Assembly (NCBI RefSeq): GCF_900166625.1
Contig: NZ_LT800499.1
Location: 3,181,676 to 3,245,675 of the forward strand
Length of the DNA stretch: 64,000 bases
DNA from: Halobacillus massiliensis
GTDB lineage: Bacteria; Bacillota; Bacilli; Bacillales; Halobacillaceae
Reading direction: 5' to 3'
Below are positions 1 through 64,000 of this stretch, one piece after another. A program made the position numbers and the translations under genes. The notes under the pieces are model-generated. The model did not search any database and was not told where the DNA came from. It saw only the letters and a program-made list of their open reading frames with translations. Positions within the stretch are counted from its first letter, which is position 1. Each line of letters starts with the position of its first letter.

Positions 1-44
1 TGCTCTGGAAAGTCAATTAGTATTGGATCCATCTGCTTAACCCC

Positions 45-587
45 TTACTCGTCTTCTGGATTAATGATAGCCAGCATTTGATGGTCTTCCCATCTGCCGT
101 TGATTTTGACATTTTTTCTGGCAATCCCTTCTTTATGAAAACCTGCTTTCTCCAGCACCCTGATCGATGCTTTGTTCCGCGGCATGACTCCGGCTTCAAT
201 TCTATGTAATTGCAACTCTTTAAACCCATGCTCAACGACAAGTTCTACTGCTTCTGTGGCAAATCCGAGTCCGTTATGCTTCTGATCTACAAAATAACCT
301 ACAAACGCTCCCTGCAGTGATCCCCTTAATACTTGAAATAGATTTATAGTACCAATCAATTGATCATTCTCGACATAAAAGATACCAAAATAGTAGCCAT
401 CATCTTTAACCATTTCTTCGTGAAACTCTTTAATACGCTGTCTTTGCGTCTCCTCTTTATAAAAATCGTCTATTCGTTCCATGGAGAACATTTCAAAAAA
501 CTTTCTGTTATTCGTCTGGAATGAGGCCATTTCAGAAGCATCTTCCACTTCCAAAGGCCTAATATATACTTTATCTCCCTTTAACAT
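45..587 (-). CDS. GNAT N-acetyltransferase, RimJ/RimL type
   Basis: A 180-aa cytosolic acetyltransferase that probably moves acetyl from acetyl-CoA to an amine, perhaps a protein N-terminus. It has the RimJ/RimL layout: an N-terminal 'IRPLEVEDA' strand, the acetyl-CoA-binding part around residues 95-125 (GYFVDQKHNGLGFATEAV), and the C-terminal 'NKASIRVLEKAGF' signature. The ATG has an AGGAGGA site 6 nt upstream. It starts 9 nt after the sortase stop, so the two are probably cotranscribed. It resembles B. subtilis YjcK-like proteins. The family is clear; the substrate is unknown. Confidence 0.85.
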   Translation of the reverse strand: MLKGDKVYIRPLEVEDASEMASFQTNNRKFFEMFSMERIDDFYKEETQRQRIKEFHEEMVKDDGYYFGIFYVENDQLIGTINLFQVLRGSLQGAFVGYFVDQKHNGLGFATEAVELVVEHGFKELQLHRIEAGVMPRNKASIRVLEKAGFHKEGIARKNVKINGRWEDHQMLAIINPEDE

Positions 588-596
588 GGGTTCCTC

Positions 597-1274
597 CTAC
601 ATATCGGTAGTATTTACAAGTTCTGATTCAATAATATAACGATCCGGAGCATCCCCTAGGAATTCAAAAGGGTAACAGGTCGTTAACGTAAGCGTAGGTG
701 TCTCTTTATCGACAATCACTGAGCGGTCTTCAGCATCCGTAATCCAAGTTTTCTGAATGACATATTCATATCTTTTCCCTTCAAATTCAAGAAACAACGA
801 ATCTCCTTTTTCTATATTTTTCAGTTCGGAAAATACCGTATCTCTATGACCGCTTAACACTGTATGTCGTTCTTCATCAGGGGTTGTTGTCCATTGACTG
901 ACATACATCCCAACTCCCTGTTCTAATGTATCATCATCCGCTCCCCAGTAAGTATGATAGCCTTTCTCAAGCTTAGGAATAACAAGTCGACCGATTTCTT
1001 CCCCTTCGTTCATGTCTTCCATTTCGTCACTCATCCTAAGGGGGGATTCCGGTGCAGCACTGCCTGATTTTATGGGCTTTTTAACTATTTCCTCTTGTTT
1101 ATTGCTCTGGGAATCTTCCGCAGTTTCACTTGAATCCTCTACACCCCCCGCCCATTCCTTCATCTCTTCTTCTGATATTGACTCAAAAGCCTGACTGCTT
1201 TGCCACCACTGAAAACCATAATAACTGACCATAAAAAAACCTATAGCTACCAAAAGAAGCGATAATTTTTTCAC
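597..1274 (-). CDS. Class D sortase
   Basis: A 225-aa membrane-anchored transpeptidase that links LPXTG-type proteins to the cell wall. An N-terminal membrane segment (about residues 4-24) is followed by an acidic linker of about 65 residues and the sortase barrel. The catalytic triad is visible: His in 'LSGHRDTVF', Cys in 'TLTTCYPF' and Arg in 'PDRYI'. The start is GTG behind a GAGGTG site. The gene directly upstream (1360-2298) ends in an LPNTS sorting signal, matching the LPDTS-like motif known for the Bacillus SrtD/YhcS class. A terminator separates the two genes, so they are neighbours but not one simple transcript. The sortase is followed at 9 nt by the GNAT gene. Confidence 0.92.
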   Translation of the reverse strand: MKKLSLLLVAIGFFMVSYYGFQWWQSSQAFESISEEEMKEWAGGVEDSSETAEDSQSNKQEEIVKKPIKSGSAAPESPLRMSDEMEDMNEGEEIGRLVIPKLEKGYHTYWGADDDTLEQGVGMYVSQWTTTPDEERHTVLSGHRDTVFSELKNIEKGDSLFLEFEGKRYEYVIQKTWITDAEDRSVIVDKETPTLTLTTCYPFEFLGDAPDRYIIESELVNTTDM

Positions 1275-1312
1275 TATTCACTCACCTCACTTCCTTTTAT
1301 CTTACAATAAAC

Positions 1313-1348
1313 AGTAAAAAGCCGCATACCCTTATGCGGCTTTTTACT
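1313..1348 (-). terminator. Rho-independent terminator after the LPNTS protein gene
   Basis: A near-perfect hairpin with stem AAAAAGCCGCATA and its complement around a 4-5 nt loop, with A and T runs on both sides. It lies 12 nt past the stop of the gene at 1360-2298 and upstream of the sortase. It could work in both directions. Confidence 0.88.
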
Positions 1349-1359
1349 TAATTTTTCTT

Positions 1360-2298
1360 TTAAGATTCACTTGGTTTTCGGCTTCTTAAATGGAAAATAA
1401 ATGCCCCACCCAGCATTAAAGCCAGACCCGATAAAGCCATTGTCGGATAAGAAGTAGACGTATTTGGAAGCTCGCCGCCCTCTGTTTCCTCCGGCATCAT
1501 GTCCTCCATAGGTGTTGCGGAAGAAAGTACTTCTTCAGGGACAGTAATTTCACCAACACCATTAAAGTTATCAACCGTCATGTTCATATTAATAACGGAG
1601 TTGATCGTTTCTCCGTCCATATTCATATCAGTATCCATCTCCATGACCGTTCCCGTCATATAATGGTTGTCTTTATCGATCGTAACTTCATATTTAAGAC
1701 TGTTAATAGTCATTTGATTCATCAGCTCGTTCATCATCTCTCCAGATTCCTCATCCTGCATCATAGAGCCAAGCATCTCTCTGGAAGCCTCCATTACAGC
1801 TTCGCCGTCACCTTCATAAGTAAGCAGGTAGGAGTCTCCTTGATCTTCCACACTCATTTCCTCACCGAGTGCTTCTAATTGAGCCATTTGTTCCTCTACC
1901 ATACCCATGCCGGCGAGTTCTGATAACGAATCACTAAATTCATTCGGCATTTTAACCCAGCCTTCTACAGGATCTTCCTGAAAGAATCCTTCGTCTGTCA
2001 GATAAGACTCCAGGCTGACTTCCCCTTCTTCAGGGATCATAGTTGTGGTTACCATATGCATGGCAAAAGGATCTACAGTTATATCAACTTCTGATTCTGA
2101 TGAAATCGACATTTCCTCGCCGCCCATATCCATCATCTGCTCCATTTGCATATGAGTGGAATAGCTGTCCAGCTCGGCCATTGCCTCATTTGATTTTTTC
2201 AAAATTTCTTCAGCGCTCATTTCTCCAGCAGCAAAATGAGCCGGTGCTGCTAATAACAGGACAGCAGCAAGTGCACTAGCGGTTAACTTTTTAAACAT
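1360..2298 (-). CDS. Cell-wall-anchored LPNTS protein (DUF6612-like)
   Basis: A 312-aa secreted acidic protein. It has an N-terminal signal peptide (MFKKLTASALAAVLLLAAPA), a Met/Glu-rich body resembling DUF6612/LppX-like lipid-binding proteins, and a C-terminal sorting signal: LPNTS, a hydrophobic segment (GLALMLGGAFIF) and a basic tail (HLRSRK). It is the obvious substrate of the class D sortase encoded just downstream. The ATG is preceded by AGGAGTG. Methionine-rich stretches (residues 50-60, 190-235) are unusual for an exported protein. The biochemical role is unknown. Confidence 0.85.
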   Translation of the reverse strand: MFKKLTASALAAVLLLAAPAHFAAGEMSAEEILKKSNEAMAELDSYSTHMQMEQMMDMGGEEMSISSESEVDITVDPFAMHMVTTTMIPEEGEVSLESYLTDEGFFQEDPVEGWVKMPNEFSDSLSELAGMGMVEEQMAQLEALGEEMSVEDQGDSYLLTYEGDGEAVMEASREMLGSMMQDEESGEMMNELMNQMTINSLKYEVTIDKDNHYMTGTVMEMDTDMNMDGETINSVINMNMTVDNFNGVGEITVPEEVLSSATPMEDMMPEETEGGELPNTSTSYPTMALSGLALMLGGAFIFHLRSRKPSES

Positions 2299-2596
2299 TT
2301 AAACACTCCTATTTTAAAAATTGCAAAACAAATAGAGTGATTACGCCTAATATGTATTCGACCTGTTGACTGGAAAAGCGAAGACATCTTCCATTTATTT
2401 TACTAAAGTTCTCATTCCCTAAATAGTTCTTATGAAACGTTTATTTTCTATTTTTGATAATTTTTTACATAAAATAGAGTCTTACTAACGGATAATATTG
2501 TCTCAAATTACCTATTATTTAATTACTATTCATTTTCTCAATGGTTTCTCCTATTATTTATTTCCCTCTTCTACTTGCTGCAATTATTATATTTTT
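2299..2596. other. AT-rich intergenic region, no gene seen
   Basis: About 300 bp between the NUDIX stop and the start of the LPNTS protein gene, both on the minus strand. It must hold the promoter of the LPNTS gene, but no hexamer pair stands out. A stretch near 2360-2392 vaguely recalls a Bacillus-type intergenic repeat but is too degenerate to call. Confidence 0.4.
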
Positions 2597-3214
2597 CTAA
2601 TCGATAATAGGCGGGCTGTTTGGATGATTGTAAAGATCAAACATCAGGGCGACTTGTGCATAGGTATTACGGCTGGATGATAGTTCAGGCAGGCGATCAA
2701 GTGAAAAAAATTGAACATCACTCGTTTCTAAAGTGTCAATTGAAGGCTGGCCGGTGACCTCACACTCTATAAAAAACTTATAATAGTGAAATGGCTGAGG
2801 AGGATGGTCATGTTTTTCGTAATCCAAAACGGCCAGAAGCCGCTTGTAGGAGGCAAAGAACCCCGTCTCCTCCCGTATTTCTCTTGTTACATTTTCTATA
2901 AGAGACGAACCTGTATCCGCAAATCCCCCTGGCAGCGCCCATAAATCATCAATCTTTTCTTTAACCATCAATATCTCATCTTTATAGAAAACCACTCCCC
3001 TCACATCTACTTTAGGAGTTTGATAACCTTTTTCCAGTAAAAATAAATCCTGTATCTTTTCCATATCTGTATTAGAGTATTCTGCTAAAATTTCTGCACT
3101 AAGTTCTAAAAGCTGCTTATAACGCTCAAGGTCGAATTTATCTTTGCTGAAGGCTAATCCTGCCTGAGCAGTAGAATGAATCTGTTTTGCCCAATGTAGC
3201 CACTGAAGACTCAA
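2597..3214 (-). CDS. NUDIX hydrolase with N-terminal helical domain (YjhB-like)
   Basis: A cytosolic NUDIX pyrophosphohydrolase of about 205 aa. The Nudix box lies at about residues 95-117 in the order GGFADTG, then REIREETGF. Before it is the roughly 60-residue helical domain of the YjhB/ADP-ribose pyrophosphatase-like group. Start choice: an ATG at 3220 lies only 2 nt from the AGGAG site, whereas the in-frame TTG at 3214 sits 8 nt away and fits the family N-terminus (LSLQWLHWAKQI), so TTG is preferred. It stands alone between intergenic gaps. The substrate (ADP-ribose or another nucleotide) is inference. Confidence 0.85.
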   Translation of the reverse strand: MSLQWLHWAKQIHSTAQAGLAFSKDKFDLERYKQLLELSAEILAEYSNTDMEKIQDLFLLEKGYQTPKVDVRGVVFYKDEILMVKEKIDDLWALPGGFADTGSSLIENVTREIREETGFFASYKRLLAVLDYEKHDHPPQPFHYYKFFIECEVTGQPSIDTLETSDVQFFSLDRLPELSSSRNTYAQVALMFDLYNHPNSPPIID

Positions 3215-3288
3215 ACCCATCACTCCTGTTTAATATTTTTAATCCATATGTAATGTTACGTTTTTAAAGGGAAATCGTTTCATAATTA

Positions 3289-3331
3289 CAAATAAAGACG
3301 AAAATGCAGCATGCATTCTCGCCTTTATTTA
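3289..3331 (-). terminator. Terminator after the RND exporter gene
   Basis: An inverted repeat with arms AAATAAAG-CGA-AATGCA and their complement around a 3-nt loop, rich in A/T at both ends, directly after the exporter stop codon at 3334. Confidence 0.7.
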
Positions 3332-3333
3332 TG

Positions 3334-6300
3334 TTAACTGGCTGTTTCTTTTTGTTGAATGACAGATTCTTTCACTTTGCGTTTCTTCCAAAAACGAAGG
3401 CGGAATCCGCTAAACAATCGATAAACTGCCGGGATAAGAAGTAACGTAATAAACGTTGCAAATAGAAGACCTGAAATGATTACCGTGGCGATTGGTGCCT
3501 GATAGCTGCCTCCTGAGCCAGTAGCAAGGGCCAGTGGAAGCATACCAGCTGCCGTAGTCAAGGTCGTCATAAATATTGGCCGAATTCTATCTTTTCCTGC
3601 CCCTACAAGAGCTTCATTGACAGAAACCCCTTTTGATCGAAGCTGATTTGTTCTGTCAATATAGAGAATGGCATTATTCAAGATGATGCCAATCAGCATG
3701 ATAACACCCATTCCTGACATGACACTTAGTTCTCTCTGTGTAAGAAATAAGCCTAATATCACCCCGACAATTGTCATTGGAATGACAGACATAACGATAA
3801 GTGGATGACCTAAGTGATTGAATTGAACGGCCATTACAAGATAGACAAGAAAAATAGCTAAGCCAAGGATGATCAGCATTTCCTGGATGAGCTCCTGCTG
3901 CTGCTCTAAATCACCAGCTGCAGACACTGTATAACCATCCGGGGCTTTGTACTCATTAATCAATTTCTGAACTTCCCTGTTGACCGCACCTAAATCGGTG
4001 TTTTCGATATCAGCGGAAAGAGTGACAAATCGTTCCCCATTCAAATGCCTGATCTCATTAGGAACTTCAGTTTTCTCTAATTCTATAAAACTAGAAAGCT
4101 TCTCTTTCCCTTCTTCTGTTTTTATTTCCATATTTAAAAGCTCTGATTGAGAAGTCGTGCTCTTATCCCAGCTTGCAACAATAGGAACGGTTTCCCCATC
4201 CACATTCATTTCTCCTGCTGGAGCCTGAATCATAGATTGTTCAACATAGTTTCTGATTTGACTGCTGGAAAGGCCGGCTTCTTTAATAGCTGCTTCTTTT
4301 AACACTATCTCCTGTTCTACAGAAGACCTTTCATCAGAACTGCTTAGACCTGCAATACCTTCAATTTTTTCCATTTCTTTCCTAAAATCTTCTGCAATGG
4401 CCTTAAGCTCTGTAAATTCTTCTCCCTTAATATTAACTTGAACTGGATAAGCCGCCCCTCCGGACATCGCACTCTGTACAGAGTTAATAGGTAAAGTCTC
4501 TTCCAATTCCCGAAGAGAACTTAGAATATTTTCATTCACCTGCTTTTGTTCAACTGTTATGTTCTCGCCCTTGGTCATATTCACTATTGAGAAAAGCATA
4601 CCACCGCTTTCCATTAAATAATTTGTTTCTACATCATCAACGTTCGACAACTTTTCATTTATTTCCCGGGCAATTTCTTCTTTGTCCTGATTAGTCAAGC
4701 CTGTGTCTAAGTCGACGATCAGCTCAGTATAACGATTAAATACATCCGGCATAATTGTCATCGGTATTTTAGGTACAAGCAGTAGTGAGCCCGCAAACAT
4801 AACTGCAGAAATGCAAACCACAGCAAAACTGTACCTTTTCTTTTTAACAACTTTTGAAATGATTCGTCCGTATCCACTGATAATTCTCCCTTCCTGCTTT
4901 ATCTCATTTGAAGGTCGAAGTTTTAAAAACTTTTCTGATAATGATGGGATAACGGTGAAAGAAACGATGACTGAGCTGATGAGAGTGACTGCAACTACAA
5001 CAGAAAGCATGATCATAAAGCTCCCCATTTCACCGCCAAGCAGTCCGATCGGAACAAAGACCGCGATAGTAGTGAGCATCGAAGCTAATACAGCATTTCC
5101 TACTTCCTTTGTACCCTCAAGAACAGCCGGTAAGTTCTCTAAGCCTTTTTCTTTCTTTTTATAAATGGATTCAAGAATAACGATAGAAGAATCAACCATC
5201 ATTCCTATTCCGAGGCCAAGCCCTATTAATGTAAGAATGTTAAAGCTGTAATCAAGGAGCCACATTGATGTGAAAGTTAATAGAATGGAGGTCGGAATAC
5301 TGAGACCGATAATAAAGGTCGCACGCGCATTTCTTAGGAACACCAGAAGAATAACGAGCGCAAGAATTCCCCCAATTAAAATATTAGAGGTTACTCCATC
5401 CAAAGACTCTTCTACATAGTCGGCTTGAGCCACAATCTCATTGATTTCAATTCCTTGAGGAAGCCCTGCCTCCTTCATATTCTTTATTTCTGCCCGAACC
5501 GCTTCTGCCATTTCAATTTGCGTATACTCAGAAGATCGGCCAATTTGCAATAAAATAAAGTCATTTGATCCGTTTTTCCATACATAGGAAGAATTTTCGA
5601 CTGGTTTTAGAGAGACCTCTGCAAGCTCGCTAAGCTGAATCATACCGTTTTCACCAGGAATTTCGATTTGTTCTACATCTTTTGCACTGTCAAGCTGAGT
5701 CACCCACCTTAAAGTTGGTGATTCGGCTTCTTCTGTCAGCTCCCCGAGTGTTGATTCCCTGTTAGCTTCTTCAATAGCTCCTGTTACCTGATGAAAATCA
5801 AGTCCGTTTTCGATGACTTTCTCCTGGTTAAATTCAATCACTAATTCGTTTTGAGCAGTTCCTGAAAGGGAAAGGTCACGCACTTCCGCTAGGTTTTCGA
5901 GTCGTGGCTTTAATTCATCTTCTGCGAAAGAGGATACCTGATTCATATCCGTTCCAGAAACATCCATAAAAAACTCATATCCTGTATCTAATCCATACTG
6001 ACCCGCTTCTACTTCTTCAATATCTGGATTATCGACGGCCGTTGTGTTCACAACAGATTCTACCTCTTTATAAACTTCGTCCCCTTCTCCTTCTTTAAAC
6101 GTTAATTGGAAAGAACTTCTTCCCATGTTTGTTGTTGAGCTTACTTCTTCGACTCCCTCGATTCCCTCGAGCTTCTGCTCTAACTGATTAGTAATCGACC
6201 GTTCGACTTCAACAGCTGGTGTATCACCAGCAAATATTTCTATGTAGCCTCCATCCATCGTTACCGGCGGCATGAGTTCCTGATCAAGCTTAAGCAGAGA

Positions 6301-6381
6301 ATAACCTCCTGTCATAAGTACTAGAACTACAAGAAGGCCAACTAAGATCTTGCGTTGTACGATAAATTTTAATAATTTCAT
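3334..6381 (-). CDS. RND-family efflux transporter (SwrC/AcrB type)
   Basis: A 1015-aa inner-membrane, proton-driven exporter of the HAE-RND class. TM1 is at the N-terminus (QRKILVGLLVVLVLMTG), a large outer loop follows, then TM2-6 (about 335-480), a second outer loop and TM8-12 near the C-terminus. The TM4 segment carries the proton-relay Asp (GMMVDSSIVILESI). Length and duplication match B. subtilis SwrC (surfactin export and swarming). No membrane-fusion or outer-membrane partner is nearby, as expected in a Firmicute. The ATG at 6381 has a GGAGGGG site 5-8 nt upstream, better than a GTG/ATG 15 nt earlier. The substrate cannot be told from sequence. Confidence 0.92.
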   Translation of the reverse strand: MKLLKFIVQRKILVGLLVVLVLMTGGYSLLKLDQELMPPVTMDGGYIEIFAGDTPAVEVERSITNQLEQKLEGIEGVEEVSSTTNMGRSSFQLTFKEGEGDEVYKEVESVVNTTAVDNPDIEEVEAGQYGLDTGYEFFMDVSGTDMNQVSSFAEDELKPRLENLAEVRDLSLSGTAQNELVIEFNQEKVIENGLDFHQVTGAIEEANRESTLGELTEEAESPTLRWVTQLDSAKDVEQIEIPGENGMIQLSELAEVSLKPVENSSYVWKNGSNDFILLQIGRSSEYTQIEMAEAVRAEIKNMKEAGLPQGIEINEIVAQADYVEESLDGVTSNILIGGILALVILLVFLRNARATFIIGLSIPTSILLTFTSMWLLDYSFNILTLIGLGLGIGMMVDSSIVILESIYKKKEKGLENLPAVLEGTKEVGNAVLASMLTTIAVFVPIGLLGGEMGSFMIMLSVVVAVTLISSVIVSFTVIPSLSEKFLKLRPSNEIKQEGRIISGYGRIISKVVKKKRYSFAVVCISAVMFAGSLLLVPKIPMTIMPDVFNRYTELIVDLDTGLTNQDKEEIAREINEKLSNVDDVETNYLMESGGMLFSIVNMTKGENITVEQKQVNENILSSLRELEETLPINSVQSAMSGGAAYPVQVNIKGEEFTELKAIAEDFRKEMEKIEGIAGLSSSDERSSVEQEIVLKEAAIKEAGLSSSQIRNYVEQSMIQAPAGEMNVDGETVPIVASWDKSTTSQSELLNMEIKTEEGKEKLSSFIELEKTEVPNEIRHLNGERFVTLSADIENTDLGAVNREVQKLINEYKAPDGYTVSAAGDLEQQQELIQEMLIILGLAIFLVYLVMAVQFNHLGHPLIVMSVIPMTIVGVILGLFLTQRELSVMSGMGVIMLIGIILNNAILYIDRTNQLRSKGVSVNEALVGAGKDRIRPIFMTTLTTAAGMLPLALATGSGGSYQAPIATVIISGLLFATFITLLLIPAVYRLFSGFRLRFWKKRKVKESVIQQKETAS

Positions 6382-6632
6382 AAAACCCCTCCACATCTAC
6401 GGATTCATTTTTATTCCTCATTTTTACAATCTCATGTGCACTATAACCTATAAATGTCACTTGATGTTTTAAACTTTCTTAATATTTGGTACTTTTATCA
6501 TATATTATTTTTCACCAGCCGCTAATGAACTAGAGACTTATCTTTTGTAAGACCACAGACTTATATATGAAATCATTATTTGATTTAGACTTCGAATGGA
6601 CGAAGAAAAGACCTTTTTATTACACTTAACTG

Positions 6633-6641
6633 TGTTATACT
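6633..6641 (+). promoter_or_regulatory. Extended -10 promoter of the que operon
   Basis: TGT followed by TATACT (5 of 6 to the sigma-A -10) about 40 nt before the riboswitch aptamer. There is no good -35, consistent with an extended -10 promoter. The predicted start is near 6648, giving a leader of about 155 nt. Confidence 0.5.
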
Positions 6642-6679
6642 TAAAGGTGATGGAGTTTAATAAAGTCTGCAATCAGCAG

Positions 6680-6716
6680 GAGAGGTTCTAGCTACACCCT
6701 CTATAAAAAACTAAGG
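6680..6716 (+). ncRNA. preQ1-I riboswitch aptamer
   Basis: The compact H-type pseudoknot signature is all present: P1 5' strand AGAGG, the UUCUAGCUACA loop, P1 3' strand CCUCU, an A-rich loop, and the tail CUAAGG that pairs into the loop. It is almost identical to the B. subtilis queC aptamer and lies directly before queC, queD and queE. It binds the queuosine precursor preQ1 and shuts the operon off. Confidence 0.95.
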
Positions 6717-6720
6717 ATGG

Positions 6721-6750
6721 AACTGTACCTGCCTTAGGTGCGGTTTTTTT
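6721..6750 (+). terminator. preQ1-controlled transcription terminator
   Basis: A 10-bp stem (6721-6730 with 6736-6745, two G-U pairs) around a 5-nt loop runs into a T7 tract. Positions 6732-6737 (CCTTAG) can instead pair with the aptamer tail CTAAGG at 6711-6716, forming an antiterminator. With preQ1 bound the tail is held in the pseudoknot and the terminator forms. Confidence 0.88.
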
Positions 6751-6803
6751 ATGTTTTTAGGGTTAGTAGAATTCTCTTTTTCATTAGAAAGGGGATTTTT
6801 TTT

Positions 6804-7463
6804 ATGAATAATAAAGCAGTAGTCGTCTTCAGCGGGGGGCAAGACAGTACAACATGCCTGTTTTGGGCGTTAAATAAATATGAAGAAGTTGAAGCTGTAA
6901 CCTTTGATTATAATCAGCGTCATAAGGATGAAATAGAAGTGGCGAAAAAAATTGCCCAGGATTTAAATGTAACGCATCACGTACTAGATATGTCGTTACT
7001 CAGCCAGTTGGCACCTAATGCACTGACCCGAGATGATATTGAGGTGAAAGATGGTGAAAATGGAGAGCTTCCTTCCACTTTCGTGCCAGGACGTAATCTT
7101 CTTTTCTTATCCTTTGCAGCGATTCTTGCCAAGCAAATCGGTGCCGCCCATGTAATTACAGGAGTCTGCCAAACGGACTTTAGCGGTTACCCCGATTGCC
7201 GAGATGTATTTATTAAGTCTTTAAATGTAACGCTTAATTTATCTATGGATGATGAGTTTGTCGTTCACACACCACTCATGTGGCTTGATAAGGAAGAAAC
7301 GTGGGAGATGGCTGATCAGCTAAATGCTTTTGACTATATCCGTGAGCATACTTTGACATGCTACAACGGAATTATCGGAGATGGCTGCGGTGAGTGTCCT
7401 GCCTGTAAACTGCGTCGAAACGGTTTGGAGAATTATCTCCAGAGAAGAGAGGAGGTTCAGTAA
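6804..7463 (+). CDS. queC: 7-cyano-7-deazaguanine (preQ0) synthase
   Basis: A 219-aa cytosolic ATP-dependent enzyme that turns 7-carboxy-7-deazaguanine and ammonia into preQ0 for tRNA queuosine. The N-terminal PP-loop SGGQDSTT is at residues 9-16. The C-terminal zinc-binding cysteines are present (CYNG, then [10 protein letters not shown]). The start is the ATG at 6804 behind GAAAGGGG; a longer frame starting at 6738 would begin inside the riboswitch terminator and is rejected. It is the first gene of queCDE, regulated by the preQ1-I riboswitch. The next ATG follows the stop directly. Confidence 0.97.
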
Positions 7464-7931
7464 ATGTTCGGTTTCACGATTGTCGAAAACCTCCAAAAGA
7501 TGGACAAAGATATTCAAAAACATGAACTAAGATATCACAGCAAGCGGGTTCTAGTCAGTAAAGAGTTTACATTTGATGCCGCCCACCATCTACATTGCTA
7601 TGAAGGAAAATGCAAAAACTTACACGGTCACACTTATCGTGTCGTGTTTGGCATCAGTGGGTATACCGATGATATTGGACTTGTCATCGATTTTGGCGAT
7701 ATTAAAAAGGTTTGGAAGGAACAAATCGAGATTCATCTGGATCACAGATACCTTAACGATACTCTCCCTAACATGAACACTACGGCAGAGAACATGGTTG
7801 TCTGGGTCTATGAAAAAATGGAGCAGGCATTAGCAGAAGAGCGCGAGGATTACCGTGTGGAGTTTGTAAAACTTTATGAAACTCCAACAAGCTATGCTGA
7901 AGCAAGACGGGAGTGGATGATCGATGGCTAA
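7464..7931 (+). CDS. queD: 6-carboxytetrahydropterin synthase
   Basis: A 155-aa enzyme that converts 7,8-dihydroneopterin triphosphate to 6-carboxy-5,6,7,8-tetrahydropterin. Zinc-binding histidines are visible in DAAHHL and LHGHTY, with the catalytic Cys just before (KCKNLHGH). A roughly 25-residue N-terminal extension precedes the core 'SKEFTFDAAH', as in other Bacillus QueD proteins. The AGGAGG site lies in the end of queC. The stop overlaps the queE start by 8 nt, suggesting translational coupling. Confidence 0.96.
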   Translation: MFGFTIVENLQKMDKDIQKHELRYHSKRVLVSKEFTFDAAHHLHCYEGKCKNLHGHTYRVVFGISGYTDDIGLVIDFGDIKKVWKEQIEIHLDHRYLNDTLPNMNTTAENMVVWVYEKMEQALAEEREDYRVEFVKLYETPTSYAEARREWMIDG

Positions 7932-8655
7932 CAAATTTCCGGTCTTAGAAATTTTCGGCCCCACTATTCAAGGAGAAGGAATGGTCGTCGGCCGGAAAAC
8001 AATGTTTGTACGAACAGCCGGCTGTGACTACAGCTGTGCATGGTGTGATTCAGCTTTTACATGGGATGGCAGTGCGAAAGAAGAAGTACGGCGAATGACA
8101 GCGGAAGAAATCGTACATGAGCTTCGAGAAACCGGTGGGGACAAATTTGACCACGTGACCGTATCCGGAGGGAATCCAGCACTTTTAAAACACCTCAATG
8201 AATTGATTGAGCTTCTTCACGAATTAAGAGTCGAAGTTGCCCTGGAAACACAAGGCAGCCGCTGGCAGGAATGGTTCTTGGAAATTGACGACCTGACGAT
8301 ATCTCCCAAGCCTCCAAGTTCAAAAATGAAAACTAACTGGGAAACACTTGATGGTATCCTTCAAAACCTGAAAGTTAATGGCCGCCTTTCCCATACCAGC
8401 TTAAAGGTCGTAATTTTTAATAAGAAAGACCTTGAGTACGCGGAGAAGGTTCACAAAAGATATGAAGAAGTGCCGTTTTTTCTTCAGGTGGGCAATGAGG
8501 ATTTGGAAGAGGAGCAGCCTGAACGACTAGCGTCCGACTTGCTCTCTAAATATGAATGGCTGATCGATAAAGTCATGGAATCTTCCGCCCTCAATCACGT
8601 AAGAGTACTGCCACAGGTTCATGCCCTGTTATGGGGAAATAAGCGGGGAGTATAA
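7924..8655 (+). CDS. queE: 7-carboxy-7-deazaguanine synthase (radical SAM)
   Basis: A 243-aa radical-SAM enzyme that makes 7-carboxy-7-deazaguanine from 6-carboxytetrahydropterin. The [4Fe-4S] cluster motif is CDYSCAWC (CX3CX2C). It is followed by the B. subtilis-type 'DSAFTWDG' and a glycine-rich SAM-binding strand (VTVSGGNPALL). It overlaps queD by 8 nt and ends the operon. queF, which often follows, is missing here; the next gene is convergent. Confidence 0.96.
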   Translation: MANKFPVLEIFGPTIQGEGMVVGRKTMFVRTAGCDYSCAWCDSAFTWDGSAKEEVRRMTAEEIVHELRETGGDKFDHVTVSGGNPALLKHLNELIELLHELRVEVALETQGSRWQEWFLEIDDLTISPKPPSSKMKTNWETLDGILQNLKVNGRLSHTSLKVVIFNKKDLEYAEKVHKRYEEVPFFLQVGNEDLEEEQPERLASDLLSKYEWLIDKVMESSALNHVRVLPQVHALLWGNKRGV

Positions 8656-8694
8656 AAAAAGCTCGGCAAGCCTAAAGGCTACCGAGCTTTTTTC
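8655..8694 (+). terminator. Bidirectional terminator between queE and yqaE
   Basis: The stem AAAAAAGCTCGG pairs with CCGAGCTTTTTT around an inner CCTAAAGG loop, with A/T runs on both sides. It closes the que operon, and the stop codon of the convergent small gene lies inside it. Confidence 0.9.
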
Positions 8695-8846
8695 TTATCA
8701 TAATATCCTTTAATAATAATCGCAGCATGGATGGCACCGGGTACGAAAAATAGTGCCGTCAGTAATAGATTTAGAAGTGCTTTTCCAATTTGTCCTGTAA
8801 AAAGGACAGCAACTGGTGGTAAGAAAATAGCTAAGATATAAAGCAT
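8679..8846 (-). CDS. YqaE/Pmp3 family small membrane protein
   Basis: A 55-aa protein, translated by hand: MLYILAIFLPPVAVLFTGQ and on to KGYYDKKKAR. It shows the Pmp3/YqaE layout of two hydrophobic segments with 'FLPPVAVLF' in the first and 'LLTALFFVPGAIHA' in the second. In yeast and bacteria the family is linked to membrane potential and salt or cold stress. AAAGGAG lies about 10 nt before the ATG. The TAG stop sits in the queE terminator hairpin, so the same hairpin ends both convergent transcripts. Confidence 0.9.
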   Translation of the reverse strand: MLYILAIFLPPVAVLFTGQIGKALLNLLLTALFFVPGAIHAAIIIKGYYDKKKAR

Positions 8847-8865
8847 TGTTAAAAAACTCCTTTTA

Positions 8866-9564
8866 TTAATTAGTATGAGTTAATCGTCTTTTACGTTGTC
8901 TCCACAGTATGATTTCCAGGGCTGCGATGCAGATGACCAGCCATGAAAGACCAATGGTTAATCCTCCTATAACATCAGTAAAGTAATGAACGTTTAAAAA
9001 TACCCGGCTGAATGATATAAGGAATATTAAGAGCACAAGGCATGTATTAATCACCCACTTTAACGGTTTCTTTAAAGGGCTGATGAGAACCACATAGATC
9101 ATAAAGCCGTAAAAAACCGAAGCACCGGACGTGTGACCACTTGGAAAGCTGTACCCTGTCCCATCATACTCAGCTAACAGCTCAGGCCTCTCCCTGCTAA
9201 AAAATAATTTTAAAACCTTTGTAAGGGCCGAGATCCCGACCATAGCTACCGCTAAATATACGGCTGTCCACTTGCTTAACGGGATAAAAAACAGTAAACA
9301 GAAAAACATAATAATCGTAAAAATGGTAATTAATGTTACAGATCCAGCCTCCGTAATCCATCCCATAGCTGTGGTGAGCCAGGCCGGACTTTCGCTTGCA
9401 ACACGGGCGGCGGCTGCATCAACGGCAAACTTTTCTCTTTCCATGACATCTTCTGCTATTTCCATGAATAGAGCGCCGCCGCTCCCTACCGCCAAAAGTC
9501 CAATCAGTACAAGTAATATGGAGGATTTCGAAAGTTCCGAAGCTTTCGATTCAGAAAATAACAT
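8866..9564 (-). CDS. PAP2-family membrane phosphatase
   Basis: A 232-aa integral membrane lipid-phosphate phosphatase (possible substrates: phosphatidylglycerol phosphate, undecaprenyl pyrophosphate, phosphatidate). The three PAP2 motifs are present in order: KLFFSRERP, PSGHTSG and SRVFLNVHYFTDVIGG, with five or six membrane segments. The ATG at 9564 has GAGGAGGA about 10 nt upstream. The frame stays open for 59 more codons upstream, but that part is charged, repeat-derived and has no homologous look. It ends 19 nt before the yqaE start, so the two may be cotranscribed. Confidence 0.9.
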   Translation of the reverse strand: MLFSESKASELSKSSILLVLIGLLAVGSGGALFMEIAEDVMEREKFAVDAAAARVASESPAWLTTAMGWITEAGSVTLITIFTIIMFFCLLFFIPLSKWTAVYLAVAMVGISALTKVLKLFFSRERPELLAEYDGTGYSFPSGHTSGASVFYGFMIYVVLISPLKKPLKWVINTCLVLLIFLISFSRVFLNVHYFTDVIGGLTIGLSWLVICIAALEIILWRQRKRRLTHTN

Positions 9565-9689
9565 GACAGTAAGCTTCCTCCTCTGTCTATCTTGAGCAGT
9601 ACCATAAAATCCTATTCCCCTATTGATGGCCGGTAAAACGACTCTATCTTCTCTTTTAATTTTGACAGCTGTTCTCCTGGTGATTCTTC

Positions 9690-9764
9690 CTCTTTCCACG
9701 CTTCTCTCCGCTCTTTCAGCGCTTCCTGGCTCTTTCGACACTTCTCCCTTCTCTTTCAGCGCTT
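9690..9764 (-). repeat. Four-copy tandem repeat of about 20 bp
   Basis: Four related 14-mers (plus-strand consensus CTCTTTCRRCGCTT) start at 9690, 9711, 9730 and 9751, at spacings of 21, 19 and 21 bp. Copies 2 and 4 are identical. They lie between the divergent PAP2 and dppA genes, 126 bp upstream of the PAP2 start. Confidence 0.75.
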
Positions 9765-9867
9765 TTAGTCACTTTATCCCCCCATAATCCCAACCGCCTC
9801 TAACAAATTTACTAAAACTCTTTTTCATAACATAGGTAAAAATTCTGATATATTTTTTTAAACTAGA

Positions 9868-9896
9868 TTGCCTTTTATAGGAAAGATTGATAAAAT
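9868..9896 (+). promoter_or_regulatory. Sigma-A promoter of the dpp-ykf operon
   Basis: -35 TTGCCT (9868-9873), a 17-bp spacer and -10 TAAAAT (9891-9896). The predicted start is near 9903, 40 nt before the dppA ATG. Confidence 0.65.
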
Positions 9897-9908
9897 TATT
9901 AGAAAATT
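9894..9908 (+). promoter_or_regulatory. CodY-like box over the dpp promoter
   Basis: A 15-mer matching the CodY consensus AATTTTCWGAAAATT at 13 of 15 positions. It covers the end of the -10 and the predicted start site, as expected for repression. The B. subtilis dpp operon is a known CodY target. Direct binding here is inference. Confidence 0.65.
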
Positions 9909-9942
9909 ACTAATTTTTCATGCACCGTCAGGGGGTACAAAG

Positions 9943-10767
9943 ATGAAGCTTTATCTTTCCGTAGATATGGAAGGAATAACAGGACTGCCGGATCATACTT
10001 TCGTTGATTCTTCAAAGCACAATTATGAGCGTGCCAGAAAGATAATGACAGAAGAAGCGAATAACGTGATTTCATCGGCATTAGAACAGAATATTAAGGA
10101 AGTTACAGTAAACGACAGTCATTCTAAAATGAATAATTTATTGATTGAACACATTCACCCGGAGGCTCAGCTGATTACAGGAGATGTGAAACCTTTTTCT
10201 ATGGTACAGGGATTGAATGATACATATGATGGAGCGATTTTCCTCGGCTACCATTCAAGAGCTGATCAGCCGGGAGTTATGTCTCACTCCATGACATTTG
10301 GAGTCCGCAATTTTTACATAAACGATATGGCAGTAGGAGAACTTGGACTAAATGCTTATGTTGCCGGCTATTATGATGTTCCTTTAATTATGGTCTCGGG
10401 CGATGATCGTGTAGCAGAGGAAGCGAAAGGCTTAATACCTAATATCGTCACAGCTCCTGTAAAAGAGTCCATTTCAAGATCAGCTGTTAAAACATTAACT
10501 CCAAAAAAAGCCGGAGAGCTGTTACATAAGAAGACGGTGGAAGCGATAGAAAACCTCCAGAATATCCAACCGCTGATCCCGCCAAAATCTCCATTATTGA
10601 GAATAGAATTTGCAAATTATGGACAAGCCGAATGGGCGAATCTTATGCCAGGAACTCAAATCGAGCCCAATACAACTACGGTCTCCTATCAGGCAAAAGA
10701 CATATTGGAAGCATACCAGGCGATGATCGTTATGACTGAGCTCGCGATGCGTACGACATTTAGTTAG
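9943..10767 (+). CDS. dppA: D-aminopeptidase DppA
   Basis: A 274-aa zinc D-aminopeptidase (M55) that cuts D-Ala-D-Ala and D-Ala-Gly-Gly from peptidoglycan turnover. It has the same length as the B. subtilis enzyme. All zinc ligands are conserved at the same positions: D8, E10, H60, H104 and E133; His115, in GVMSHSM, is also kept. The ATG at 9943 follows GGGGGT. It is the first gene of a nine-gene cluster in the exact B. subtilis order dppABCDE-ykfABCD, probably CodY-repressed. Confidence 0.97.
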   Translation: MKLYLSVDMEGITGLPDHTFVDSSKHNYERARKIMTEEANNVISSALEQNIKEVTVNDSHSKMNNLLIEHIHPEAQLITGDVKPFSMVQGLNDTYDGAIFLGYHSRADQPGVMSHSMTFGVRNFYINDMAVGELGLNAYVAGYYDVPLIMVSGDDRVAEEAKGLIPNIVTAPVKESISRSAVKTLTPKKAGELLHKKTVEAIENLQNIQPLIPPKSPLLRIEFANYGQAEWANLMPGTQIEPNTTTVSYQAKDILEAYQAMIVMTELAMRTTFS

Positions 10768-10778
10768 GGGGATCGTCC

Positions 10779-11711
10779 ATGGGCCGTTACATATTGAAAC
10801 GCTTTATTTTAATGCTTGTTACCATACTTATTATCGCTACATTAACTTTCTTTCTCATGAATCTGCTTCCTGGTTCGCCTTTAAATGAGGAGCGATCCAC
10901 CAATGAAGCGGTTCAGCAAAACTTGGAGGCGCACTTTAATCTCGATGAGCCTCTCATTGTTCAGTACATTTTATATTTAAAATCAATAGTGACATTTGAC
11001 TTTGGTCCGTCAATTAAACAGCCGACGGAAACCGTCAATTCCCTTCTCGGCCGTGGCTTTCCCATTTCTGCTGAGCTTGGAATCTGGACAATTCTTGTCG
11101 CTCTTATATCCGGTATTACACTTGGGGTACTGGCTGCGCTTAAACATAATGGAATTATTGATTATGTTGCGATGACTGTGGCCGTGCTTGGTATTTCCAT
11201 TCCTAACTTTGTGCTGGCAACAATGTTAATTCAGGAATTGGCCGTTAACCGCAACTTTTTTCCTGCGGCTACGTGGAGCTCTCCAATGCATATGATCCTT
11301 CCGATTCTTGCTCTCGCCACTGGACCAATGGCCATTATCGCTCGTTTAACCCGCTCGAGCATGCTCGAAACTTTAACACAGGATTATATTAAAACGGCCA
11401 GGGCCAAAGGCTTGTCCCCTTTTAAAGTAGTCGTTAAACATGCCTTAAGAAATGCTCTGATGCCTGTTGTTACTATACTTGGAACGTTGATGGCCGGAAT
11501 CTTAACAGGCACATTTGTGATTGAGAAAATATTTGCGATTCCTGGAATGGGCAAGTATTTCGTAGAAAGTATTAACCAGCGGGATTACCCGGTAATTATG
11601 GGAACTACCGTGTTTTACAGCGCATTTCTTGTGTTTATGCTGTTCCTTGTGGATATTGCGTATGGTCTTTTAGATCCTCGAATTAAGCTGCACGACGAAG
11701 GAGGTAGCTAA
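10779..11711 (+). CDS. dppB: Dipeptide ABC transporter permease DppB
   Basis: A 310-aa inner-membrane permease of the oligopeptide/dipeptide ABC family. It has an N-terminal TM (ILKRFILMLVTILIIATLTF), the family signature 'NLLPGSP', five more TMs, and the EAA-type ATPase contact loop around 'TARAKGLSPFKVVVKHALRNALMP'. It lies 11 nt after dppA and 1 nt before dppC. It works with DppC, the ATPases DppD/YkfD and the lipoprotein DppE. Confidence 0.95.
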   Translation: MGRYILKRFILMLVTILIIATLTFFLMNLLPGSPLNEERSTNEAVQQNLEAHFNLDEPLIVQYILYLKSIVTFDFGPSIKQPTETVNSLLGRGFPISAELGIWTILVALISGITLGVLAALKHNGIIDYVAMTVAVLGISIPNFVLATMLIQELAVNRNFFPAATWSSPMHMILPILALATGPMAIIARLTRSSMLETLTQDYIKTARAKGLSPFKVVVKHALRNALMPVVTILGTLMAGILTGTFVIEKIFAIPGMGKYFVESINQRDYPVIMGTTVFYSAFLVFMLFLVDIAYGLLDPRIKLHDEGGS

Positions 11712-11712
11712 A

Positions 11713-12666
11713 ATGCTTCCTGTTACAAAAAACAAAAAAACCAATCATTCAGAGATTCCAGACGAATGGTTTCGACCGATTGAAAAAAATGAAAAAAGCG
11801 CTGAAACCGTTGTTCGACCTTCTCTTTCCTACTGGCAGGATGCCTGGCTAAGACTGCGGACAAATAAGCTGGCAATGGCCGGTCTGTTTTTCTTAATCTT
11901 GCTTGGTATTATGGCGATCTTCGGTCCGATTTTGTCGCCACACTCAGTCTCTCATCAGGTGCTTTCTAATCAGAACCAGCCTCCATCCCTTACCCATTGG
12001 TTTGGAACGGATGATATGGGAAGAGATGTTTTTACAAGAACATGGTATGGAGCAAGAATTTCGTTATTTGTCGGCTTAATGGCCGCACTCATTGATTTTT
12101 TTATTGGTGTTACATATGGAGGCATTTCCGGCTATAAAGGCGGCAGAACAGACAATATTATGATGCGTATTATTGAAGTTTTATATGGACTTCCTTATCT
12201 GCTTGTCGTTATTTTACTGCTCGTTGTTATGGGACCGAGTCTGATGACCATTATTATCGCACTAACTGTCACCGGGTGGGTTGGCATGGCGAGAATTGTA
12301 CGGGGCCAGGTACTTCAAATAAAGCAAAATGAATATGTGCTTGCCTCCCAGTCATTTGGGGCAAAGACGAAACGGATTATTCAGAAGAATCTTCTCCCCA
12401 ATACGATGGGTCCAATTATTGTTCAGATGACATTAACGGTTCCCACCGCTATTTTTGCTGAAGCTTTCTTAAGTTTTCTCGGATTGGGTATACAGTCCCC
12501 GTTTGCCAGCTGGGGTGTTATGGCGAATGATGCACTTGGAACCATTCTGTCCGGTCATTGGTGGCGGCTGTTCTTTCCAGCATTCTTTATCTCAGCAACA
12601 ATGTTTGCGTTTAACGTTTTAGGTGACGGTTTACAGGATGCCCTGGATCCTAAATTAAGGAGGTAG
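11713..12666 (+). CDS. dppC: Dipeptide ABC transporter permease DppC
   Basis: A 317-aa second permease of the dipeptide importer. A soluble N-terminal tail (about 50 residues) precedes six TMs. Typical marks are 'HWFGTDDMGRDVF', 'YGARISLFVGL', the EAA loop 'ASQSFGAKTKRIIQKNLLPN' and the C-terminal 'GDGLQDALDPKLR'. GGAGG lies 9 nt before the ATG. Confidence 0.95.
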   Translation: MLPVTKNKKTNHSEIPDEWFRPIEKNEKSAETVVRPSLSYWQDAWLRLRTNKLAMAGLFFLILLGIMAIFGPILSPHSVSHQVLSNQNQPPSLTHWFGTDDMGRDVFTRTWYGARISLFVGLMAALIDFFIGVTYGGISGYKGGRTDNIMMRIIEVLYGLPYLLVVILLLVVMGPSLMTIIIALTVTGWVGMARIVRGQVLQIKQNEYVLASQSFGAKTKRIIQKNLLPNTMGPIIVQMTLTVPTAIFAEAFLSFLGLGIQSPFASWGVMANDALGTILSGHWWRLFFPAFFISATMFAFNVLGDGLQDALDPKLRR

Positions 12667-12671
12667 CTTCA

Positions 12672-13670
12672 GTGGAAAAAATACTTGATATTCAAGACCT
12701 TCACGTTTCCTTTCAAACTTACGGAGGAGAAGTTCAAGCCATTCGAGGAGTCAATTTAGAACTTTATAAAGGAGAAACATTGGCCATTGTTGGAGAATCA
12801 GGATGCGGCAAAAGCGTTACAGCTAACAGCATTATGAAACTGATCCCCTCCCCTGCTGGAAAAATTAAACAAGGTTCAATTGCATTTAAAGGTAAAGATC
12901 TTACCAAAATGTCGGACAAAGCGATTCGAAAGGTGCGGGGTATTGATATTTCAATGATCTTTCAGGATCCGATGACCGCGCTGAATCCGACGCTTACTAT
13001 TGGAGACCAGCTGACTGAAGGAGTCCGTCAGCATCGCCGGGTATCCTCCGCTGAAGCCAATAAGCAGGCAATTGAAATGCTAAAGCTTGTCGGCATCCCT
13101 AACCCGGATGAAAGAATGAAGCAATATCCGCATCAGTTCAGCGGCGGGATGAGGCAACGGATCGTAATTGCCATGGCCCTTATTTGTGAACCGGAATTAT
13201 TAATTGCAGATGAACCGACAACAGCGCTTGATGTGACGATCCAAGCTCAGATATTACAGCTGTTTCAAAGAATCCAGCGGGAAACCGGTGTTTCGATTAT
13301 TTTAATCACTCACGATCTGGGAGTGGTAGCTAAAGTTGCCGACAGAGTTTCCGTGATGTATGCAGGAAAGGTTGTCGAAACGGGTACAAGACGTGATATT
13401 TTTCACCGGCCGAGCCACCCGTATACTCAGGGACTGCTCCATTCCGTCCCCCGTCTTGATCAAAAAGGAGAAAAACTCATTCCGATTGATGGGACTCCAC
13501 CCGATTTATTTTCTCCCCCGGAAGGGTGTCCATTTACCGCAAGATGCCCCCATGCAATGGAAGTTTGTTCAAGGATTTACCCTTTTCATTCAGAACTCAG
13601 CGAGACTCATGCTGTCGACTGCTGGCTTCAAGATGAAAGGGCTAAAAAATATATGGCTTCACCCAGTTAG
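12672..13670 (+). CDS. dppD: Dipeptide ABC transporter ATPase DppD
   Basis: A 332-aa ATP-binding subunit: Walker [12 protein letters not shown] signature 'SGGMRQR', Walker B 'LLIADEP' and the H-loop 'ITHDLG'. The C-terminal oligopeptide-transporter domain has the cysteine cluster [15 protein letters not shown], which in this family can bind an Fe-S cluster. The start is GTG behind GGAGGTAG. The partner ATPase is YkfD at the operon's end. Confidence 0.95.
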
Positions 13671-13700
13671 AGATTTTTATTATTGAAAGGGGAAAAGAGT

Positions 13701-15332
13701 ATGAAAAAGTGGTTAACCGTTTTGCTCAGCTTAGTAGTTGTCGTTATGCTGGCAGCCTGTACGGCAAACGAGAGTTCCGGAAATGACAATGAAAGTGAGG
13801 ACGGGGAAGAATCAGGCGGCAGCGATACTTCCACCCTCCTGCTAAACAATGGTACAGAACCCACCTCTTTGGATCCGCCGATTGGCTTTGACGCGGCTTC
13901 CTGGAATGTGCTGAACAACTTAATGGAAGGTATGACCCGTCTAAACCAGGAGCATGAACCGGAAGAAGCGACGGCCGAGTCCATTGATGTATCTGAAGAT
14001 GGAACGGTCTACACTTTTACGATTCGTGAAGATGCTAAATGGTCAAACGGTGATGATGTAACTGCAGAAGATTTTGAATTTGCCTGGAAACGTCTATTAG
14101 ATCCTGAAACAGCATCTCCTGCTGCGTTCCTTGGATATTTTATTGAAGGCGCTGAAGATTATAATAATGGAGAAGGATCAGCCGATGATGTAATGGTAGA
14201 AGCTACTGATGAGAAAGAGCTGAAAGTAACTCTTAATGCCCCTACGAATTACTTTTTAAATATTATTTCCAACCCGGCGTTCTTCCCGATCAATCAATCG
14301 GTCGCTGAAGAAAACAAAGAGTGGTTTACAGATGCTGAATCTTTTGTCGGAAACGGTCCTTTCTCACTTGATAAATGGGAGAAAGATAGTGAAATGGTAT
14401 TAAAGAAAAATGAGGAATATTGGGATGCAGATACCGTAAAATTAAATGAAGTAAGTTTTGCCATGGTAAATGATCCAAATACGGAATACCAAATGTATGA
14501 AAGCGGCGACCTCGATAATTCTGAAATTCCAGCAGACCTGGCAGATCAGCTGCTTGAAAGTGAAGATGTGACCATTGAAGACCAGGCTGGAAATCAGTTC
14601 TACCGCTTTAATGTAAAAGAAGAGCCTTTTCAGAATAAAAAAATCCGTAAAGCTTTAGCAATGGCAGTAAACCGTGAAGACATCGTCAATTACGTAACAA
14701 AAATGGGCGAAGAAGCAGCCCACGGCTTTGTTTCACCTGGATTCGCTGATGCTAACGGTAATGATTTCCGTGAACAAAGCGGCAAACTTGTTGAATTCAA
14801 CCCGGAAGAAGCTAAAAAACTTCTTGAAGAAGGTATGGAAGAAGAAGGATATGATGAGCTTCCTGATATCACATTGACTTACAATACGGACGAAACGAAT
14901 AAGAGTATTGCTGAAGCGATTCAGGAAATGTACAGCGAGAACTTAGGAATCGACGTCACACTTGAAAACACGGAATGGAACGTTTTCCTCGAGGATCAGA
15001 AAGCCTTGAAACACCAGCTTTCCCGCAGTTCTTTCCTTGCTGATTATGCAGATCCGATAAACTTCCTGGAAAGCTTTGTTACAGATTCTTCTATGAACCG
15101 TACAGGCTGGTCCAATGAAGAATATGATAAGCTGATTGCCGATGCGAAAGAGGAAACAGATGAAGAACAGCGCTTTGAATATATGTATGAAGCCGAAAAG
15201 ATTTTAATGGAAGAAATGCCGATCTTCCCTATCCACTTCTATAACCAGGTCCATCTGCAAAAAGAAAATGTGGACGGTATTGTCCGCCACCCTGTAGGTT
15301 ACCTTGAACTGAAATGGGCCACAAAAGAATAA
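13701..15332 (+). CDS. dppE: Dipeptide-binding lipoprotein DppE
   Basis: A 543-aa extracytoplasmic binding protein (SBP family 5). The lipoprotein signal has the lipobox LAAC at about residues 18-21, followed by an acidic linker and the SBP_bac_5 fold (ANW-type motifs 'KWSNGDDVTAEDFEFAWKR'). It delivers peptides, probably murein tripeptide as known for B. subtilis DppE, to DppBC. The ATG at 13701 follows AAAGGGG; a start 18 nt earlier is less likely. A strong hairpin follows the gene (15345-15372). Confidence 0.95.
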   Translation: MKKWLTVLLSLVVVVMLAACTANESSGNDNESEDGEESGGSDTSTLLLNNGTEPTSLDPPIGFDAASWNVLNNLMEGMTRLNQEHEPEEATAESIDVSEDGTVYTFTIREDAKWSNGDDVTAEDFEFAWKRLLDPETASPAAFLGYFIEGAEDYNNGEGSADDVMVEATDEKELKVTLNAPTNYFLNIISNPAFFPINQSVAEENKEWFTDAESFVGNGPFSLDKWEKDSEMVLKKNEEYWDADTVKLNEVSFAMVNDPNTEYQMYESGDLDNSEIPADLADQLLESEDVTIEDQAGNQFYRFNVKEEPFQNKKIRKALAMAVNREDIVNYVTKMGEEAAHGFVSPGFADANGNDFREQSGKLVEFNPEEAKKLLEEGMEEEGYDELPDITLTYNTDETNKSIAEAIQEMYSENLGIDVTLENTEWNVFLEDQKALKHQLSRSSFLADYADPINFLESFVTDSSMNRTGWSNEEYDKLIADAKEETDEEQRFEYMYEAEKILMEEMPIFPIHFYNQVHLQKENVDGIVRHPVGYLELKWATKE

Positions 15333-15344
15333 AAGTAACAGTGT

Positions 15345-15372
15345 GAGGACCCATACATTTGTATGGGTTCTC
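15345..15372 (+). promoter_or_regulatory. Intra-operon hairpin after dppE
   Basis: A perfect 12-bp stem (one G-U) around a 4-nt loop, in the 73-nt dppE-ykfA gap and not followed by a T run. This looks like an mRNA-stabilising or processing hairpin that lets the binding protein be made in excess, not a full terminator. Confidence 0.6.
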
Positions 15373-15405
15373 CCCTGCTTATAGACATAAACAGGAGGCC
15401 AGATC

Positions 15406-16329
15406 ATGATTTTCCCAAAACGATTAAAGCCAGGTCAAACTATCGGTGTTATCGCACCGGCCAGTCCACCCAATCTGACAAACCTGCATAAAGCTATTCC
15501 TTTTTTCAACAGCCTGGGGCTTCATGTAAAAGTTGCCCCCCATGTGTCGAGTACATATGGATATCTTGCCGGCAGTGATGAGGAAAGGCTTCATGACCTA
15601 CACCTTATGTTTTCCGACCGTACAATAGATGCCGTTTTTTGTGCAGGCGGAGGTTTTGGCACGAGCCGTATTGTTGATCAGATCGACTACAAGCTCATTC
15701 AAAAACATCCTAAGATTTTTTGGGGCTACAGCGACATCACTTATTTACATACCGCTATTCGCCAAAAAACAGGGCTGATCACTTTTCACGGTCCGATGCT
15801 CAGCTCTGATATTGGCAAAGATGATTTTGATGCTTTTTCCACTCTAATGTTTAATCAGTTGTTTCATCCAACCGAGCTTACTTATTCTGAATCTATTAAT
15901 CCTTTACATACTCTCTCAGAAGGGGAAGGATCCGGAGAATTAGTCGGCGGAAACTTATCTTTACTCGTTAATACGATTGGCTCCCCTTATGAAATCGATT
16001 CTAAAGGAAAACTCCTGCTGATTGAGGATATTGGCGAGGAGCCTTACAGAATAGATTCTTTTTTAAGCCAGCTTAAACTATCTGGTAAACTATCAGAAGC
16101 AGCCGGGATTGTAGTAGGAGATTTCAAAGATGCAGAACCGAAGAAACGAGAAGAGTCTCTAAGTTTAGAAAAGGTGTTCGACCACTATTTTTCCGACCTG
16201 GATGTACCTGTGATATCTGGTTTTAAAATCGGCCACTGCCTCCCTCATTATGCTGTCCCACTGGGAGCTAAAGCAGAATTATCTACTATTACTAAAACCT
16301 TAACCATCCAGCCGGGTGTGGCATGGTAA
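15406..16329 (+). CDS. ykfA: LD-carboxypeptidase (S66) YkfA
   Basis: A 307-aa serine peptidase of family S66 that trims murein tetra- or tripeptides at the L-D bond. The nucleophile Ser is in 'GGFGTSR' (about S87), where E. coli LdcA has GGYGASR. A start block 'IGVIAPASPP' and C-terminal Glu/His regions ('LLIEDIGEEPYRID', 'GHCLPHYAVPLG') are present. The usual Arg before GGYG is Ala. RBS AGGAGG. It belongs to the ykf half of the cluster, which turns imported murein peptides into amino acids. Confidence 0.93.
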   Translation: MIFPKRLKPGQTIGVIAPASPPNLTNLHKAIPFFNSLGLHVKVAPHVSSTYGYLAGSDEERLHDLHLMFSDRTIDAVFCAGGGFGTSRIVDQIDYKLIQKHPKIFWGYSDITYLHTAIRQKTGLITFHGPMLSSDIGKDDFDAFSTLMFNQLFHPTELTYSESINPLHTLSEGEGSGELVGGNLSLLVNTIGSPYEIDSKGKLLLIEDIGEEPYRIDSFLSQLKLSGKLSEAAGIVVGDFKDAEPKKREESLSLEKVFDHYFSDLDVPVISGFKIGHCLPHYAVPLGAKAELSTITKTLTIQPGVAW

Positions 16330-16348
16330 GAAGAAAGGGGGCGGATCT

Positions 16349-17431
16349 GTGAATATACAATCAATTGAAACCTTCCGAATGGCCGTTCCTTTGAAAAAGC
16401 CCTTTAAAACCGCGCTCCGAACGGTAACAGTAGCAGAAGCCATCTATGTAAAAATAACTTGCGACAATCAGATAACTGGCTGGGGGGAAGCTCCCCCTAC
16501 CCATGTTATAACTGGGGAAAGCCTATTGAGTATTGAATATGCTATACAAAGTATTTTAAAACCTGCTATTTTAGGGAAAACACTTTTAAATAGAGAAAAA
16601 TTATTTCAAACGATTCAACAATGTTTAGCAGGAAATACGAGTGCAAAAGCAGCTGTCGATATGGCGATTTACGATTGTTTAGGACAGAAATGCCGACTTC
16701 CACTTTATCAGCTCTTAGGCGGGTATCGCAGCAAACTGGAGACAGATTATACAGTTAGCATAAATGAACCGAATGAAATGGCCACTGATGCAGGAAAGTA
16801 TATGGCTGATGGATTTAATATTTTAAAAATTAAAGTAGGAAAAGACACAATTGAAAAAGATATTCAAAGAATACAAGCAATTCGTGATGAGGTCGGCCCT
16901 TCCCCTGTTATCAGACTTGATGCCAATCAGGGATGGACGGTAAACGAGGCTGTTTATGCCATCCGCCGCATGGAAGATTTGAATTTAGGGATAGAGCTTA
17001 TCGAGCAGCCTGTCTCAGCCCATGATATTGAAGGTTTAAAAAAAGTTTCCCAACAGACGCTTATTCCTATCATGGCAGATGAAAGTGTCTTTTCTATCTT
17101 TGATGCTAGAAGAGTGATAGAAACGAGAAGTGCCGACATGATTAATATTAAACTGATGAAGTCAGGGGGTATTCATCAGGCTTTAAAGATTAATAAGCTT
17201 GCTGAATCCTTCGGTATTCCTTGTATGGTCGGCAGTATGATTGAAACGAAGCTCGGGATTACCGCTGCTGCTCATTTTGCAGCCAGTCAGAAGAATATTA
17301 CTCATTTCGACTTTGACGCACCGCTTATGCTCTCCTCAGATCCTGTAAAGGGTGGAGTTATCTTTGATAAAAATTTCATTACACTATCTGAAGATTATGG
17401 GCTTGGCGTACAATCCGTGAAAATAGATTGA
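16349..17431 (+). CDS. ykfB: L-Ala-D/L-Glu epimerase YkfB
   Basis: A 360-aa enolase-superfamily dipeptide epimerase. The catalytic lysines are in 'ILKIKVGK' and 'INIKLMKSGG'. The metal ligands are in 'IRLDANQGW', 'ELIEQP' and 'MADESVF'. It converts L-Ala-D-Glu from murein to L-Ala-L-Glu. The start is GTG at 16349 with AAAGGGGG 8 nt upstream; a longer frame begins inside ykfA and is rejected. Confidence 0.95.
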   Translation: MNIQSIETFRMAVPLKKPFKTALRTVTVAEAIYVKITCDNQITGWGEAPPTHVITGESLLSIEYAIQSILKPAILGKTLLNREKLFQTIQQCLAGNTSAKAAVDMAIYDCLGQKCRLPLYQLLGGYRSKLETDYTVSINEPNEMATDAGKYMADGFNILKIKVGKDTIEKDIQRIQAIRDEVGPSPVIRLDANQGWTVNEAVYAIRRMEDLNLGIELIEQPVSAHDIEGLKKVSQQTLIPIMADESVFSIFDARRVIETRSADMINIKLMKSGGIHQALKINKLAESFGIPCMVGSMIETKLGITAAAHFAASQKNITHFDFDAPLMLSSDPVKGGVIFDKNFITLSEDYGLGVQSVKID

Positions 17432-17450
17432 ATAAAAAGGAGGGAAGTTA

Positions 17451-18398
17451 ATGACACAAGCAGAAGCTACACGTACAACCTGGGTTGTCCAAGTACCTGT
17501 TGCAACAGTATGGACAACGATAGAATCTCCCCGATCGATCGATTTACCAGGGATTTCAAACCCTGCAAAAATTAAAGAATGGCTCGATTCATTGACCTAT
17601 GAGACTAGTCTTTCACTCAGTGATGAAAATCTGGTTCAGTCCCAGCTGCTTTATGGTGAAAAAGTTCTTGTAGATAATATTGAAAACGAGTGGGCCCGTG
17701 TAATTATTCCTACCCAGCCATCTAAAAAAGACGATCGCGGGTATCCTGGATTTGTTCCTGTTAAGCAGTTGAAAGAAATCCCTGAAGATGAATGGACAGG
17801 AAAAGGGATAGCAGTGGTTAAGAAGAACACCACACTTTTGATTGATGAAAAAGGAGAACCGATGTTTGAAATCAGCTATTTAACCTCCCTCCCTGCTTTA
17901 TCAGAGGAAGGAGAGTTTATCCGTGTAAGAACACCACACGGTATCGGACTTGTACCTGAGAGGGACATTTCCATCTATCCATCTAAAGAGCAAATTCCTC
18001 AAGGAAACGGAAAGGCTATTCTTGAAGCAGGGGAAACATTTCTGGATCTCCCTTATTTCTGGGGAGGTATGAGCTCTTACGGCTATGATTGCTCAGGCTT
18101 TGCTTATAACATGCACAAAGCCAATGGCTACGTCATCCCACGTGACGCGACAGATCAGGCGACAGCTGGAGAAGAAGTGGAACTTGATGAGATTCAGCCG
18201 GGAGATCTTTTATTTTTCGCCTACGAAAATGGCAAAGGAATGATTCACCATGTCGGTATATACTATGGTGACGGTAAAATGATCCACTCTCCGAAGACAG
18301 GGAAAACGATAGAAATTATTCCTCTAGAAGGAACCATCTATGAAAAAGAACTATGCTTAGCCAGAAGATATTGGAAAGAATCGGAGGATCACAGATGA
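17451..18398 (+). CDS. ykfC: Gamma-D-glutamyl-L-diamino acid endopeptidase YkfC (NlpC/P60)
   Basis: A 315-aa cysteine peptidase with N-terminal bacterial SH3-like domains (about residues 10-175) and a C-terminal NlpC/P60 domain. The catalytic residues are C214 (YDCSGF), H267 (HHVGIYYG) and H279 (MIHSP), with the same 53- and 12-residue spacings as in known YkfC. It releases L-Ala-D-Glu from murein peptides, feeding YkfB. It has no signal peptide and so acts in the cytosol. Its stop overlaps the ykfD start (ATGA). Confidence 0.95.
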   Translation: MTQAEATRTTWVVQVPVATVWTTIESPRSIDLPGISNPAKIKEWLDSLTYETSLSLSDENLVQSQLLYGEKVLVDNIENEWARVIIPTQPSKKDDRGYPGFVPVKQLKEIPEDEWTGKGIAVVKKNTTLLIDEKGEPMFEISYLTSLPALSEEGEFIRVRTPHGIGLVPERDISIYPSKEQIPQGNGKAILEAGETFLDLPYFWGGMSSYGYDCSGFAYNMHKANGYVIPRDATDQATAGEEVELDEIQPGDLLFFAYENGKGMIHHVGIYYGDGKMIHSPKTGKTIEIIPLEGTIYEKELCLARRYWKESEDHR

Positions 18399-19408
18399 GA
18401 GAAGAGAAAACACTCCAAGTCCGAAACTTAAAAAAGCATTTTTATCTTGGAAAAGGTAAAACATTAAAAGCGGTCGATGGGATCAGCTTTGATATTCATA
18501 AAGGTGAAACCTTCGGACTTGTAGGAGAATCGGGATGCGGAAAGTCTACAGCAGGAAGAACCATTCTAAATTTGTACAACCGAACAGACGGCCAAGTATT
18601 GTTTAACTCTAGAGATGTTCATTCACTCGGCGAAGAGGACAGCTTTAAATTAAAAAGACAGATGCAGATGATTTTCCAAGACCCTTATGCTTCCTTAAAT
18701 CCGCGATCGACGGTCGCAGATATTATTTCAGAACCGATGATTGTCCACAAACTCTACAAAACAGAAAAAGAAAGACTAAACCGGGTGTATGAACTTTTAG
18801 AAGAAGTCGGTCTTAATAGAGATCATGCGAACAGATATCCACATGAGTTCAGTGGGGGTCAGCGCCAGCGGATTGGAATAGCAAGAGCGCTCGCATTGGA
18901 TCCAGATTTGATTATTGCCGACGAACCTATTTCAGCCCTTGATGTTTCCGTGCAAGCCCAGGTGGTAAATCTGCTCGAACGACTGCAGGAGGAAAAAGGG
19001 TTAACGTATTTATTTATTGCCCATGACCTTTCCATGGTAAAACACATTTCTGACCGTATCGGTGTTATGTATTTAGGGCATATGGTGGAGCTGACTACAA
19101 GCGAGCAGCTTTATGATAAACCATTGCACCCCTACACTCAGGCACTTCTTTCAGCCATCCCTATTCCGGATCCTGATGTAGAAGACAGCCGCGAACAAGT
19201 CATTATTGAAGGTGAACTCCCAAGCCCGATTGATCCTCCAAGCGGATGTGTTTTTCGAACACGCTGCCCATTTGCGATGAAAGCCTGCGCGGAATTCACA
19301 CCGGTATGGCAGGAAGTTGAAAAAGATCATTTTGCAGCCTGTCACTTATATAACGAGGAGATAAAAGATAAATCCCCTGTGGGGGGCCGCACGGAAGCGG
19401 GTGTATAA
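18395..19408 (+). CDS. ykfD: Dipeptide ABC transporter ATPase YkfD
   Basis: A 337-aa second ATPase of the importer (DppF/OppF type): Walker A GESGCGKS, signature 'SGGQRQR', Walker B 'LIIADEP', H-loop 'IAHDLS', and the C-terminal cysteine cluster (CVFRTRCPFAMKAC). The ATG at 18395 overlaps the ykfC stop and has CGGAGGA upstream. It completes the heterodimer with DppD and is the last gene of the operon. Confidence 0.95.
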   Translation: MREEKTLQVRNLKKHFYLGKGKTLKAVDGISFDIHKGETFGLVGESGCGKSTAGRTILNLYNRTDGQVLFNSRDVHSLGEEDSFKLKRQMQMIFQDPYASLNPRSTVADIISEPMIVHKLYKTEKERLNRVYELLEEVGLNRDHANRYPHEFSGGQRQRIGIARALALDPDLIIADEPISALDVSVQAQVVNLLERLQEEKGLTYLFIAHDLSMVKHISDRIGVMYLGHMVELTTSEQLYDKPLHPYTQALLSAIPIPDPDVEDSREQVIIEGELPSPIDPPSGCVFRTRCPFAMKACAEFTPVWQEVEKDHFAACHLYNEEIKDKSPVGGRTEAGV

Positions 19409-19448
19409 AAAAAGGTATCAGGCAGTGTCGGCCTGGTACCTTTTTTAT
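19405..19448. terminator. Bidirectional terminator between ykfD and the BASS transporter
   Basis: A stem AAAAAAGGTA-CAGGC pairs with GCCTG-TACCTTTTTT, with A and T runs on both sides. It serves both convergent genes, and the minus-strand gene's stop lies in its right arm. Confidence 0.9.
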
Positions 19449-20410
19449 CCTGCACTTCTACTCTCTTTCTTTCCTGCTCTGTCCCTTTTACTCAATAAGC
19501 TCCCCGTCAATGAAGCTAACACCTGCTGAAACAGCATACCAACGATAACAGGGACGGCTGCAGGAGGAGGAAAATAGGTAATCGCAATAACAGCGCCCCC
19601 ACTAATGTTTCTCATACCGCTGTTAAAAGTAAGGGAAATATTACTCGCCCGGTCAAGTCCGCTCAGCTTACCAGACAAATAACCAATATAGTAAGCAAGG
19701 ACGGCAAGAAAAAATACAGTTAATGCAACTAAGAGAAGTTTTACATCAATATTTTTTAAATAAGGAGCGACAGCTGAACTGTTTATTGCAACAACAGTAC
19801 CGATCCCAATTTTAGTAAACGGAGCTAAGTTAGCTTCAAGCTTTCTCGTTTTCCGAGGATTCATCCACTGATTTACACACATTCCCAGGATTGAGGGAAT
19901 GACAATCATCCAGAGGAGCCCTGCCATAATATCAACCGGACTCATTTCGATACGATTTCCCACAAGAACTTGCAGGACAAGTGGAACGATAAACGGAGCC
20001 AGCAGAGTGTCGATCAAAATAATTGAGAGAGTCAGCACTACATTTCCCTTATAGATGGCTACCCATATTAAACTCGTAATCCCAGTCGGTATAACAAAGG
20101 ATAGGACAAGACCTATTGTTGTCATCTCATCTCCGGGAAAAAGAATCTTTCCTGCACCTAATGCGATCAGAGGCATAATCAAATGAAGGACGACTAGACA
20201 TATGATCAGAGATAAGGGATGGCGCATGACGTTTCTTAAGTCATGAAAATTTGAGCCGAGGCTTCCGGAAAAAGTCATAAATGCAAAAATCCACGGAACG
20301 AGAAATACATATATACTCAGCCAGTCATTCAGCAACACTCCGATGACGACAGCAGCGGGTGTAATATAGGGCATGATTTTTTGCAAATATAAATTCACAG
20401 CGCTAAGCAT
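19445..20410 (-). CDS. BASS-family (bile acid:sodium symporter-like) transporter
   Basis: A 321-aa membrane protein with about ten TMs in the BASS/arsenite-carrier fold. It has a 'FMTFSGSLG' helix near residue 45 and the C-terminal 'LTFNSGMRN' discontinuous-helix motif that binds sodium in this family. The ATG at 20410 is preferred (GAGAGGAAG 8-11 nt upstream) over a TTG 6 nt earlier. It stands next to the pectin genes, so an organic-acid substrate (for example a uronate derivative) is possible but only inferred. B. subtilis YocS is a relative. Confidence 0.82.
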   Translation of the reverse strand: MLSAVNLYLQKIMPYITPAAVVIGVLLNDWLSIYVFLVPWIFAFMTFSGSLGSNFHDLRNVMRHPLSLIICLVVLHLIMPLIALGAGKILFPGDEMTTIGLVLSFVIPTGITSLIWVAIYKGNVVLTLSIILIDTLLAPFIVPLVLQVLVGNRIEMSPVDIMAGLLWMIVIPSILGMCVNQWMNPRKTRKLEANLAPFTKIGIGTVVAINSSAVAPYLKNIDVKLLLVALTVFFLAVLAYYIGYLSGKLSGLDRASNISLTFNSGMRNISGGAVIAITYFPPPAAVPVIVGMLFQQVLASLTGSLLSKRDRAGKKESRSAG

Positions 20411-20501
20411 ATACAAAACTTCCTCTCAATCTGTTCGTAGGGAATATCTAGTAATTATAACTCAAATTCCAGAACGTGTACCTATAGAAATGCCTGAATC
20501 A

Positions 20502-21452
20502 CTAAGTGAGTCGGGTCTTGAGCCAATTTAGCGACCTTCGTCCGCTTACTTCATGCTCCCCTTCAAATAAATCCAATGTTAAGCGTCCAGCCGCCTTTCT
20601 GCTGTTATATGCCTCTTTTAAACTTGCATAAGCTTTTTCCGCCTCCGCGGCTGGAAAAGTAGAGTCTTTCCGGCCGGATTCTATAAACAACGGCCGGGGA
20701 GCTATTAATTTTAGTAAGTCAGGCAGCTCGCCCAGTCGCAGCAGCCCTGGAATATAATTATCGATGCAGTGATTCGAGGCTAAAATACTCCCATGAAAGG
20801 TGCCGGCAAATCCACTCAGCACAACTGCTTCCAGTCGTTTATCTAAAATTGCCAGCAGAGCGGCGATCCATCCGCCACCTGAAAAACCCATAACACCAAC
20901 TTTTCCCGACTCTTCTTTTTTTATAAAATCTAAAACCCGCTTCATCTCAAATACTCTTAATCCTGCTAATGTTTTTCCTGTCATTAATAAATGGACAGCT
21001 AACGAATAACAGGAATTTAAATTTCCTTCTTCGATATCCTTTGTGAGTCTTCTATCTCCAAAACCAATAAGCTGAGGAACATAAACCGTAAGTCCGAGTT
21101 CGGCTAATTGTACCGCAAAATGATTATGGAGGCCTTTATAATCTTTATCAGTAAGCTCTCTGTTTCCGCTGCCGTGACCGTGGATGGCAAGGACACTTCC
21201 AGATATTTTTCCGCTCGGTCTCAGGACGTCAACAGGAACTTTGAGATTGTCAGTTGATTGAATAACATACCTTTCTTTCGAGTAACGGGTGAAAACTTCT
21301 GTTGACTGCTTTTCTTTTTTTACAACAAGCTGGTTTTCTGGAAATTCACCAAGCAGGGAAGACAGTTTTCTTTTCATCTCTGTTCTTGATTCGAATTCGC
21401 CTTCCAGAGTTCCTTTATATAACTCTTCCAAGAAATGATCTGTACGATTCAT
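20502..21452 (-). CDS. Alpha/beta hydrolase, possible pectin or acetyl esterase
   Basis: A 316-aa alpha/beta-hydrolase of the dienelactone hydrolase/acetyl-esterase type. The nucleophile elbow is GFSGGG, the acid Asp is in 'ESGRKDSTFP' and the His in 'FEGEHEV'. The oxyanion region is 'AIHGHGSGN'. There is no signal peptide, so it is cytosolic. The ATG at 21452 has GGAGGAG 7 nt upstream; the alternative 18 nt earlier would put the start inside that site. Neighbours (kduD, acetylesterase, regulator) suggest deacylation of imported pectin oligomers; this is inference. Confidence 0.78.
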   Translation of the reverse strand: MNRTDHFLEELYKGTLEGEFESRTEMKRKLSSLLGEFPENQLVVKKEKQSTEVFTRYSKERYVIQSTDNLKVPVDVLRPSGKISGSVLAIHGHGSGNRELTDKDYKGLHNHFAVQLAELGLTVYVPQLIGFGDRRLTKDIEEGNLNSCYSLAVHLLMTGKTLAGLRVFEMKRVLDFIKKEESGKVGVMGFSGGGWIAALLAILDKRLEAVVLSGFAGTFHGSILASNHCIDNYIPGLLRLGELPDLLKLIAPRPLFIESGRKDSTFPAAEAEKAYASLKEAYNSRKAAGRLTLDLFEGEHEVSGRRSLNWLKTRLT

Positions 21453-21470
21453 ATTGAAACTCTCCTCCAT

Positions 21471-21773
21471 TAAAAAAAGCCGGTATTAACCGGATTTTTA
21501 AAAGCTCTTCTGAGTAAAATTCATTAAAAGCGGGGCTGAAGACCGTTCCGTTTACCTTGATATAGAAAAACGGGTCTGGAGAAAGACTCTCTTTCCATGA
21601 GCGAACGGTGAGCTTCCCATTTTAGTCTCGCCGTTTCCCCAGGCCCTTTATTAATATGAGTCTAAACGGCACATTGTTGTAAGAGGAGAGTTTTCCATTA
21701 AAACAGTAAACTGCTCTACAGCATTCCGTTTACCCAATCAACGGTAAAGAGGCTGGAAAATGGTTGAAGAAAA
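21471..21773. ncRNA. Structured intergenic element, copy A
   Basis: This 300-bp gap has no gene. Positions 21545-21640 hold paired segments: GTTCCGTTT with AAAAACGGG, GAAAGA with TCTTTC, GGTGAG with CTCGCC, and GGGTCTGG with CCAGGCCC. Wobble pairs fit a plus-strand RNA, although both flanking genes are on the minus strand. The same ordered blocks recur at 48036-48130. The 11-mer TTCCGTTTACC also repeats at 21724. Function unknown. Confidence 0.5.
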
Positions 21774-22529
21774 TTAAGAGCTCATCCACCCGCCGTCAAC
21801 ATTTAAAATATGTCCGTTCACATAATTAGAGGCATCGGATGCAAGAAACACAGCCGCTCCCTTCAAATCTTCCGGTGTCCCCCATCTCCCTTGAGGGATT
21901 CGTGAGGTAATATAGGCGTTCCGATCTTCATCTTCACGTATCGGCGCGGTGTTGTCTGTTGCCATATACCCGGGTGCTATTGCATTTACGTATACTCCGC
22001 GGCTGGACCATTCATTAGCGAATGATTTAGTAAGGCCAGCGACAGCGTGCTTGCTGGCAGTATATGCAGGTACTTTTAAACCTCCCTGGTAGGAAAGCAT
22101 GGAGGCGATATTAATTATTTTTCCTGAACCATTTTCAAGCATATGTCTGCCAATTTCTCTTGTCAGCTGAAAGACAGCATGCTGGTTCACATCAATTACA
22201 TTAAACCAGTCTTCATCGGAAAAGTTTTCAGCTTCTGAACGGCGGATAATCCCCGCGTTGTTAACTAAAATATCGACTTGGCCTGTTTTGCCAACTGCAT
22301 CTGCTGCAAGCTGTGCTGCCGCTCCATCATTAGATAGATCTGTAATCACTTCATAAAAAGTGCCGCCGGCTGCTTCTACTTTTTTCTTAGTATCGGTTAG
22401 GTCCCTTGTCCCGACGCCGATAACTGCTGCGCCAAACTCTGCTAAACCAACGGCTATCCCCTGGCCCAGTCCTCTGCTTGCGCCTGTTACAAGCGCCGTT
22501 TTTCCATTTAAAGAAAATAATGAATTCAT
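21774..22529 (-). CDS. kduD: 2-deoxy-D-gluconate 3-dehydrogenase / KduD
   Basis: A 251-aa short-chain dehydrogenase with the NAD(P) motif TGASRGLG, 'NNAGI', catalytic Ser in 'NIASML' and YTASK. Sequence and length match KduD, which reduces 2,5-diketo-3-deoxygluconate to 2-keto-3-deoxygluconate in breakdown of unsaturated uronates. The ATG has GGGGAGG upstream. The promoter (TTGACA, 17 bp, TACAAT at 22618-22595, minus strand) is overlapped by a 28-bp palindrome, so control by the divergent LacI-type regulator is likely. Confidence 0.93.
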   Translation of the reverse strand: MNSLFSLNGKTALVTGASRGLGQGIAVGLAEFGAAVIGVGTRDLTDTKKKVEAAGGTFYEVITDLSNDGAAAQLAADAVGKTGQVDILVNNAGIIRRSEAENFSDEDWFNVIDVNQHAVFQLTREIGRHMLENGSGKIINIASMLSYQGGLKVPAYTASKHAVAGLTKSFANEWSSRGVYVNAIAPGYMATDNTAPIREDEDRNAYITSRIPQGRWGTPEDLKGAAVFLASDASNYVNGHILNVDGGWMSS

Positions 22530-22571
22530 AGATGTTACGCCTCCCCATTCCTTAAAATAATATTGATTTGC

Positions 22572-22599
22572 ACAATAATAACAACGTTGTTATTATTGT
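22572..22599. promoter_or_regulatory. LacI-type operator at kduD (28-bp perfect palindrome)
   Basis: A perfect palindrome of 28 bp with core AACAACGTTGTT. It overlaps the -10 and start site of the kduD promoter. The same core occurs twice at uxaB (46220-46245, 46282-46297). The LacI-family gene starts 100 bp to the right. The pairing of regulator and site is inference with strong context. Confidence 0.88.
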
Positions 22600-22623
22600 A
22601 AATGTAAAGTAGTCCTTTGTCAA
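22595..22623 (-). promoter_or_regulatory. Sigma-A promoter of kduD
   Basis: -35 TTGACA (22618-22623), a 17-bp spacer and -10 TACAAT (22595-22600), read on the minus strand. The operator palindrome covers the -10 downstream half. Confidence 0.8.
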
Positions 22624-22642
22624 TTGCAGCATAGCCGCTGCA

Positions 22643-22671
22643 TTGTCACTCGTCTATAGGTTCATTATAAT
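22643..22671 (+). promoter_or_regulatory. Sigma-A promoter of the LacI regulator gene
   Basis: -35 TTGTCA (22643-22648), a 17-bp spacer and -10 TATAAT (22666-22671). It is divergent from the kduD promoter. A short inverted repeat (TGCAGC, GCTGCA) at 22625-22642 lies just upstream. Confidence 0.75.
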
Positions 22672-22698
22672 AATAGTATAAAAGGAGGGCTGCCGATT

Positions 22699-23697
22699 AT
22701 GGGAGTCACTATTAAAGATATAGCCAAAAGTGCCGGGGTCAGTTATTCTACCGTATCTAAAGCTTTAAGAGACAGTCCGCTCGTAAAAGAGCCGACAAAA
22801 AAGAAAATATTAGAGATTGCAAATCAGCTCGGCTACCGGCCGAACGCTGCAGCAAGGAGCCTTGTTTCCAAGCGGTCTCATACCATTGGAGTGGTCTGGC
22901 CGACCATTGAACGAGTCACACATTCAGCTCTCATTACCGGTTTGAACAAACAGCTTGAAAAACATTCATATACTACTCTGATTTCCATTAATGAAATGAA
23001 ATCAGCGATTGATACATTTAACAGGTATCAGGTAGATGCCATCGTAGCCTTTGATGAGAAAAACAGTACCAGTGATGTAAGCGGGTCTACAGTACCGATT
23101 GTGACTTACGGGATTGCCGGACGTTCTTCTTTCCCGACCGTAGATGTGCAGCGCAAACAGGCGATTATGAAAGCCGTTAATTATCTGCTGTCAATGGGAC
23201 ATCAGAAGATTTCCTACATCGGAGATTTGGAGGACGATCACCTGCAAAAAGAAAAAGTTAATGGATTTATAGAAGCGATTCAAAAAGCGGAAGATCCCTC
23301 GGCTTGTCCGGTTATCTCCGTCTCTGATCTTGAACAGTACAACGGGTATATGGCTATGAGAAAGCTGTTGGAGCATCCAAACCGTCCTACAGCGATAATT
23401 AGCGGAAGCCATGATTTATCACACGGCTGTATGCAGGCCATTAAAGAACATAGTTTAACCGTTCCTAATGACTTTTCCTTAATCAGCTATGATAACATTC
23501 CGGCAACTGAGGCCTTTGAGGTTCCGCTTTCCACTACAGGGGTCCCTCTTGAAATCATTACGGAACAACTGGCAGCAGCCTTGATCGCTCTTATACAGGA
23601 AGAAGACATACAAGAAGCGATTTATTTAAAGCCTGAGTTAAATATTACACCTTCCTGCAGGCAGCTAAATGAGGGGGCAGTTAATGAAGAAGACTAA
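22699..23697 (+). CDS. LacI-family transcriptional regulator (KdgR-like)
   Basis: A 332-aa repressor. The N-terminal HTH and hinge helix are at residues 3-58 (VTIKDIAKSAGVSYSTVSKALRD and RPNAAARSL), followed by a periplasmic-binding-like effector domain. It is divergent from kduD and followed by the acetylesterase. Perfect palindromes typical of LacI sites lie at kduD and uxaB, which supports a role as uronate-responsive repressor, analogous to B. subtilis KdgR. The effector (for example 2-keto-3-deoxygluconate) is inferred. RBS AAGGAGGG. Confidence 0.88.
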   Translation: MGVTIKDIAKSAGVSYSTVSKALRDSPLVKEPTKKKILEIANQLGYRPNAAARSLVSKRSHTIGVVWPTIERVTHSALITGLNKQLEKHSYTTLISINEMKSAIDTFNRYQVDAIVAFDEKNSTSDVSGSTVPIVTYGIAGRSSFPTVDVQRKQAIMKAVNYLLSMGHQKISYIGDLEDDHLQKEKVNGFIEAIQKAEDPSACPVISVSDLEQYNGYMAMRKLLEHPNRPTAIISGSHDLSHGCMQAIKEHSLTVPNDFSLISYDNIPATEAFEVPLSTTGVPLEIITEQLAAALIALIQEEDIQEAIYLKPELNITPSCRQLNEGAVNEED

Positions 23698-24364
23698 TTT
23701 ATTTCTCGCCGGCGATTCTACAATGGCGGACTATCCTGAGTCACAGTTCCCGCAAATGGGGTGGGGACAGAAGCTCTCTCTTTTCTTAAAAAAAGAAGCG
23801 GTTGTCTGCAATAAAGCAGCAAATGGCAGAAGTTCAAAAAGCTTTATCCATGAAGGAAGACTGCAGGGTATTATAAATGAGATATGTGAAGGTGATTTTC
23901 TGCTGATCCAGTTTGGTCATAATGACAGCAAGCCGGAAGAAGAAAGACGGACTGACCCTTTTTCATCTTATAAAAACTTTTTAGCTCAGTATGTGAAGGC
24001 TGCCAGAGAAAAAGGAGCCCTTCCCCTCCTGTTCACTTCTATTCAGAGGCGTAATTTTAATAAAACAAGCCGTTTGATGGAAACTCATGGAAATTATCCA
24101 GAAGCAATGAGACAGCTCGCTTCTGAAATGAATGTACCGCTTATTGACCTCACTAAAAGAACGGAGGAATATATAAACGTGTTGGGAGTCGATGGCTCAA
24201 AGTCTCTCTTTATGCATCTAGCTCCCAGCAAATTCAGCAATTTTCCAAATGGCGTTCAGGATGATACTCACCTAAATGAAGAAGGAGCGAAGATTGTTGC
24301 ACGGCTTGCAGCCCGTGAATTATCGGTCCTTCCCCATCCGATAGCTGATTACATAAACCTTTAA
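23684..24364 (+). CDS. Rhamnogalacturonan acetylesterase (SGNH, YesT/YesY-like)
   Basis: A 226-aa SGNH hydrolase. Block I is 'LFLAGDSTMADYP', block II the Gly region 'WGQKL', block III 'FGHND' and block V 'DDTHLNEEGA' with Asp and His. This is the layout of rhamnogalacturonan acetylesterases. No signal peptide is seen, so it probably works on imported oligomers. It overlaps the regulator gene by 14 nt (ATG at 23684, site GAGGGGG) and is cotranscribed with it. Its stop overlaps the stop of the convergent transporter gene by 4 nt. Confidence 0.9.
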   Translation: MKKTNLFLAGDSTMADYPESQFPQMGWGQKLSLFLKKEAVVCNKAANGRSSKSFIHEGRLQGIINEICEGDFLLIQFGHNDSKPEEERRTDPFSSYKNFLAQYVKAAREKGALPLLFTSIQRRNFNKTSRLMETHGNYPEAMRQLASEMNVPLIDLTKRTEEYINVLGVDGSKSLFMHLAPSKFSNFPNGVQDDTHLNEEGAKIVARLAARELSVLPHPIADYINL

Positions 24365-25281
24365 AATAACTGCTGGGCTGCAAAAATTGTGAGTGTAACG
24401 GTAACCATACTAAAGATGGTAGAGGATAAAACAATTTGCGCTGCCAGTTCCGGCTCGTTATTATATTCCTGTGAAATGATCGCACTATTCACAGAGCTTG
24501 GCATTCCTGAGGAAATGAGCAGAGCCTGGGCAAGAATCCCATCGTAACCGAGCAGAATAATTAGGGAATAGGCGATAACAGGACCAAGAGCAAGACGGAT
24601 CATTAAACTTATATAGACGACGAGCAGTTTAAGCTTAAAGGTCAGCTGAGCAACCTGGGCGCCAAGTGTCAGCAGTGCGATCCCAATCATAGCATTAGCA
24701 ATATACTCCCCGGGTTTAATCAGAAACCCGGGGATTTGTACATTTCCGATATTGAGCAGGACACCAGCGGCCATCGCATAAATTGCAGGCATTTTAAACA
24801 ATCCGATAAGTGCCCTTAGTTTTCCTTCTTCCACCGATCTTAATGAAAAGATCCCAAACGTATAAGATAGGACATTTTGAAAAGTCATAACAATAACCTG
24901 TATTGTGGCTGCAAAAGGATCTTGTTTAAACGCCAGATCATTTACTGGTACCCCGTAATTCCCCGAATTGTAAAGAAGAACACTGTTCGTAAATACTCCT
25001 CTGACACTTTTCTTATATTTTCCAACCTTGCCGACGATCTGTACAACTATAAGCAAACTGAATATAAATAAGCTGAAAAAAAGAAAGATCTGTCCCAGCA
25101 AATCGATTGAAAAAGAAGATTCGTATAAGTTAACGAGGACAAACCCCGGACTTAAAAAATAAATATTTAACTTTGCCAATGTGTACAAATCGAGCGAAAA
25201 TTTCAAATGCATCCAGGAACCTAGACCTATAAGAATAAACACGGGAACGATGATATTTAAAAATATAAAAACGATTTCCAT
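24361..25281 (-). CDS. AEC-family transporter (auxin efflux carrier type)
   Basis: A 306-aa membrane protein with about ten TMs in two inverted halves. Typical AEC signs are 'NSGNYGVPV' in the first half and 'SSGMPSSVNSAIIS' in the second. B. subtilis YwkB and malonate/malate carriers belong here. It is convergent with the acetylesterase, stop codons overlapping and no hairpin between. The location suggests export or import of an acid from pectin breakdown, but the substrate is unknown. RBS AGGAGTG. Confidence 0.85.
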   Translation of the reverse strand: MEIVFIFLNIIVPVFILIGLGSWMHLKFSLDLYTLAKLNIYFLSPGFVLVNLYESSFSIDLLGQIFLFFSLFIFSLLIVVQIVGKVGKYKKSVRGVFTNSVLLYNSGNYGVPVNDLAFKQDPFAATIQVIVMTFQNVLSYTFGIFSLRSVEEGKLRALIGLFKMPAIYAMAAGVLLNIGNVQIPGFLIKPGEYIANAMIGIALLTLGAQVAQLTFKLKLLVVYISLMIRLALGPVIAYSLIILLGYDGILAQALLISSGMPSSVNSAIISQEYNNEPELAAQIVLSSTIFSMVTVTLTIFAAQQLF

Positions 25282-25317
25282 AAGCTGTCACTCCTGAATC
25301 CATTTCGCCCGACGATT

Positions 25318-25343
25318 GGAAAAAGCGGCCCTTATTGGACCGC
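25318..25343 (-). terminator. Terminator of the YesOPQ-GH105 operon
   Basis: An 8-bp stem AGCGGTCC with GGGCCGCT around a 5-nt loop, then T5 on the minus strand, 10 nt after the DUF624 gene. Confidence 0.85.
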
Positions 25344-25352
25344 TGATTCTCA

Positions 25353-25988
25353 CTATGCTGCATTGCTCTCCAGCTTAATTTCTTCAATCGTTTCAAAACA
25401 TTTTAAGCCGATCCACATGTTTAAATGGGCGAATATAGTAAATCCAAACAGCGGAATGAAGCCTGGAAATGAAATAAAGAAATAATAGGTGGATAAACTG
25501 GTTACGATCATTAATATAAGATTACTAGGTTTTAAAAAACCGATCAAGAGTGCCTGCTTGAATATCTGCTTCAATTTTAAATTATAATGTACATAAACCG
25601 GCAGAAAGTAAGTGAGCAAAATAATAAAGGTAAGACATGCTGCCATCAAAACATAAGTCAAGAAAACATAAATCGTCCCTTCCATCTGGCGGAAAAAATG
25701 AAGATCATAAAAGCACAGCCAGCCAATGACGGTAAGAATCAACGCAGCCCCATTGGCCCGAAAAAATTCCTGACGATAGGCAGAAAAGAAGGTTCTCGTC
25801 AGGGGGACGTTATCATCACCCATTACCTGCTTTCTAGTAACGGTGTACATTGCCACAGTACTTGGCGCAATACCCAGCACTATGCCGCCCATTAATGTAC
25901 CTGCTATCCATAAGAGGTTGAGGAGGGCAAAATGAGTCACCCAATTACAAAAAGCCAGCACTCCCGTTAACAAACGACCACCCAACAT
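25353..25988 (-). CDS. yesL: DUF624 membrane protein (YesL-like)
   Basis: A 211-aa membrane protein with about five TMs and the DUF624 pattern ('NLLWIAGTLMGGIVLGIAPST', 'FFSAYRQEFF'). YesL and its relatives almost always accompany sugar ABC operons in Bacillus, including the rhamnogalacturonan cluster, but their function is not established. It is the last gene of the operon starting at 31710. RBS AAGGAGG. Confidence 0.85.
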   Translation of the reverse strand: MLGGRLLTGVLAFCNWVTHFALLNLLWIAGTLMGGIVLGIAPSTVAMYTVTRKQVMGDDNVPLTRTFFSAYRQEFFRANGAALILTVIGWLCFYDLHFFRQMEGTIYVFLTYVLMAACLTFIILLTYFLPVYVHYNLKLKQIFKQALLIGFLKPSNLILMIVTSLSTYYFFISFPGFIPLFGFTIFAHLNMWIGLKCFETIEEIKLESNAA

Positions 25989-26010
25989 TTCAAAAACCTC
26001 CTTCTAATCG

Positions 26011-27312
26011 TTAAGACATACGAGACAGCGACTGCTCCTCACTGAGCAATTCCTCGATCAGCATTGGTTTCTTTTCCTTTACAGAACGCCACACAGCTTC
26101 ACCTGTTGTAACAGCGTACGCTCCATCCTCACTGCCGGATAGAATGGAATAGCCGCGGTGTGGCGCTTCCCCTAAGAAAATATCCTCTTGAATTACAGGA
26201 TCTCCCCCACCGTGTCCGCCTTCCTGTTTCACTACATGAATCGTTTCTTTGGAACCAAACAACGGGAAGTAATCGATCGTCTGCTCTGGAACCGGGAAAG
26301 GAACACGGGACGGGGCATGATATTCCGTCGTTTCAATCCGTCCTTTGGTACCGTTAATCGTTAATCGGTATCCTTCATAAGGCAGTGAGAAATTAATCGA
26401 ATAGCTGAGCAGTGCCCCTTTTTCGTATCGGACTGTCGCCGTATACGTATCTTCAATCTCAATCTCAGAATCAAAAATACACTGATCAGGCCGGTAGTTT
26501 GTATATCCATCTTTTCGCTTTGTATCGGAATCAATATGATCATCCTTCACGATTGCACTGTTGCTTCGTGAATTCCAGCGAGTATAGTATGAGCAATCGT
26601 CCTTGACATGGCATGTCTGACAATGGCGGCCGTCCTCTTTAAGAGGATTGTGTTCGCTTTCTGGGCCGTAATAATTCAATGCTCCAAAAGCGAAAACTTC
26701 CACGGGCTTCTGGCCAAGCCACCAGTTGACAAGGTCAAAGTGATGAGAACTTTTGTGGATAGATAAGCCGCCTGAAAATTCCCTCATCCGGTTCCAACGC
26801 TGAAAATAACTGGAACCGTGATACGTATCGATATACCAGTTCAGATCGACCGATGTCACCCGGCCGATTTTACCGGAAAGGATAAGCTCCTTTATTTTCA
26901 TGTGATAGGGACTGTAGCGGTAATTGAAAGTAACCGTCACTTTTCCTTTGCTTTTTTTCTCCGCCTTCATCACTCTGCTGCTGTCGCGTGCTGTTGTCGT
27001 CATTGGCTTTTCAGTGATCACATCAATATCATTAGATAAAGCTTTTAAAATATAATCTACGTGCGTATCATCACGACTTGTTACGATTACTACATCTGGT
27101 TTCGTTTCAAGAAGCATTTTATCAAATTCATCTTCTTTGTACTCCGGCACATCTTTTACTTTAGGAAAAGACGACTTACAGACTTCAAATCTTTTAGGAT
27201 CCTTATCCAGCAGCGCCACAAGTCGACTCGTCCCTTTAAACGTCCCTATCATTGGTTTAATAAACATATCGTTGGCTCGTTTACTTACACCGCACACAGC
27301 AAATTTCTTCAT
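26011..27312 (-). CDS. yteT: Gfo/Idh/MocA oxidoreductase (YteT-like)
   Basis: A 433-aa NAD(P)-dependent oxidoreductase. N-terminal Rossmann fold (FAVCGVSKRANDM), the 'VITEKPMTT' motif with catalytic Lys, and a C-terminal alpha/beta domain with 'IHKSSHHFDLVNWW'. An unusual insert around residues 235-250 carries four Cys (CQTCHVKDDC), perhaps metal-binding; it occurs in YteT-like members. Length and place beside the GH105 gene match YteT of the B. subtilis rhamnogalacturonan cluster. The substrate is unknown. Confidence 0.85.
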   Translation of the reverse strand: MKKFAVCGVSKRANDMFIKPMIGTFKGTSRLVALLDKDPKRFEVCKSSFPKVKDVPEYKEDEFDKMLLETKPDVVIVTSRDDTHVDYILKALSNDIDVITEKPMTTTARDSSRVMKAEKKSKGKVTVTFNYRYSPYHMKIKELILSGKIGRVTSVDLNWYIDTYHGSSYFQRWNRMREFSGGLSIHKSSHHFDLVNWWLGQKPVEVFAFGALNYYGPESEHNPLKEDGRHCQTCHVKDDCSYYTRWNSRSNSAIVKDDHIDSDTKRKDGYTNYRPDQCIFDSEIEIEDTYTATVRYEKGALLSYSINFSLPYEGYRLTINGTKGRIETTEYHAPSRVPFPVPEQTIDYFPLFGSKETIHVVKQEGGHGGGDPVIQEDIFLGEAPHRGYSILSGSEDGAYAVTTGEAVWRSVKEKKPMLIEELLSEEQSLSRMS

Positions 27313-27344
27313 ATAGACAACTCCGTTTATTTATTAAGTCACTC

Positions 27345-28454
27345 CTACAGTTCAGGCAGTAAATGCTGCATTTCAATACTTGCCAGTACGAAAGATCCTA
27401 CACCGTGAAGATCATTGTCTGTTTTCGGCCGGTTGATATAATGTTCATAATCTCCAACACCCGTACCGATACAGATTTCCGGCATCACAAAATCACCGGC
27501 TTCATTAAATTTCATGCGCTCCAGCAGGCCGCGGTAACCTTTAACCGCCTGCTCCTTATAGCTTTCATCCACATGCCCTTCCCGAATTCCCCGAGCAATT
27601 GTATAAACAAACAACGCTGTACAAGATGTTTCCATCCAGTTGTCCTGCTCTTGAGGCTTATCTACCACCTGATACCACATCCCTGTTTCACCATCCTGAT
27701 AGCGCACGAGGCTCTCTACCATATTACTGAGGGCTTCCGTTAAATCCTTTCTTGATGGGTGATTCGCCGGCAGGAAGTCCAGAATTTCGTTATACGTAAT
27801 GCCATACCATCCGATGGCCCGGCCCCAGAATTCAGGTGACCGGCCTGTTTGAGGATCTGCCCATGACTGCTTTCTGCTTTCATCCCATGCGTGATGATAA
27901 AGCCCGGTATTTGGGTCAAGTGTATGTTTTCTCATCAGCCGTTCCTGTTCAAGAACCATTTCAATCAATTCAGCCTCGTTATAGGCTTTCGCATAGTTCA
28001 TCGCAAACACCCCGCCCATATAAAGCCCGTCCAGCCACATTTGGTAGGGATAATGATCTTTATGCCAAAATCCTCCATCAGATGTACGGTTTAATGTTGG
28101 AAACATGCTGCGGAGCTTTTTGGCAGCCTTGCGATAACGATCGTCTTCTTCCCGCTCATCAAGCTCAAACAGCAGGAGACCTGCCTGGATAGCATCCAGT
28201 TCTTTTCGATTCCAGAGAAAGTTTCCATTCTCATCGATATTATGATCCACATAAGCTTTTATATAATTGTAGTAATCGTCCCCGCCGGTAATTTCTTTTA
28301 GCTGCCGCATGCTTTCTAAGAAAACCCCCTGATGATAATGCCAGCGGCCGTCAGGTGGAAGTTCGGAAGCGGCATAAGTATTCATTAACGAATCACAGGC
28401 CGCTCTTCCCCAATCGAGTGGGGTTTTTAGCTTTTCTTTAACTTGTGTGTTCAT
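27345..28454 (-). CDS. yteR: Unsaturated rhamnogalacturonyl hydrolase, GH105 (YteR-like)
   Basis: A 369-aa cytosolic (alpha/alpha)6-barrel enzyme that removes the unsaturated galacturonyl residue from rhamnogalacturonan disaccharides. Conserved GH105 segments: 'WNRKELDAIQAG', 'YQMWLDGLYMGG' with probable catalytic Asp142 (Asp143 in B. subtilis YteR) and 'EFWGRAIGWYG'. No signal peptide. RBS GGAGGAGAG. It follows the ABC permease by 23 nt, so imported disaccharides are cut at once. Confidence 0.93.
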   Translation of the reverse strand: MNTQVKEKLKTPLDWGRAACDSLMNTYAASELPPDGRWHYHQGVFLESMRQLKEITGGDDYYNYIKAYVDHNIDENGNFLWNRKELDAIQAGLLLFELDEREEDDRYRKAAKKLRSMFPTLNRTSDGGFWHKDHYPYQMWLDGLYMGGVFAMNYAKAYNEAELIEMVLEQERLMRKHTLDPNTGLYHHAWDESRKQSWADPQTGRSPEFWGRAIGWYGITYNEILDFLPANHPSRKDLTEALSNMVESLVRYQDGETGMWYQVVDKPQEQDNWMETSCTALFVYTIARGIREGHVDESYKEQAVKGYRGLLERMKFNEAGDFVMPEICIGTGVGDYEHYINRPKTDNDLHGVGSFVLASIEMQHLLPEL

Positions 28455-28477
28455 CTATATCTCTCCTCCAATAAAAT

Positions 28478-29320
28478 TTAACCCTTCAATCCTGTGGAGC
28501 TGATTCCATCCACAATATACCTTTGGAAAATAAAGAAAATAACAAAAATCGGCAGAATACTTAACGTAGACATTGCAAACATGGCTCCCCAGTTCGTTAC
28601 GGAGTTTGGATCTGAAAATAACTTCAGGGCCAGGGATACAGGATATTTTTCAGGTGTCGAAAGATAAATCAGCGGTCCCATGAAATCGTCCCATCTCCAG
28701 TAAAAGGAGAAAATAGCAGATGTCATCATCGCCGGAACAACCAGTGGTACAATAATGCGGAAGAAAATGTTAAAGCTGTTACAGCCATCAATTTTTGCTG
28801 CTTCATCAAGCTCTGTTGGGATCGTACGAATAAACTGCATAATCAAAAAGATGAAGAAAGGAATTCCAAAGAAAGTTGGAAGAATCAATGGAAGATACGT
28901 ATCGATCCAGCCAAACTGGTTGAACATGATGTACTGGGGAATCATCACCATTTCAAAAGGAAGCATCATCGTAAGCATCATGCAGACAAACCAGATTCTC
29001 TTACCTGCAAATTTTATTCGGGCAAATCCATAAGCAATAACTGTGGAAGAGACAACACTTCCAACTGTGGCTATTACTGTAATAATCAAAGAGTTTGTAA
29101 AAAAGGTTGTGAACGTAATTCCTGCAAATCCATTCCATCCTTCAATATAGTTCTCAAAGTTGAATTCTTTCGGAATGAGCGAGTAAGAATCCACAAAAAC
29201 CTGGGAACTCTCTTTTAGCGAGCTGCTCACCATCCAAAGCAGCGGATAAATCATGATCGCTGCAAAAGATGCCATTAAAACATGCTGAATAGTCTTCTTA
29301 ACTGTTTTATTTTTCTTCAA
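28478..29320 (-). CDS. yesQ: Carbohydrate ABC permease (YesQ-like)
   Basis: A 280-aa MalG-type permease with six TMs and the EAA loop 'EAAKIDGCNSFNIFFRIIVPLV'. The C-terminus 'RYIVDGISSTGLKG' is typical of family-1 sugar importers. The start is TTG with AAGGAGGA 8 nt upstream. It is the second permease of the rhamnogalacturonan-type importer and 15 nt after the first. No ATPase is encoded here; these importers normally borrow a general MsmX-type ATPase. Confidence 0.92.
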   Translation of the reverse strand: MKKNKTVKKTIQHVLMASFAAIMIYPLLWMVSSSLKESSQVFVDSYSLIPKEFNFENYIEGWNGFAGITFTTFFTNSLIITVIATVGSVVSSTVIAYGFARIKFAGKRIWFVCMMLTMMLPFEMVMIPQYIMFNQFGWIDTYLPLILPTFFGIPFFIFLIMQFIRTIPTELDEAAKIDGCNSFNIFFRIIVPLVVPAMMTSAIFSFYWRWDDFMGPLIYLSTPEKYPVSLALKLFSDPNSVTNWGAMFAMSTLSILPIFVIFFIFQRYIVDGISSTGLKG

Positions 29321-29335
29321 AGAGCTTCCTCCTTT

Positions 29336-30316
29336 CTACTTGGCATCCGATTCATAGTGCACCCAGTGCTCAGAACTCTTAAAGATTAATGCCGTAAAAA
29401 TTCCTATGATGATAAGCATGACCCAAGCCATCGCAGAAGCATAACCCATATCAAAGTATTCAAAAGCCCGGCGATACATATACAAAACATAGAGAAGGGT
29501 ACTGTCTACAGGACCGCCGTTAGTAACAACGAAACTTGGGGTAAATGCCATAAACCCTTGAATTACCTGCATTATAGTGTTGAATAAGATTACGGGTGTT
29601 AATAATGGGATCGTAATGATAAAGAACTGACGTAAAGGTCCGGCTCCGTCCACACTTGACGCTTCGTAAAAGGTCTTTGGAATATTACGAAGACCTGCTA
29701 AGAAAATCAGCATCGAAGAACCAAACTGCCAACCGTATAGTAAAATCAAAGTCCAAATCGCTGTATCCGGATCACCCAGCCATGAATGAGTCGGGAATCC
29801 AATTAGCGAAAGGATGGAGTTAAAAGCACCATCATCACCAAACAGCTGACGCCACATAATAGACACGGCTATACTTCCTCCTACTACAGAGGGCAGATAT
29901 AGCAGTGTTCGGTAAAGACCAACCATTTCTACGACTTTATTTAAAGCGAGCGCAACAAGCAAGGCAAAAATGAGACGAAATGGTACGGCAATTCCTGCAT
30001 AGAAGAAGGTCACCTTCATTGCCTGCCAGAAAGTCGGGTCACCTGTAAACATACGTTCATAATTGGCAAGTCCGATCCAATTTGGTGTGCCCATCATATC
30101 GAAGTCTGTAAACGAAAGATAAAGCGAGTAAAGGATCGGAAACAGTGTTAATGAAAGAAATCCTATAATAAAAGGGGAAATAAACATGTACCCCGTTAAA
30201 TTTTTATTCCCGGTTGATACTTTTTTCTTAGGCGGCAAGACTTTCATTTGTTTCTTTATTTTCTGTTTCGTATGAGGAATCTCTTCAGATTCCTGTGTCT
30301 TTTTCTCAGGGATCAT
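29336..30316 (-). CDS. yesP: Carbohydrate ABC permease (YesP-like)
   Basis: A 326-aa MalF-type permease. A basic cytosolic N-terminal tail (about 40 residues, Lys-rich) precedes six TMs. The EAA loop is 'YEASSVDGAGPLRQFFIITIPLL'. The ATG at 30316 lies 6 nt after GAGGTG; a GTG 9 nt earlier would start inside that site. It partners YesQ and the lipoprotein YesO. Confidence 0.92.
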   Translation of the reverse strand: MIPEKKTQESEEIPHTKQKIKKQMKVLPPKKKVSTGNKNLTGYMFISPFIIGFLSLTLFPILYSLYLSFTDFDMMGTPNWIGLANYERMFTGDPTFWQAMKVTFFYAGIAVPFRLIFALLVALALNKVVEMVGLYRTLLYLPSVVGGSIAVSIMWRQLFGDDGAFNSILSLIGFPTHSWLGDPDTAIWTLILLYGWQFGSSMLIFLAGLRNIPKTFYEASSVDGAGPLRQFFIITIPLLTPVILFNTIMQVIQGFMAFTPSFVVTNGGPVDSTLLYVLYMYRRAFEYFDMGYASAMAWVMLIIIGIFTALIFKSSEHWVHYESDAK

Positions 30317-30354
30317 AATTTTCACCTCTTTTTTCGTATCTCTTGAAGATTAAG

Positions 30355-30404
30355 AAAAGGAAATGGTCCTGAATCCAGTTGTCTCAGGACCATCATTTCC
30401 TTTT
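30355..30404 (-). promoter_or_regulatory. Intra-operon hairpin after the sugar-binding protein gene
   Basis: Long imperfect hairpin with arms AAAAGGAAATG-GGTCCTGA and complement, then a short T stretch, directly after the yesO stop. It probably stabilises the lipoprotein mRNA or partly ends transcription so that the binding protein exceeds the permeases. Confidence 0.65.
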
Positions 30405-30408
30405 AAGA

Positions 30409-31710
30409 TTATCTGGCAAGGATTGCTTCTGATTCCGTTCTAAACTGTTGTGCAGCATCTTCTGGGCTGAGCTCTCCGTAAATAACAAGCTCATCCACTT
30501 TTTGCAGAGCACCTAGTACTTCTGAAGCCTGCGGCGGGAAGTTCGAATCAATTGGAGCACTTCTCTCAGTGACTTCTTCGATATATTCGTATACTTTCTT
30601 GTCTGTGTCACTTAAGTCATCCATTAATTCATTTCGAATGTCTTCTTTTAATGGCACTCCGCGGTCAGAACCTGCAATTTTATATACATCAATGTTATTG
30701 ATAAAGAAGTCGATAAAACGAGCTGCTTCTTCTTTATGTTCAGAGTTTTCAGCAATGGACCAGAGCATCGCAGGCTTTAAATACATAGCCTGTTCATTGT
30801 TTTCACCCGGAAGCAGTGTCATTTGAATGTTTTTATCTCCTGCTGAGCTGTCCAGTGCTGTAGCCTGGTTGGACCATCTGAAATCAAAGGCTGCTTCTCC
30901 GCGTACAATCAGCTCATCCTCTACCCCTTTAATTTGCTGAATCGTATCATAGCCAGGGACAGCTCCCGCTTCATGAAGTTTTACGTTACGCTCAAAATAA
31001 TCTACAAGCAGCTGATCGTCATCATATCCTAAAGCAGTACCATCTTCATTAAACAGCGTTTTGCCACTTTCTCTTAAATAGTATTCGAAAAGGTTCTTCG
31101 GCTCCATTAAGCGGGCACCGTATTCTCCAGTAGCTTCATTAATTTTTTGCGTATACTCATCGTAATCTTCCCAGCTCCAGTTTCCGTCAGATACATCTAC
31201 ACCTGCTTCATCAAGCATATCCTGATTGTAAAAGGCTGTCAGAGCATTCGTTCCAGTAGGAACCCCCTGTAATTTGTCATCCTTCATACCTGATTCAAGT
31301 ACTGTATCGCTTACTCCTTCGAGATCAATCGTTCCATCTTCAACAAAAGGAGTAATGTCCGCCAGTAATTCCTTATCCGCATACTGGTTTAAGTACTCAC
31401 CGAAGTTCTGCTGCATGATGTCAGGCAGATTGTTCCCTGATGCGGAAGCTGCCATCTTCTCAAAATATCCGTCAAATCCAGTGAATTCTGCATTAATTTT
31501 AATGTCAGGGTTTTCTTCTTCAAATGCTTTAATGATTTCTTGTGTCTGGTCATGCCGGCTTTGGGAACCCCACCAGGACATCGTCAGCTCGGTTACCCCA
31601 TCTTCACCGCCGTCGCTGTTTCCTTCTGCTTCGTCAGAACCTGAACAGGCTGAAAGAACCAGAACCGTCATCAGCGTTAATAAAAAAACCAACCATAATT
31701 TGCTCTTCAT
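30409..31710 (-). CDS. yesO: Sugar-binding lipoprotein (YesO-like)
   Basis: A 433-aa SBP family-1 lipoprotein: signal peptide with lipobox LSAC (residues 19-22), a Ser/Glu/Gly linker, then the two-lobed fold ('LTMSWWGSQSRHDQT' near the start). By context it binds rhamnogalacturonan or galacturonate oligomers, as B. subtilis YesO. RBS GGAGGGGG. First gene of a six-gene operon, with a cre site in the leader. Confidence 0.9.
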   Translation of the reverse strand: MKSKLWLVFLLTLMTVLVLSACSGSDEAEGNSDGGEDGVTELTMSWWGSQSRHDQTQEIIKAFEEENPDIKINAEFTGFDGYFEKMAASASGNNLPDIMQQNFGEYLNQYADKELLADITPFVEDGTIDLEGVSDTVLESGMKDDKLQGVPTGTNALTAFYNQDMLDEAGVDVSDGNWSWEDYDEYTQKINEATGEYGARLMEPKNLFEYYLRESGKTLFNEDGTALGYDDDQLLVDYFERNVKLHEAGAVPGYDTIQQIKGVEDELIVRGEAAFDFRWSNQATALDSSAGDKNIQMTLLPGENNEQAMYLKPAMLWSIAENSEHKEEAARFIDFFINNIDVYKIAGSDRGVPLKEDIRNELMDDLSDTDKKVYEYIEEVTERSAPIDSNFPPQASEVLGALQKVDELVIYGELSPEDAAQQFRTESEAILAR

Positions 31711-31733
31711 ACTATTTTCTCCCCCTCCAAATT

Positions 31734-31747
31734 TGAAAGCGCTTTCT
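31734..31747 (-). promoter_or_regulatory. cre site (CcpA) upstream of the sugar ABC operon
   Basis: TGAAAGCGCTTTCT, a near-perfect palindrome fitting the cre consensus, 24 bp before the yesO ATG and downstream of a possible -10 (TATGAT). It predicts carbon catabolite repression of the operon. Confidence 0.82.
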
Positions 31748-31861
31748 GTTTCATGTGTCTATCATAGAATTTATAGTTTTTTAAATAAATAAAATTTTCA
31801 GACATTCATGTTTAAAAAACAGACTTCTCCTTGATCCGTCATTTTTTTCTTAGAAACCCAT

Positions 31862-31893
31862 AAAAAAACTTATAGAGAACACTCTATAAGTCA
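31862..31893 (-). terminator. Terminator overlapping the stop of the YesN-like gene
   Basis: A 10-bp perfect stem ACTTATAGAG with CTCTATAAGT, a 4-nt loop, then T7 on the minus strand. The TAG stop lies in the left arm. Confidence 0.88.
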
Positions 31894-33443
31894 GCTTTTA
31901 CATTTTTGTAATCTGTCGGTGTCATCCCTGTATATTTTTTGAATACCTGTCCAAAATAGCGAGGATTATTGCCAAAACCAACCGCTTCGGCCACTTCAAA
32001 TATCTTTACATGATCGGAGTGTTCGATCATGTCAACTGCCTTTTCAATTCTGAGGTTAATTAAGAAGTTTGAAAACCGCTCTCCCTTTTCCTTTTTAAAC
32101 AGCTTTCCTAAATAATCAGAGTTCATATACAGGATTTCGGCTGCAATTTTGGACAGGGAAAGCTCTTCATCTCCCAGGTTATCTTCGACATAGCTGATTA
32201 CACGATCAATTATATGGCTCTGTGTCTGCTTCGTCTTCTCGTAATGATAACGGCTGATTTGTAATGCTGTCTGCTCAAGAAATTCTTTAAATTCATGAAG
32301 CCTGTCATATTGCTGAAACACCAGAACCTGTTTAAGGTATTCTTCCATGTCTTGTTTATCCGCCTGCCTGATTAATGCCAAGTACAGTTCCAGACAATGA
32401 GTCTGGACAAGGCCGGCTTCATATTTTTCCTGTTTTATCTCTTCAAAGAAATCTTCTAAATATTCCAGGGCTGTCTTTGAATCCCCGCTTCGAACAGCGA
32501 ACAATAGATCTTGATGATCATATTGTAATTCTTCCACGGGATTAGAAGGTTTCTTTAATTCCTGAACAGTTACGATGCTGCCTCCCTCGACATAGAACTG
32601 CTGTGTCAGACAGTCAAGAGCTTCTTTATACAGCTGGCGAAGCCGCTGTATGCTTCCTGCCTCACTGATAGCCGCAGAACACTCGAGGTTATAATAGTTG
32701 AAAAAATGTTCCTTAACTTGTTGCAAACAGGAAACCATTTCTCTCTGTAAGGAACGCTCGATTAGAATCACGACTCTATCGCCAATCGTTGTTTCCAATG
32801 TAATATAAGTGTCTTCCAATTGCTCGATGACCAGTTCTTTTAAGGCAAGCAAGTGTTCATATTCCGATGAACCTTCCACTTTCATTAATAAAATCCGGTA
32901 TTCATCGGCAGTCGTATGAAGCCCAAACACACTGCTGTAGTACTCCCAGTCCTTAACCCCATATTTTTTCGTTGTAATGAATTCTTTTAAAAACTGCTCC
33001 TTCGCCTTAGGCATAACACTTTGCAGGCTCTCCTTCATTTTCTCAAGAAATTGTTCTCTGGAACTTTTCTCATCAAGCGTCTTCACCACTTTTGTTAAAG
33101 CTTCTTCAATTTTATTTTCATCACTTGGCTTTAAAAGATAGTGTTGGACATTACATTCCATCGCCGTTTTGGCAAATTCAAATTCGTCATGTCCCGAAAG
33201 TACAATAAACTTTATTTCGGGGTTCGTCTGGTAAACCTTCTGTATGAGTTCGACTCCGTTTAACCCAGGCATTTTTATATCCGTAATTACGATATCGGGA
33301 GGATCGCTCATTATCATTTCATATGCCATCAGCCCGTGATGGGCCTTGGCTGCCAGCTCTGTACCACAGGCTTCCCAATTGACAATAGCCGCTATCCCTT
33401 CAAGAATGTTAATCTCATCATCAACAATCAGCACTTTATACAT
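31884..33443 (-). CDS. yesN: Response regulator with AraC output domain (YesN-like)
   Basis: A 519-aa regulator: receiver domain at residues 1-120 with phospho-acceptor Asp55 (VITDIKMPG), a long middle region (about 130-405), and a C-terminal AraC/XylS double HTH (about 415-515, 'ISYVEDNLGDEELSLSKIA', 'VGFGNNPRYFGQVFKKYTGMTP'). Longer than B. subtilis YesN (368 aa) because of the middle region. It lies 4 nt after the kinase gene. It probably activates the adjacent sugar ABC/GH105 operon in response to extracellular pectin fragments. Confidence 0.9.
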   Translation of the reverse strand: MYKVLIVDDEINILEGIAAIVNWEACGTELAAKAHHGLMAYEMIMSDPPDIVITDIKMPGLNGVELIQKVYQTNPEIKFIVLSGHDEFEFAKTAMECNVQHYLLKPSDENKIEEALTKVVKTLDEKSSREQFLEKMKESLQSVMPKAKEQFLKEFITTKKYGVKDWEYYSSVFGLHTTADEYRILLMKVEGSSEYEHLLALKELVIEQLEDTYITLETTIGDRVVILIERSLQREMVSCLQQVKEHFFNYYNLECSAAISEAGSIQRLRQLYKEALDCLTQQFYVEGGSIVTVQELKKPSNPVEELQYDHQDLLFAVRSGDSKTALEYLEDFFEEIKQEKYEAGLVQTHCLELYLALIRQADKQDMEEYLKQVLVFQQYDRLHEFKEFLEQTALQISRYHYEKTKQTQSHIIDRVISYVEDNLGDEELSLSKIAAEILYMNSDYLGKLFKKEKGERFSNFLINLRIEKAVDMIEHSDHVKIFEVAEAVGFGNNPRYFGQVFKKYTGMTPTDYKNVKADL

Positions 33444-33447
33444 TCAC

Positions 33448-35175
33448 TCACCCCATCTCATTCGTATAAGGAACTCTGATTATTACTTCTGTTCCTGTAC
33501 CGGGTTCACTATTGATTGTTATTCCGTACGCCTCTCCATACATCATCTTAATTCTTTCATTGATATTATTAATTCCAATCCCCGAGCTTCGTGATTTGAT
33601 GAGCCCCTGATATATTGCTTCCAGCTTGTCTTCTTCAATACCCGGGCCATTATCAGTAACAGAAATTTCTAAATCATCGTCGACTTCCTTAATCGTCACA
33701 ACGATACGACAGGAAGATACCATTTCTTCCAGTCCATGCTGAATTGCATTTTCCACGATAGGCTGGATAGAAAGCTTTGGAATATGTCCATCCTCCACTT
33801 CTTCAGAGACCTCCAGTGTGAAATCAAGCCGCTGATCATAACGATATTTTTGGATGGTAATATAATTCCTAACAATCTCCAGCTCTTCCTTTATTGTGAT
33901 CATCGGAGTTTTTTTACTTATTATATTTCTCATCATACTGCCAAGCGCTGCCGCCATCACTGAGATCTTCTCCTGCTTATTCACCTTGGCCATCCAGTTT
34001 ATTGAATCGAGTGTATTGTATAGAAAGTGCGGATTAATTTGAGCCTGAAGCGCTTTATATTCTGTTTCTTTTATCATTAGCTGCTTTGTATAATTCTCTT
34101 TAATTAATTCATTGATCCGGTTAATCATCAAACGGAAGTTGTTATGGAGGTCTCCTACTTCATCATTATAATGCTTGGCAGACAGCGGTTCTTCAAAATT
34201 TCCGCTCTGTACTTTCTTCATTTGAACCGTTAAGTCTTCAAGCGGTTTTGAGATATTATGAGCTGCTCTTCGGCTTAAAGTAATGGACAGTGTCAGCATC
34301 AATAAGAAACAGAGAATCATAATATTTTTAATAGTAAGCGTCTGGGAAGTGATGTTATCATAAGGCAGCAAGTGGTGGTACGTTAATTCCGAAAAATCCG
34401 AATGTGCATAGGATAATAAATATTTATTGCCGTCAATTTCCACAACATTGTAACCGTTTCCATCTTTTTCAGAAGAAAAGTCTTCTATTTCCCATTGGCC
34501 CTCTTCATTGCTTTGATAAAAGATTTCATTGTTACTCGTAATTACAAAGTCATTATTCGGTGAGAAGTTTAGGGTTTCTTTTATAAATTCATTCATATCT
34601 ATAGAAATAATTAAGGACCCCATATCCTGCAAGCTTAGATTCTGGGTTTGTCGAATCAATCGGGCTGATGAAATTCCATTACGCCCTTCAATCGTCGTCC
34701 AAATGTTTGCGCCTTTAGCGTCCTTTAGCAATCTTTGAATCTTGTTATAATCACTTTCTACTTCTGTGTTAAATCCGGTAGTGTACTTTTCACCGTTGCG
34801 GTCAATAATCTGCATTGATGAAATATACTTTCTAGTCGACGCATAAGCAAGCAAACGTTCAAGCAGACGGGTCCTCGTCTGATAGGTTTCACGGTTAAGG
34901 CTCTGCTCGTTCATAATATATAAATAGTTTTGTATGACAAAATCAGTACTAACTTGAAATGAAAGATTTTCTACAATATTCAGCTCTTTATCCAGCACGG
35001 ATGAAGAGAGCTGAAGCATGCCTGCTGATTCTTCATAAATCCTTTTTTCATATAAATTAGTGAAGTAATGGTAGGTTACCAGACCCATTGTTCCAAAAAT
35101 CATTAAAAGGAGGAGAGACATCGAAAAGATTTTGTTTCTGATTGAAAAGTTACTGTAAAAATGTTTATATTTCAT
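33448..35175 (-). CDS. yesM: Sensor histidine kinase (YesM-like)
   Basis: A 575-aa membrane kinase: TM1 (about residues 14-35), a large outer sensor domain, TM2 (about 280-300), HAMP, then a His-kinase domain of the LytS/YesM type with the phospho-His in 'NPHFLYNTLDSI' and an HATPase ('PIVENAIQHGLEE', 'DNGPGIEE'). Length fits B. subtilis YesM. Cotranscribed with the regulator. Confidence 0.92.
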   Translation of the reverse strand: MKYKHFYSNFSIRNKIFSMSLLLLMIFGTMGLVTYHYFTNLYEKRIYEESAGMLQLSSSVLDKELNIVENLSFQVSTDFVIQNYLYIMNEQSLNRETYQTRTRLLERLLAYASTRKYISSMQIIDRNGEKYTTGFNTEVESDYNKIQRLLKDAKGANIWTTIEGRNGISSARLIRQTQNLSLQDMGSLIISIDMNEFIKETLNFSPNNDFVITSNNEIFYQSNEEGQWEIEDFSSEKDGNGYNVVEIDGNKYLLSYAHSDFSELTYHHLLPYDNITSQTLTIKNIMILCFLLMLTLSITLSRRAAHNISKPLEDLTVQMKKVQSGNFEEPLSAKHYNDEVGDLHNNFRLMINRINELIKENYTKQLMIKETEYKALQAQINPHFLYNTLDSINWMAKVNKQEKISVMAAALGSMMRNIISKKTPMITIKEELEIVRNYITIQKYRYDQRLDFTLEVSEEVEDGHIPKLSIQPIVENAIQHGLEEMVSSCRIVVTIKEVDDDLEISVTDNGPGIEEDKLEAIYQGLIKSRSSGIGINNINERIKMMYGEAYGITINSEPGTGTEVIIRVPYTNEMG

Positions 35176-35262
35176 GGCCCTCCCCCTCTCACCATCAATT
35201 TGTAAGAAAATTATAACATATTTCGACGTTTTCCTATTGTTAATAATTGGGTATGGTATATG

Positions 35263-36576
35263 TTAAGCAGATTGCGCTTTATGTTGTTTTTCCCTTTTAT
35301 TCAATCGGAACACAATCCATAATACGAGAATCAGACACGATAACTCACCTAAAGAAGCAGCAATCGAACCGTTCACTCCATTCCATGATGGAAAGAAATA
35401 GACGAGTGTTAAAAGAGCCCCTGTTACGACAAGCAGATTTAAGAGCTGCGCTGCAATCATGCGATGTGTTTCTCTATGAAGCATCAAAAAGCCGTTCAAG
35501 AAGTCAATCCACGGAAACACGAGAGTTTTAATCATAAAAAATTGAAGGACCGCTAATGTTGTCAAAGTGAGTTCTTCCTCTGCACCCATGACCGAATTCA
35601 TAAACCATAATCCGATCGGTGTATAGCATAAAAAGGCCAAACACACTGTAGGAATGACACTGATTACAGTGATATATCTAAACACTTTCTGCTTATTTTC
35701 CTCATAAAGCTGGAGTACGAGCTGATGTGTGTACATAAAGAAACTGAGCAGCATCTGCGTAATGCTGAATGCCAGGGCAAAAGAAGCTATCCCCATTTCA
35801 ATATCTTCCGTTTTTGATAAAAAAACATAGATGACAGGTACCAGAATAGTCTGAATAACAAAATAGAAAACTAACGGAAAATAAAACTTGGAAATCTCTC
35901 GGTTATTCAAAGAAGAAGTCTTTGTCCCCTCAGCATCTGCATCAAGTAATTGATGTCCCTTCCATATACTGATGAGACATTCAATCACCATTCCCGTCAA
36001 GAATAAGATCGCACCTGTAGCGCTTGTCACATAATCGAATAACACAAACAAATAGGCCGCAGACAGCATAGCGCTCAGCCGAATAACAACCATAATAGTC
36101 AGCCACTTCGTCTTCAGATGGCTAATGATAATTCCTTGGTAGAGGCCGCGGATACCCGAAAAAACAATAACAAACAGAATGACTTTAAAAGTCACAGAAA
36201 TCGTATACACCATGGTTTCATCAGCATTGAAAAGCTGCACATAAACCCATTCTCCAAAAGGACTGTAAATCATCAGCAGACAAATCATCATGATAAAAGC
36301 CAGCGGCCAGATCATAAAAACGGCAAGCTTTTTAAATGACCGCGTATCCTTTACTAAAGCTGAACAAGTCTGTCGAAACACGATAACAGGTCTTTCTATG
36401 ATCCCAAAAATGGCAAACGCGACAGCATAGCACGCAATGATAAATGCAGCGTTATCCCCCCTGCTCAGCGTTCCATTAATAATAACGTGAGTAATAGCGG
36501 TTAAACTTGCCGAGAAACCGAGTGGAATAAAAAAGGCATTCAGCTGGTTGTATGAGAGCGACGAATTCTCTTTCAT
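35263..36576 (-). CDS. Multi-pass membrane protein, MOP/MATE-like
   Basis: A 437-aa protein with about 12 hydrophobic segments and no soluble domain. The pattern (paired helices 'IIACYAVAFAIFGIIERPVIVFRQ', 'GIRGLYQGIIISHLKTKWLTIMVVIRLSAM') resembles MATE/polysaccharide-flippase-type MOP carriers, but I cannot name a subfamily. It lies between the two-component system and the lyase gene, so a role in handling pectin products or their effects is possible. RBS AGAAGGA. Confidence 0.6.
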   Translation of the reverse strand: MKENSSLSYNQLNAFFIPLGFSASLTAITHVIINGTLSRGDNAAFIIACYAVAFAIFGIIERPVIVFRQTCSALVKDTRSFKKLAVFMIWPLAFIMMICLLMIYSPFGEWVYVQLFNADETMVYTISVTFKVILFVIVFSGIRGLYQGIIISHLKTKWLTIMVVIRLSAMLSAAYLFVLFDYVTSATGAILFLTGMVIECLISIWKGHQLLDADAEGTKTSSLNNREISKFYFPLVFYFVIQTILVPVIYVFLSKTEDIEMGIASFALAFSITQMLLSFFMYTHQLVLQLYEENKQKVFRYITVISVIPTVCLAFLCYTPIGLWFMNSVMGAEEELTLTTLAVLQFFMIKTLVFPWIDFLNGFLMLHRETHRMIAAQLLNLLVVTGALLTLVYFFPSWNGVNGSIAASLGELSCLILVLWIVFRLNKREKQHKAQSA

Positions 36577-36692
36577 TGTTTAGTCCTTCTTTCAATTGTT
36601 TATATATAGGAAATTGCCAGTTCATTAAAGTTTGGCACTCTTAAACTCCAGGCAGTTCCCCTAAGAAATGCATTCTTTAGTCGAAAATTTTA

Positions 36693-36731
36693 AAACAAAC
36701 CCCCGGAGAGATTTTACGATTCTCCGAGGGC
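36693..36731 (-). terminator. Terminator after the PL9 lyase gene
   Basis: A 10-bp stem CCCTCGGAGA with TCTCCGGGGG (one G-T), then TTTGTTTT on the minus strand, 13 nt past the stop. Confidence 0.85.
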
Positions 36732-36743
36732 ATTTTTTATTTA

Positions 36744-39700
36744 TTACTTTACTCGAATGGTTGTCTCTGCTTTAATGGCCTCCCCTGACTTCAATAGGCC
36801 CGTCAAGCTTAATGTCTGTTCGCCCTTATCCAGCGGCTTTACAACTTCATGGCGGGAAAATTCAATTTTTCCATGGTTTTTATCATCCAGCGGCTTAATA
36901 GACCCATTTAAACGGATACTGTCTTCTACGATATCTTTCATTGAGTACCCTTCAGGCAGAGTTAGATGAACCTTAACTTTTGGCCCCTTCTTGTTATAAT
37001 CTTTTTTCTTCAGAACGTTAGGAGTTACTTTCATATCTGCATTTACCTGCAGTTTTAGGAAGTCTCCTCTCAGGATGTTTCCTTTTTCATCTCTTTCAAA
37101 TGGAAGTTTCGGATCCAGGCTGACGAAATTCTCCTCTGTAAGGACATTGCCAGATTGGTTGATACTTTCACTTCCGTTAAAGTAGAAGTTCTCATCAGAC
37201 TCATTTTCTTCTGGATACTGGTCAGCAGAAGCTTCCCCTGTTTGATAGGAAACCAGGCCATCCACTGTAAAATCTTCCTCAATATTACCGTAGGTCGTAA
37301 GGGAAACATTCCTTCCTTCGTTATTAAAGCTGATATTATTCTCCGTAATAACACCTGGATTGCTGTTGCTTGTAATGCCATCAGCTCCGTTATAAAAAGC
37401 AAGGCTGTCTTTTAAAACATGCGGGACATGAATCCCTTCTCCTCCCAGCTTAAACCCGTTCTTATCTCCATCTCCGATCGTGCCGTCTGACAGGGTGCCA
37501 TTTTCGTAAGCGATACTGTCTTCAATTAAAACAGCACCAATCGCACCAGTTCCTGCTTTCGTATATAGGTCCCAGCCGTCATCGATATTATGATGGGCAA
37601 TACATCCACGGAAGATGTTGCCTTCCCCTGATGTCAATTTAGCGGCAAATCCGTCCGCATTATTGTCAGATGGGTCGCGGTTATCAAATGATTCACTATT
37701 TAAAATCAAGTTATGGGACGGCCAGTCCTCTTTCGGTTCACTGGCATCTGTCCGGCTGATCTGAAGCCCGGTATCACCATTTTCATAAAATCGGCTCAAT
37801 TCTACGATGTTATGGTCGCCGCCAACCGTAAATCCTTTTGTGTTACCTGCCGAGCGGGCAAAGTCAATGCCTTTAATGTGCCAGTAATCACCGCTTAGCA
37901 CGACACCTTCCGATTTCTTATCGAAATCAATAACCGGACGTGCTCCTTCTTCAGCAATTAAATACTTGTATTGATCTTCCCTGCCATCGTTGTATTTATC
38001 GATCGTAAGTGGGGAGCTTTGGACATAATCGCCTTCCGCCAGAACAATTTTCTGTCCCGGAAGAACATACTCAACCGCCGTGTCTAAATCAAGAGGCTGG
38101 TCTTTCGTTCCGTCCCCCTCACTCGTTCCTGAAGGGGCTACATGTATATCTCCCTCTTCAGCAAAAGTTCTCAGTTTTACTGTAAAGTTTTTTACCTGCT
38201 TATCATAAGAAGTTAAATACTGAGTGTCATCAGGGTAAAAGGTTAAACTGAAATTATTTGCACCGTTTTCCAGCTCTGTCTCAAGAGAAGTTAATTCACC
38301 TTTCTTTACAGGCAGATCGCTGGCGATGATTTCACTTCCCTGCTTCACAGCAGCTAAACCATCAACATTGGATTTAATCAGCAAATCATATGCAGTTTCA
38401 GATGACTTGCTGCGGGATTCAATTGAAAATTCAGGTCTAACGGGTTCTTGTGGCGGCTCTACTTTCGGTGCATCTGTGGCCTGATCAGAAATATTATAAT
38501 CTATATTGCTCACTTCAATATCTGCTAAGCGAGCAGTATAAAAACCAACATAAATTTTCGAATCCTGTACATTTAAAATGTCAGGCTCGAAGAATATTTC
38601 CTGCGATCCATCATTTAATCTGCCGGTATAACCGCTGTTTGTCTTAGATAATGTCAGGCGGTAATCTTTTTCAGGATATGTTTTCCCAGGTCCTGGCTTC
38701 TCATCCTGAAGCATGATTTTCTGTACGCCTTCACTCCCTGCCCCATCAGGAGAGTCAACGCCTGTGCGGATAAATAACTGGGTGCCGTTCTTTTCCTGTG
38801 TACCTCCGCTGAATCCGCCAACAGCCGCTATGTTAGAAGCAAACACACCGGAATCGTTATTTTCACCGATAGCATCGCGGGCCATAATACCAAATGACTC
38901 CTGCCCGTCGTGGTTTGGACTCTTCGCATATTCATTAACTTTAATGTCCGCGGATAATTCAAAGTTGTCCTGTTCTGCATCGATTTCGGTATAGTAATAC
39001 GTAATTCCGTCATGGTCGCCTGTAATTTTTCCGGCACCCGGCTCAGCTACAATTCGAATACTTCCATCATTCTCTTCAATATAATTTGTATCCTCACCCG
39101 TTGACTGACCGAATTGGATGGATTTCCACTCCGGCTCATAAGCTTCTCTTACTGTGACTTCCAGCCGAATAGCTTCAAGTGAATCATCAAAAGGGGAGAT
39201 CGTAAGTGGATAGACGCCTGGCTGACTTGCATCAAATGCTGAATCAACTATGTTATATTGATCTTCACTTAGCAGCTCTTTTTCTCCATTATCATAAACC
39301 TTAGATACTTCCAACTGGGAAAGTTCAAGCTCATCTCCAATTTGATAAGTTGTCTGCGGATAATTGGTTACAGAAATACCTTCTGCTTCTTTTTCTTTTA
39401 CGTTTACTGTGAAAGAAGTCGATTCTCCTTTAAAAGAAAGGCTGACTTCCTGGTCTCCCGTCTTACTGGAATCAAACCCTGCCGCCTCAAGCTGATTTTT
39501 TGGCACTCTCTCAGTTTGTCCATCACTATATTCAGCTGTAACAGATAAACCATCAAGAGACAGCTCCTCGCCTATAAAATACTGCGTTTTTTGTGGAGAC
39601 TGCTTGACATGAAGTCCAATCACACGTTCATCTATAACGTCAATATCAAAAGAGGTACTAACATCCCCCTGGTTGGACTGAACAGTTACGGTGTGAGTGC

Positions 39701-40793
39701 CCGCTTGATCAAGCGGCTCTTCATCAAATTCGTCCCCGTCTATAAGCAGCTGGTACTGATCGGCCGTTAATTCCGTTTCCTGGTAACCGCTTTCAAATTC
39801 TCCAATAACGACAAGCCCTTCAGGATCGAAAGTATCATAAAGATAGTACTTCGTTTTGGCCGGATAGTATTGAATGCTCAGATCAGTAAGCTGAAGCTCA
39901 CGGATCGTTAAGTCAATCTCTGTAGACTTTCCATTATAATGGACGGCTACCGTGTTGGTTCCCGCTTCTGAACTATCAAATCCCGATACAAAATAATCTT
40001 TTTCAGACAGCTGTTGTTCGCTTCCATCATTTAAGACAGCTGAGACTTCCAGATTATCAAGATTAAGAGACTCATCAATTAAGTATTCTGTTTTCATATC
40101 GTCTGTATTCACAGTAAGCTCTTCCACATTGTTTTCATACTGATGAAATTCTGTATTCTTAAACGTAATTTCGCCATCTCTGGCAACAAACAAGCCAGCG
40201 TAAAGATCATCTGTAAAAACATCTTCCATCTTCACGGTTTCACTTTGCCCATCTGCTGTCAGAAGAAACGTATCCCCGGATTTTTTAATGCTTAACTCAT
40301 AGGACTCCCCTGTTGCCGGCAGGCTGGTTTCAGAAAAAGCATCCAGTTTTTCAAGTCCTCCCTGGCTGTAGAAACCTCTTACAGTATCATCAAGCGCCCC
40401 AACAGCAGTGTAGCTGGCATCCGCTTTTGAACTGTCTCCATGTTCCCCGACTCCATCACTGACCATTAATCCGAAGGCGCGCTGGCTGTCAGGACTGTAA
40501 CGGTCCACATATACTTCTGTTGTTAATTCGAAATTTGACTCGCTGCTAAGTGGCAGATAGTAATAAGACAAACCTACTTCGCTATTGGCAATTTTACCGC
40601 CTGCTGCTTCCATCGTAATTGAGCCATCCTCAGAAATTTGAGGAGGTGGATTTTTATCTTCGCTCGTATTTGAACCATAAGCAGCGAATTTCCAGCCTTC
40701 CTGTGCTTTTACCGTTGTCGATCCAAGAGGTGTATAAACCGTCGTGAATACTATTATCAGCGTTAAAAAGATGGCCCAGCCTCGATCCTTCAT
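36744..40793 (-). CDS. Secreted multidomain PL9 pectate lyase
   Basis: A 1349-aa secreted lyase. Layout: signal peptide (1-31), a jelly-roll-like domain (about 34-215), four bacterial Ig-like domains (about 216-555), a second copy of the jelly-roll-like domain (about 556-770), a linker, a PL9 right-handed beta-helix (about 880-1260) and a small C-terminal beta domain. The PL9 calcium site is intact: D1047 (NADGF), D1071, D1072 and D1075 (DDGWD), at the spacing of Dickeya Pel9A D209/D233/D234/D237. The probable catalytic Lys is in GFKLGG. No LPXTG or SLH anchor. Substrate: polygalacturonate or rhamnogalacturonan. Last gene of the uxaB operon. Confidence 0.9.
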   Translation of the reverse strand: MKDRGWAIFLTLIIVFTTVYTPLGSTTVKAQEGWKFAAYGSNTSEDKNPPPQISEDGSITMEAAGGKIANSEVGLSYYYLPLSSESNFELTTEVYVDRYSPDSQRAFGLMVSDGVGEHGDSSKADASYTAVGALDDTVRGFYSQGGLEKLDAFSETSLPATGESYELSIKKSGDTFLLTADGQSETVKMEDVFTDDLYAGLFVARDGEITFKNTEFHQYENNVEELTVNTDDMKTEYLIDESLNLDNLEVSAVLNDGSEQQLSEKDYFVSGFDSSEAGTNTVAVHYNGKSTEIDLTIRELQLTDLSIQYYPAKTKYYLYDTFDPEGLVVIGEFESGYQETELTADQYQLLIDGDEFDEEPLDQAGTHTVTVQSNQGDVSTSFDIDVIDERVIGLHVKQSPQKTQYFIGEELSLDGLSVTAEYSDGQTERVPKNQLEAAGFDSSKTGDQEVSLSFKGESTSFTVNVKEKEAEGISVTNYPQTTYQIGDELELSQLEVSKVYDNGEKELLSEDQYNIVDSAFDASQPGVYPLTISPFDDSLEAIRLEVTVREAYEPEWKSIQFGQSTGEDTNYIEENDGSIRIVAEPGAGKITGDHDGITYYYTEIDAEQDNFELSADIKVNEYAKSPNHDGQESFGIMARDAIGENNDSGVFASNIAAVGGFSGGTQEKNGTQLFIRTGVDSPDGAGSEGVQKIMLQDEKPGPGKTYPEKDYRLTLSKTNSGYTGRLNDGSQEIFFEPDILNVQDSKIYVGFYTARLADIEVSNIDYNISDQATDAPKVEPPQEPVRPEFSIESRSKSSETAYDLLIKSNVDGLAAVKQGSEIIASDLPVKKGELTSLETELENGANNFSLTFYPDDTQYLTSYDKQVKNFTVKLRTFAEEGDIHVAPSGTSEGDGTKDQPLDLDTAVEYVLPGQKIVLAEGDYVQSSPLTIDKYNDGREDQYKYLIAEEGARPVIDFDKKSEGVVLSGDYWHIKGIDFARSAGNTKGFTVGGDHNIVELSRFYENGDTGLQISRTDASEPKEDWPSHNLILNSESFDNRDPSDNNADGFAAKLTSGEGNIFRGCIAHHNIDDGWDLYTKAGTGAIGAVLIEDSIAYENGTLSDGTIGDGDKNGFKLGGEGIHVPHVLKDSLAFYNGADGITSNSNPGVITENNISFNNEGRNVSLTTYGNIEEDFTVDGLVSYQTGEASADQYPEENESDENFYFNGSESINQSGNVLTEENFVSLDPKLPFERDEKGNILRGDFLKLQVNADMKVTPNVLKKKDYNKKGPKVKVHLTLPEGYSMKDIVEDSIRLNGSIKPLDDKNHGKIEFSRHEVVKPLDKGEQTLSLTGLLKSGEAIKAETTIRVK

Positions 40794-40808
40794 TCACATC
40801 TCTCCTTA

Positions 40809-41657
40809 TTAAATTGTCCTCTTTACTTCAGCATATCTCGCCTTTTTCCGTATTCCTTCAATATAACTCTTTGCTTCAAGCATCTGATGTTCCTTGGCGG
40901 CTTCCATAATAATTTGCACCTGCGGTTTATACTGTTCAAGCAGCTTCATATACAGCTCGTAGTTTAAGTCACCTTTACCAGGTACAACTGTTTCGATTTT
41001 TCCATTATTTCCAATGATCCGATCCTTTGCATGGCAGGCTATAATACGTTTTCCCAGTAAGTCAAAAGCTTCCTTGATAACACTATCCTGTTCTGCAAAG
41101 TTTTCTTCATGAACCAGGTTTCCAGGATCAAGTACCACTCCAAAATTTGTGGAAGGCACTTCCTCAAGCATCTGTGTTAAAGATTCGGCAGTTCCAATTA
41201 AGTGTTCGTTCGCAGGCTCTATGCCGATATACACCCCCCATTTTTCTGCCTCTTCCACAAGCTCCTCCAATCCACCTTTAAGAATGCTCCACTCCTTTCC
41301 TGTTGTATGATTTGAAACTTTTCCCACTTCACATGCAACCATCGGTGCTCCAAAGAACCTGGCATGGCGGATTAATTCCTTAAACCGTTCCAGATTCTCA
41401 CGTCTGATGGCTTCATCCTCGTGAAAAAAGTGCAAATAGCAGGCCAGCACTGAAATCGATACATTCTGCTTATCAAACTCCTCGGCAATATCTAAAGCTA
41501 AACCTGGGCTTAAAACACCGGGCTTTGAAAAGTCATAATCGTTGAAAGCTTTCCATAGCGCGAGCTGAACGTGTTTAAAATTTTTCTCTCCCGTCTTGTA
41601 TGCAATATCTTTGTAAGACATTTTTCCAAACAAATGAGCAAGTACGCCAACTGTCAT
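40809..41657 (-). CDS. TIM-barrel sugar isomerase/epimerase (AP endonuclease 2 family)
   Basis: A 282-aa xylose-isomerase-like TIM-barrel protein. Metal-ligand regions are visible: 'GVYIGIEPAN', 'NFGVVLDPGNL', 'IIACHAKDR' and 'IIMEAAKEH'. The ATG at 41657 has AAGGAGGA 8 nt upstream; the frame open further upstream passes through a terminator hairpin and is rejected. It lies between uxaA and the PL9 lyase, so it probably isomerises a keto-sugar or uronate in this pathway. The exact substrate is unknown. Confidence 0.8.
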   Translation of the reverse strand: MTVGVLAHLFGKMSYKDIAYKTGEKNFKHVQLALWKAFNDYDFSKPGVLSPGLALDIAEEFDKQNVSISVLACYLHFFHEDEAIRRENLERFKELIRHARFFGAPMVACEVGKVSNHTTGKEWSILKGGLEELVEEAEKWGVYIGIEPANEHLIGTAESLTQMLEEVPSTNFGVVLDPGNLVHEENFAEQDSVIKEAFDLLGKRIIACHAKDRIIGNNGKIETVVPGKGDLNYELYMKLLEQYKPQVQIIMEAAKEHQMLEAKSYIEGIRKKARYAEVKRTI

Positions 41658-41675
41658 GCTTAGTTCCTCCTTCGT

Positions 41676-41718
41676 AAAAAAAGCCTTAATCCAGCTGAGA
41701 AGCTGGAGCAAGGCTTTC
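41676..41718 (-). terminator. Strong terminator between uxaA and the isomerase gene
   Basis: Stem AAAGCCTT-CCAGC with GCTGG-AAGGCTTT, then T7 on the minus strand. The ribosome site of the next gene begins directly after the T run. It splits the uxa genes from the isomerase and lyase. Confidence 0.88.
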
Positions 41719-41730
41719 ATTCTAATTCGA

Positions 41731-43221
41731 CTACAAGGTAACCCCTGACTTAAAGATTGCAATTTCACGGAAATTATTTTTTTCATGATTCAGCAGCTCA
41801 CCGTCTGCAACCTTGATGATATATTCAATAAAGTTTTCCAGCAGATCTTCTTCAGGCTGTCCTTCAATCAGACTTCCGGCATTAAAATCAATCCAGTGTT
41901 TCTTATTTTCATACAACGGAGTGTTAGTAGAAATTTTCATCGTCGGGATAAAGGAACCAAATGGAGTGCCTCGTCCGGTTGTAAACAGCACCATTTGACA
42001 CCCTGCTGCTCCAAGAGCTGTGGAAGCGACGAGGTCGTTTCCCGGAGAACTCAATAGATTAAGACCCTTTGTTGTTAAACGTTCCCCGTATTTCAATACG
42101 TCGGTTACGACAGATGTACCGGCCTTCTGCGTACATCCAAGCGACTTATCTTCAAGTGTGGTAATTCCACCATCTTTGTTTCCTGGAGAAGGGTTTTCAT
42201 AGATTGGCTGCTTATGCTCAATGAAATACTGTTTAAAATCATTGATCAGATTAACTGTTTTATGAAACACCTCTTCATTTTGAGCCCGCTCCATCAGCAG
42301 AGTCTCTGCACCGAACATCTCAGGCACTTCTGTCAAAACGGTTGTGCCATTTTGGGCCGTCAGATAGTCTGACAGACGCCCGAGCAGCGGGTTAGCAGTA
42401 ATCCCTGAAAAACCATCAGATCCCCCGCACTTTAATCCGATTTTCAATTCGGAAATCGATACCTCTTCCCGATGATCCCCTTTGGCCTTTTGATAGATTT
42501 CGTGAAGCAGCTTTACTCCTTCTTCCATTTCATTTGAAACATCCTGTGATGTAAGAAATTTCACCCGCTCTTCATCATAATGACCTAGAGAATCTCTAAA
42601 CTCGTTGACACTGTTATTCTCACAGCCGAGCCCTAGAACGAGAATACCGCCGGCATTTGGATGCTTTACGGCATTTCCAAGGATGGTCCGTGTATTGGCA
42701 TGATCGTCTCCCAGCTGGGAACAACCATAATTGTGGTTAAGCACTTGAATGTTATCAAACGGAGCAATATCACCGACTTCAGATTGAAAGATTTTAATAA
42801 TCTGTTCGGCGATTCCGTTTACACAACCTACCGTAGGAACAATCCAGAGTTCATTTCGGATCCCCACATACCCATTTTTCCTTTTATAACCTTTAAACGT
42901 CCGCTCTTCTTTCGTATAAGGGTTGTCTAAAAACTGGGGAACATAATGATAATCCTTAACACCTTCTAAGTTGGTTTTCGTATTGTGTGTGTGCACCCAG
43001 TCTCCCTTTTTCACAGCAGTTGTTAAATGACCGATCGGAAAACCGTATTTAATAATATCGGCTCCCGTTTCCATATCATTCATTGCGATTTTATGGCCTC
43101 TTGGAATATCATTTGAAAGTTCAAGTTCTCTGTCTTCCAGTTGAAGAATAGAGCCTTTAGATAAGTCTTTTAAAGCAATGAGCACATTATCATTCGTATT
43201 AATTTGCAGAAACTCTTTCAA
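41731..43221 (-). CDS. uxaA: Altronate dehydratase
   Basis: A 496-aa dehydratase that turns D-altronate into 2-keto-3-deoxygluconate. It has the N-terminal SAF domain (residues 1-95, 'GDWVHTHNTKTNL') and the C-terminal UxaA catalytic domain with conserved cysteines ('GLGCENNSV', 'LKCGGSDGFSG', 'GCTQKAG'). The start is TTG with GAGGTG upstream. Third gene of uxaB-uxaC-uxaA. Confidence 0.95.
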   Translation of the reverse strand: MKEFLQINTNDNVLIALKDLSKGSILQLEDRELELSNDIPRGHKIAMNDMETGADIIKYGFPIGHLTTAVKKGDWVHTHNTKTNLEGVKDYHYVPQFLDNPYTKEERTFKGYKRKNGYVGIRNELWIVPTVGCVNGIAEQIIKIFQSEVGDIAPFDNIQVLNHNYGCSQLGDDHANTRTILGNAVKHPNAGGILVLGLGCENNSVNEFRDSLGHYDEERVKFLTSQDVSNEMEEGVKLLHEIYQKAKGDHREEVSISELKIGLKCGGSDGFSGITANPLLGRLSDYLTAQNGTTVLTEVPEMFGAETLLMERAQNEEVFHKTVNLINDFKQYFIEHKQPIYENPSPGNKDGGITTLEDKSLGCTQKAGTSVVTDVLKYGERLTTKGLNLLSSPGNDLVASTALGAAGCQMVLFTTGRGTPFGSFIPTMKISTNTPLYENKKHWIDFNAGSLIEGQPEEDLLENFIEYIIKVADGELLNHEKNNFREIAIFKSGVTL

Positions 43222-43238
43222 TGTTGGGCACCTCTCTT

Positions 43239-44666
43239 CTACGATATGGTGAGATTCTCTGCTTTCTTGTTAAACCCTAAGTAGTGTTCGGCATTTTTAT
43301 AGCTGATATTTTGAATCATCGGTTTTAGTAAGTCATCATCGTTTGGCACTTCTCCATTTTCTACCCATCCGGCCAAAAGATCACAAAGGATTCGGCGGAA
43401 ATACTCATGTCTTGTATAGGACAGAAAACTTCTTGAATCGGTGAGCATTCCGATAAACTGACTGAGCAGCCCCATATCTGCAAGCGTTTTCATTTGAGAG
43501 AGCATTCCTTCCTTCGTATCGTTAAACCACCAGGCTGTACCGAACTGGATTTTCCCCGCAATTCCTCCCCCTTGAAAGCTGCCGGTAATCGAAGCAAGTA
43601 CCGGATTATCTTTAGGATTTAAAGAATACAGGACAGTTTTTGGAAGAGCGTCATCTTTTTCAAGTGAATTAAGCAGCTTTGTTAACGGCTCAGCGATTTG
43701 TCCGTCGTTCATGCTGTCAAACCCCGTATCAGGTCCAAGCTTGTCAAACATTCTTGAATTGTTATTTCTTAAAGCACTGATATGGTATTGCATGACCCAC
43801 CCAAGCTTCGAGTAGATTTTCCCTAAAAAATTCAATGTGTACGTTTTATACTTTGCTTCTTCGCTGCGGCTTATTTTGATTCCACTCTTTGCTCTGGCGA
43901 AAATCTTGCTGACTTCCTCAAGTGACGCTTCTTCATATAAAACCTCGTCTAAAGCATGGTCTGATACTCGTCCTCCGACCTCATGGAAATAGTGAGCCCT
44001 GGCATCGAGAGCTGCTAAAAAATCCTCGTAATTATTAATTTCAATATCAGCGGATTCTTCCAGCATTCCTATCCAGTCTTTAAAAGTGTCACGGTTCAGC
44101 TCGAGTCCTTTATCAGGACGGAAACTAGGCAGAACGGCTGTTTCAAAATTACTTTCTTTCAACTGCTGATGGTATTCAAGTGAATCTACCGGATCATCTG
44201 TCGTACAGATTACTTTTACATTAGAAGCTTCAATTAATTTTCTTACGCCAAATCCTTCTCTGTTTAATTGACTGTTAACCGATTCCCAAATTTCATCTGC
44301 ACTATCTTCATTTAAGGCGACATAAATATTGAAATAACGCTGAAGTTCAAGGTGTGTCCAAGTATACACAGGGTTTCCTATTATTTTAGGAACGGTCTTT
44401 GCCCAGGCAAGAAACTTCTCATAAGGCGAAGCATCTCCTGTAATATACTTCTCCTCAATTCCGTTCGCTCTCATAAGTCTCCACTTATAATGATCTCCAT
44501 CCAGCCAAATATCGGCAATTGTTTTATATGATTTGTTTTCATAGATTTCTTTTGGACTTAAATGACAGTGATAATCAATAATTGGCATGTCTTTTGCGTA
44601 ATTATCATATAAATGCTGTGCTGTTTTGCTGCTTAATAAAAACTTCTCATCCATAAAATTTTTCAC
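43239..44666 (-). CDS. uxaC: Uronate (glucuronate/galacturonate) isomerase
   Basis: A 475-aa amidohydrolase-fold isomerase converting D-galacturonate to D-tagaturonate (and glucuronate to fructuronate). Metal site 'IDYHCHLSPKEI' near residue 30; further family blocks 'TDDPVDSLEYH' and 'LTDSRSFLSYTRHEYFRR'. Possible starts are GTG at 44666 (GGGGGA upstream) or ATG at 44654. 14 nt after uxaB. Confidence 0.95.
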   Translation of the reverse strand: MKNFMDEKFLLSSKTAQHLYDNYAKDMPIIDYHCHLSPKEIYENKSYKTIADIWLDGDHYKWRLMRANGIEEKYITGDASPYEKFLAWAKTVPKIIGNPVYTWTHLELQRYFNIYVALNEDSADEIWESVNSQLNREGFGVRKLIEASNVKVICTTDDPVDSLEYHQQLKESNFETAVLPSFRPDKGLELNRDTFKDWIGMLEESADIEINNYEDFLAALDARAHYFHEVGGRVSDHALDEVLYEEASLEEVSKIFARAKSGIKISRSEEAKYKTYTLNFLGKIYSKLGWVMQYHISALRNNNSRMFDKLGPDTGFDSMNDGQIAEPLTKLLNSLEKDDALPKTVLYSLNPKDNPVLASITGSFQGGGIAGKIQFGTAWWFNDTKEGMLSQMKTLADMGLLSQFIGMLTDSRSFLSYTRHEYFRRILCDLLAGWVENGEVPNDDDLLKPMIQNISYKNAEHYLGFNKKAENLTIS

Positions 44667-44680
44667 GGAGAAATCCCCCT

Positions 44681-46198
44681 TTATCGTTTAATGCTGGTAA
44701 TAAGCATATCTTGCATGGCAGCTTTCGCACCGCAGGCTTCAATCTCTTTAAAGAAGTACGCTACATCTCTTGCCATTCCGGGTACTTTCGTTAAGTCCCT
44801 GCCCCACACTTCTTGATTGCTCAGCACATCCTCAAGACCGAACGATGGTTTTGTCTCCCAGAACTCTTTAAATATCTTGAGGACGACTTCATCATCTCGT
44901 CCTTTATACTCCATTCCATTTTTTTTACTTAAGAAGTGCCCATCTTCTATAGCTTCTGGACGATAGTAGTGAAATAAGGCGGCGATCGAAAAGCTGAACG
45001 TTTCCGACACTTTTAAATAAAGATCTACATGCTGATCTAATATAGGAAACACACGGCTTTTCAGCTTTTGTACAGCATTAAGTCCGAGATCAGTTAACTG
45101 ATGCCTGACAAAGGGATTCTGAAATCGCTCAATTACCGAATCGGCAAATGCTTTTTTCTCGTTCTTTTCAAAATCGAGGATCGGCAGAATATCTTCATAA
45201 ATGATTTTCTTCACATATTCGTTTGCCGTCTGATCTTCCATTACTTCTTTAACTGTCTGCAGTCCTGATAAAAATCCTACAGAGAATAATAAAGTATGGG
45301 GAGCATTTAAAAGGCTGACCTTCATTTTTCTAAATGGACGGACTTTGCCCCACTTCACATTAAGTCCTGTCTTCTGAAAGGGAAGTCTTTCTTCCAGTTC
45401 TTCATCTGCTTCAATCACGAACAAATGAAAAGGCTCACCAATCGTCATTAAATGATCCTGGTAACCTAATTTCTGTTCCCACTTCGCAGCGTTTTCTCTA
45501 GGATAACCAGGGACGATGCGGTCAACTAATGTATTACAGAAAGTATTATGTTTCTCTACCCACTGAACGAATGCTTCGCCCAGTTCCCAATGACGCGCAA
45601 GCTTAATTACAATCGACTTTAACAGCGACCCGTTTTCTTCCACCAGCTCGCATGGTATAATGACAAAGCCTGTTTCGGAACTGCCATTTGTGAAAATAAA
45701 TCTGCGGTGCAACAACGCAGTCAACTTCCCGGGAAAGGACAATGGTGATTCGTTCTTTGGATAAGGTTCATCCATATACACAATCCCAGCCTCAGTCGTG
45801 TTTGAAAAAATAAATTCAATGGTATTCTTTTCTGCCAGTGCAAGAAATGTCTCCCACTCTTCATACGGGTTCAGGCTTCGTGAAATTGAGGAATTAATTT
45901 CAATTTCCTGCTTTTCTTCCCCATCACTAACACCCTGGAGAATGGTCGTATAAAGGTTATCCTGTGCCTTAAGTTTAGGAACAACTTTTCCATGAGGAGT
46001 AGGCTGAATTGCCACGGTCCGCCCGTTAAAGACCTCTTGTTTGTTCATTTGGTGAATCATCCAGTTGATATAGGCCCGCAGAAAGTTTCCTTCACCAAAT
46101 TGAATAACCCGCTCAGGCAGGGCTTTTTCCAGGAAGGATTTATCCGTATCTGTAACGTTAGGCAGCTTTGAAAAATTAGCTTTACTAAGACTAGTCAT
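44681..46198 (-). CDS. uxaB: Tagaturonate reductase
   Basis: A 505-aa mannitol-dehydrogenase-family enzyme reducing D-tagaturonate to D-altronate with NADH. Rossmann block 'VIQFGEGNFLRAY', and 'NAPHTLLFSVGFLSG' in the C-terminal domain. The ATG at 46198 has AGGAGG 10 nt upstream; an in-frame TTG/ATG 33 nt earlier would lie in the leader. First gene of the uxa operon; its promoter carries two LacI-type operators 57 bp apart. Confidence 0.95.
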   Translation of the reverse strand: MTSLSKANFSKLPNVTDTDKSFLEKALPERVIQFGEGNFLRAYINWMIHQMNKQEVFNGRTVAIQPTPHGKVVPKLKAQDNLYTTILQGVSDGEEKQEIEINSSISRSLNPYEEWETFLALAEKNTIEFIFSNTTEAGIVYMDEPYPKNESPLSFPGKLTALLHRRFIFTNGSSETGFVIIPCELVEENGSLLKSIVIKLARHWELGEAFVQWVEKHNTFCNTLVDRIVPGYPRENAAKWEQKLGYQDHLMTIGEPFHLFVIEADEELEERLPFQKTGLNVKWGKVRPFRKMKVSLLNAPHTLLFSVGFLSGLQTVKEVMEDQTANEYVKKIIYEDILPILDFEKNEKKAFADSVIERFQNPFVRHQLTDLGLNAVQKLKSRVFPILDQHVDLYLKVSETFSFSIAALFHYYRPEAIEDGHFLSKKNGMEYKGRDDEVVLKIFKEFWETKPSFGLEDVLSNQEVWGRDLTKVPGMARDVAYFFKEIEACGAKAAMQDMLITSIKR

Positions 46199-46219
46199 GT
46201 GAGTAAGCCTCCTAAGCTC

Positions 46220-46245
46220 CAAAAATAACAACGTTGTTATTTTTG
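46220..46245. promoter_or_regulatory. LacI-type operator 1 of uxaB (26-bp palindrome)
   Basis: A perfect palindrome with the AACAACGTTGTT core, just downstream of the predicted start site (near 46249) and 22 bp before the uxaB ATG. Same core as the kduD operator. Confidence 0.88.
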
Positions 46246-46255
46246 CTTAAAAAAT

Positions 46256-46261
46256 ATTATA
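46256..46261 (-). promoter_or_regulatory. -10 element of the uxaB promoter
   Basis: TATAAT read on the minus strand, between the two operators. No clear -35 at 17 bp. Predicted start near 46249. Confidence 0.55.
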
Positions 46262-46281
46262 CATCAGGGAATCGCATTTTC

Positions 46282-46297
46282 ATAACAACGTTGTTAT
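46282..46297. promoter_or_regulatory. LacI-type operator 2 of uxaB (16-bp palindrome)
   Basis: Perfect palindrome ATAACAACGTTGTTAT, centre 57 bp from operator 1 and about 40 bp upstream of the start site. Two sites flanking the -10 suit looping or cooperative repression. Confidence 0.86.
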
Positions 46298-46376
46298 ACC
46301 CAAGTTTATGGATATTCTTTTATCTTGTCAAGAGTATTCTGAATATTAGTCTAAGAAATTCGAATACTTCTATTAT

Positions 46377-46400
46377 GTTTAGGGTAGTGTTATTAGGTAC
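46377..46400 (+). promoter_or_regulatory. Possible sigma-B-like promoter of the BCCT gene
   Basis: GTTTAG, a 12-bp gap and AGGTAC, a partial match to GTTTAA/GGGTAT, 81 bp before the ATG. Osmolyte carriers in Bacillus can be sigma-B controlled. Weak evidence. Confidence 0.25.
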
Positions 46401-46481
46401 GGAGAACTATCCTCGTCTTAACCCCCTCGCTCTTTTTACCTATTTATTCCAAAATTAGTTTTTATGGAAAGGAGATTTTTT

Positions 46482-47984
46482 ATGAAAAAATTAACTTCGG
46501 TTTTTTGGATCTCTCTTGCGATTACCCTGTTTTCCGTAGTATGGGGAGCGGTGGCTCCAAAAAACTTAGAAACGATTACAGGAAATATTCAAGCTTATAT
46601 TTCTGTACACTTTGGCTGGTATTATTTATTAATTGTTTCATTCTTCGTTGTGTTTTGTTTATACATGATTGTAAGTCCTTATGGAAAAATGAAATTAGGA
46701 AAGCCGGATGACACACCAGATTACAGCTATCCCACATGGTTTGCTATGCTGTTCAGCGCGGGGATGGGAATCGGACTCGTCTTTTTTGGAGCAGCTGCAC
46801 CTCTCCAACAATACATGACCAATCCACCGATCGGGGAACCCGGCTCAGAGCAAGCACTGGCTGATGCCATGCCGATTACTTTTTTCCACTATGGAATTCA
46901 CGCCTGGGGAATTTATGCCATTGTGGCTCTTGTATTAGCCTATTTTAAATTCCGCCGCGGGGCTCCTGGGTTAGTGAGTGCCACACTTGAGCCAATATTC
47001 GGCGATAAAATGAAAGGCCCGTGGGGGAAGCTTGTCGACGTTATAGCCGTCTTCGCTACGATAGTAGGTGTTGCCACTACGCTTGGTTTCGGAGCCGCGC
47101 AAATTAATGGAGGAGTTACGTACTTAACAGGAATTGGACAAAGCTTCGGTATTCAGCTCTTAATCATTATTATAGTTACTATATTATTTATGATCTCCGC
47201 TTATACAGGTTTGAGTAAAGGGATTAAATATTTAAGTAATGCTAATATGGGATTAGCCACACTATTATTTCTAATAATGATAATAATAGGGCCAACTATG
47301 TACATTTTAAATATGCTGGTAGATTCCCTTGGCACTTATATTCAAAATCTTCCGCGTGAAAGTCTGCGTGTGGCCCCAAATAATGAAGAACAGCGGCAGT
47401 GGATCAATGACTGGACAGTCTTTTTCTGGGCATGGTGGATCGCCTGGTCTCCGTTTGTAGGGATATTTATTGCCCGTGTGTCTAAAGGAAGGTCGATTCG
47501 TGAATTCTTATCGGGTGTTCTGCTTGTCCCTTCTATCGTAAGCTTCCTGTGGTTCTCAACATTTGGAAGTTCCGCGATTCAGAAAGAGAATGAAGGAGCT
47601 GATCTAGCCAGCCTGGTCCCAGAGCAGATGCTGTTTGGTTTGTTTGACCAGTTCCCTTTCAGCTTACTATTATCTATCATTGCGATGATGCTGATTGCTA
47701 CGTTCTTTATTACATCTGCTGACTCCGCTACGTTTGTATTAGGAATGCAGACAACCAATGGATCCTTAAACCCTCCAAAAGTTGTTAAATTCGCCTGGGG
47801 GATTGCTCAATCGGCAACTGCTGCGGTCCTTCTTTATACCGGAGGCTTACAGGCCTTACAAAATGCGCTGATTTCAGCAGCTTTTCCGTTTTCCTTCATT
47901 ATGCTTTTAATGGTCTATTCGCTGTTTAAAGCATTACGAGCGGATAAACTAGAACTAGACCGGATGCAAAATAAAACGAAATAA
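46482..47984 (+). CDS. BCCT-family glycine betaine/choline transporter (OpuD-like)
   Basis: A 500-aa sodium-coupled carrier with 12 TMs. It has the glycine stretch 'AGMGIGLVFFGAA' in TM3 and the Trp-rich substrate box 'WTVFFWAWWIAWSPFVGIFIARVSKG'. These features fit glycine betaine or related compatible-solute uptake. The ATG at 46482 follows GGAAAGGAG. It is divergent from uxaB and opens the osmo-adaptation block. The exact substrate is inferred from family. Confidence 0.92.
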   Translation: MKKLTSVFWISLAITLFSVVWGAVAPKNLETITGNIQAYISVHFGWYYLLIVSFFVVFCLYMIVSPYGKMKLGKPDDTPDYSYPTWFAMLFSAGMGIGLVFFGAAAPLQQYMTNPPIGEPGSEQALADAMPITFFHYGIHAWGIYAIVALVLAYFKFRRGAPGLVSATLEPIFGDKMKGPWGKLVDVIAVFATIVGVATTLGFGAAQINGGVTYLTGIGQSFGIQLLIIIIVTILFMISAYTGLSKGIKYLSNANMGLATLLFLIMIIIGPTMYILNMLVDSLGTYIQNLPRESLRVAPNNEEQRQWINDWTVFFWAWWIAWSPFVGIFIARVSKGRSIREFLSGVLLVPSIVSFLWFSTFGSSAIQKENEGADLASLVPEQMLFGLFDQFPFSLLLSIIAMMLIATFFITSADSATFVLGMQTTNGSLNPPKVVKFAWGIAQSATAAVLLYTGGLQALQNALISAAFPFSFIMLLMVYSLFKALRADKLELDRMQNKTK

Positions 47985-47989
47985 CCAAA

Positions 47990-48021
47990 AAAAGAACGAG
48001 CGATCTGCTCGTTCTTTTTTA
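47990..48021 (+). terminator. Terminator of the BCCT gene
   Basis: Perfect stem AAAAAAGAACGAGC with GCTCGTTCTTTTTT, 5-nt loop. Confidence 0.93.
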
Positions 48022-48035
48022 GTAGGGAAAGAGTT

Positions 48036-48130
48036 GTTCCGTTTGTTTTTATTGGAAAAAACGGGCTCGGGAATGACTTGATTTATATCGGTGAGCTGGT
48101 GAGTTATCCCGCTGACCTCACCCCGTCTCT
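48036..48130. ncRNA. Structured intergenic element, copy B
   Basis: It has the same ordered blocks as 21545-21640: GTTCCGTTT, AAAAACGGG, CGGTGAGC and a pairing CTCACC, at nearly equal distances (20 vs 21, 53 vs 61, 81 vs 82 nt). The GGTGAG stem pairs with CTCACC here and CTCGCC in copy A, a compatible base change. It lies between convergent genes. Function unknown. Confidence 0.5.
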
Positions 48131-48191
48131 CTCCTGATAATTGTAAAAACGAAATGCCGTAGCTTCCTTAGGATCGCAATTCTTTTCAGAT

Positions 48192-48941
48192 TTATTTTTC
48201 GCTATCATCCCGCTTCATTTGATCATTGACCATTTCGTTCAATAAATGATTAATACCGACCGTCCGCTCGACATCAAGCACGAAGGCAATTCCTTTTCCT
48301 GGCTTATTTAATTCTGCACCTTCTTCAATTGCCTTTAATACATTATCTGTTCTTTCTTTGCGAATGAGCGTCAAAATCACTTCTTTTTCAGGCTCGATCA
48401 GGATATTAAAGAGCTTAGCTTTTTCATGAATCCCTGTGCCGCGCCCAGTAATAATAGTCCCTCCTTCTGCACCAGCGCTTTTCGAAGAATCAACGACTTT
48501 GTCAGAGTCCCCTTTATTAACTATAGTTACAATCAGATCATAAGCTATCGGCTGGCTCTTTACGTCGTTACTCATATCCTCACCGCCATTTTCTTGAATT
48601 TCTTCCAGCCCGAGCCCAAGCATATGTACAATACCGCTGATCCTCTTCGTATTGATCACGAAGCCAATTCCGTGCTGGGGCTTATTCAACTTCACTGAAT
48701 CAATAATAGCATCCATAACTTTTTCATAGATGGAATCTGAGACAAGTGTTAAGATGATTTCTCTTTCCCTCGTAATTGGAATACCAAGAAACCTCTCCTT
48801 TTCATTAAGGCGGAACCCTTTACCGAAGAAAGTTGTACCGCCCTGGGCACCAGCTAAAGTGGAGGCATGAACTACCTTTTTGGCTTTTTCTTTTTTAACG
48901 ATCGTAACTATTAACTTTTGCCCGAGCTTCTTCTTCGGCAT
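48192..48941 (-). CDS. Tandem PII-like signalling protein
   Basis: A 249-aa protein of two GlnB/PII-like domains (about residues 9-110 and 135-238), alike to each other: 'LIVTIVKKEKAKKVV' and 'LIVTIVNKGDSDKVV', 'GAQGGTTFFGKG' and 'GAEGGTIITGRG', 'LNKPQHGIGFVIN' and 'LNKPGKGIAFVLD'. The uridylylated T-loop Tyr of classical PII is absent; the ligand-binding Lys/Gly segment is kept. It starts inside the upstream DUF1538 gene (47-nt overlap) behind AAAGGAG, so it is translationally coupled. It probably senses a nucleotide and controls the DUF1538 pair. Confidence 0.85.
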   Translation of the reverse strand: MPKKKLGQKLIVTIVKKEKAKKVVHASTLAGAQGGTTFFGKGFRLNEKERFLGIPITREREIILTLVSDSIYEKVMDAIIDSVKLNKPQHGIGFVINTKRISGIVHMLGLGLEEIQENGGEDMSNDVKSQPIAYDLIVTIVNKGDSDKVVDSSKSAGAEGGTIITGRGTGIHEKAKLFNILIEPEKEVILTLIRKERTDNVLKAIEEGAELNKPGKGIAFVLDVERTVGINHLLNEMVNDQMKRDDSEK

Positions 48942-49665
48942 GTTGGGCGTTCTCCTTTCTTCTGTAAATTACTCCCAATGTGAGAACAGACAAAATGGGA
49001 GCCAGAGCCACAAGGGAGACCATTCCAAATCCATCCCGGAGCGGGTCCCTTCCTTCCGTTACAGAGGCGATTCCGACAAATAACGCCAAAATAAATGTAG
49101 CCGTCATCGGCCCGGTAGCAACACCGCCCGAATCAAAAGCAATGGATGTAAACGTTTTCGATGAATATTTTACTATAATTAACGCAAAAATGTAGCCGGG
49201 TATAAGAAAATACCATAAAGGAATACCAAAAATAATCCGAACCATGGAAAGGGAAATTGAAAGTCCTACCCCAATTGATAAGGTATACAGCAGCACTTTA
49301 TGAGGAATATACCCACCTGAAACCTTTTCTACCTGGTGAATTAATACACTGACAGCCGGTTCAGCATAAATAGCCACAAATCCGAGAACAAAGCCAATGG
49401 GTATCAGTACCCACAAGTGATTCATTGTTCCAAGCTTCTTCCCCATCAGCTCTCCTATCGGCATAAATCCAATGTGTACTCCTTGTAAGAAAAAGGATAG
49501 TCCTAAAAAAGTTAAAATAAAGCCAACAACGATATCCTGAAGTTTTCGAATCGGCAGTTTTAAAAAGAAAAGTTGAAATATCAAAAATAGAGCTAAGAGC
49601 GGGAGCAGTGCAAAGGTCACTTCCAGCATAGTATGCCCAAATCCTTCAAAGATCTTAATATTCAT
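48895..49665 (-). CDS. DUF1538 membrane protein (second of pair)
   Basis: A 256-aa membrane protein, about seven TMs. DUF1538 marks: 'HIGFMPIGELMG', 'VAIYAEPAVSVLIHQVE' and 'SFDSGG'-type motif 'IAFDSGGVATGPMTATF'. It overlaps the first DUF1538 gene by 4 nt (ATGA) and the PII gene by 47 nt. Paired DUF1538 proteins have been reported as a two-component cation/proton antiporter (UmpAB) in Halomonas; that function is assigned here by family only. Confidence 0.85.
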   Translation of the reverse strand: MNIKIFEGFGHTMLEVTFALLPLLALFLIFQLFFLKLPIRKLQDIVVGFILTFLGLSFFLQGVHIGFMPIGELMGKKLGTMNHLWVLIPIGFVLGFVAIYAEPAVSVLIHQVEKVSGGYIPHKVLLYTLSIGVGLSISLSMVRIIFGIPLWYFLIPGYIFALIIVKYSSKTFTSIAFDSGGVATGPMTATFILALFVGIASVTEGRDPLRDGFGMVSLVALAPILSVLTLGVIYRRKENAQHAEEEARAKVNSYDR

Positions 49666-50354
49666 CCATAGATCACTCCCAGAATCATTACCGCCAGGAT
49701 TGGACCAATGGAAGCAAGTGCCACCAGCCCAAAGCTATCTTTTGAAGAAGTTCTTCCTCTTATAACCGTGGCTACCCCAACACCTAAGGCCAAAATAAAA
49801 GGAACAGTTAAGGGCCCAGTCGTTACCCCGCCTGAATCAAACGATATCGGAACAAAGTGCTCGGGAGTAAAAGCAGCTAATAAGAAGACAAGAGTATATC
49901 CCCCAGCTAACAAATACACGATGTTAATATTTAATATGATACGAAAAAGCGCTAAAGCAACAAATAGTCCTACCCCAACTGCTACTGCCATTATTAATAC
50001 ATTTTGAGCAATGCTGCCATTGGAAACAATGTCTATTTGCGAAGAGAGAACCCGCACATCTGGTTCTGCGATCGTTACAACCACTCCTAATAAAAATCCG
50101 AAAAAGATGATGAGCCCGACCTTTTTCGTTTTCGAAATAGCTGAGCCAATTAACTCTCCCACCGGAAGCAGACCTACATTAACTCCTAACAAAAATAGGA
50201 CCAGTCCCAGTCCTACAAAAAGGACACCCACTAGAAATTGTAGAAAATTTTCTAATGGAAGCCATATTAAGGTGAACTGTAAAATAGTGATCACAATAGT
50301 TATCGGTAATATGGAGAAAATGACTTCTAATATTGTTTCTTTTATATTGTCCAT
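49662..50354 (-). CDS. DUF1538 membrane protein (first of pair)
   Basis: A 230-aa membrane protein homologous to its downstream partner: 'NVGLLPVGELIG', 'VVTIAEPDVRVLSSQID' and 'ISFDSGGVTTGPLTVPF'. The AEP and DSGGV-TGP motifs lie in membrane-flanking loops and are the best candidates for ion sites. The ATG at 50354 has GGAGGAGG 7 nt upstream. First gene of the module DUF1538-DUF1538-PII. Confidence 0.85.
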   Translation of the reverse strand: MDNIKETILEVIFSILPITIVITILQFTLIWLPLENFLQFLVGVLFVGLGLVLFLLGVNVGLLPVGELIGSAISKTKKVGLIIFFGFLLGVVVTIAEPDVRVLSSQIDIVSNGSIAQNVLIMAVAVGVGLFVALALFRIILNINIVYLLAGGYTLVFLLAAFTPEHFVPISFDSGGVTTGPLTVPFILALGVGVATVIRGRTSSKDSFGLVALASIGPILAVMILGVIYG

Positions 50355-50617
50355 GGCATGCCTCCTCCAAATAAGAAGATCATTCCTACAAAGACTCAAC
50401 ATATAAACTTACTGATGCTCTGTTTAGACTGAGAAGCTGATCTTGACTAAAAAAATGAGGGTCATGGGTTTAAGGGGCGTACTTTAATTCTAGATTCTAA
50501 TAGCAATCCTGCTTTTAAAGATAAATATGGAATCGACTGTGGAAAAATACCTGATGCTGTTCTTCTGCTTCATATGTATAATTTCTACTTAATTAAATCG
50601 ATTACCTGCTCGATATG

Positions 50618-50652
50618 AAAAAAAGAAGCTCTTGTGATCAAGAGCTTCTTTT
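50618..50652 (-). terminator. Terminator overlapping the stop of the second BCCT gene
   Basis: 14-bp perfect stem (AAAAGAAGCTCTTG and complement) then T7 on the minus strand. The TGA stop is in the left arm. Confidence 0.92.
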
Positions 50653-52191
50653 CAATTCATCCTTTCTTATATTATGTTTCCACGCCTGATCTTTATCAAT
50701 CATCCGTTTCGCTGCGTAAATAAGGATAAACTGAATAATAATAATCGGCAGCCCCATGAGTCCTGAAATAACTTCTAATGGAGCAAGTCCTCCAATCCGC
50801 ATTAAAACAAGAGCAAGCGCTGTAATAATGACAGCAATAATCACTCGAAGTGATCTTGGGGGTTCAAATTTACTCATATCCCTTGTACTTGTGTAGGCAG
50901 CTACCGTATACGTTGTAGAATCAAGGGTCGTTGTCAGGAAGATAAGCGCTACAATCATAAATACAATAATAGCCACAGATCCAAAAGGCAGTGTAGAAAG
51001 AATTTCCGGAATAGCTGCCATTCTTTCCTGGTCCTGAACGATATCCAGTACAGCAAGATCACCCGTGAGGTATCGGTGAACGCCAAGTCCTCCTAGTACT
51101 CCTGTCGCTACCCACGACAAAACAGTAGGTGCAAGGAAGTACGTAAGAATCATTTCTTTAATTGTTCTCCCCTTGGAAATTTTGGCTGCAAACACACTAT
51201 GAAGCATTGCCCATGTGGCACTATAAGCAAACCAAAAGACCGTATTGCTTTGAATATGGGAACTTTCCCCATGGACAGACTGAGTATCCAATGAAAGGTT
51301 TATATAATTAGTTAATAAGAAAGAAACACTGTCTGAGAAATAATTTAATATAAATACGCCTGGTCCTCCGATAAGTACAAAGATAACGAAAAAACCAGCT
51401 AAGAACATATTCCATGTACTTAAACGTTTAATCCCTTTCTCAATTCCTAAGTAAGCACTTAAGGAGAATAAAAATACCCAAACTACTGTAACGATAATGG
51501 TCATCGTAAAAGTAACATCAAGCCCTGTCAGATGTGATAAGTTATGAGTAATAATCGGCGCTCCAAGGCCAAGGGTTACAGCTGCACCTGATAAAATACT
51601 AACAAGAAATAAAACATCAAATATTTTACCGCCAATGCCGTCTGTAAACTTATCACCAAAAATATCACGGCAGGCTTCAGAAATCCTCAGCATCGGCCGC
51701 TTCTTCACATGCAATATATAAGCCATAGCAGGGGCTATCATTACAAATATCGCAAACACCTGAAAGCCCCACATAAACATGCTGTAGGCATTTCCCCACA
51801 AGAGAGCTTCTGCTGAACCCGGCTCTACTCCAGCGGGAGGATCATTTGCTACAGATGTCCACTGAAGCATCGCCGTTCGCATAATCGTTGATCCTACACC
51901 CATTGCAATAAGGATCGATGCATATGAGAACAGACTCATTCGCGGTTTTTCTTTTGGATCTCCAAGCACGACTTTCCCATACTTAGAAAACGATAAATAC
52001 AAACCAGCGACAACTAGGATAATCCCATACCAGAGATACCCCCATGTAAATACCTCTACAATATAATCAAATATAGAATTCAAGACTTCCAGCGACTCTG
52101 ATTCAAATAAAGCAAAAGGTATACTAATACCAATAATAATAATTAATGAGGGAATAAAAATATTATAATCAATTAATTTTTTCCGTTTCAT
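50638..52191 (-). CDS. Atypical BCCT-family transporter
   Basis: A 517-aa BCCT carrier with 12 TMs. The TM3 glycine motif reads 'AMGVGSTIMRTAMLQW' instead of GMGIG, and the Trp-rich box is replaced by 'WFAYSATWAMLHSVFAAKISKG'. So it is not a standard betaine carrier; a CaiT-like exchanger or another quaternary amine is possible. The ATG at 52191 follows GAGGAGG; the TTG one codon earlier is less well spaced. Confidence 0.85.
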   Translation of the reverse strand: MKRKKLIDYNIFIPSLIIIIGISIPFALFESESLEVLNSIFDYIVEVFTWGYLWYGIILVVAGLYLSFSKYGKVVLGDPKEKPRMSLFSYASILIAMGVGSTIMRTAMLQWTSVANDPPAGVEPGSAEALLWGNAYSMFMWGFQVFAIFVMIAPAMAYILHVKKRPMLRISEACRDIFGDKFTDGIGGKIFDVLFLVSILSGAAVTLGLGAPIITHNLSHLTGLDVTFTMTIIVTVVWVFLFSLSAYLGIEKGIKRLSTWNMFLAGFFVIFVLIGGPGVFILNYFSDSVSFLLTNYINLSLDTQSVHGESSHIQSNTVFWFAYSATWAMLHSVFAAKISKGRTIKEMILTYFLAPTVLSWVATGVLGGLGVHRYLTGDLAVLDIVQDQERMAAIPEILSTLPFGSVAIIVFMIVALIFLTTTLDSTTYTVAAYTSTRDMSKFEPPRSLRVIIAVIITALALVLMRIGGLAPLEVISGLMGLPIIIIQFILIYAAKRMIDKDQAWKHNIRKDELKRSS

Positions 52192-52394
52192 CAAATCCTC
52201 CTCTATCTCTCTTTTCTTTATTAAAAGGTGTCTTTACCTCTACCCTCCTAAAAGAGACGATAAAAGCGAATTATTAAATTTCCTTTAAAAATTTATTATG
52301 AATTCGTTTTCTTAATATAATAAAAACAAATATTCCAGTTCCATTGTCTTTTATAGTAATTAAAAACAAATTCACCGATAATTATTCCAAAATA

Positions 52395-52430
52395 AAAAAC
52401 ACTTTTCCTAATTCAGGAAAAGTGTTTTTC
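52395..52430 (-). terminator. Terminator of the YpjP-like gene
   Basis: 15-bp stem AAAAACACTTTTCCT with its complement, 5-nt loop, T run on the minus strand. Confidence 0.92.
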
Positions 52431-52431
52431 A

Positions 52432-53013
52432 CTATGACATCCATTTCGGAGGGGTGTTTTTGTCCCAGTATACCTCACCAATCGAATGATGTTCTTCAAA
52501 TTGATCGTCACTAAGATGATAATGAAAATTAAACCAGTAGCCCTCACCCGGTCGATTTACCCGTCCTACATCAAAGCGTGCCAACTCGTCTTTCGTACGG
52601 CCGTCAAGAATGGTGAAGATCTTTTCGCCATAGCCGGGAGTGAGCTCTTCTGTAATCTCAAAATACGGAACTTCCTCTTCTCCACGCTCTTTGATGATCT
52701 CTTCAATTACTTCCTCTATTTTTGGAAGAATTTCTTTTTCTACATCATTTTCTACTTTATTAGCAATTTTAGGGCCCATCTTTGTTATCATTCGGGCTTT
52801 AGCCTGTTCCGTTATACTATGTAAATAATCTTCTTCCGCGGTTTCAAAATCAGGCTCAGATGGTACAACGTCCGGTAGAGGAACGTTATTCTCTTTTTCA
52901 GTAATCGGCTTTTTCTCAGCTGCATCCATTTCCACATATGTTGGAGGAATATACAGCCCTAAGGTCATAATAGCCACTAAGACAACAAATATTTTTCTCA
53001 TCCAAAGATTCAT
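52432..53013 (-). CDS. ypjP: YpjP-like secreted protein
   Basis: A 193-aa protein with an N-terminal signal or anchor (RKIFVVLVAIMTLGLYIPPT), a Glu/Pro-rich stretch, a helical region (about 70-115) and a conserved C-terminal part 'GRVNRPGEGYWFNFHYH' and 'IGEVYWDKNTPPKW'. It fits the YpjP family of Bacillaceae, function unknown. Single gene with its own terminator. Confidence 0.8.
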   Translation of the reverse strand: MNLWMRKIFVVLVAIMTLGLYIPPTYVEMDAAEKKPITEKENNVPLPDVVPSEPDFETAEEDYLHSITEQAKARMITKMGPKIANKVENDVEKEILPKIEEVIEEIIKERGEEEVPYFEITEELTPGYGEKIFTILDGRTKDELARFDVGRVNRPGEGYWFNFHYHLSDDQFEEHHSIGEVYWDKNTPPKWMS

Positions 53014-53097
53014 AGATTCCGGCTCCCTCGCAAGTACTTACTTAAAGTTTACCATTTTTAAGGAAAATGTCTATAAGACTACCTTCTCTTTTCAACT

Positions 53098-53128
53098 AAA
53101 AAGCCTGCCAAAAATGAAGGCAGGCTTA
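53098..53128 (-). terminator. Terminator of the sodium channel gene
   Basis: 9-bp stem AAGCCTGCC with GGCAGGCTT, then T run on the minus strand. Confidence 0.88.
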
Positions 53129-53146
53129 GAAACAAAAAAAACAATT

Positions 53147-53926
53147 TTAACTCTTATCTTTATGCTCTTTTCCCTGTTCTTTGACCATCCGTTTTAATTC
53201 ATCAAGGTCATTCATAATCTTCTTCATATCTCTAGTTTCTTCTTCTGCATGCTCGGAAATCTGCTGCGCATTATTTACAATCTCCCCGACAATTAAGTTT
53301 AATATAATAAAAGCCGAGATTATAATGAAGGACACGAAATAAAGCCACGACCAGGCACTTTCACTAAAAATCGGCCGAAACACGCCGCTTGCCCAACTCT
53401 CCAGTGTAAAAACCTGAAACAGAGTTAGTGTACTCAAGCCCAGATTTCCAAAGTATTCAGGCGCAAGCTCTCCATAGAAGTTGGTGCCTATTACCGCATA
53501 AACATAAAAAATAATTCCCATCAAAACGGTAACAGAACCTATAGCAGGTATGGCCATAAATAAAGCCGTAGTTAACCGCTTTAAGGAAGGGACAATTGAA
53601 ATCGTACGGAGCACCCGCAAAACACGAAGGATCCGTAAAACTCCTACTAAATGGGTGTTATATAAAATCAAGCTTCCAAATACAATTGTGAAATCAAAGA
53701 GGTTCCAGCCATCTTTAAAGAAAGCCGATCGATACACGATTAATTTCAGTATGATCTCTACCGTAAAAATGGACAGGATCAGGATGTCCAAAAAAATAAA
53801 AGTTGAGTGATAGTTTTCATATATTGCCGGATCCGTTGAAACCCCGATAATTATAGCGTTAAGGATAATAATTGCTAATATAAAACGTGAAAATAATGCA
53901 TGTTCCACAAAGCTTCGTAAATTAAT
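53147..53926 (-). CDS. Voltage-gated sodium channel, NaChBac family
   Basis: A 259-aa six-TM channel subunit. S4 has regularly spaced arginines (RILRVLRVLRTISIVPSLKRL) and the pore filter is 'TLESWAS', identical to NaChBac, so sodium selectivity is expected. The C-terminus is a coiled-coil-like acidic helix. Start: the frame has no ATG. A GTG at 53908 lies 24 nt from the only good ribosome site; an ATT at 53926 lies 7 nt after GGGGAG and restores the family-typical 'LRSFVEH' lead-in. I chose the ATT. In alkaliphiles and halophiles such channels serve motility, chemotaxis and pH homeostasis. Confidence 0.9.
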   Translation of the reverse strand: MNLRSFVEHALFSRFILAIIILNAIIIGVSTDPAIYENYHSTFIFLDILILSIFTVEIILKLIVYRSAFFKDGWNLFDFTIVFGSLILYNTHLVGVLRILRVLRVLRTISIVPSLKRLTTALFMAIPAIGSVTVLMGIIFYVYAVIGTNFYGELAPEYFGNLGLSTLTLFQVFTLESWASGVFRPIFSESAWSWLYFVSFIIISAFIILNLIVGEIVNNAQQISEHAEEETRDMKKIMNDLDELKRMVKEQGKEHKDKS

Positions 53927-54082
53927 TGCTTCTCTCCCCGCTTTCTACCTTGCTCTGATCATATAAATATACGAATCAATTATATGCTCTGCTGCTAAAT
54001 TTATAAATGATTTATGCTTAATCGTCATTAAATCGCCTACATTTCCTTTGTAACAAGGATTATTTTTTCTTTAAAAACTTAA

Positions 54083-54116
54083 AAAACCACCTCCGTTTGC
54101 ACCGAGGTGGTTTTAT
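54083..54116 (-). terminator. Terminator of the M14 carboxypeptidase gene
   Basis: 11-bp stem AAAACCACCTC with GAGGTGGTTTT, then T run on the minus strand. Confidence 0.92.
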
Positions 54117-54124
54117 CTACTCCT

Positions 54125-56527
54125 TTATTTCGTGTATATAGAATTCGAGAACAGGCGGAATAGGTAATCTGTATGGTCACGGAAGCCGGCTTCCAGACCG
54201 ATTAGAGTCACATCCTGATCTTTTTCTTTTACAATCACTGCCTGGCCCTGAGCCCCGGAACGGTTCTCCCAGTGTCCGGCCATAAAGAAATCACTGCGGT
54301 CTTTAAATGAAGCATGGACATCTGTTCCGTCCGTATTTGTATACCAGACCGGCTGATAAACGAAGCCATAATCTTCGGCATGATAACCTGCTGTCAGTGG
54401 AGTGGATTCATAGTTCACTCTTACGATTCCGTTGCTGTTTGAATTCCCTTTATTTACAGTCACATCTGTTAAACCGAGCTGTTTAGCCGCTTCAGAAGCA
54501 CCTGCTCCCACAGCAATATACTTTCCGCCGTTATCTACAAAGTCCTGAACATTGTCTTTTAGAGCGTTATATTGGCTCTCATTTTCAAGTCCAAATTCCG
54601 CATTGGCTTTTGAATTATTATAGGAAATTAAGCGCGACGTTCCGCTGTAAACGAAGACATCGGTATTTTCCAGTCCTTTTTCTGCAAGCTCCTCAGGTGT
54701 GACTTCCTTAACATCAAAACCTAGTCGCTCAAGCGCTAAACGTGTACCTGCATGGGACTGGGCTTTATTCATGCCGCCGTCTCTGAGAATCGTGACCTTC
54801 TGACTGGACAAAGGATCACCGCTTCCCTTCTCCGTGGATTCTAATGTAAGTCCAGAAGCTTCTACTAGTTTTCTTAAACCTGGTGTACTTTCTGCATTAA
54901 GATAAAATTGTCCACTGTCTCTAGTTACTTCATAACCTTTGTCTACTAAAGAATTTACGAGATTAACAGCCTCTACTGAAGAATTTGGAATTACATATGG
55001 ACCATCACCCACTAACTCTCCGGCGGAGGATACCTTTTTCACGTCTTGAAGTTTCACTTCAAAGGAATCTTCTGCGTCCACTTCAATAGCTTTAAACCCC
55101 CACAGTTCCGGCAGGTTCCAGGCAGAGATGTCATACATCGCTGGAGTAATGTCAGTAATGTCTTCCCCATTCCAAAGCATTGTATTGGCAAGGCCGGCTT
55201 TCGCCTGGGTCATATCCACGATATAAGTACCTTTAGGATAAGACTCCCCTTCATAGGTAAACTCTTTCTGGGCTTTAGACACGTTAATATCATTGAACAT
55301 TAAATGTTCTACTGCTTTCTCTGTTGCGGTTGGATCTTTTTCATCGGCAGGCAGAATGTAAGCCTTCGGGAAAAATCCTTCCTCATGATATGGATGGTCA
55401 AACTGTATTCCGCGTTTAAATACTTCAATTTGATCTTTAATCATTTCTTCTTTATTCTCATTTGAAAATTCAAGGGCACCGATTACAGCATCATAGCTCC
55501 ATTTAACACCATCCCAATCATTGGTCGGTGCTTCAAGTGTATATCCATAAGCCCCATGATACATCGCATACATAGGAGTGAAAATTGGCGGGTAGTCATC
55601 CCATCCTGCTTCATCATCACGCTGTGGAATGTATGTACCTGTCATTGACTGATAATCCACTCTTGAAGTTGCCGTATTTGTGTTCTCATACTCACTTCGA
55701 TTCTCGACAATGTTACCTTCCATAGATTTTGCCTGGTCCATCGCCCAATTTGAGAATAAGTCATACTCATAGTTTGGGTTGTGCGGCGGTGTACACGGCT
55801 CAATTAAGCCAGGCTTCTCAGGTCCTCCGTATCCTTTTACATACCCGTGAAGATCCAGAAACACCATCGGGTTCCATTCTTTAATAAGGTCAACTGTATG
55901 CTTTGTTTCCACCTGAGATTGTGTAATAAAATCACGATTTAAATCAATCCCGCTGCTGTTAAAACGAGTAGCATCAATACGCCCGTCCGGGTTAGCTACC
56001 ACGTTAAAAATAAGAATATGATTCTCAAGGAGCTCCTTAGTTTTCTCATCATTGGCTGTGGCAAACCTCTCGATTAACTGCAGGGCAGCATCTGAACCAA
56101 CAAATTCCGTTCCATGAATCGATGCATTAATCATCACAGGAACTTTAAAGTCAGGATGCTTATCTACAAAATCCTGGGCTTTTTCTGGATTTTTAAACAT
56201 CTGTTTTCTCAGCATTTTCTGCTGTCCAAACTTGCCCTTAGCTTTTGGGTCTGAGATGGTTACGACATAAAGATCATTGCCTTCATCCGTTTGAGCAGGA
56301 GTTTCCAACGTCACCCGGTTACTTTTCTTGTCGATGTCCTGAAGCTTCTTTCCAATTTGTGAATACTTTACAAAGTCATAGTTTTCACTGTTAAAAAGAG
56401 TTCCATCTTTCTCCTGAGTTTCATTTACATTGACATTATGCCACTTAGGCTGCTCCTCTGCCAGACTCATCACCGGTGCAGCAAGCATCCCAATAACGGC
56501 GAGTCCCGCAATCATCTGCTTTTTCAT
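54125..56527 (-). CDS. Secreted M14 zinc carboxypeptidase
   Basis: An 800-aa exported metallopeptidase: signal peptide (residues 1-23, VMSLAEEQ cleavage region), M14 domain (about 60-420) with zinc ligands in 'SIHGTEFVG' (HxxE) and 'DLHGYVKGYGG', substrate-Arg region 'DGRIDATRFNSSGIDLNRDF', and a C-terminal part (about 590-800) resembling a class-I glutamine-amidotransferase-like fold ('DNGGKYIAVGAGASEA'). The ATG at 56527 has GGAGGGA 8 nt upstream; 30 more open codons upstream are rejected. Role: protein/peptide degradation outside the cell. Confidence 0.9.
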   Translation of the reverse strand: MKKQMIAGLAVIGMLAAPVMSLAEEQPKWHNVNVNETQEKDGTLFNSENYDFVKYSQIGKKLQDIDKKSNRVTLETPAQTDEGNDLYVVTISDPKAKGKFGQQKMLRKQMFKNPEKAQDFVDKHPDFKVPVMINASIHGTEFVGSDAALQLIERFATANDEKTKELLENHILIFNVVANPDGRIDATRFNSSGIDLNRDFITQSQVETKHTVDLIKEWNPMVFLDLHGYVKGYGGPEKPGLIEPCTPPHNPNYEYDLFSNWAMDQAKSMEGNIVENRSEYENTNTATSRVDYQSMTGTYIPQRDDEAGWDDYPPIFTPMYAMYHGAYGYTLEAPTNDWDGVKWSYDAVIGALEFSNENKEEMIKDQIEVFKRGIQFDHPYHEEGFFPKAYILPADEKDPTATEKAVEHLMFNDINVSKAQKEFTYEGESYPKGTYIVDMTQAKAGLANTMLWNGEDITDITPAMYDISAWNLPELWGFKAIEVDAEDSFEVKLQDVKKVSSAGELVGDGPYVIPNSSVEAVNLVNSLVDKGYEVTRDSGQFYLNAESTPGLRKLVEASGLTLESTEKGSGDPLSSQKVTILRDGGMNKAQSHAGTRLALERLGFDVKEVTPEELAEKGLENTDVFVYSGTSRLISYNNSKANAEFGLENESQYNALKDNVQDFVDNGGKYIAVGAGASEAAKQLGLTDVTVNKGNSNSNGIVRVNYESTPLTAGYHAEDYGFVYQPVWYTNTDGTDVHASFKDRSDFFMAGHWENRSGAQGQAVIVKEKDQDVTLIGLEAGFRDHTDYLFRLFSNSIYTK

Positions 56528-56770
56528 TGAATCCCTCCATTTTTTAATAGACTTAATTACTAGTTTATACCAACTAATGAAGGAATTGTATGAACTGTTC
56601 ATCCTGTTTGTATCCATATCTAAGGACCTAGAAACATAACTTATCTGAAATTACCAATAAATAATAATATATGAAATGAAGCAGTCGTGGTAAAATATTC
56701 ATATAGACCGAATTTGACCTGGACTTTGGCGATCATTATTATCAGTTCACCAGTGGAGGTGCTGAAGAGG

Positions 56771-56959
56771 ATGAAACCACAAGTAGTGCAGAACGAGCAG
56801 ATGCCTGAACAGAAGGAAAAGAACAGTCATAACCAATCAAAAAATGTAATGAAGAAACGGATGAAAAAACTGAAGAAGAAGCTGCTGAAGGAGCTAAAGA
56901 AAAAGCTTAAGGGAAATCCCCAGCTCCAGAATATAAAGCAGGAATCTAAGAAGTTTTAA
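56771..56959 (+). CDS. Small lysine-rich protein, unknown
   Basis: A 62-aa strongly basic peptide: Gln/Glu-rich start, then KKRMKKLKKKLLKELKKKL, which would form an amphipathic Lys/Leu helix. The ATG is preceded by GGAGG at 11 nt (and GAGG next to it). A hairpin (57013-57053) follows 54 nt after the stop. I do not recognise a family. A nucleic-acid-binding or membrane-active role is only a guess, and it may not be a gene. Confidence 0.4.
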   Translation: MKPQVVQNEQMPEQKEKNSHNQSKNVMKKRMKKLKKKLLKELKKKLKGNPQLQNIKQESKKF

Positions 56960-57012
56960 AATAGACCTGTAATAGCAGCGATAAACGAAGTGAAAATGGT
57001 TTCTACGAAATA

Positions 57013-57053
57013 AATTCCCCAGTTAAAGGCAACGATCCTTTAACTGGGGAATC
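57013..57053. terminator. Bidirectional terminator
   Basis: Perfect 16-bp stem ATTCCCCAGTTAAAGG with complement around 7 nt; T-rich on both outer sides. It lies between the convergent Lys-rich ORF and the SDR gene. Confidence 0.88.
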
Positions 57054-57058
57054 TTGTT

Positions 57059-57736
57059 TTAAACCTTTGCTTCCCAATTTTTCTGTTCTTCGTCTTTCAT
57101 CATTTTTTCTGCGTCCTCAGGATAAGCTGTTCTAAATAAGTGATGATCGGCTTCAATCACTTCTACCATTTTATCGATCATCTCCTGAGGATCAAATTGG
57201 TCCTCTAAAAGCTTCTCTGTTTCTGCAATCGATTCTCTCGGCGTAAAGTTTTTCTCTTCGTCATACCATTTATGCTTTTCTTCAAACATGCGGTCATTAA
57301 AGCCAGTCTCATATGGACCTGGATTAATTGTAGCCACTTGAACACCAAACTCTTCCAGTTCAGCTTTCATTGTCTTGGCAATCGCTTCAACTGCATGCTT
57401 GGACGCTACATAAGCACCGAGATGAGGCATTCCAACAACACCGGCAATGGAGCTTAAGAAAACAATTTTGCCCTGCTTTTTGTCCACAAATTTCTTCGCA
57501 GCAATCTGAGCGTTCTCTAATGTGCAGAAAACGTTCGTTTCAAAAACACTACGCACTCTGTCGACCGGAATCTCTGAAATGGGCCCGCCTTCACCGATCG
57601 CCGCATTCGCTACAAATACATCGTAATCATATTCTCCAATCAGCTCTTGATCGCGCTTGTCCTTTTTTGCCAAGCCGATCGCTGTTCCTTTTCCTAAACC
57701 GCTTCCTGCACCGGTAATAAAAATCGTTTTACTCAA
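57059..57736 (-). CDS. Short-chain dehydrogenase with internal deletion
   Basis: A 225-aa SDR lacking about 40 residues after the first helix. It has the cofactor motif TGAGSGLGKG at residues 8-17, then jumps from 'GLAKK' straight to 'DKRDQELI', so the second and third Rossmann strands with the cofactor-specificity loop are missing. The rest is intact: 'VANAAIGEGG', catalytic Ser (LSSIAG) and YVASK, 'NPGPYETGF'. The start is TTG with GGGAGG upstream. Probably inactive or altered. The frame is preserved, so it is not a simple frameshift. Confidence 0.82.
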   Translation of the reverse strand: MSKTIFITGAGSGLGKGTAIGLAKKDKRDQELIGEYDYDVFVANAAIGEGGPISEIPVDRVRSVFETNVFCTLENAQIAAKKFVDKKQGKIVFLSSIAGVVGMPHLGAYVASKHAVEAIAKTMKAELEEFGVQVATINPGPYETGFNDRMFEEKHKWYDEEKNFTPRESIAETEKLLEDQFDPQEMIDKMVEVIEADHHLFRTAYPEDAEKMMKDEEQKNWEAKV

Positions 57737-57898
57737 TTGTGGTTCCTCCCTTAAAAATCGCGTGTATAAAGAGAGTTCCCGTGTCTGTTTTAATGAAACT
57801 TTTCAATAGCTTTAAGGCAAAAGAAAATAAACTTTTTAAAAGTATCTTTTCGATTGGGTACTTTAATTGCCTTTATACTGGAATAGCCAAGGACATAC

Positions 57899-58261
57899 TT
57901 ATATTTCTTGCTCCTCTAAATTTCTATCTGCTTTTTGCACCCTAATATCACTATCATCTCCATTATGGAAATACAAGTGGTTTTCATTCTTATATATCAC
58001 GGCTTTTCCATCTACATCAAAATGCTCTGGGTAGTGAGATATCATTCTGTTAAAAACATTTAACGTTACGACTACTGCCGATTCATCTGGATTTTTGTCT
58101 AGTAAAAAATCAATAGCATTAATATCTGATAGTGCTTTTACTTTCTCTTCGTTGATGTATAACACCTCCTTTTTAAGATACTTATTCGAGATAAGAAAGG
58201 GTTTTCCTGCCGTAATACCAATTATCCAATCGCCTCTTTCTCCATATACCAGCAACGGCAA
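57899..58261 (-). CDS. Hypothetical protein, possibly N-terminally truncated
   Basis: Up to 120 aa, unknown family: 'ERGDWIIGITAGKPFLISNKYLKKEVLYINEE', then 'ALSDINAIDFLLDK', C-terminal acidic tail. The best start is TTG at 58261 with no convincing ribosome site; the frame stays open only 10 codons further up to a TAA. It may be a remnant whose 5' end is lost. No close partners. Confidence 0.4.
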   Translation of the reverse strand: MPLLVYGERGDWIIGITAGKPFLISNKYLKKEVLYINEEKVKALSDINAIDFLLDKNPDESAVVVTLNVFNRMISHYPEHFDVDGKAVIYKNENHLYFHNGDDSDIRVQKADRNLEEQEI

Positions 58262-58538
58262 AACGGTAACTAAGTGGGAAATTTGTTTTTAAAAGGAAAA
58301 CATCATCGAATACCTGTGAGTCCACCGTTGAATTAATCATTTAGCCTACGTAATACATAAAAGACTGTTTATCCTAATTTTTGTCTGCCCTTAGCCGCTA
58401 AGAGAATTCTTCTTTATTTCTCTGATTTTTGTCTTTCCTGAAGTGATAAATCTAAATTTTTATGCACCTTTCTAAAAAATTAGAGAAATGTTTACAGTTT
58501 GCCACAAGAGTGATTACCATTTAATGTTATGATTAGAC
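58262..58538. other. Intergenic region, no gene seen
   Basis: About 280 bp of AT-rich sequence with no ORF of note. It ends in the promoter region of the 56-aa gene. Confidence 0.4.
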
Positions 58539-58544
58539 TATAAT
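58539..58544 (+). promoter_or_regulatory. -10 element of the 56-aa gene
   Basis: TATAAT 20 bp before the start codon; a weak -35 (TTACCA) lies 19 bp upstream. Confidence 0.5.
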
Positions 58545-58563
58545 TTACAGGGGGCGATTGAAA

Positions 58564-58734
58564 ATGTATAGAATAGTACGCCAGGTTAACAATGAAACCC
58601 AAGCCCTGAAAGACTCTAGTACGGAAAAAACAAAAACCTTTCTCGATTTAGATGAAGCAACCTTGTTAGCTTCTAAACTAAATTCCCACGGCACTTCAAA
58701 ATATTTAAAATGGACTGTAGAGAAAGTAGGGTAG
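58564..58734 (+). CDS. 56-aa small protein, unknown
   Basis: Translated by hand: MYRIVRQVNNETQALKDSS, then 'EKTKTFLDLDEATLLASKLNSH' and 'SKYLKWTVEKVG'. It has a TATAAT -10, an AGGGGGCG ribosome site 8 nt upstream, and a hairpin terminator over its stop, all signs of a true single gene. It is soluble, with two predicted helices flanked by strands, like small Bacillus regulators or swarming-type peptides. I recognise no family. Confidence 0.72.
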   Translation: MYRIVRQVNNETQALKDSSTEKTKTFLDLDEATLLASKLNSHGTSKYLKWTVEKVG

Positions 58735-58749
58735 CCCTCTACTTTTTTT
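58723..58749 (+). terminator. Terminator overlapping the stop of the 56-aa gene
   Basis: AAAGTAGGG with CCCTCTACTTT-type pairing and a T7 tract directly after. Confidence 0.8.
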
Positions 58750-59041
58750 CGTTCATGGCGAATCCTACATTCCAAGACTTTTCTTCACCTTTCCATGAAT
58801 TCCACCCGTTCTATCTCCCTGCATATATCAACTAGATAGGACAGTACTTCTTATTTTCCACCGATTGACCAATCATAAATACAACCCTTTACTTCTCACC
58901 TTTATCTCATGTGTTCTTATATTTTAATTTTTTCTAAAAAGCGTCTGATCTCTTATCTCTTAAGTCTATTAAGCCTTTTAAAAGTTAATTAAAAAAAGCT
59001 GGGCAGCAGCAACCCAGCTTTTCTTTAAATACCTTCTAAGC
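58735..59041. other. Intergenic region with MFS terminator
   Basis: Between convergent genes; nothing but the terminator at 58991-59026 (AAAAGCTGGG stem, T7 on the minus strand). Confidence 0.5.
58991..59026 (-). terminator. Terminator of the aromatic-compound operon
   Basis: 10-bp stem AAAAGCTGGG with CCCAGCTTTT, loop of 12 nt, then T run on the minus strand. Confidence 0.9.
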
Positions 59042-60397
59042 TCACACAACTTTTTTCTTTTCAGCGCCCCCATTATACGATTCACCTTCCCTGTTATAAT
59101 GGGCGTGTTTTTCCTGAACTAACAAAACCGCTATACCCCCGAGAACGGCAGCCATGGCGATAACCGTAAAATTCACCTGAGAAGACAGGTCCAATGTCAG
59201 CAGAATACCGACAAATGTTGGAGCGAAGATGCCGCCTACCCTTCCGAATGCCATGGCGGCGCCGATCCCGGTAGACCGCATGGAAGGCGGATAGTATTGT
59301 GAAACAAAGGCATTGCTGATATTCTGTACACCGACAGATGCAGCCCCGATCATCCCTATAAGCAAATACGCCAATATAAGGTTCTGCGTCAATCCAATTA
59401 GTGATAGTGCAAGCGCCCCGACAATATAAAGCGGAACCATGACTTTTTTAAAGCCATACTTGTCCGCCATCCTCCCGAAAACAACTGTTCCTGCGATGGC
59501 ACCGACATTCATCATAGCGACAAACACTAAACTCGAGCCCAAACTATACCCTGCATTGATCATCAGTTGCGGCAGCCAGGTATTCATCGCATAAATTAGT
59601 ACAAAACAGGAAAAGCAGGAGACCCAGAACATAATCGTGCTGATGGCACGTTTCTTTTCAAAAAGTTTTACTAACGGAAGTCCTTTCCTTGCAGGCTCAG
59701 GCTTCTCAAAGGAAACTCTGTCATCCACTATTGTTTCTGAATCAATTTTTTGCAGAACTTTCTTCAACTTTTCTTTCTTTCCTTTAGCTAACAAGAAGCT
59801 TGCTGATTCTGGAAGGCTTTTCGCTATAAAAGGTATTAGCAATAATGGCAGACCAGCAATCCAGAACACCGGCTGCCAGCCTAGTGAAGGCAATACCGAT
59901 CGACTGAACAGGGCAGCCGCAATGGCTCCAATGGAGTAGCCGCAGAAAATAAAAGAAACCATCGCTGCTCTGATTTTTTTCGGTGCGTATTCCGTAGATA
60001 GGGCGATAACGTTTGGCATAACACCACCCAGTCCTAGTCCGGCTATCACCCGGAATACCGTAAACATCGTTGGTCCTGCCGCAAATGCCGACAGTGCGGT
60101 AAACAAACTGAAAAGGACGGTACATAGGAGGATGACATTCTTTGGGCCAAGTTTATCTGCCAATAATCCAAATAGCACAGCACCAACAGCCGTTCCAGCG
60201 GCGGTATAACTCCCAATAGCCCCGGCTGTTACGGAAGAAATATTCCACTCTTCTATTAATGAAGGTACAACAGAGCCATAAATGACAACATCATATCCAT
60301 CCATAAGAATGATGAAGAAGCACCAGAATATAATAGAAAAATGGAAGGAACGAAAGCGACTGTTATCAATAATCTGCCCTGCATGTAAAGCTTTCAA
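59042..60397 (-). CDS. MFS transporter, aromatic acid:H+ symporter family
   Basis: A 451-aa, 12-TM carrier. AAHS signs: 'ILMDGYDVVIYGSVVPSL' in TM1 with the key Asp, 'GLLADKLGPK' in loop 2-3, 'RVIAGLGLGGVMPN' in TM4 and 'GRMADKYGFKK' in loop 8-9. Such proteins import aromatic acids such as benzoate derivatives. The start is TTG with AGGGGGGA upstream. With the Dabb protein and the FAD monooxygenase it forms a small catabolic set. A 16-bp near-palindrome lies in its leader. Confidence 0.9.
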   Translation of the reverse strand: MKALHAGQIIDNSRFRSFHFSIIFWCFFIILMDGYDVVIYGSVVPSLIEEWNISSVTAGAIGSYTAAGTAVGAVLFGLLADKLGPKNVILLCTVLFSLFTALSAFAAGPTMFTVFRVIAGLGLGGVMPNVIALSTEYAPKKIRAAMVSFIFCGYSIGAIAAALFSRSVLPSLGWQPVFWIAGLPLLLIPFIAKSLPESASFLLAKGKKEKLKKVLQKIDSETIVDDRVSFEKPEPARKGLPLVKLFEKKRAISTIMFWVSCFSCFVLIYAMNTWLPQLMINAGYSLGSSLVFVAMMNVGAIAGTVVFGRMADKYGFKKVMVPLYIVGALALSLIGLTQNLILAYLLIGMIGAASVGVQNISNAFVSQYYPPSMRSTGIGAAMAFGRVGGIFAPTFVGILLTLDLSSQVNFTVIAMAAVLGGIAVLLVQEKHAHYNREGESYNGGAEKKKVV

Positions 60398-60436
60398 AAA
60401 ATCCCCCCCTGTAAATTTCGATTTAGTATTTAAAAA

Positions 60437-60452
60437 CTAAAACGCGTTTAAG
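60437..60452. promoter_or_regulatory. Candidate operator upstream of the MFS gene
   Basis: Near-perfect palindrome CTAAAACGCGTTTAAG (one mismatched pair), 40 bp before the MFS start and after the Dabb stop region. No regulator gene is seen nearby. Confidence 0.35.
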
Positions 60453-60480
60453 CAATAAAGTATGAATCAAAAAAATAAAT

Positions 60481-60774
60481 CTATATTTCAAAATCCACAA
60501 AGATGCTGTCTTCCATGCCAATTTTTTCCAAATAAGAAACAACGTCCTGATGGGCTGGATGTGGGCCGTAATTTTCCAGGGCCTCCCTGTCCTTAAACCG
60601 CACCGTCAGCCCTACTTCATACCCCTGGCTGCGACTGGAAAAATTGATGCCCTGCTGAATATCCACGATTCCCGGGATAATGTTCTTTAACTCCAGTGTC
60701 CTGCGGATCAACTCCTGCTTTTGTTCGGTTGTTGTTGCTTGAGAAAACTTAACTAATACAATGTGTTCTATCAT
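60481..60774 (-). CDS. Dabb-family (stress-responsive A/B barrel) protein
   Basis: A 97-aa ferredoxin-like dimeric barrel: N-terminal 'IEHIVLVKFSQATT', 'IPGIVDIQQGINFSS', 'YEVGLTVRFKDREALENYGPHPAHQDVV'. The His pair in 'HPAHQ' is typical. Members include small enzymes of aromatic and polyketide metabolism. It lies 10 nt after the monooxygenase gene, so it probably acts on the same compound. RBS AGGAGTG. Confidence 0.88.
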   Translation of the reverse strand: MIEHIVLVKFSQATTTEQKQELIRRTLELKNIIPGIVDIQQGINFSSRSQGYEVGLTVRFKDREALENYGPHPAHQDVVSYLEKIGMEDSIFVDFEI

Positions 60775-60784
60775 AGTTGCACTC

Positions 60785-62035
60785 CTATTTACTATTCAAT
60801 GTTTCCCGATCAAAGCCGGCAAGTTTTTTATATTTATTAGCCAATTCCGCGAGCTCCTCATACGAAATCACTTCTTCTAACTTATCAAACCCCTCAGGCG
60901 CTCGATCTTCGACAATCTGCATGACGACTTCAGGGCCGTTCTGTCGATTGGTATGAACGATATTGGCTGTCGGTTCCAACCTTTCTTGTTCATATGCTTG
61001 CAAAGCAGCTTCTATGTTTGGATGTTCAACAATGTTTTTTGCTAAAGCATCAGCATCAAGAATGGCCTGTGATGCGCCGTTCGATCCGATCGGGTACATC
61101 GGGTGAGCAGCATCTCCAAGCAACGTTACACGTCCAAACGTCCAACGAGGTACCGGATCGCGGTCAACCATCGGAAATTCATAAACGGCCTCTGTTTCTT
61201 CAATCAACCGAGGTACATTCAGCCAGCCAAAATCCCAGCCAGCAAAATGAGGAGCAAATTTACCCTTATCTATTTCCCTGTTCCAATCTGCCCGCGAAAT
61301 CAATTGGTCATCCACTTTCAGTTCAGCAATCCAATTGACAAGTGACCGCCCTTTTTCATTTGCTTTCGGACATACAGGATAAGCTACAAACTTTTGGTCC
61401 TGGTAACCAGCCATAATCATCGACTTCCCCGTCAGAAAAGGAGCGGCCTCTGTAATTCCACGCCATAAAATCCTGCCACTGAATTTCGGTTCTCCTTCAT
61501 TTGGATAGTAGAATTTACGAACGGCCGAATGGATACCATCTGCTGCGATCATTATATCGGCGCTATAAGTACCTGCATGTTCTCCTGTTGCTTTATTGTT
61601 AAAATGAGCGGTTACCTTGTCACCAAACATTTGAAATGAAGTTAAATGATGACCCGTATAAACGGCATTCTCACCGAGCCGTTCTTTGACTGCTTTCAAT
61701 AAAAGCATTTGCAGTCGTCCGCGATGAAGAGAATATTGGGGCCAATGGTAGCCGGCATTCAGCCCTCGATCCTCCTGCCAAATTTTCTTGCCGAACTTAT
61801 TCACATACATAAGCTCTGCCGTCGGAAGCCCTTCCTTTTTTAGCTCATCATCCAGGCCCAGCTCCGTTAGAACCTTCACTGCGTGAGGTAAAAGGTTAAT
61901 TCCGACCCCCAACGCTTTAATCGTTTCAACACTTTCAAATACACGCACTGACACGCCAACGCGGTGAAGTTTAAGAGCAGTAACAAGCCCGCCGATCCCT
62001 CCGCCAACGATCATTGCCGTTCTGGTATCAGGCAT
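60785..62035 (-). CDS. FAD-dependent aromatic monooxygenase
   Basis: A 416-aa group-A flavoprotein hydroxylase. The FAD motif GGGIGGLVTAL is near residue 8-20, the second motif 'IAADGIHSAVR' is mid-protein, and the third is 'TLLGDAAHPMYPIGSNGASQAILDA'. The C-terminal 'NGPEVVMQIVEDRAPEGF' resembles PhzS/salicylate-hydroxylase-like enzymes. The ATG at 62035 has GGGAGG 8 nt upstream. The substrate is unknown; the adjacent AAHS carrier suggests an aromatic acid. Confidence 0.9.
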   Translation of the reverse strand: MPDTRTAMIVGGGIGGLVTALKLHRVGVSVRVFESVETIKALGVGINLLPHAVKVLTELGLDDELKKEGLPTAELMYVNKFGKKIWQEDRGLNAGYHWPQYSLHRGRLQMLLLKAVKERLGENAVYTGHHLTSFQMFGDKVTAHFNNKATGEHAGTYSADIMIAADGIHSAVRKFYYPNEGEPKFSGRILWRGITEAAPFLTGKSMIMAGYQDQKFVAYPVCPKANEKGRSLVNWIAELKVDDQLISRADWNREIDKGKFAPHFAGWDFGWLNVPRLIEETEAVYEFPMVDRDPVPRWTFGRVTLLGDAAHPMYPIGSNGASQAILDADALAKNIVEHPNIEAALQAYEQERLEPTANIVHTNRQNGPEVVMQIVEDRAPEGFDKLEEVISYEELAELANKYKKLAGFDRETLNSK

Positions 62036-62185
62036 CTCGATTCCTCCCTGAGTAAAATTCAATAATATTGTATATTTTCTAACAATTTAATCTGTTTTAC
62101 CATTATTACATAAAAAAATTATATTTCAATATTAAAATGTAGAAATTCTTTGTTTTGGCAAGCTTCTGTATTACTTTTAAACACA

Positions 62186-62217
62186 AGAAAAAACCCCTGC
62201 ATAGCAGGGGTTTTCTT
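62186..62217 (-). terminator. Terminator after the tRNA fragment
   Basis: 11-bp stem AAAACCCCTGC with GCAGGGGTTTT, loop 2 nt, T6 on the minus strand. Probably the original terminator of the tRNA gene. Confidence 0.9.
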
Positions 62218-62230
62218 TGTTCTATATAAG

Positions 62231-62272
62231 TGGAGCATAGCGGGCTCGAACCGCTGACCTCTACACTGCCAG
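62231..62272 (-). tRNA. tRNA-Ala(GGC) 3' fragment, probable att site
   Basis: A 42-nt piece of a tRNA read on the minus strand: anticodon loop CTGGCAG (GGC), 3' anticodon strand TGTAG, variable loop AGGTC, T arm AGCGG-TTCGAGC-CCGCT, acceptor strand ATGCTCC and discriminator A, no CCA. The 5' half is missing: beyond 62272 the sequence does not pair with TGTAG. The break lies at the anticodon loop, the usual crossover zone of tyrosine recombinases. Not functional as a tRNA. Confidence 0.75.
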
Positions 62273-62762
62273 TCAGGACGACTATATACGAATTTATATG
62301 AAAAACCCAAAAAAGCACTGATTTAAAGGCATTTTACAAATCATCTTTAGGATCGAATCTGAACATAAATGATACTTGTTGACGAATTCCGTCAACAATT
62401 CGTCAACAAGTTATGTGATTTCTAAACAGTTATTAAGTCTGACCATTTGCCTTATTTCTGTCCCGCCAACTAATTCATGTTTCTTCATTAGTATAGTAAT
62501 CTCCTTCCTCTGCAAAGTTTTTAAAAAAGCTTATACATTATTAACCTTTTATATTTTTACAAAAATAGGAATATAAACTATAATGAACAAAATTTCATAA
62601 GAATACATCTAGAGATGACTTATCCCTAGATCTGTGAGTAGTGGTAACGTTGTATTTGATGTAGTTCCCAAGAGATGTCGGATGCTTACGGGATAAATAT
62701 ATAAGGACAGGAGTATATTTCCCATACAGTAGAAAACTTAAAATTTGAAAGGAGTATTGACT
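62273..62762. other. Region beside the att scar, no clear gene
   Basis: About 490 AT-rich bases. It holds a 15-bp inverted repeat (62374-62388 and 62397-62411) and a 25-codon minus-strand frame (62411-62488) with a good AAGGAG site but no recognisable product. No integrase found in the window. Confidence 0.5.
62374..62411. repeat. 38-bp palindrome with 15-bp perfect arms
   Basis: Arms ACTTGTTGACGAATT and complement around an 8-nt centre that itself holds another GTCAAC copy. It lies about 100 bp from the tRNA fragment, where recombinase or Xis binding sites are common. Confidence 0.7.
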
Positions 62763-63035
62763 ATTAAAAATACAGGTATTATTCGTAATGTTGATGCATT
62801 AGGGCGAGTGGTCTTACCTATAGAATTAAGAAGAACACTTGATATCCAAGTGAAAGATGCTGTAGAAGTATTCGTGGATGGAGAGAGATTAATTATGCAG
62901 AAGTATAAGCCAAATAAAGCTTGTGTTGTTACCGGAGAGGTTTCTGATGAAAACCAAAAACTCCCCGGTGGTATCTGGTTAAGTTATAAAGGTATGGAGA
63001 TTATCGCTGATGAGTTAGAAAGAAATAAGGATTAA
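62763..63035 (+). CDS. AbrB/Abh-family transition-state regulator
   Basis: A 90-aa DNA-binding protein with the N-terminal swapped-hairpin AbrB domain (KNTGIIRNVDALGRVVLPIE, 'LRRTLDI') and a C-terminal AbrB-like part 'KPNKACVVTGEVSDENQKLPGG'. Start: alignment with B. subtilis AbrB puts the first residue at an ATT (62763), 8 nt after AAAGGAG. A TTG at 62757 is only 2 nt from the site, and the TTG at 62745 lies before it. AUU initiation is therefore likely. It lies in the possible mobile island. Confidence 0.88.
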   Translation: MKNTGIIRNVDALGRVVLPIELRRTLDIQVKDAVEVFVDGERLIMQKYKPNKACVVTGEVSDENQKLPGGIWLSYKGMEIIADELERNKD

Positions 63036-63186
63036 GGTGAATGTCCCCAGTAAGTACGAGGGATAGTCCATAAAATAATATTTTTTGTTACACTACAGAG
63101 GCCGTCTTTATTAACTATTGGCTATATAGCTTAGCAGGCTAAAGGATAGCACTAAAGTAAATATTACGTATTAATCCATGAAATAA
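63036..63186. other. Intergenic region, no gene seen
   Basis: AT-rich stretch between the AbrB paralogue and the shared terminator; nothing recognised. Confidence 0.4.
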
Positions 63187-63224
63187 AAATGGGGCAGAAA
63201 TGATAAAATTCTGCCCCATTTTCC
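63187..63224. terminator. Terminator of the BclB-like gene
   Basis: Stem AAAATGGGGCAGAA with TTCTGCCCCATTTT, T run on the minus strand; usable from both sides. Confidence 0.9.
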
Positions 63225-63239
63225 CATTATTAAATTTGA

Positions 63240-64000
63240 CTAGCTAATAGCCAACCCTGCACTTGCATATCCTTCTATTGTAACTAGTAAAGTGAGTCCA
63301 GTTTCATCTACGGTGAATACCATTAAGAGTCGATCTCCCTGACTCACAGGAATATTTAAACCTGAAAGCGAGCCAGAAGCAATATCTCCAATTATTATTG
63401 GTGCTGTAATATCAGGAGTTAATGTCACTAATGTTCCAGGAATTGGATCAAAAATATTAGTAGATGGTGCAGAAGATCGATATACTTGAGCTTGAATAGT
63501 CGCATCCCCTATTAAATCCACGGCTGCAGTGACGCTGAAGAAAGCCTCTATATCCGTAATAATGCCATCTCTTGGAACAGAAAAAGCAAAGTTTAACAGA
63601 GTCCCACCTGCTCCAGTTAAGTCAATTTGGTCGCTTCCGAGAATAGTTACTCCAGATATGCTATTTCCAAATCCGACTAAACCACTTGTTCCTAACACCC
63701 CTTCTACAGCATTAGTTAAAGCGATTGGTAAACCAGAAGCAAATGGAATTATAGCTCCGTCACCAGGTTCTCCTGGTATCCCTACTCCTGCCGGCCCCGT
63801 GGGTCCTGTTGCTCCTGGCGCTCCTGTTGGACCTGTTGGACCTGTTGCTCCTGTTGGGCCTGTTGGGCCTGTTGGGCCTGTTGGGCCTGTTGGACCTGTT
63901 GCTCCTGTTGGGCCTGTTGCTCCCACAATTGTACGAACAATTCTTGCTGGCTGAAACTTCGGAAGACCTCTAGGCGGGCAAAGGGCTCCTCCTGTAAGAC
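63240..64000 (-). CDS. BclB-like exosporium collagen protein (5' end outside window)
   Basis: At least 253 aa; the frame is open to the window edge, so the N-terminus is missing. About 18 collagen-type GXY triplets, mostly GPTGAT-like, are followed by '[14 protein letters not shown]' and a C-terminal beta domain of the BclB type ('[10 protein letters not shown]', '[16 protein letters not shown]'). Upstream of the repeats is '[15 protein letters not shown]', like the Cys/Pro lead-in of spore-surface collagens. It probably forms nap filaments on the spore surface. The repeat region is prone to length change. Confidence 0.9.

Follow-up and report, generated by a model that had tools for sequence, protein, structure and literature searches.

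In a stretch of 64,000 nucleotides from Halobacillus massiliensis (the window), a PII-type gene overlaps a pair of genes for DUF1538 membrane proteins, and the question arises what a member of a family of textbook nitrogen sensors does in such an operon. All three genes lie on the minus strand. The umpA-like gene (49662..50354) encodes 230 amino acids and the umpB-like gene (48895..49665) 256, and both belong to the DUF1538 family (PF07556; E-values of 7.8e-77 and 4.7e-79, scores of 265 and 257.8 bits against a gathering score of 22.6). The ORF list places the start of the umpA-like gene at 50402, yet a Shine-Dalgarno-like GGAGG, recognised by eye, precedes 50354. The third gene (48192..48941) encodes a protein of 249 amino acids with two PII domains per chain, as judged by Pfam, an AF2 model and Foldseek; P-II (PF00543) matches it in two stretches with an E-value of 8.7e-14 and 52.1 bits against a cut-off of 25. 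The umpA stop overlaps the umpB start by 4 nt (49662..49665), and the umpB end overlaps the PII start by 47 nt (48895..48941). The ORFs and Pfam matches thus confirmed the overlapping DUF1538 pair and tandem PII gene of the preliminary description. The locus also shows the UmpAB-type arrangement of paired homologous genes that are adjacent and overlapping. On the NCBIfam equivalog models for UmpA and UmpB (NF041627 and NF041628), the umpA-like protein reached 133.9 bits against a cut-off of 490 and the umpB-like protein 126.6 against 500. Because these scores are far below the cut-offs, function was assigned by family. No P-II matches were found in the H. massiliensis genome beyond the two halves of the tandem PII gene.

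The preliminary description set this module between two BCCT osmolyte carriers and a sodium channel. ORFs and Pfam place BCCT carriers at 46464-47984 (plus strand) and 50638-52194 (minus strand), YpjP at 52432-53013 (minus strand) and an Ion_trans channel at 53147-53908 (minus strand). The channel is therefore separated from the DUF1538-PII module by a BCCT gene and YpjP. This setting is not conserved. Among 97 DUF1538 loci with a median length of 12.6 kb, a BCCT homologue was found near DUF1538 in one and homologues of YpjP or the channel in none, ruling out the flanking genes as parts of the system. A terminator-like hairpin was located downstream of the PII gene (47988..48020, minus strand) by consensus scan only. 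A promoter scan yielded 4 candidates compared with 6.1 expected from shuffled sequence, and Rfam returned no riboswitch match at gathering score between 46000 and 54000.

The module proposed in the preliminary description presupposes a three-gene order that is kept in other genomes, and such an order was found. The PII gene directly follows the DUF1538 pair on the same strand in 75 of the best 80 of at least 587 confirmed loci; three of these 80 end with the contig after DUF1538 (L049, L067, and L079), and two have no PII although the contig continues (L044 and L055). We pooled 109 loci, comprising these 80 named loci, 24 from an order-level sample (H. massiliensis included) and 5 from plasmids. 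L002 and L027-L033 were excluded as repeats of the same places, and at least one place is still represented twice (L008 and L038). A PII gene lies right after the pair in 103 of the 109, with a median gap of -4 nt; the genes overlap in 62 loci and lie within 60 nt of each other in 99, with start codons picked by rule. Among the six loci without PII, three are at a contig end and three are not (L003, L044, and L055). The gene order is so strongly conserved that a functional partnership of DUF1538 and PII is likely.

Both partners occur in fused and unfused forms. DUF1538 is encoded by two genes in 56 of the 109 loci and by one fused gene in 53. Of the 103 loci with a PII, 73 encode it as a tandem protein, 11 as a pair of separate genes and 19 as a lone domain, so that 84 of the 103 have two PII domains alongside two DUF1538 domains. 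The fusions of PII and of DUF1538 vary independently of each other: two PII genes accompany a split DUF1538 pair in L009 and L010 and a fused pair in L059, L075, and L081, and a split pair with one PII is found in L004 and L017. Complete A-B-PII units are duplicated in one genome (G025) and stand head to tail in two others (G268 and G302). The order is found in Bacillota, Balneolota, Desulfovibrionaceae, Caldisericota, Aminicenantes, and Methanobacteriota, several of the hosts being metagenome bins, and also on alphaproteobacterial plasmids. A plasmid search gave 9 records, 3 from Pseudomonadota and all of those from Alphaproteobacteria, and a P-II gene lies directly 3' of DUF1538 in all five of the nine records examined.

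We then compared the occurrence of the two families across genomes using A2, a profile of DUF1538-linked PIIs with 25 rows; Fisher p-values on such counts take no account of relatedness. Among 398 Bacillota genomes (H. massiliensis included), DUF1538 was found in 139 and a strong A2 match also in 139, with 137 genomes common to both, 2 having DUF1538 only, 2 PII only and 257 neither. Strong PII matches were told apart from weak ones by eye, at a gap in E-values (7.7e-20 versus 2.2e-10), and 23 genomes with a weak match, all without DUF1538, were counted under neither. As for the genomes with DUF1538 only, the fused gene runs off the contig end in G466 (locus L131) and the DUF1538 match is weaker in G221 (best E-value 9.4e-23). 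The two with PII only are G214, where the PII is a fragment, and G527, where it adjoins a CitMHS/ArsB/MamN-like carrier. The order-level sample (150 genomes, H. massiliensis included) has DUF1538 over the Pfam cut-off in 24 genomes, or 25 at an E-value of 0.001; A2 matches were found in 23 of the 24 and in none of the other 126. In the exception (G010), the DUF1538 pair is followed by an unrelated gene on the opposite strand. The PII subfamily tracks DUF1538 almost perfectly in Bacillota, and the genome data make the partnership firm.

What kind of transporter, then, is the DUF1538 pair? In 109 pairs, positive charge lies mainly at the N-terminus, loop 2-3, and loop 6-7 of the UmpA halves, and at loop 1-2, loop 3-4, and the C-tail of the UmpB halves. 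The summed charge bias is above zero in 108 of 109 UmpA halves (zero in one) and below zero in all 109 UmpB halves, with loops delimited by the helices of a single AF2 model and with sequences that are related rather than independent. The opposite bias is seen in split as well as fused genes. Read by the well-established positive-inside rule, these charges put the two halves into the membrane in opposite directions, with a predicted N-in/C-out topology for the umpA-like and N-out/C-in for the umpB-like protein. In the fusions, a linker of about 20 residues with no membrane helix connects the halves, fitting an odd number of crossings per half. From the loop charges and the natural fusions, we infer that the umpA-like and umpB-like proteins are two halves of one inverted-repeat transporter.

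An AF2 model of the natural A-B fusion L104 (mean pLDDT 89.7, pTM 0.87) shows in each half helices broken at the (A/S)EP and FD(S/A)GG motifs. CPA exchangers are inverted repeats with two unwound helices (PMC9408914), and the likeness is taken as an architectural analogy with no claim of homology. The L104 fold gave no confident match, with a best E-value of 0.02 for Foldseek against the PDB and, in VIA-align 2, a best Z of 4.8 with an rmsd of 5.7 over 135 residues. Among PDB sequences no DUF1538 relative was found, the sole match being TOM6 with an E-value of 0.21.

The closest known system is UmpAB of Halomonas zhaodongensis. Like the locus studied here, it consists of adjacent DUF1538 genes with a stop/start overlap and seven predicted helices for each protein (PMC5484666); unlike it, the H. 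massiliensis proteins score below the NCBIfam equivalog cut-offs. UmpAB is described as a heterodimer that, expressed by itself in E. coli, exchanges Na+(Li+,K+) for H+ in vesicles and works best at pH 9; umpB is the last of four ORFs listed for the cloned Halomonas fragment (PMC5484666). The main text of that paper contains none of the terms "topology", "inverted" and "PII". The antiporter function that the preliminary description gave to DUF1538 pairs goes back to this one published case.

The genomic neighbours of related PIIs bear on the same question. In G042, a third PII, matching the A2 profile with 95 bits (E-value 8.2e-27), starts 49 nt after the gene for a K+/H+ antiporter (PF00999 and TrkA_C; NCBIfam NF003716 with 619.5 bits against a cut-off of 355). 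A second tree, which includes related PIIs and has 68 rows, few columns, and many open forks, does not resolve its position. In G527, G507, and G478, the PII adjoins a CitMHS/ArsB/MamN-like carrier of 442-445 amino acids, and these PIIs fall inside the DUF1538-linked group of that tree (89/88, an unstarred branch). A second PII-like family forms its own clade (100/99) and adjoins antiporters of the PF00999 type. Among 21 weak or second-line PII loci, 17 are beside an antiporter, 2 are NifI-like pairs, 1 is GlnK-like by an Amt-like gene, and 1 is a PII fragment without an antiporter. The canonical-type PIIs in this set, beside amt-like (1) and nif-like (2) genes by eye, serve as a small control for the neighbour test. 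Similarity to a set of ten query proteins, some of which came from the same loci, identified the neighbouring antiporters; Pfam confirmed PF00999 in all 8 tested. With the second family's own profile, an antiporter neighbour was found in all 30 best-scoring loci, 15 of them new and 15 already among the 21.

These observations allow us to weigh the possibility that DUF1538 pairs carry another cargo, such as bicarbonate or some organic ion, and that the PII gates uptake much as SbtB does with SbtA. We regard it as improbable, though the best of the alternatives. It draws on the single Halomonas pair from which DUF1538 function is known (PMC5484666), on the low UmpA and UmpB scores of the locus proteins, on the many host organisms that are gut anaerobes going by their names, and on the CitMHS-type partners, which may transport anions. 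Against it, one study counts DUF1538 among its 20 best Pfam families for predicting growth pH (PMC13255231), a PII of the same profile adjoins a K+/H+ antiporter, and the second PII-like family adjoins PF00999-type antiporters.

We next examined the PII protein itself. Domain N comprises residues 9-106 (48624..48917, minus strand) and, by the domain limits, tree and motif table, is the more diverged half. Domain C comprises residues 134-232 (48246..48542, minus strand) and keeps the family motif GAEGGT..GRGTGIHE..IEPEKE..PGKGIAFV. The alignments behind the models and profiles cover part of the loci, with 14 rows (A1), 40 of 53 fusions (A3), 38 of 73 tandem PIIs (A4), and 12 of 17 (A5). An AF2 model of the tandem protein (mean pLDDT 78, with a weak linker at residues 119-128) matched GlnK-type structures in Foldseek, one domain each time (best E-value 9.3e-7), which places it in the PII fold. 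The T-loop region of domain C (residues 166-186; 48384..48446, minus strand) is shortened in the alignments. From the Thr of GGT to the Lys of PEK, the stretch is nearly always 22-23 residues long, with extremes of 19 and 24, versus 28 in three GlnK-type proteins. Because the T-loop is shorter, the uridylylation Tyr is absent (by eye), and the duplicated PII without the classical T-loop Tyr reported earlier is borne out.

Gln39, Lys58, and the B-loop TGXXGDGKI are determinants of 2-oxoglutarate and ATP binding in PII proteins (PMC4316997). In the H. massiliensis C half, His172 stands at the position of Gln39 and Lys186 at that of Lys58, LNKPGKGIAF takes the place of the canonical B-loop, and the T-loop is short of full length. 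The N half has Arg at the Lys58 position (by eye). All 11 separate C genes have His at the Gln39 position, as do 79% of the 19 singles; the share is 45% among the 11 separate N genes, 40% among the 73 C halves, and 15% among the 73 N halves. Depending on the group, 82-100% of rows have Lys at the Lys58 position, an uncertain assignment since the alignment runs across a gap. The canonical linkage to amtB, gln, or nif is also replaced, here by linkage to DUF1538. Every row of the C-type and single PII domains has the first Gly and the Thr of GGT, and 95-100% have the Lys of PEK; several cleft positions, including a late Gly, are kept in 95-100% of the rows of C halves and single PIIs. Because cleft positions are conserved and the motif is altered, C-type and single PIIs have probably retained a ligand pocket with changed chemistry; canonical-style sensing of 2-oxoglutarate by the DUF1538-linked PII appears unlikely from its residues.

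In a tree of PII domains, built from 94 of the 190 on few columns and with many forks left open, the C halves and the separate second genes form one group (SH-aLRT 89). This group also holds five singles (three from Enterococcus, L004, and L056); the other singles, including those of archaea, Desulfovibrionaceae, and Alphaproteobacteria, fall outside it. Several N halves are long branches. The simplest reading of the tree would be that a single PII was duplicated, that one copy held the ancestral motif while the other drifted, and that the two were then fused, probably more than once.

The drift of the N half could also mean that the PII-fold protein now serves the DUF1538 complex in a structural or assembly role, as a subunit that has lost ligand sensing. 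The second Gly of GGT remains in 38% and the Arg of GRGTG in 21% of 73 N halves, and the two PII domains per two DUF1538 domains in most loci would suit such a role. This explanation ranks slightly below that of another cargo, given the cleft positions kept in the C halves and singles, the three loci that manage without PII, and the activity of UmpAB by itself in E. coli (PMC5484666). The PII is very unlikely to be an all-purpose sensor of nitrogen or energy that is encoded here by chance and has other targets too. It is the sole P-II gene of the H. massiliensis genome, and a canonical PII was likewise not found in 5 of 11 other host genomes searched, but the subfamily tracks DUF1538 in Bacillota, other hosts carry canonical PIIs together with DUF1538, and both Gln39 and the TGXXGDGKI loop are missing.

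We consider it likely, by analogy with known systems, that a dedicated PII binds the cytosolic face of a DUF1538 cation/proton antiporter pair and gates it according to a small molecule. The operon would then comprise a two-half antiporter and its own PII-type regulator. The umpA-like and umpB-like halves, oppositely inserted, would together form one inverted-repeat transporter. The PII on its cytosolic face would read a small-molecule signal in the inter-subunit cleft, and the short T-loop would open or lock the transporter, as GlnK does on AmtB and SbtB on SbtA. This proposal starts from the conserved operon, the near-exclusive co-occurrence in Bacillota, the fused and unfused forms of both partners, the remodelled but conserved ligand-site motif of C-type and single PIIs, and the opposite charge bias; from these we infer antiport by these DUF1538 proteins, direct PII binding, a ligand, and inhibition upon binding. 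The PIIs of the same profile next to a K+/H+ antiporter and CitMHS/ArsB-type carriers, and the second PII-like family next to PF00999-type antiporters, also speak for it. Since UmpAB by itself shows antiport in vesicles from E. coli (PMC5484666), basic transport would not require a co-encoded PII, which suits a regulator. That activity and the few loci without PII fit a regulator, and an inhibitor more easily than an activator. With a doubled PII, three chains could assemble into two stacked trimers, or the products of two genes into heterotrimers.

Some observations speak against gating. The PII-regulated transporters known to date are said to be able to work as trimers (PMC10710835), whereas UmpAB is reported to be a heterodimer (PMC5484666) and CPA exchangers to be dimers (PMC9408914). 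L003, L044, and L055 are without PII and without the excuse of a contig end, the equivalog scores are far under the UmpA and UmpB cut-offs, and His at the Gln39 position is not general in the C and N halves. An operon partnership is also no proof of physical contact.

The DUF1538-linked system shares features with several known ones. Like GlnK-AmtB, it pairs a PII-fold protein with a transporter encoded beside it, in a conserved gene pair; unlike it, the client is a DUF1538 pair, the PII is often tandem or two genes, the T-loop is about 5 residues shorter than in GlnK, and Gln39 and the canonical B-loop are missing. Like SbtB-SbtA, it has a dedicated PII-like partner for one secondary transporter, which here belongs to another family. 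The C-terminal Cys-X4-Cys R-loop described for SbtB (PMC10117731) is absent from the tandem PII, which has no cysteine at all. With the c-di-AMP-binding PstA/DarA it shares the PII fold and a shortened T-loop; unlike them, it lacks the motif TKLXXXGGFLXXGNTT (PMC4316997) by eye, and no transporter gene link is mentioned for PstA/DarA in the sections consulted. In the preliminary description, the partnership and the duplicated PII lacking the T-loop Tyr have stood, and the osmolyte-carrier and sodium-channel setting has not; the relatives with one PII gene or two separate ones and the related PIIs next to other antiporters are additions to it.

PII control of transporters is already known, a 2023 review naming ammonium, nitrate, urea, and bicarbonate systems as clients (PMC10710835). 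A description of dedicated PII control of cation/proton antiporters was not found in the open-access literature, though gene neighbourhoods may be discussed in some subscription reviews on PII-like proteins, and a term search of the main text of a 2022 review on prokaryotic Na+/H+ exchangers returned neither PII nor UmpAB (PMC9408914). Considering the related PIIs beside other transporters, we offer a more speculative extension, which we think rather doubtful. PIIs may form a general control layer of prokaryotic cation/proton antiporters, with at least two lineages specialised on DUF1538 inverted pairs, on PF00999 exchangers including a K+/H+ antiporter, and on CitMHS/ArsB-type carriers. His replaces Gln39, the gate residue for 2-oxoglutarate, across much of the DUF1538 lineage, so the switch may respond to pH or a metal in addition to a nucleotide, and PII doubling may fit a three-fold regulator to a transporter that is not a trimer.

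The pairing of DUF1538 and PII in distant bacteria and archaea suggests an overlooked on/off switch for ion exchange. If the proposed gating is true, pH and salt homeostasis would be coupled to a metabolite signal through a dedicated PII acting on cation/proton antiporters, and the system would offer a test of whether a trimeric partner is required for PII control. The range of fused, split, single, and absent forms in nature would provide ready-made constructs.

A second PII-like family, separate from the DUF1538-linked PIIs and carrying a motif of approximately RGATI..STGMGR (alignment A5), is encoded beside PF00999-type antiporters. The antiporter gene directly adjoins the PII-like gene at 17 of the 21 loci with weak or second-line PII matches and at all 30 loci scoring best with the family's own profile, 15 places being common to the two sets (pairs at L140-L151, L154, L155, L158-L160, and L177-L206). 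A CitMHS/ArsB/MamN-like carrier adjoins PII in three genomes (L126:5658-7592, L127:5494-7358, and L128:4328-6205), one of them without any DUF1538, and this PII groups with the DUF1538-linked ones. At L120:3412-5305, the gene for a K+/H+ antiporter carrying a TrkA_C domain is followed 49 nt downstream by a PII gene.

A whole-genome search of H. massiliensis found no canonical GlnB or GlnK, the tandem PII being the sole P-II match, and canonical PII was likewise not found in 5 of the 11 other host genomes searched. The single-domain voltage-gated-type cation channel of the window (53147-53908, minus strand; Ion_trans, E 6e-44) does not adjoin the DUF1538-PII module: a BCCT gene and YpjP lie between them, and the channel's position beside DUF1538 was not conserved among 97 DUF1538 loci.

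The DUF1538-DUF1538-PII unit is duplicated head-to-tail at L129:2665-6231 and L130:2970-6679. On a Chelativorans plasmid, the annotation gives the first of the DUF1538 genes (L117:4513-4785) a short product of 90 aa, so the UmpA half may be truncated in this case. A truncated PII of the DUF1538-linked type in genome G214 (L167:4453-4899), near which no DUF1538 or antiporter was recognised, is probably a relic.

Several PII/antiporter modules have small tyrosine recombinase genes nearby (L123:7634-8233, L135 ~7442-7945, L038 ~9931-10488, L010:658-1296, and L120:2832-3395, the last 16 nt upstream of the K+/H+ antiporter gene). Homologues were detected at 3 of the 97 DUF1538 loci, and the L010 case was recognised by eye. 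Their presence by these modules may reflect chance or may mark mobility.
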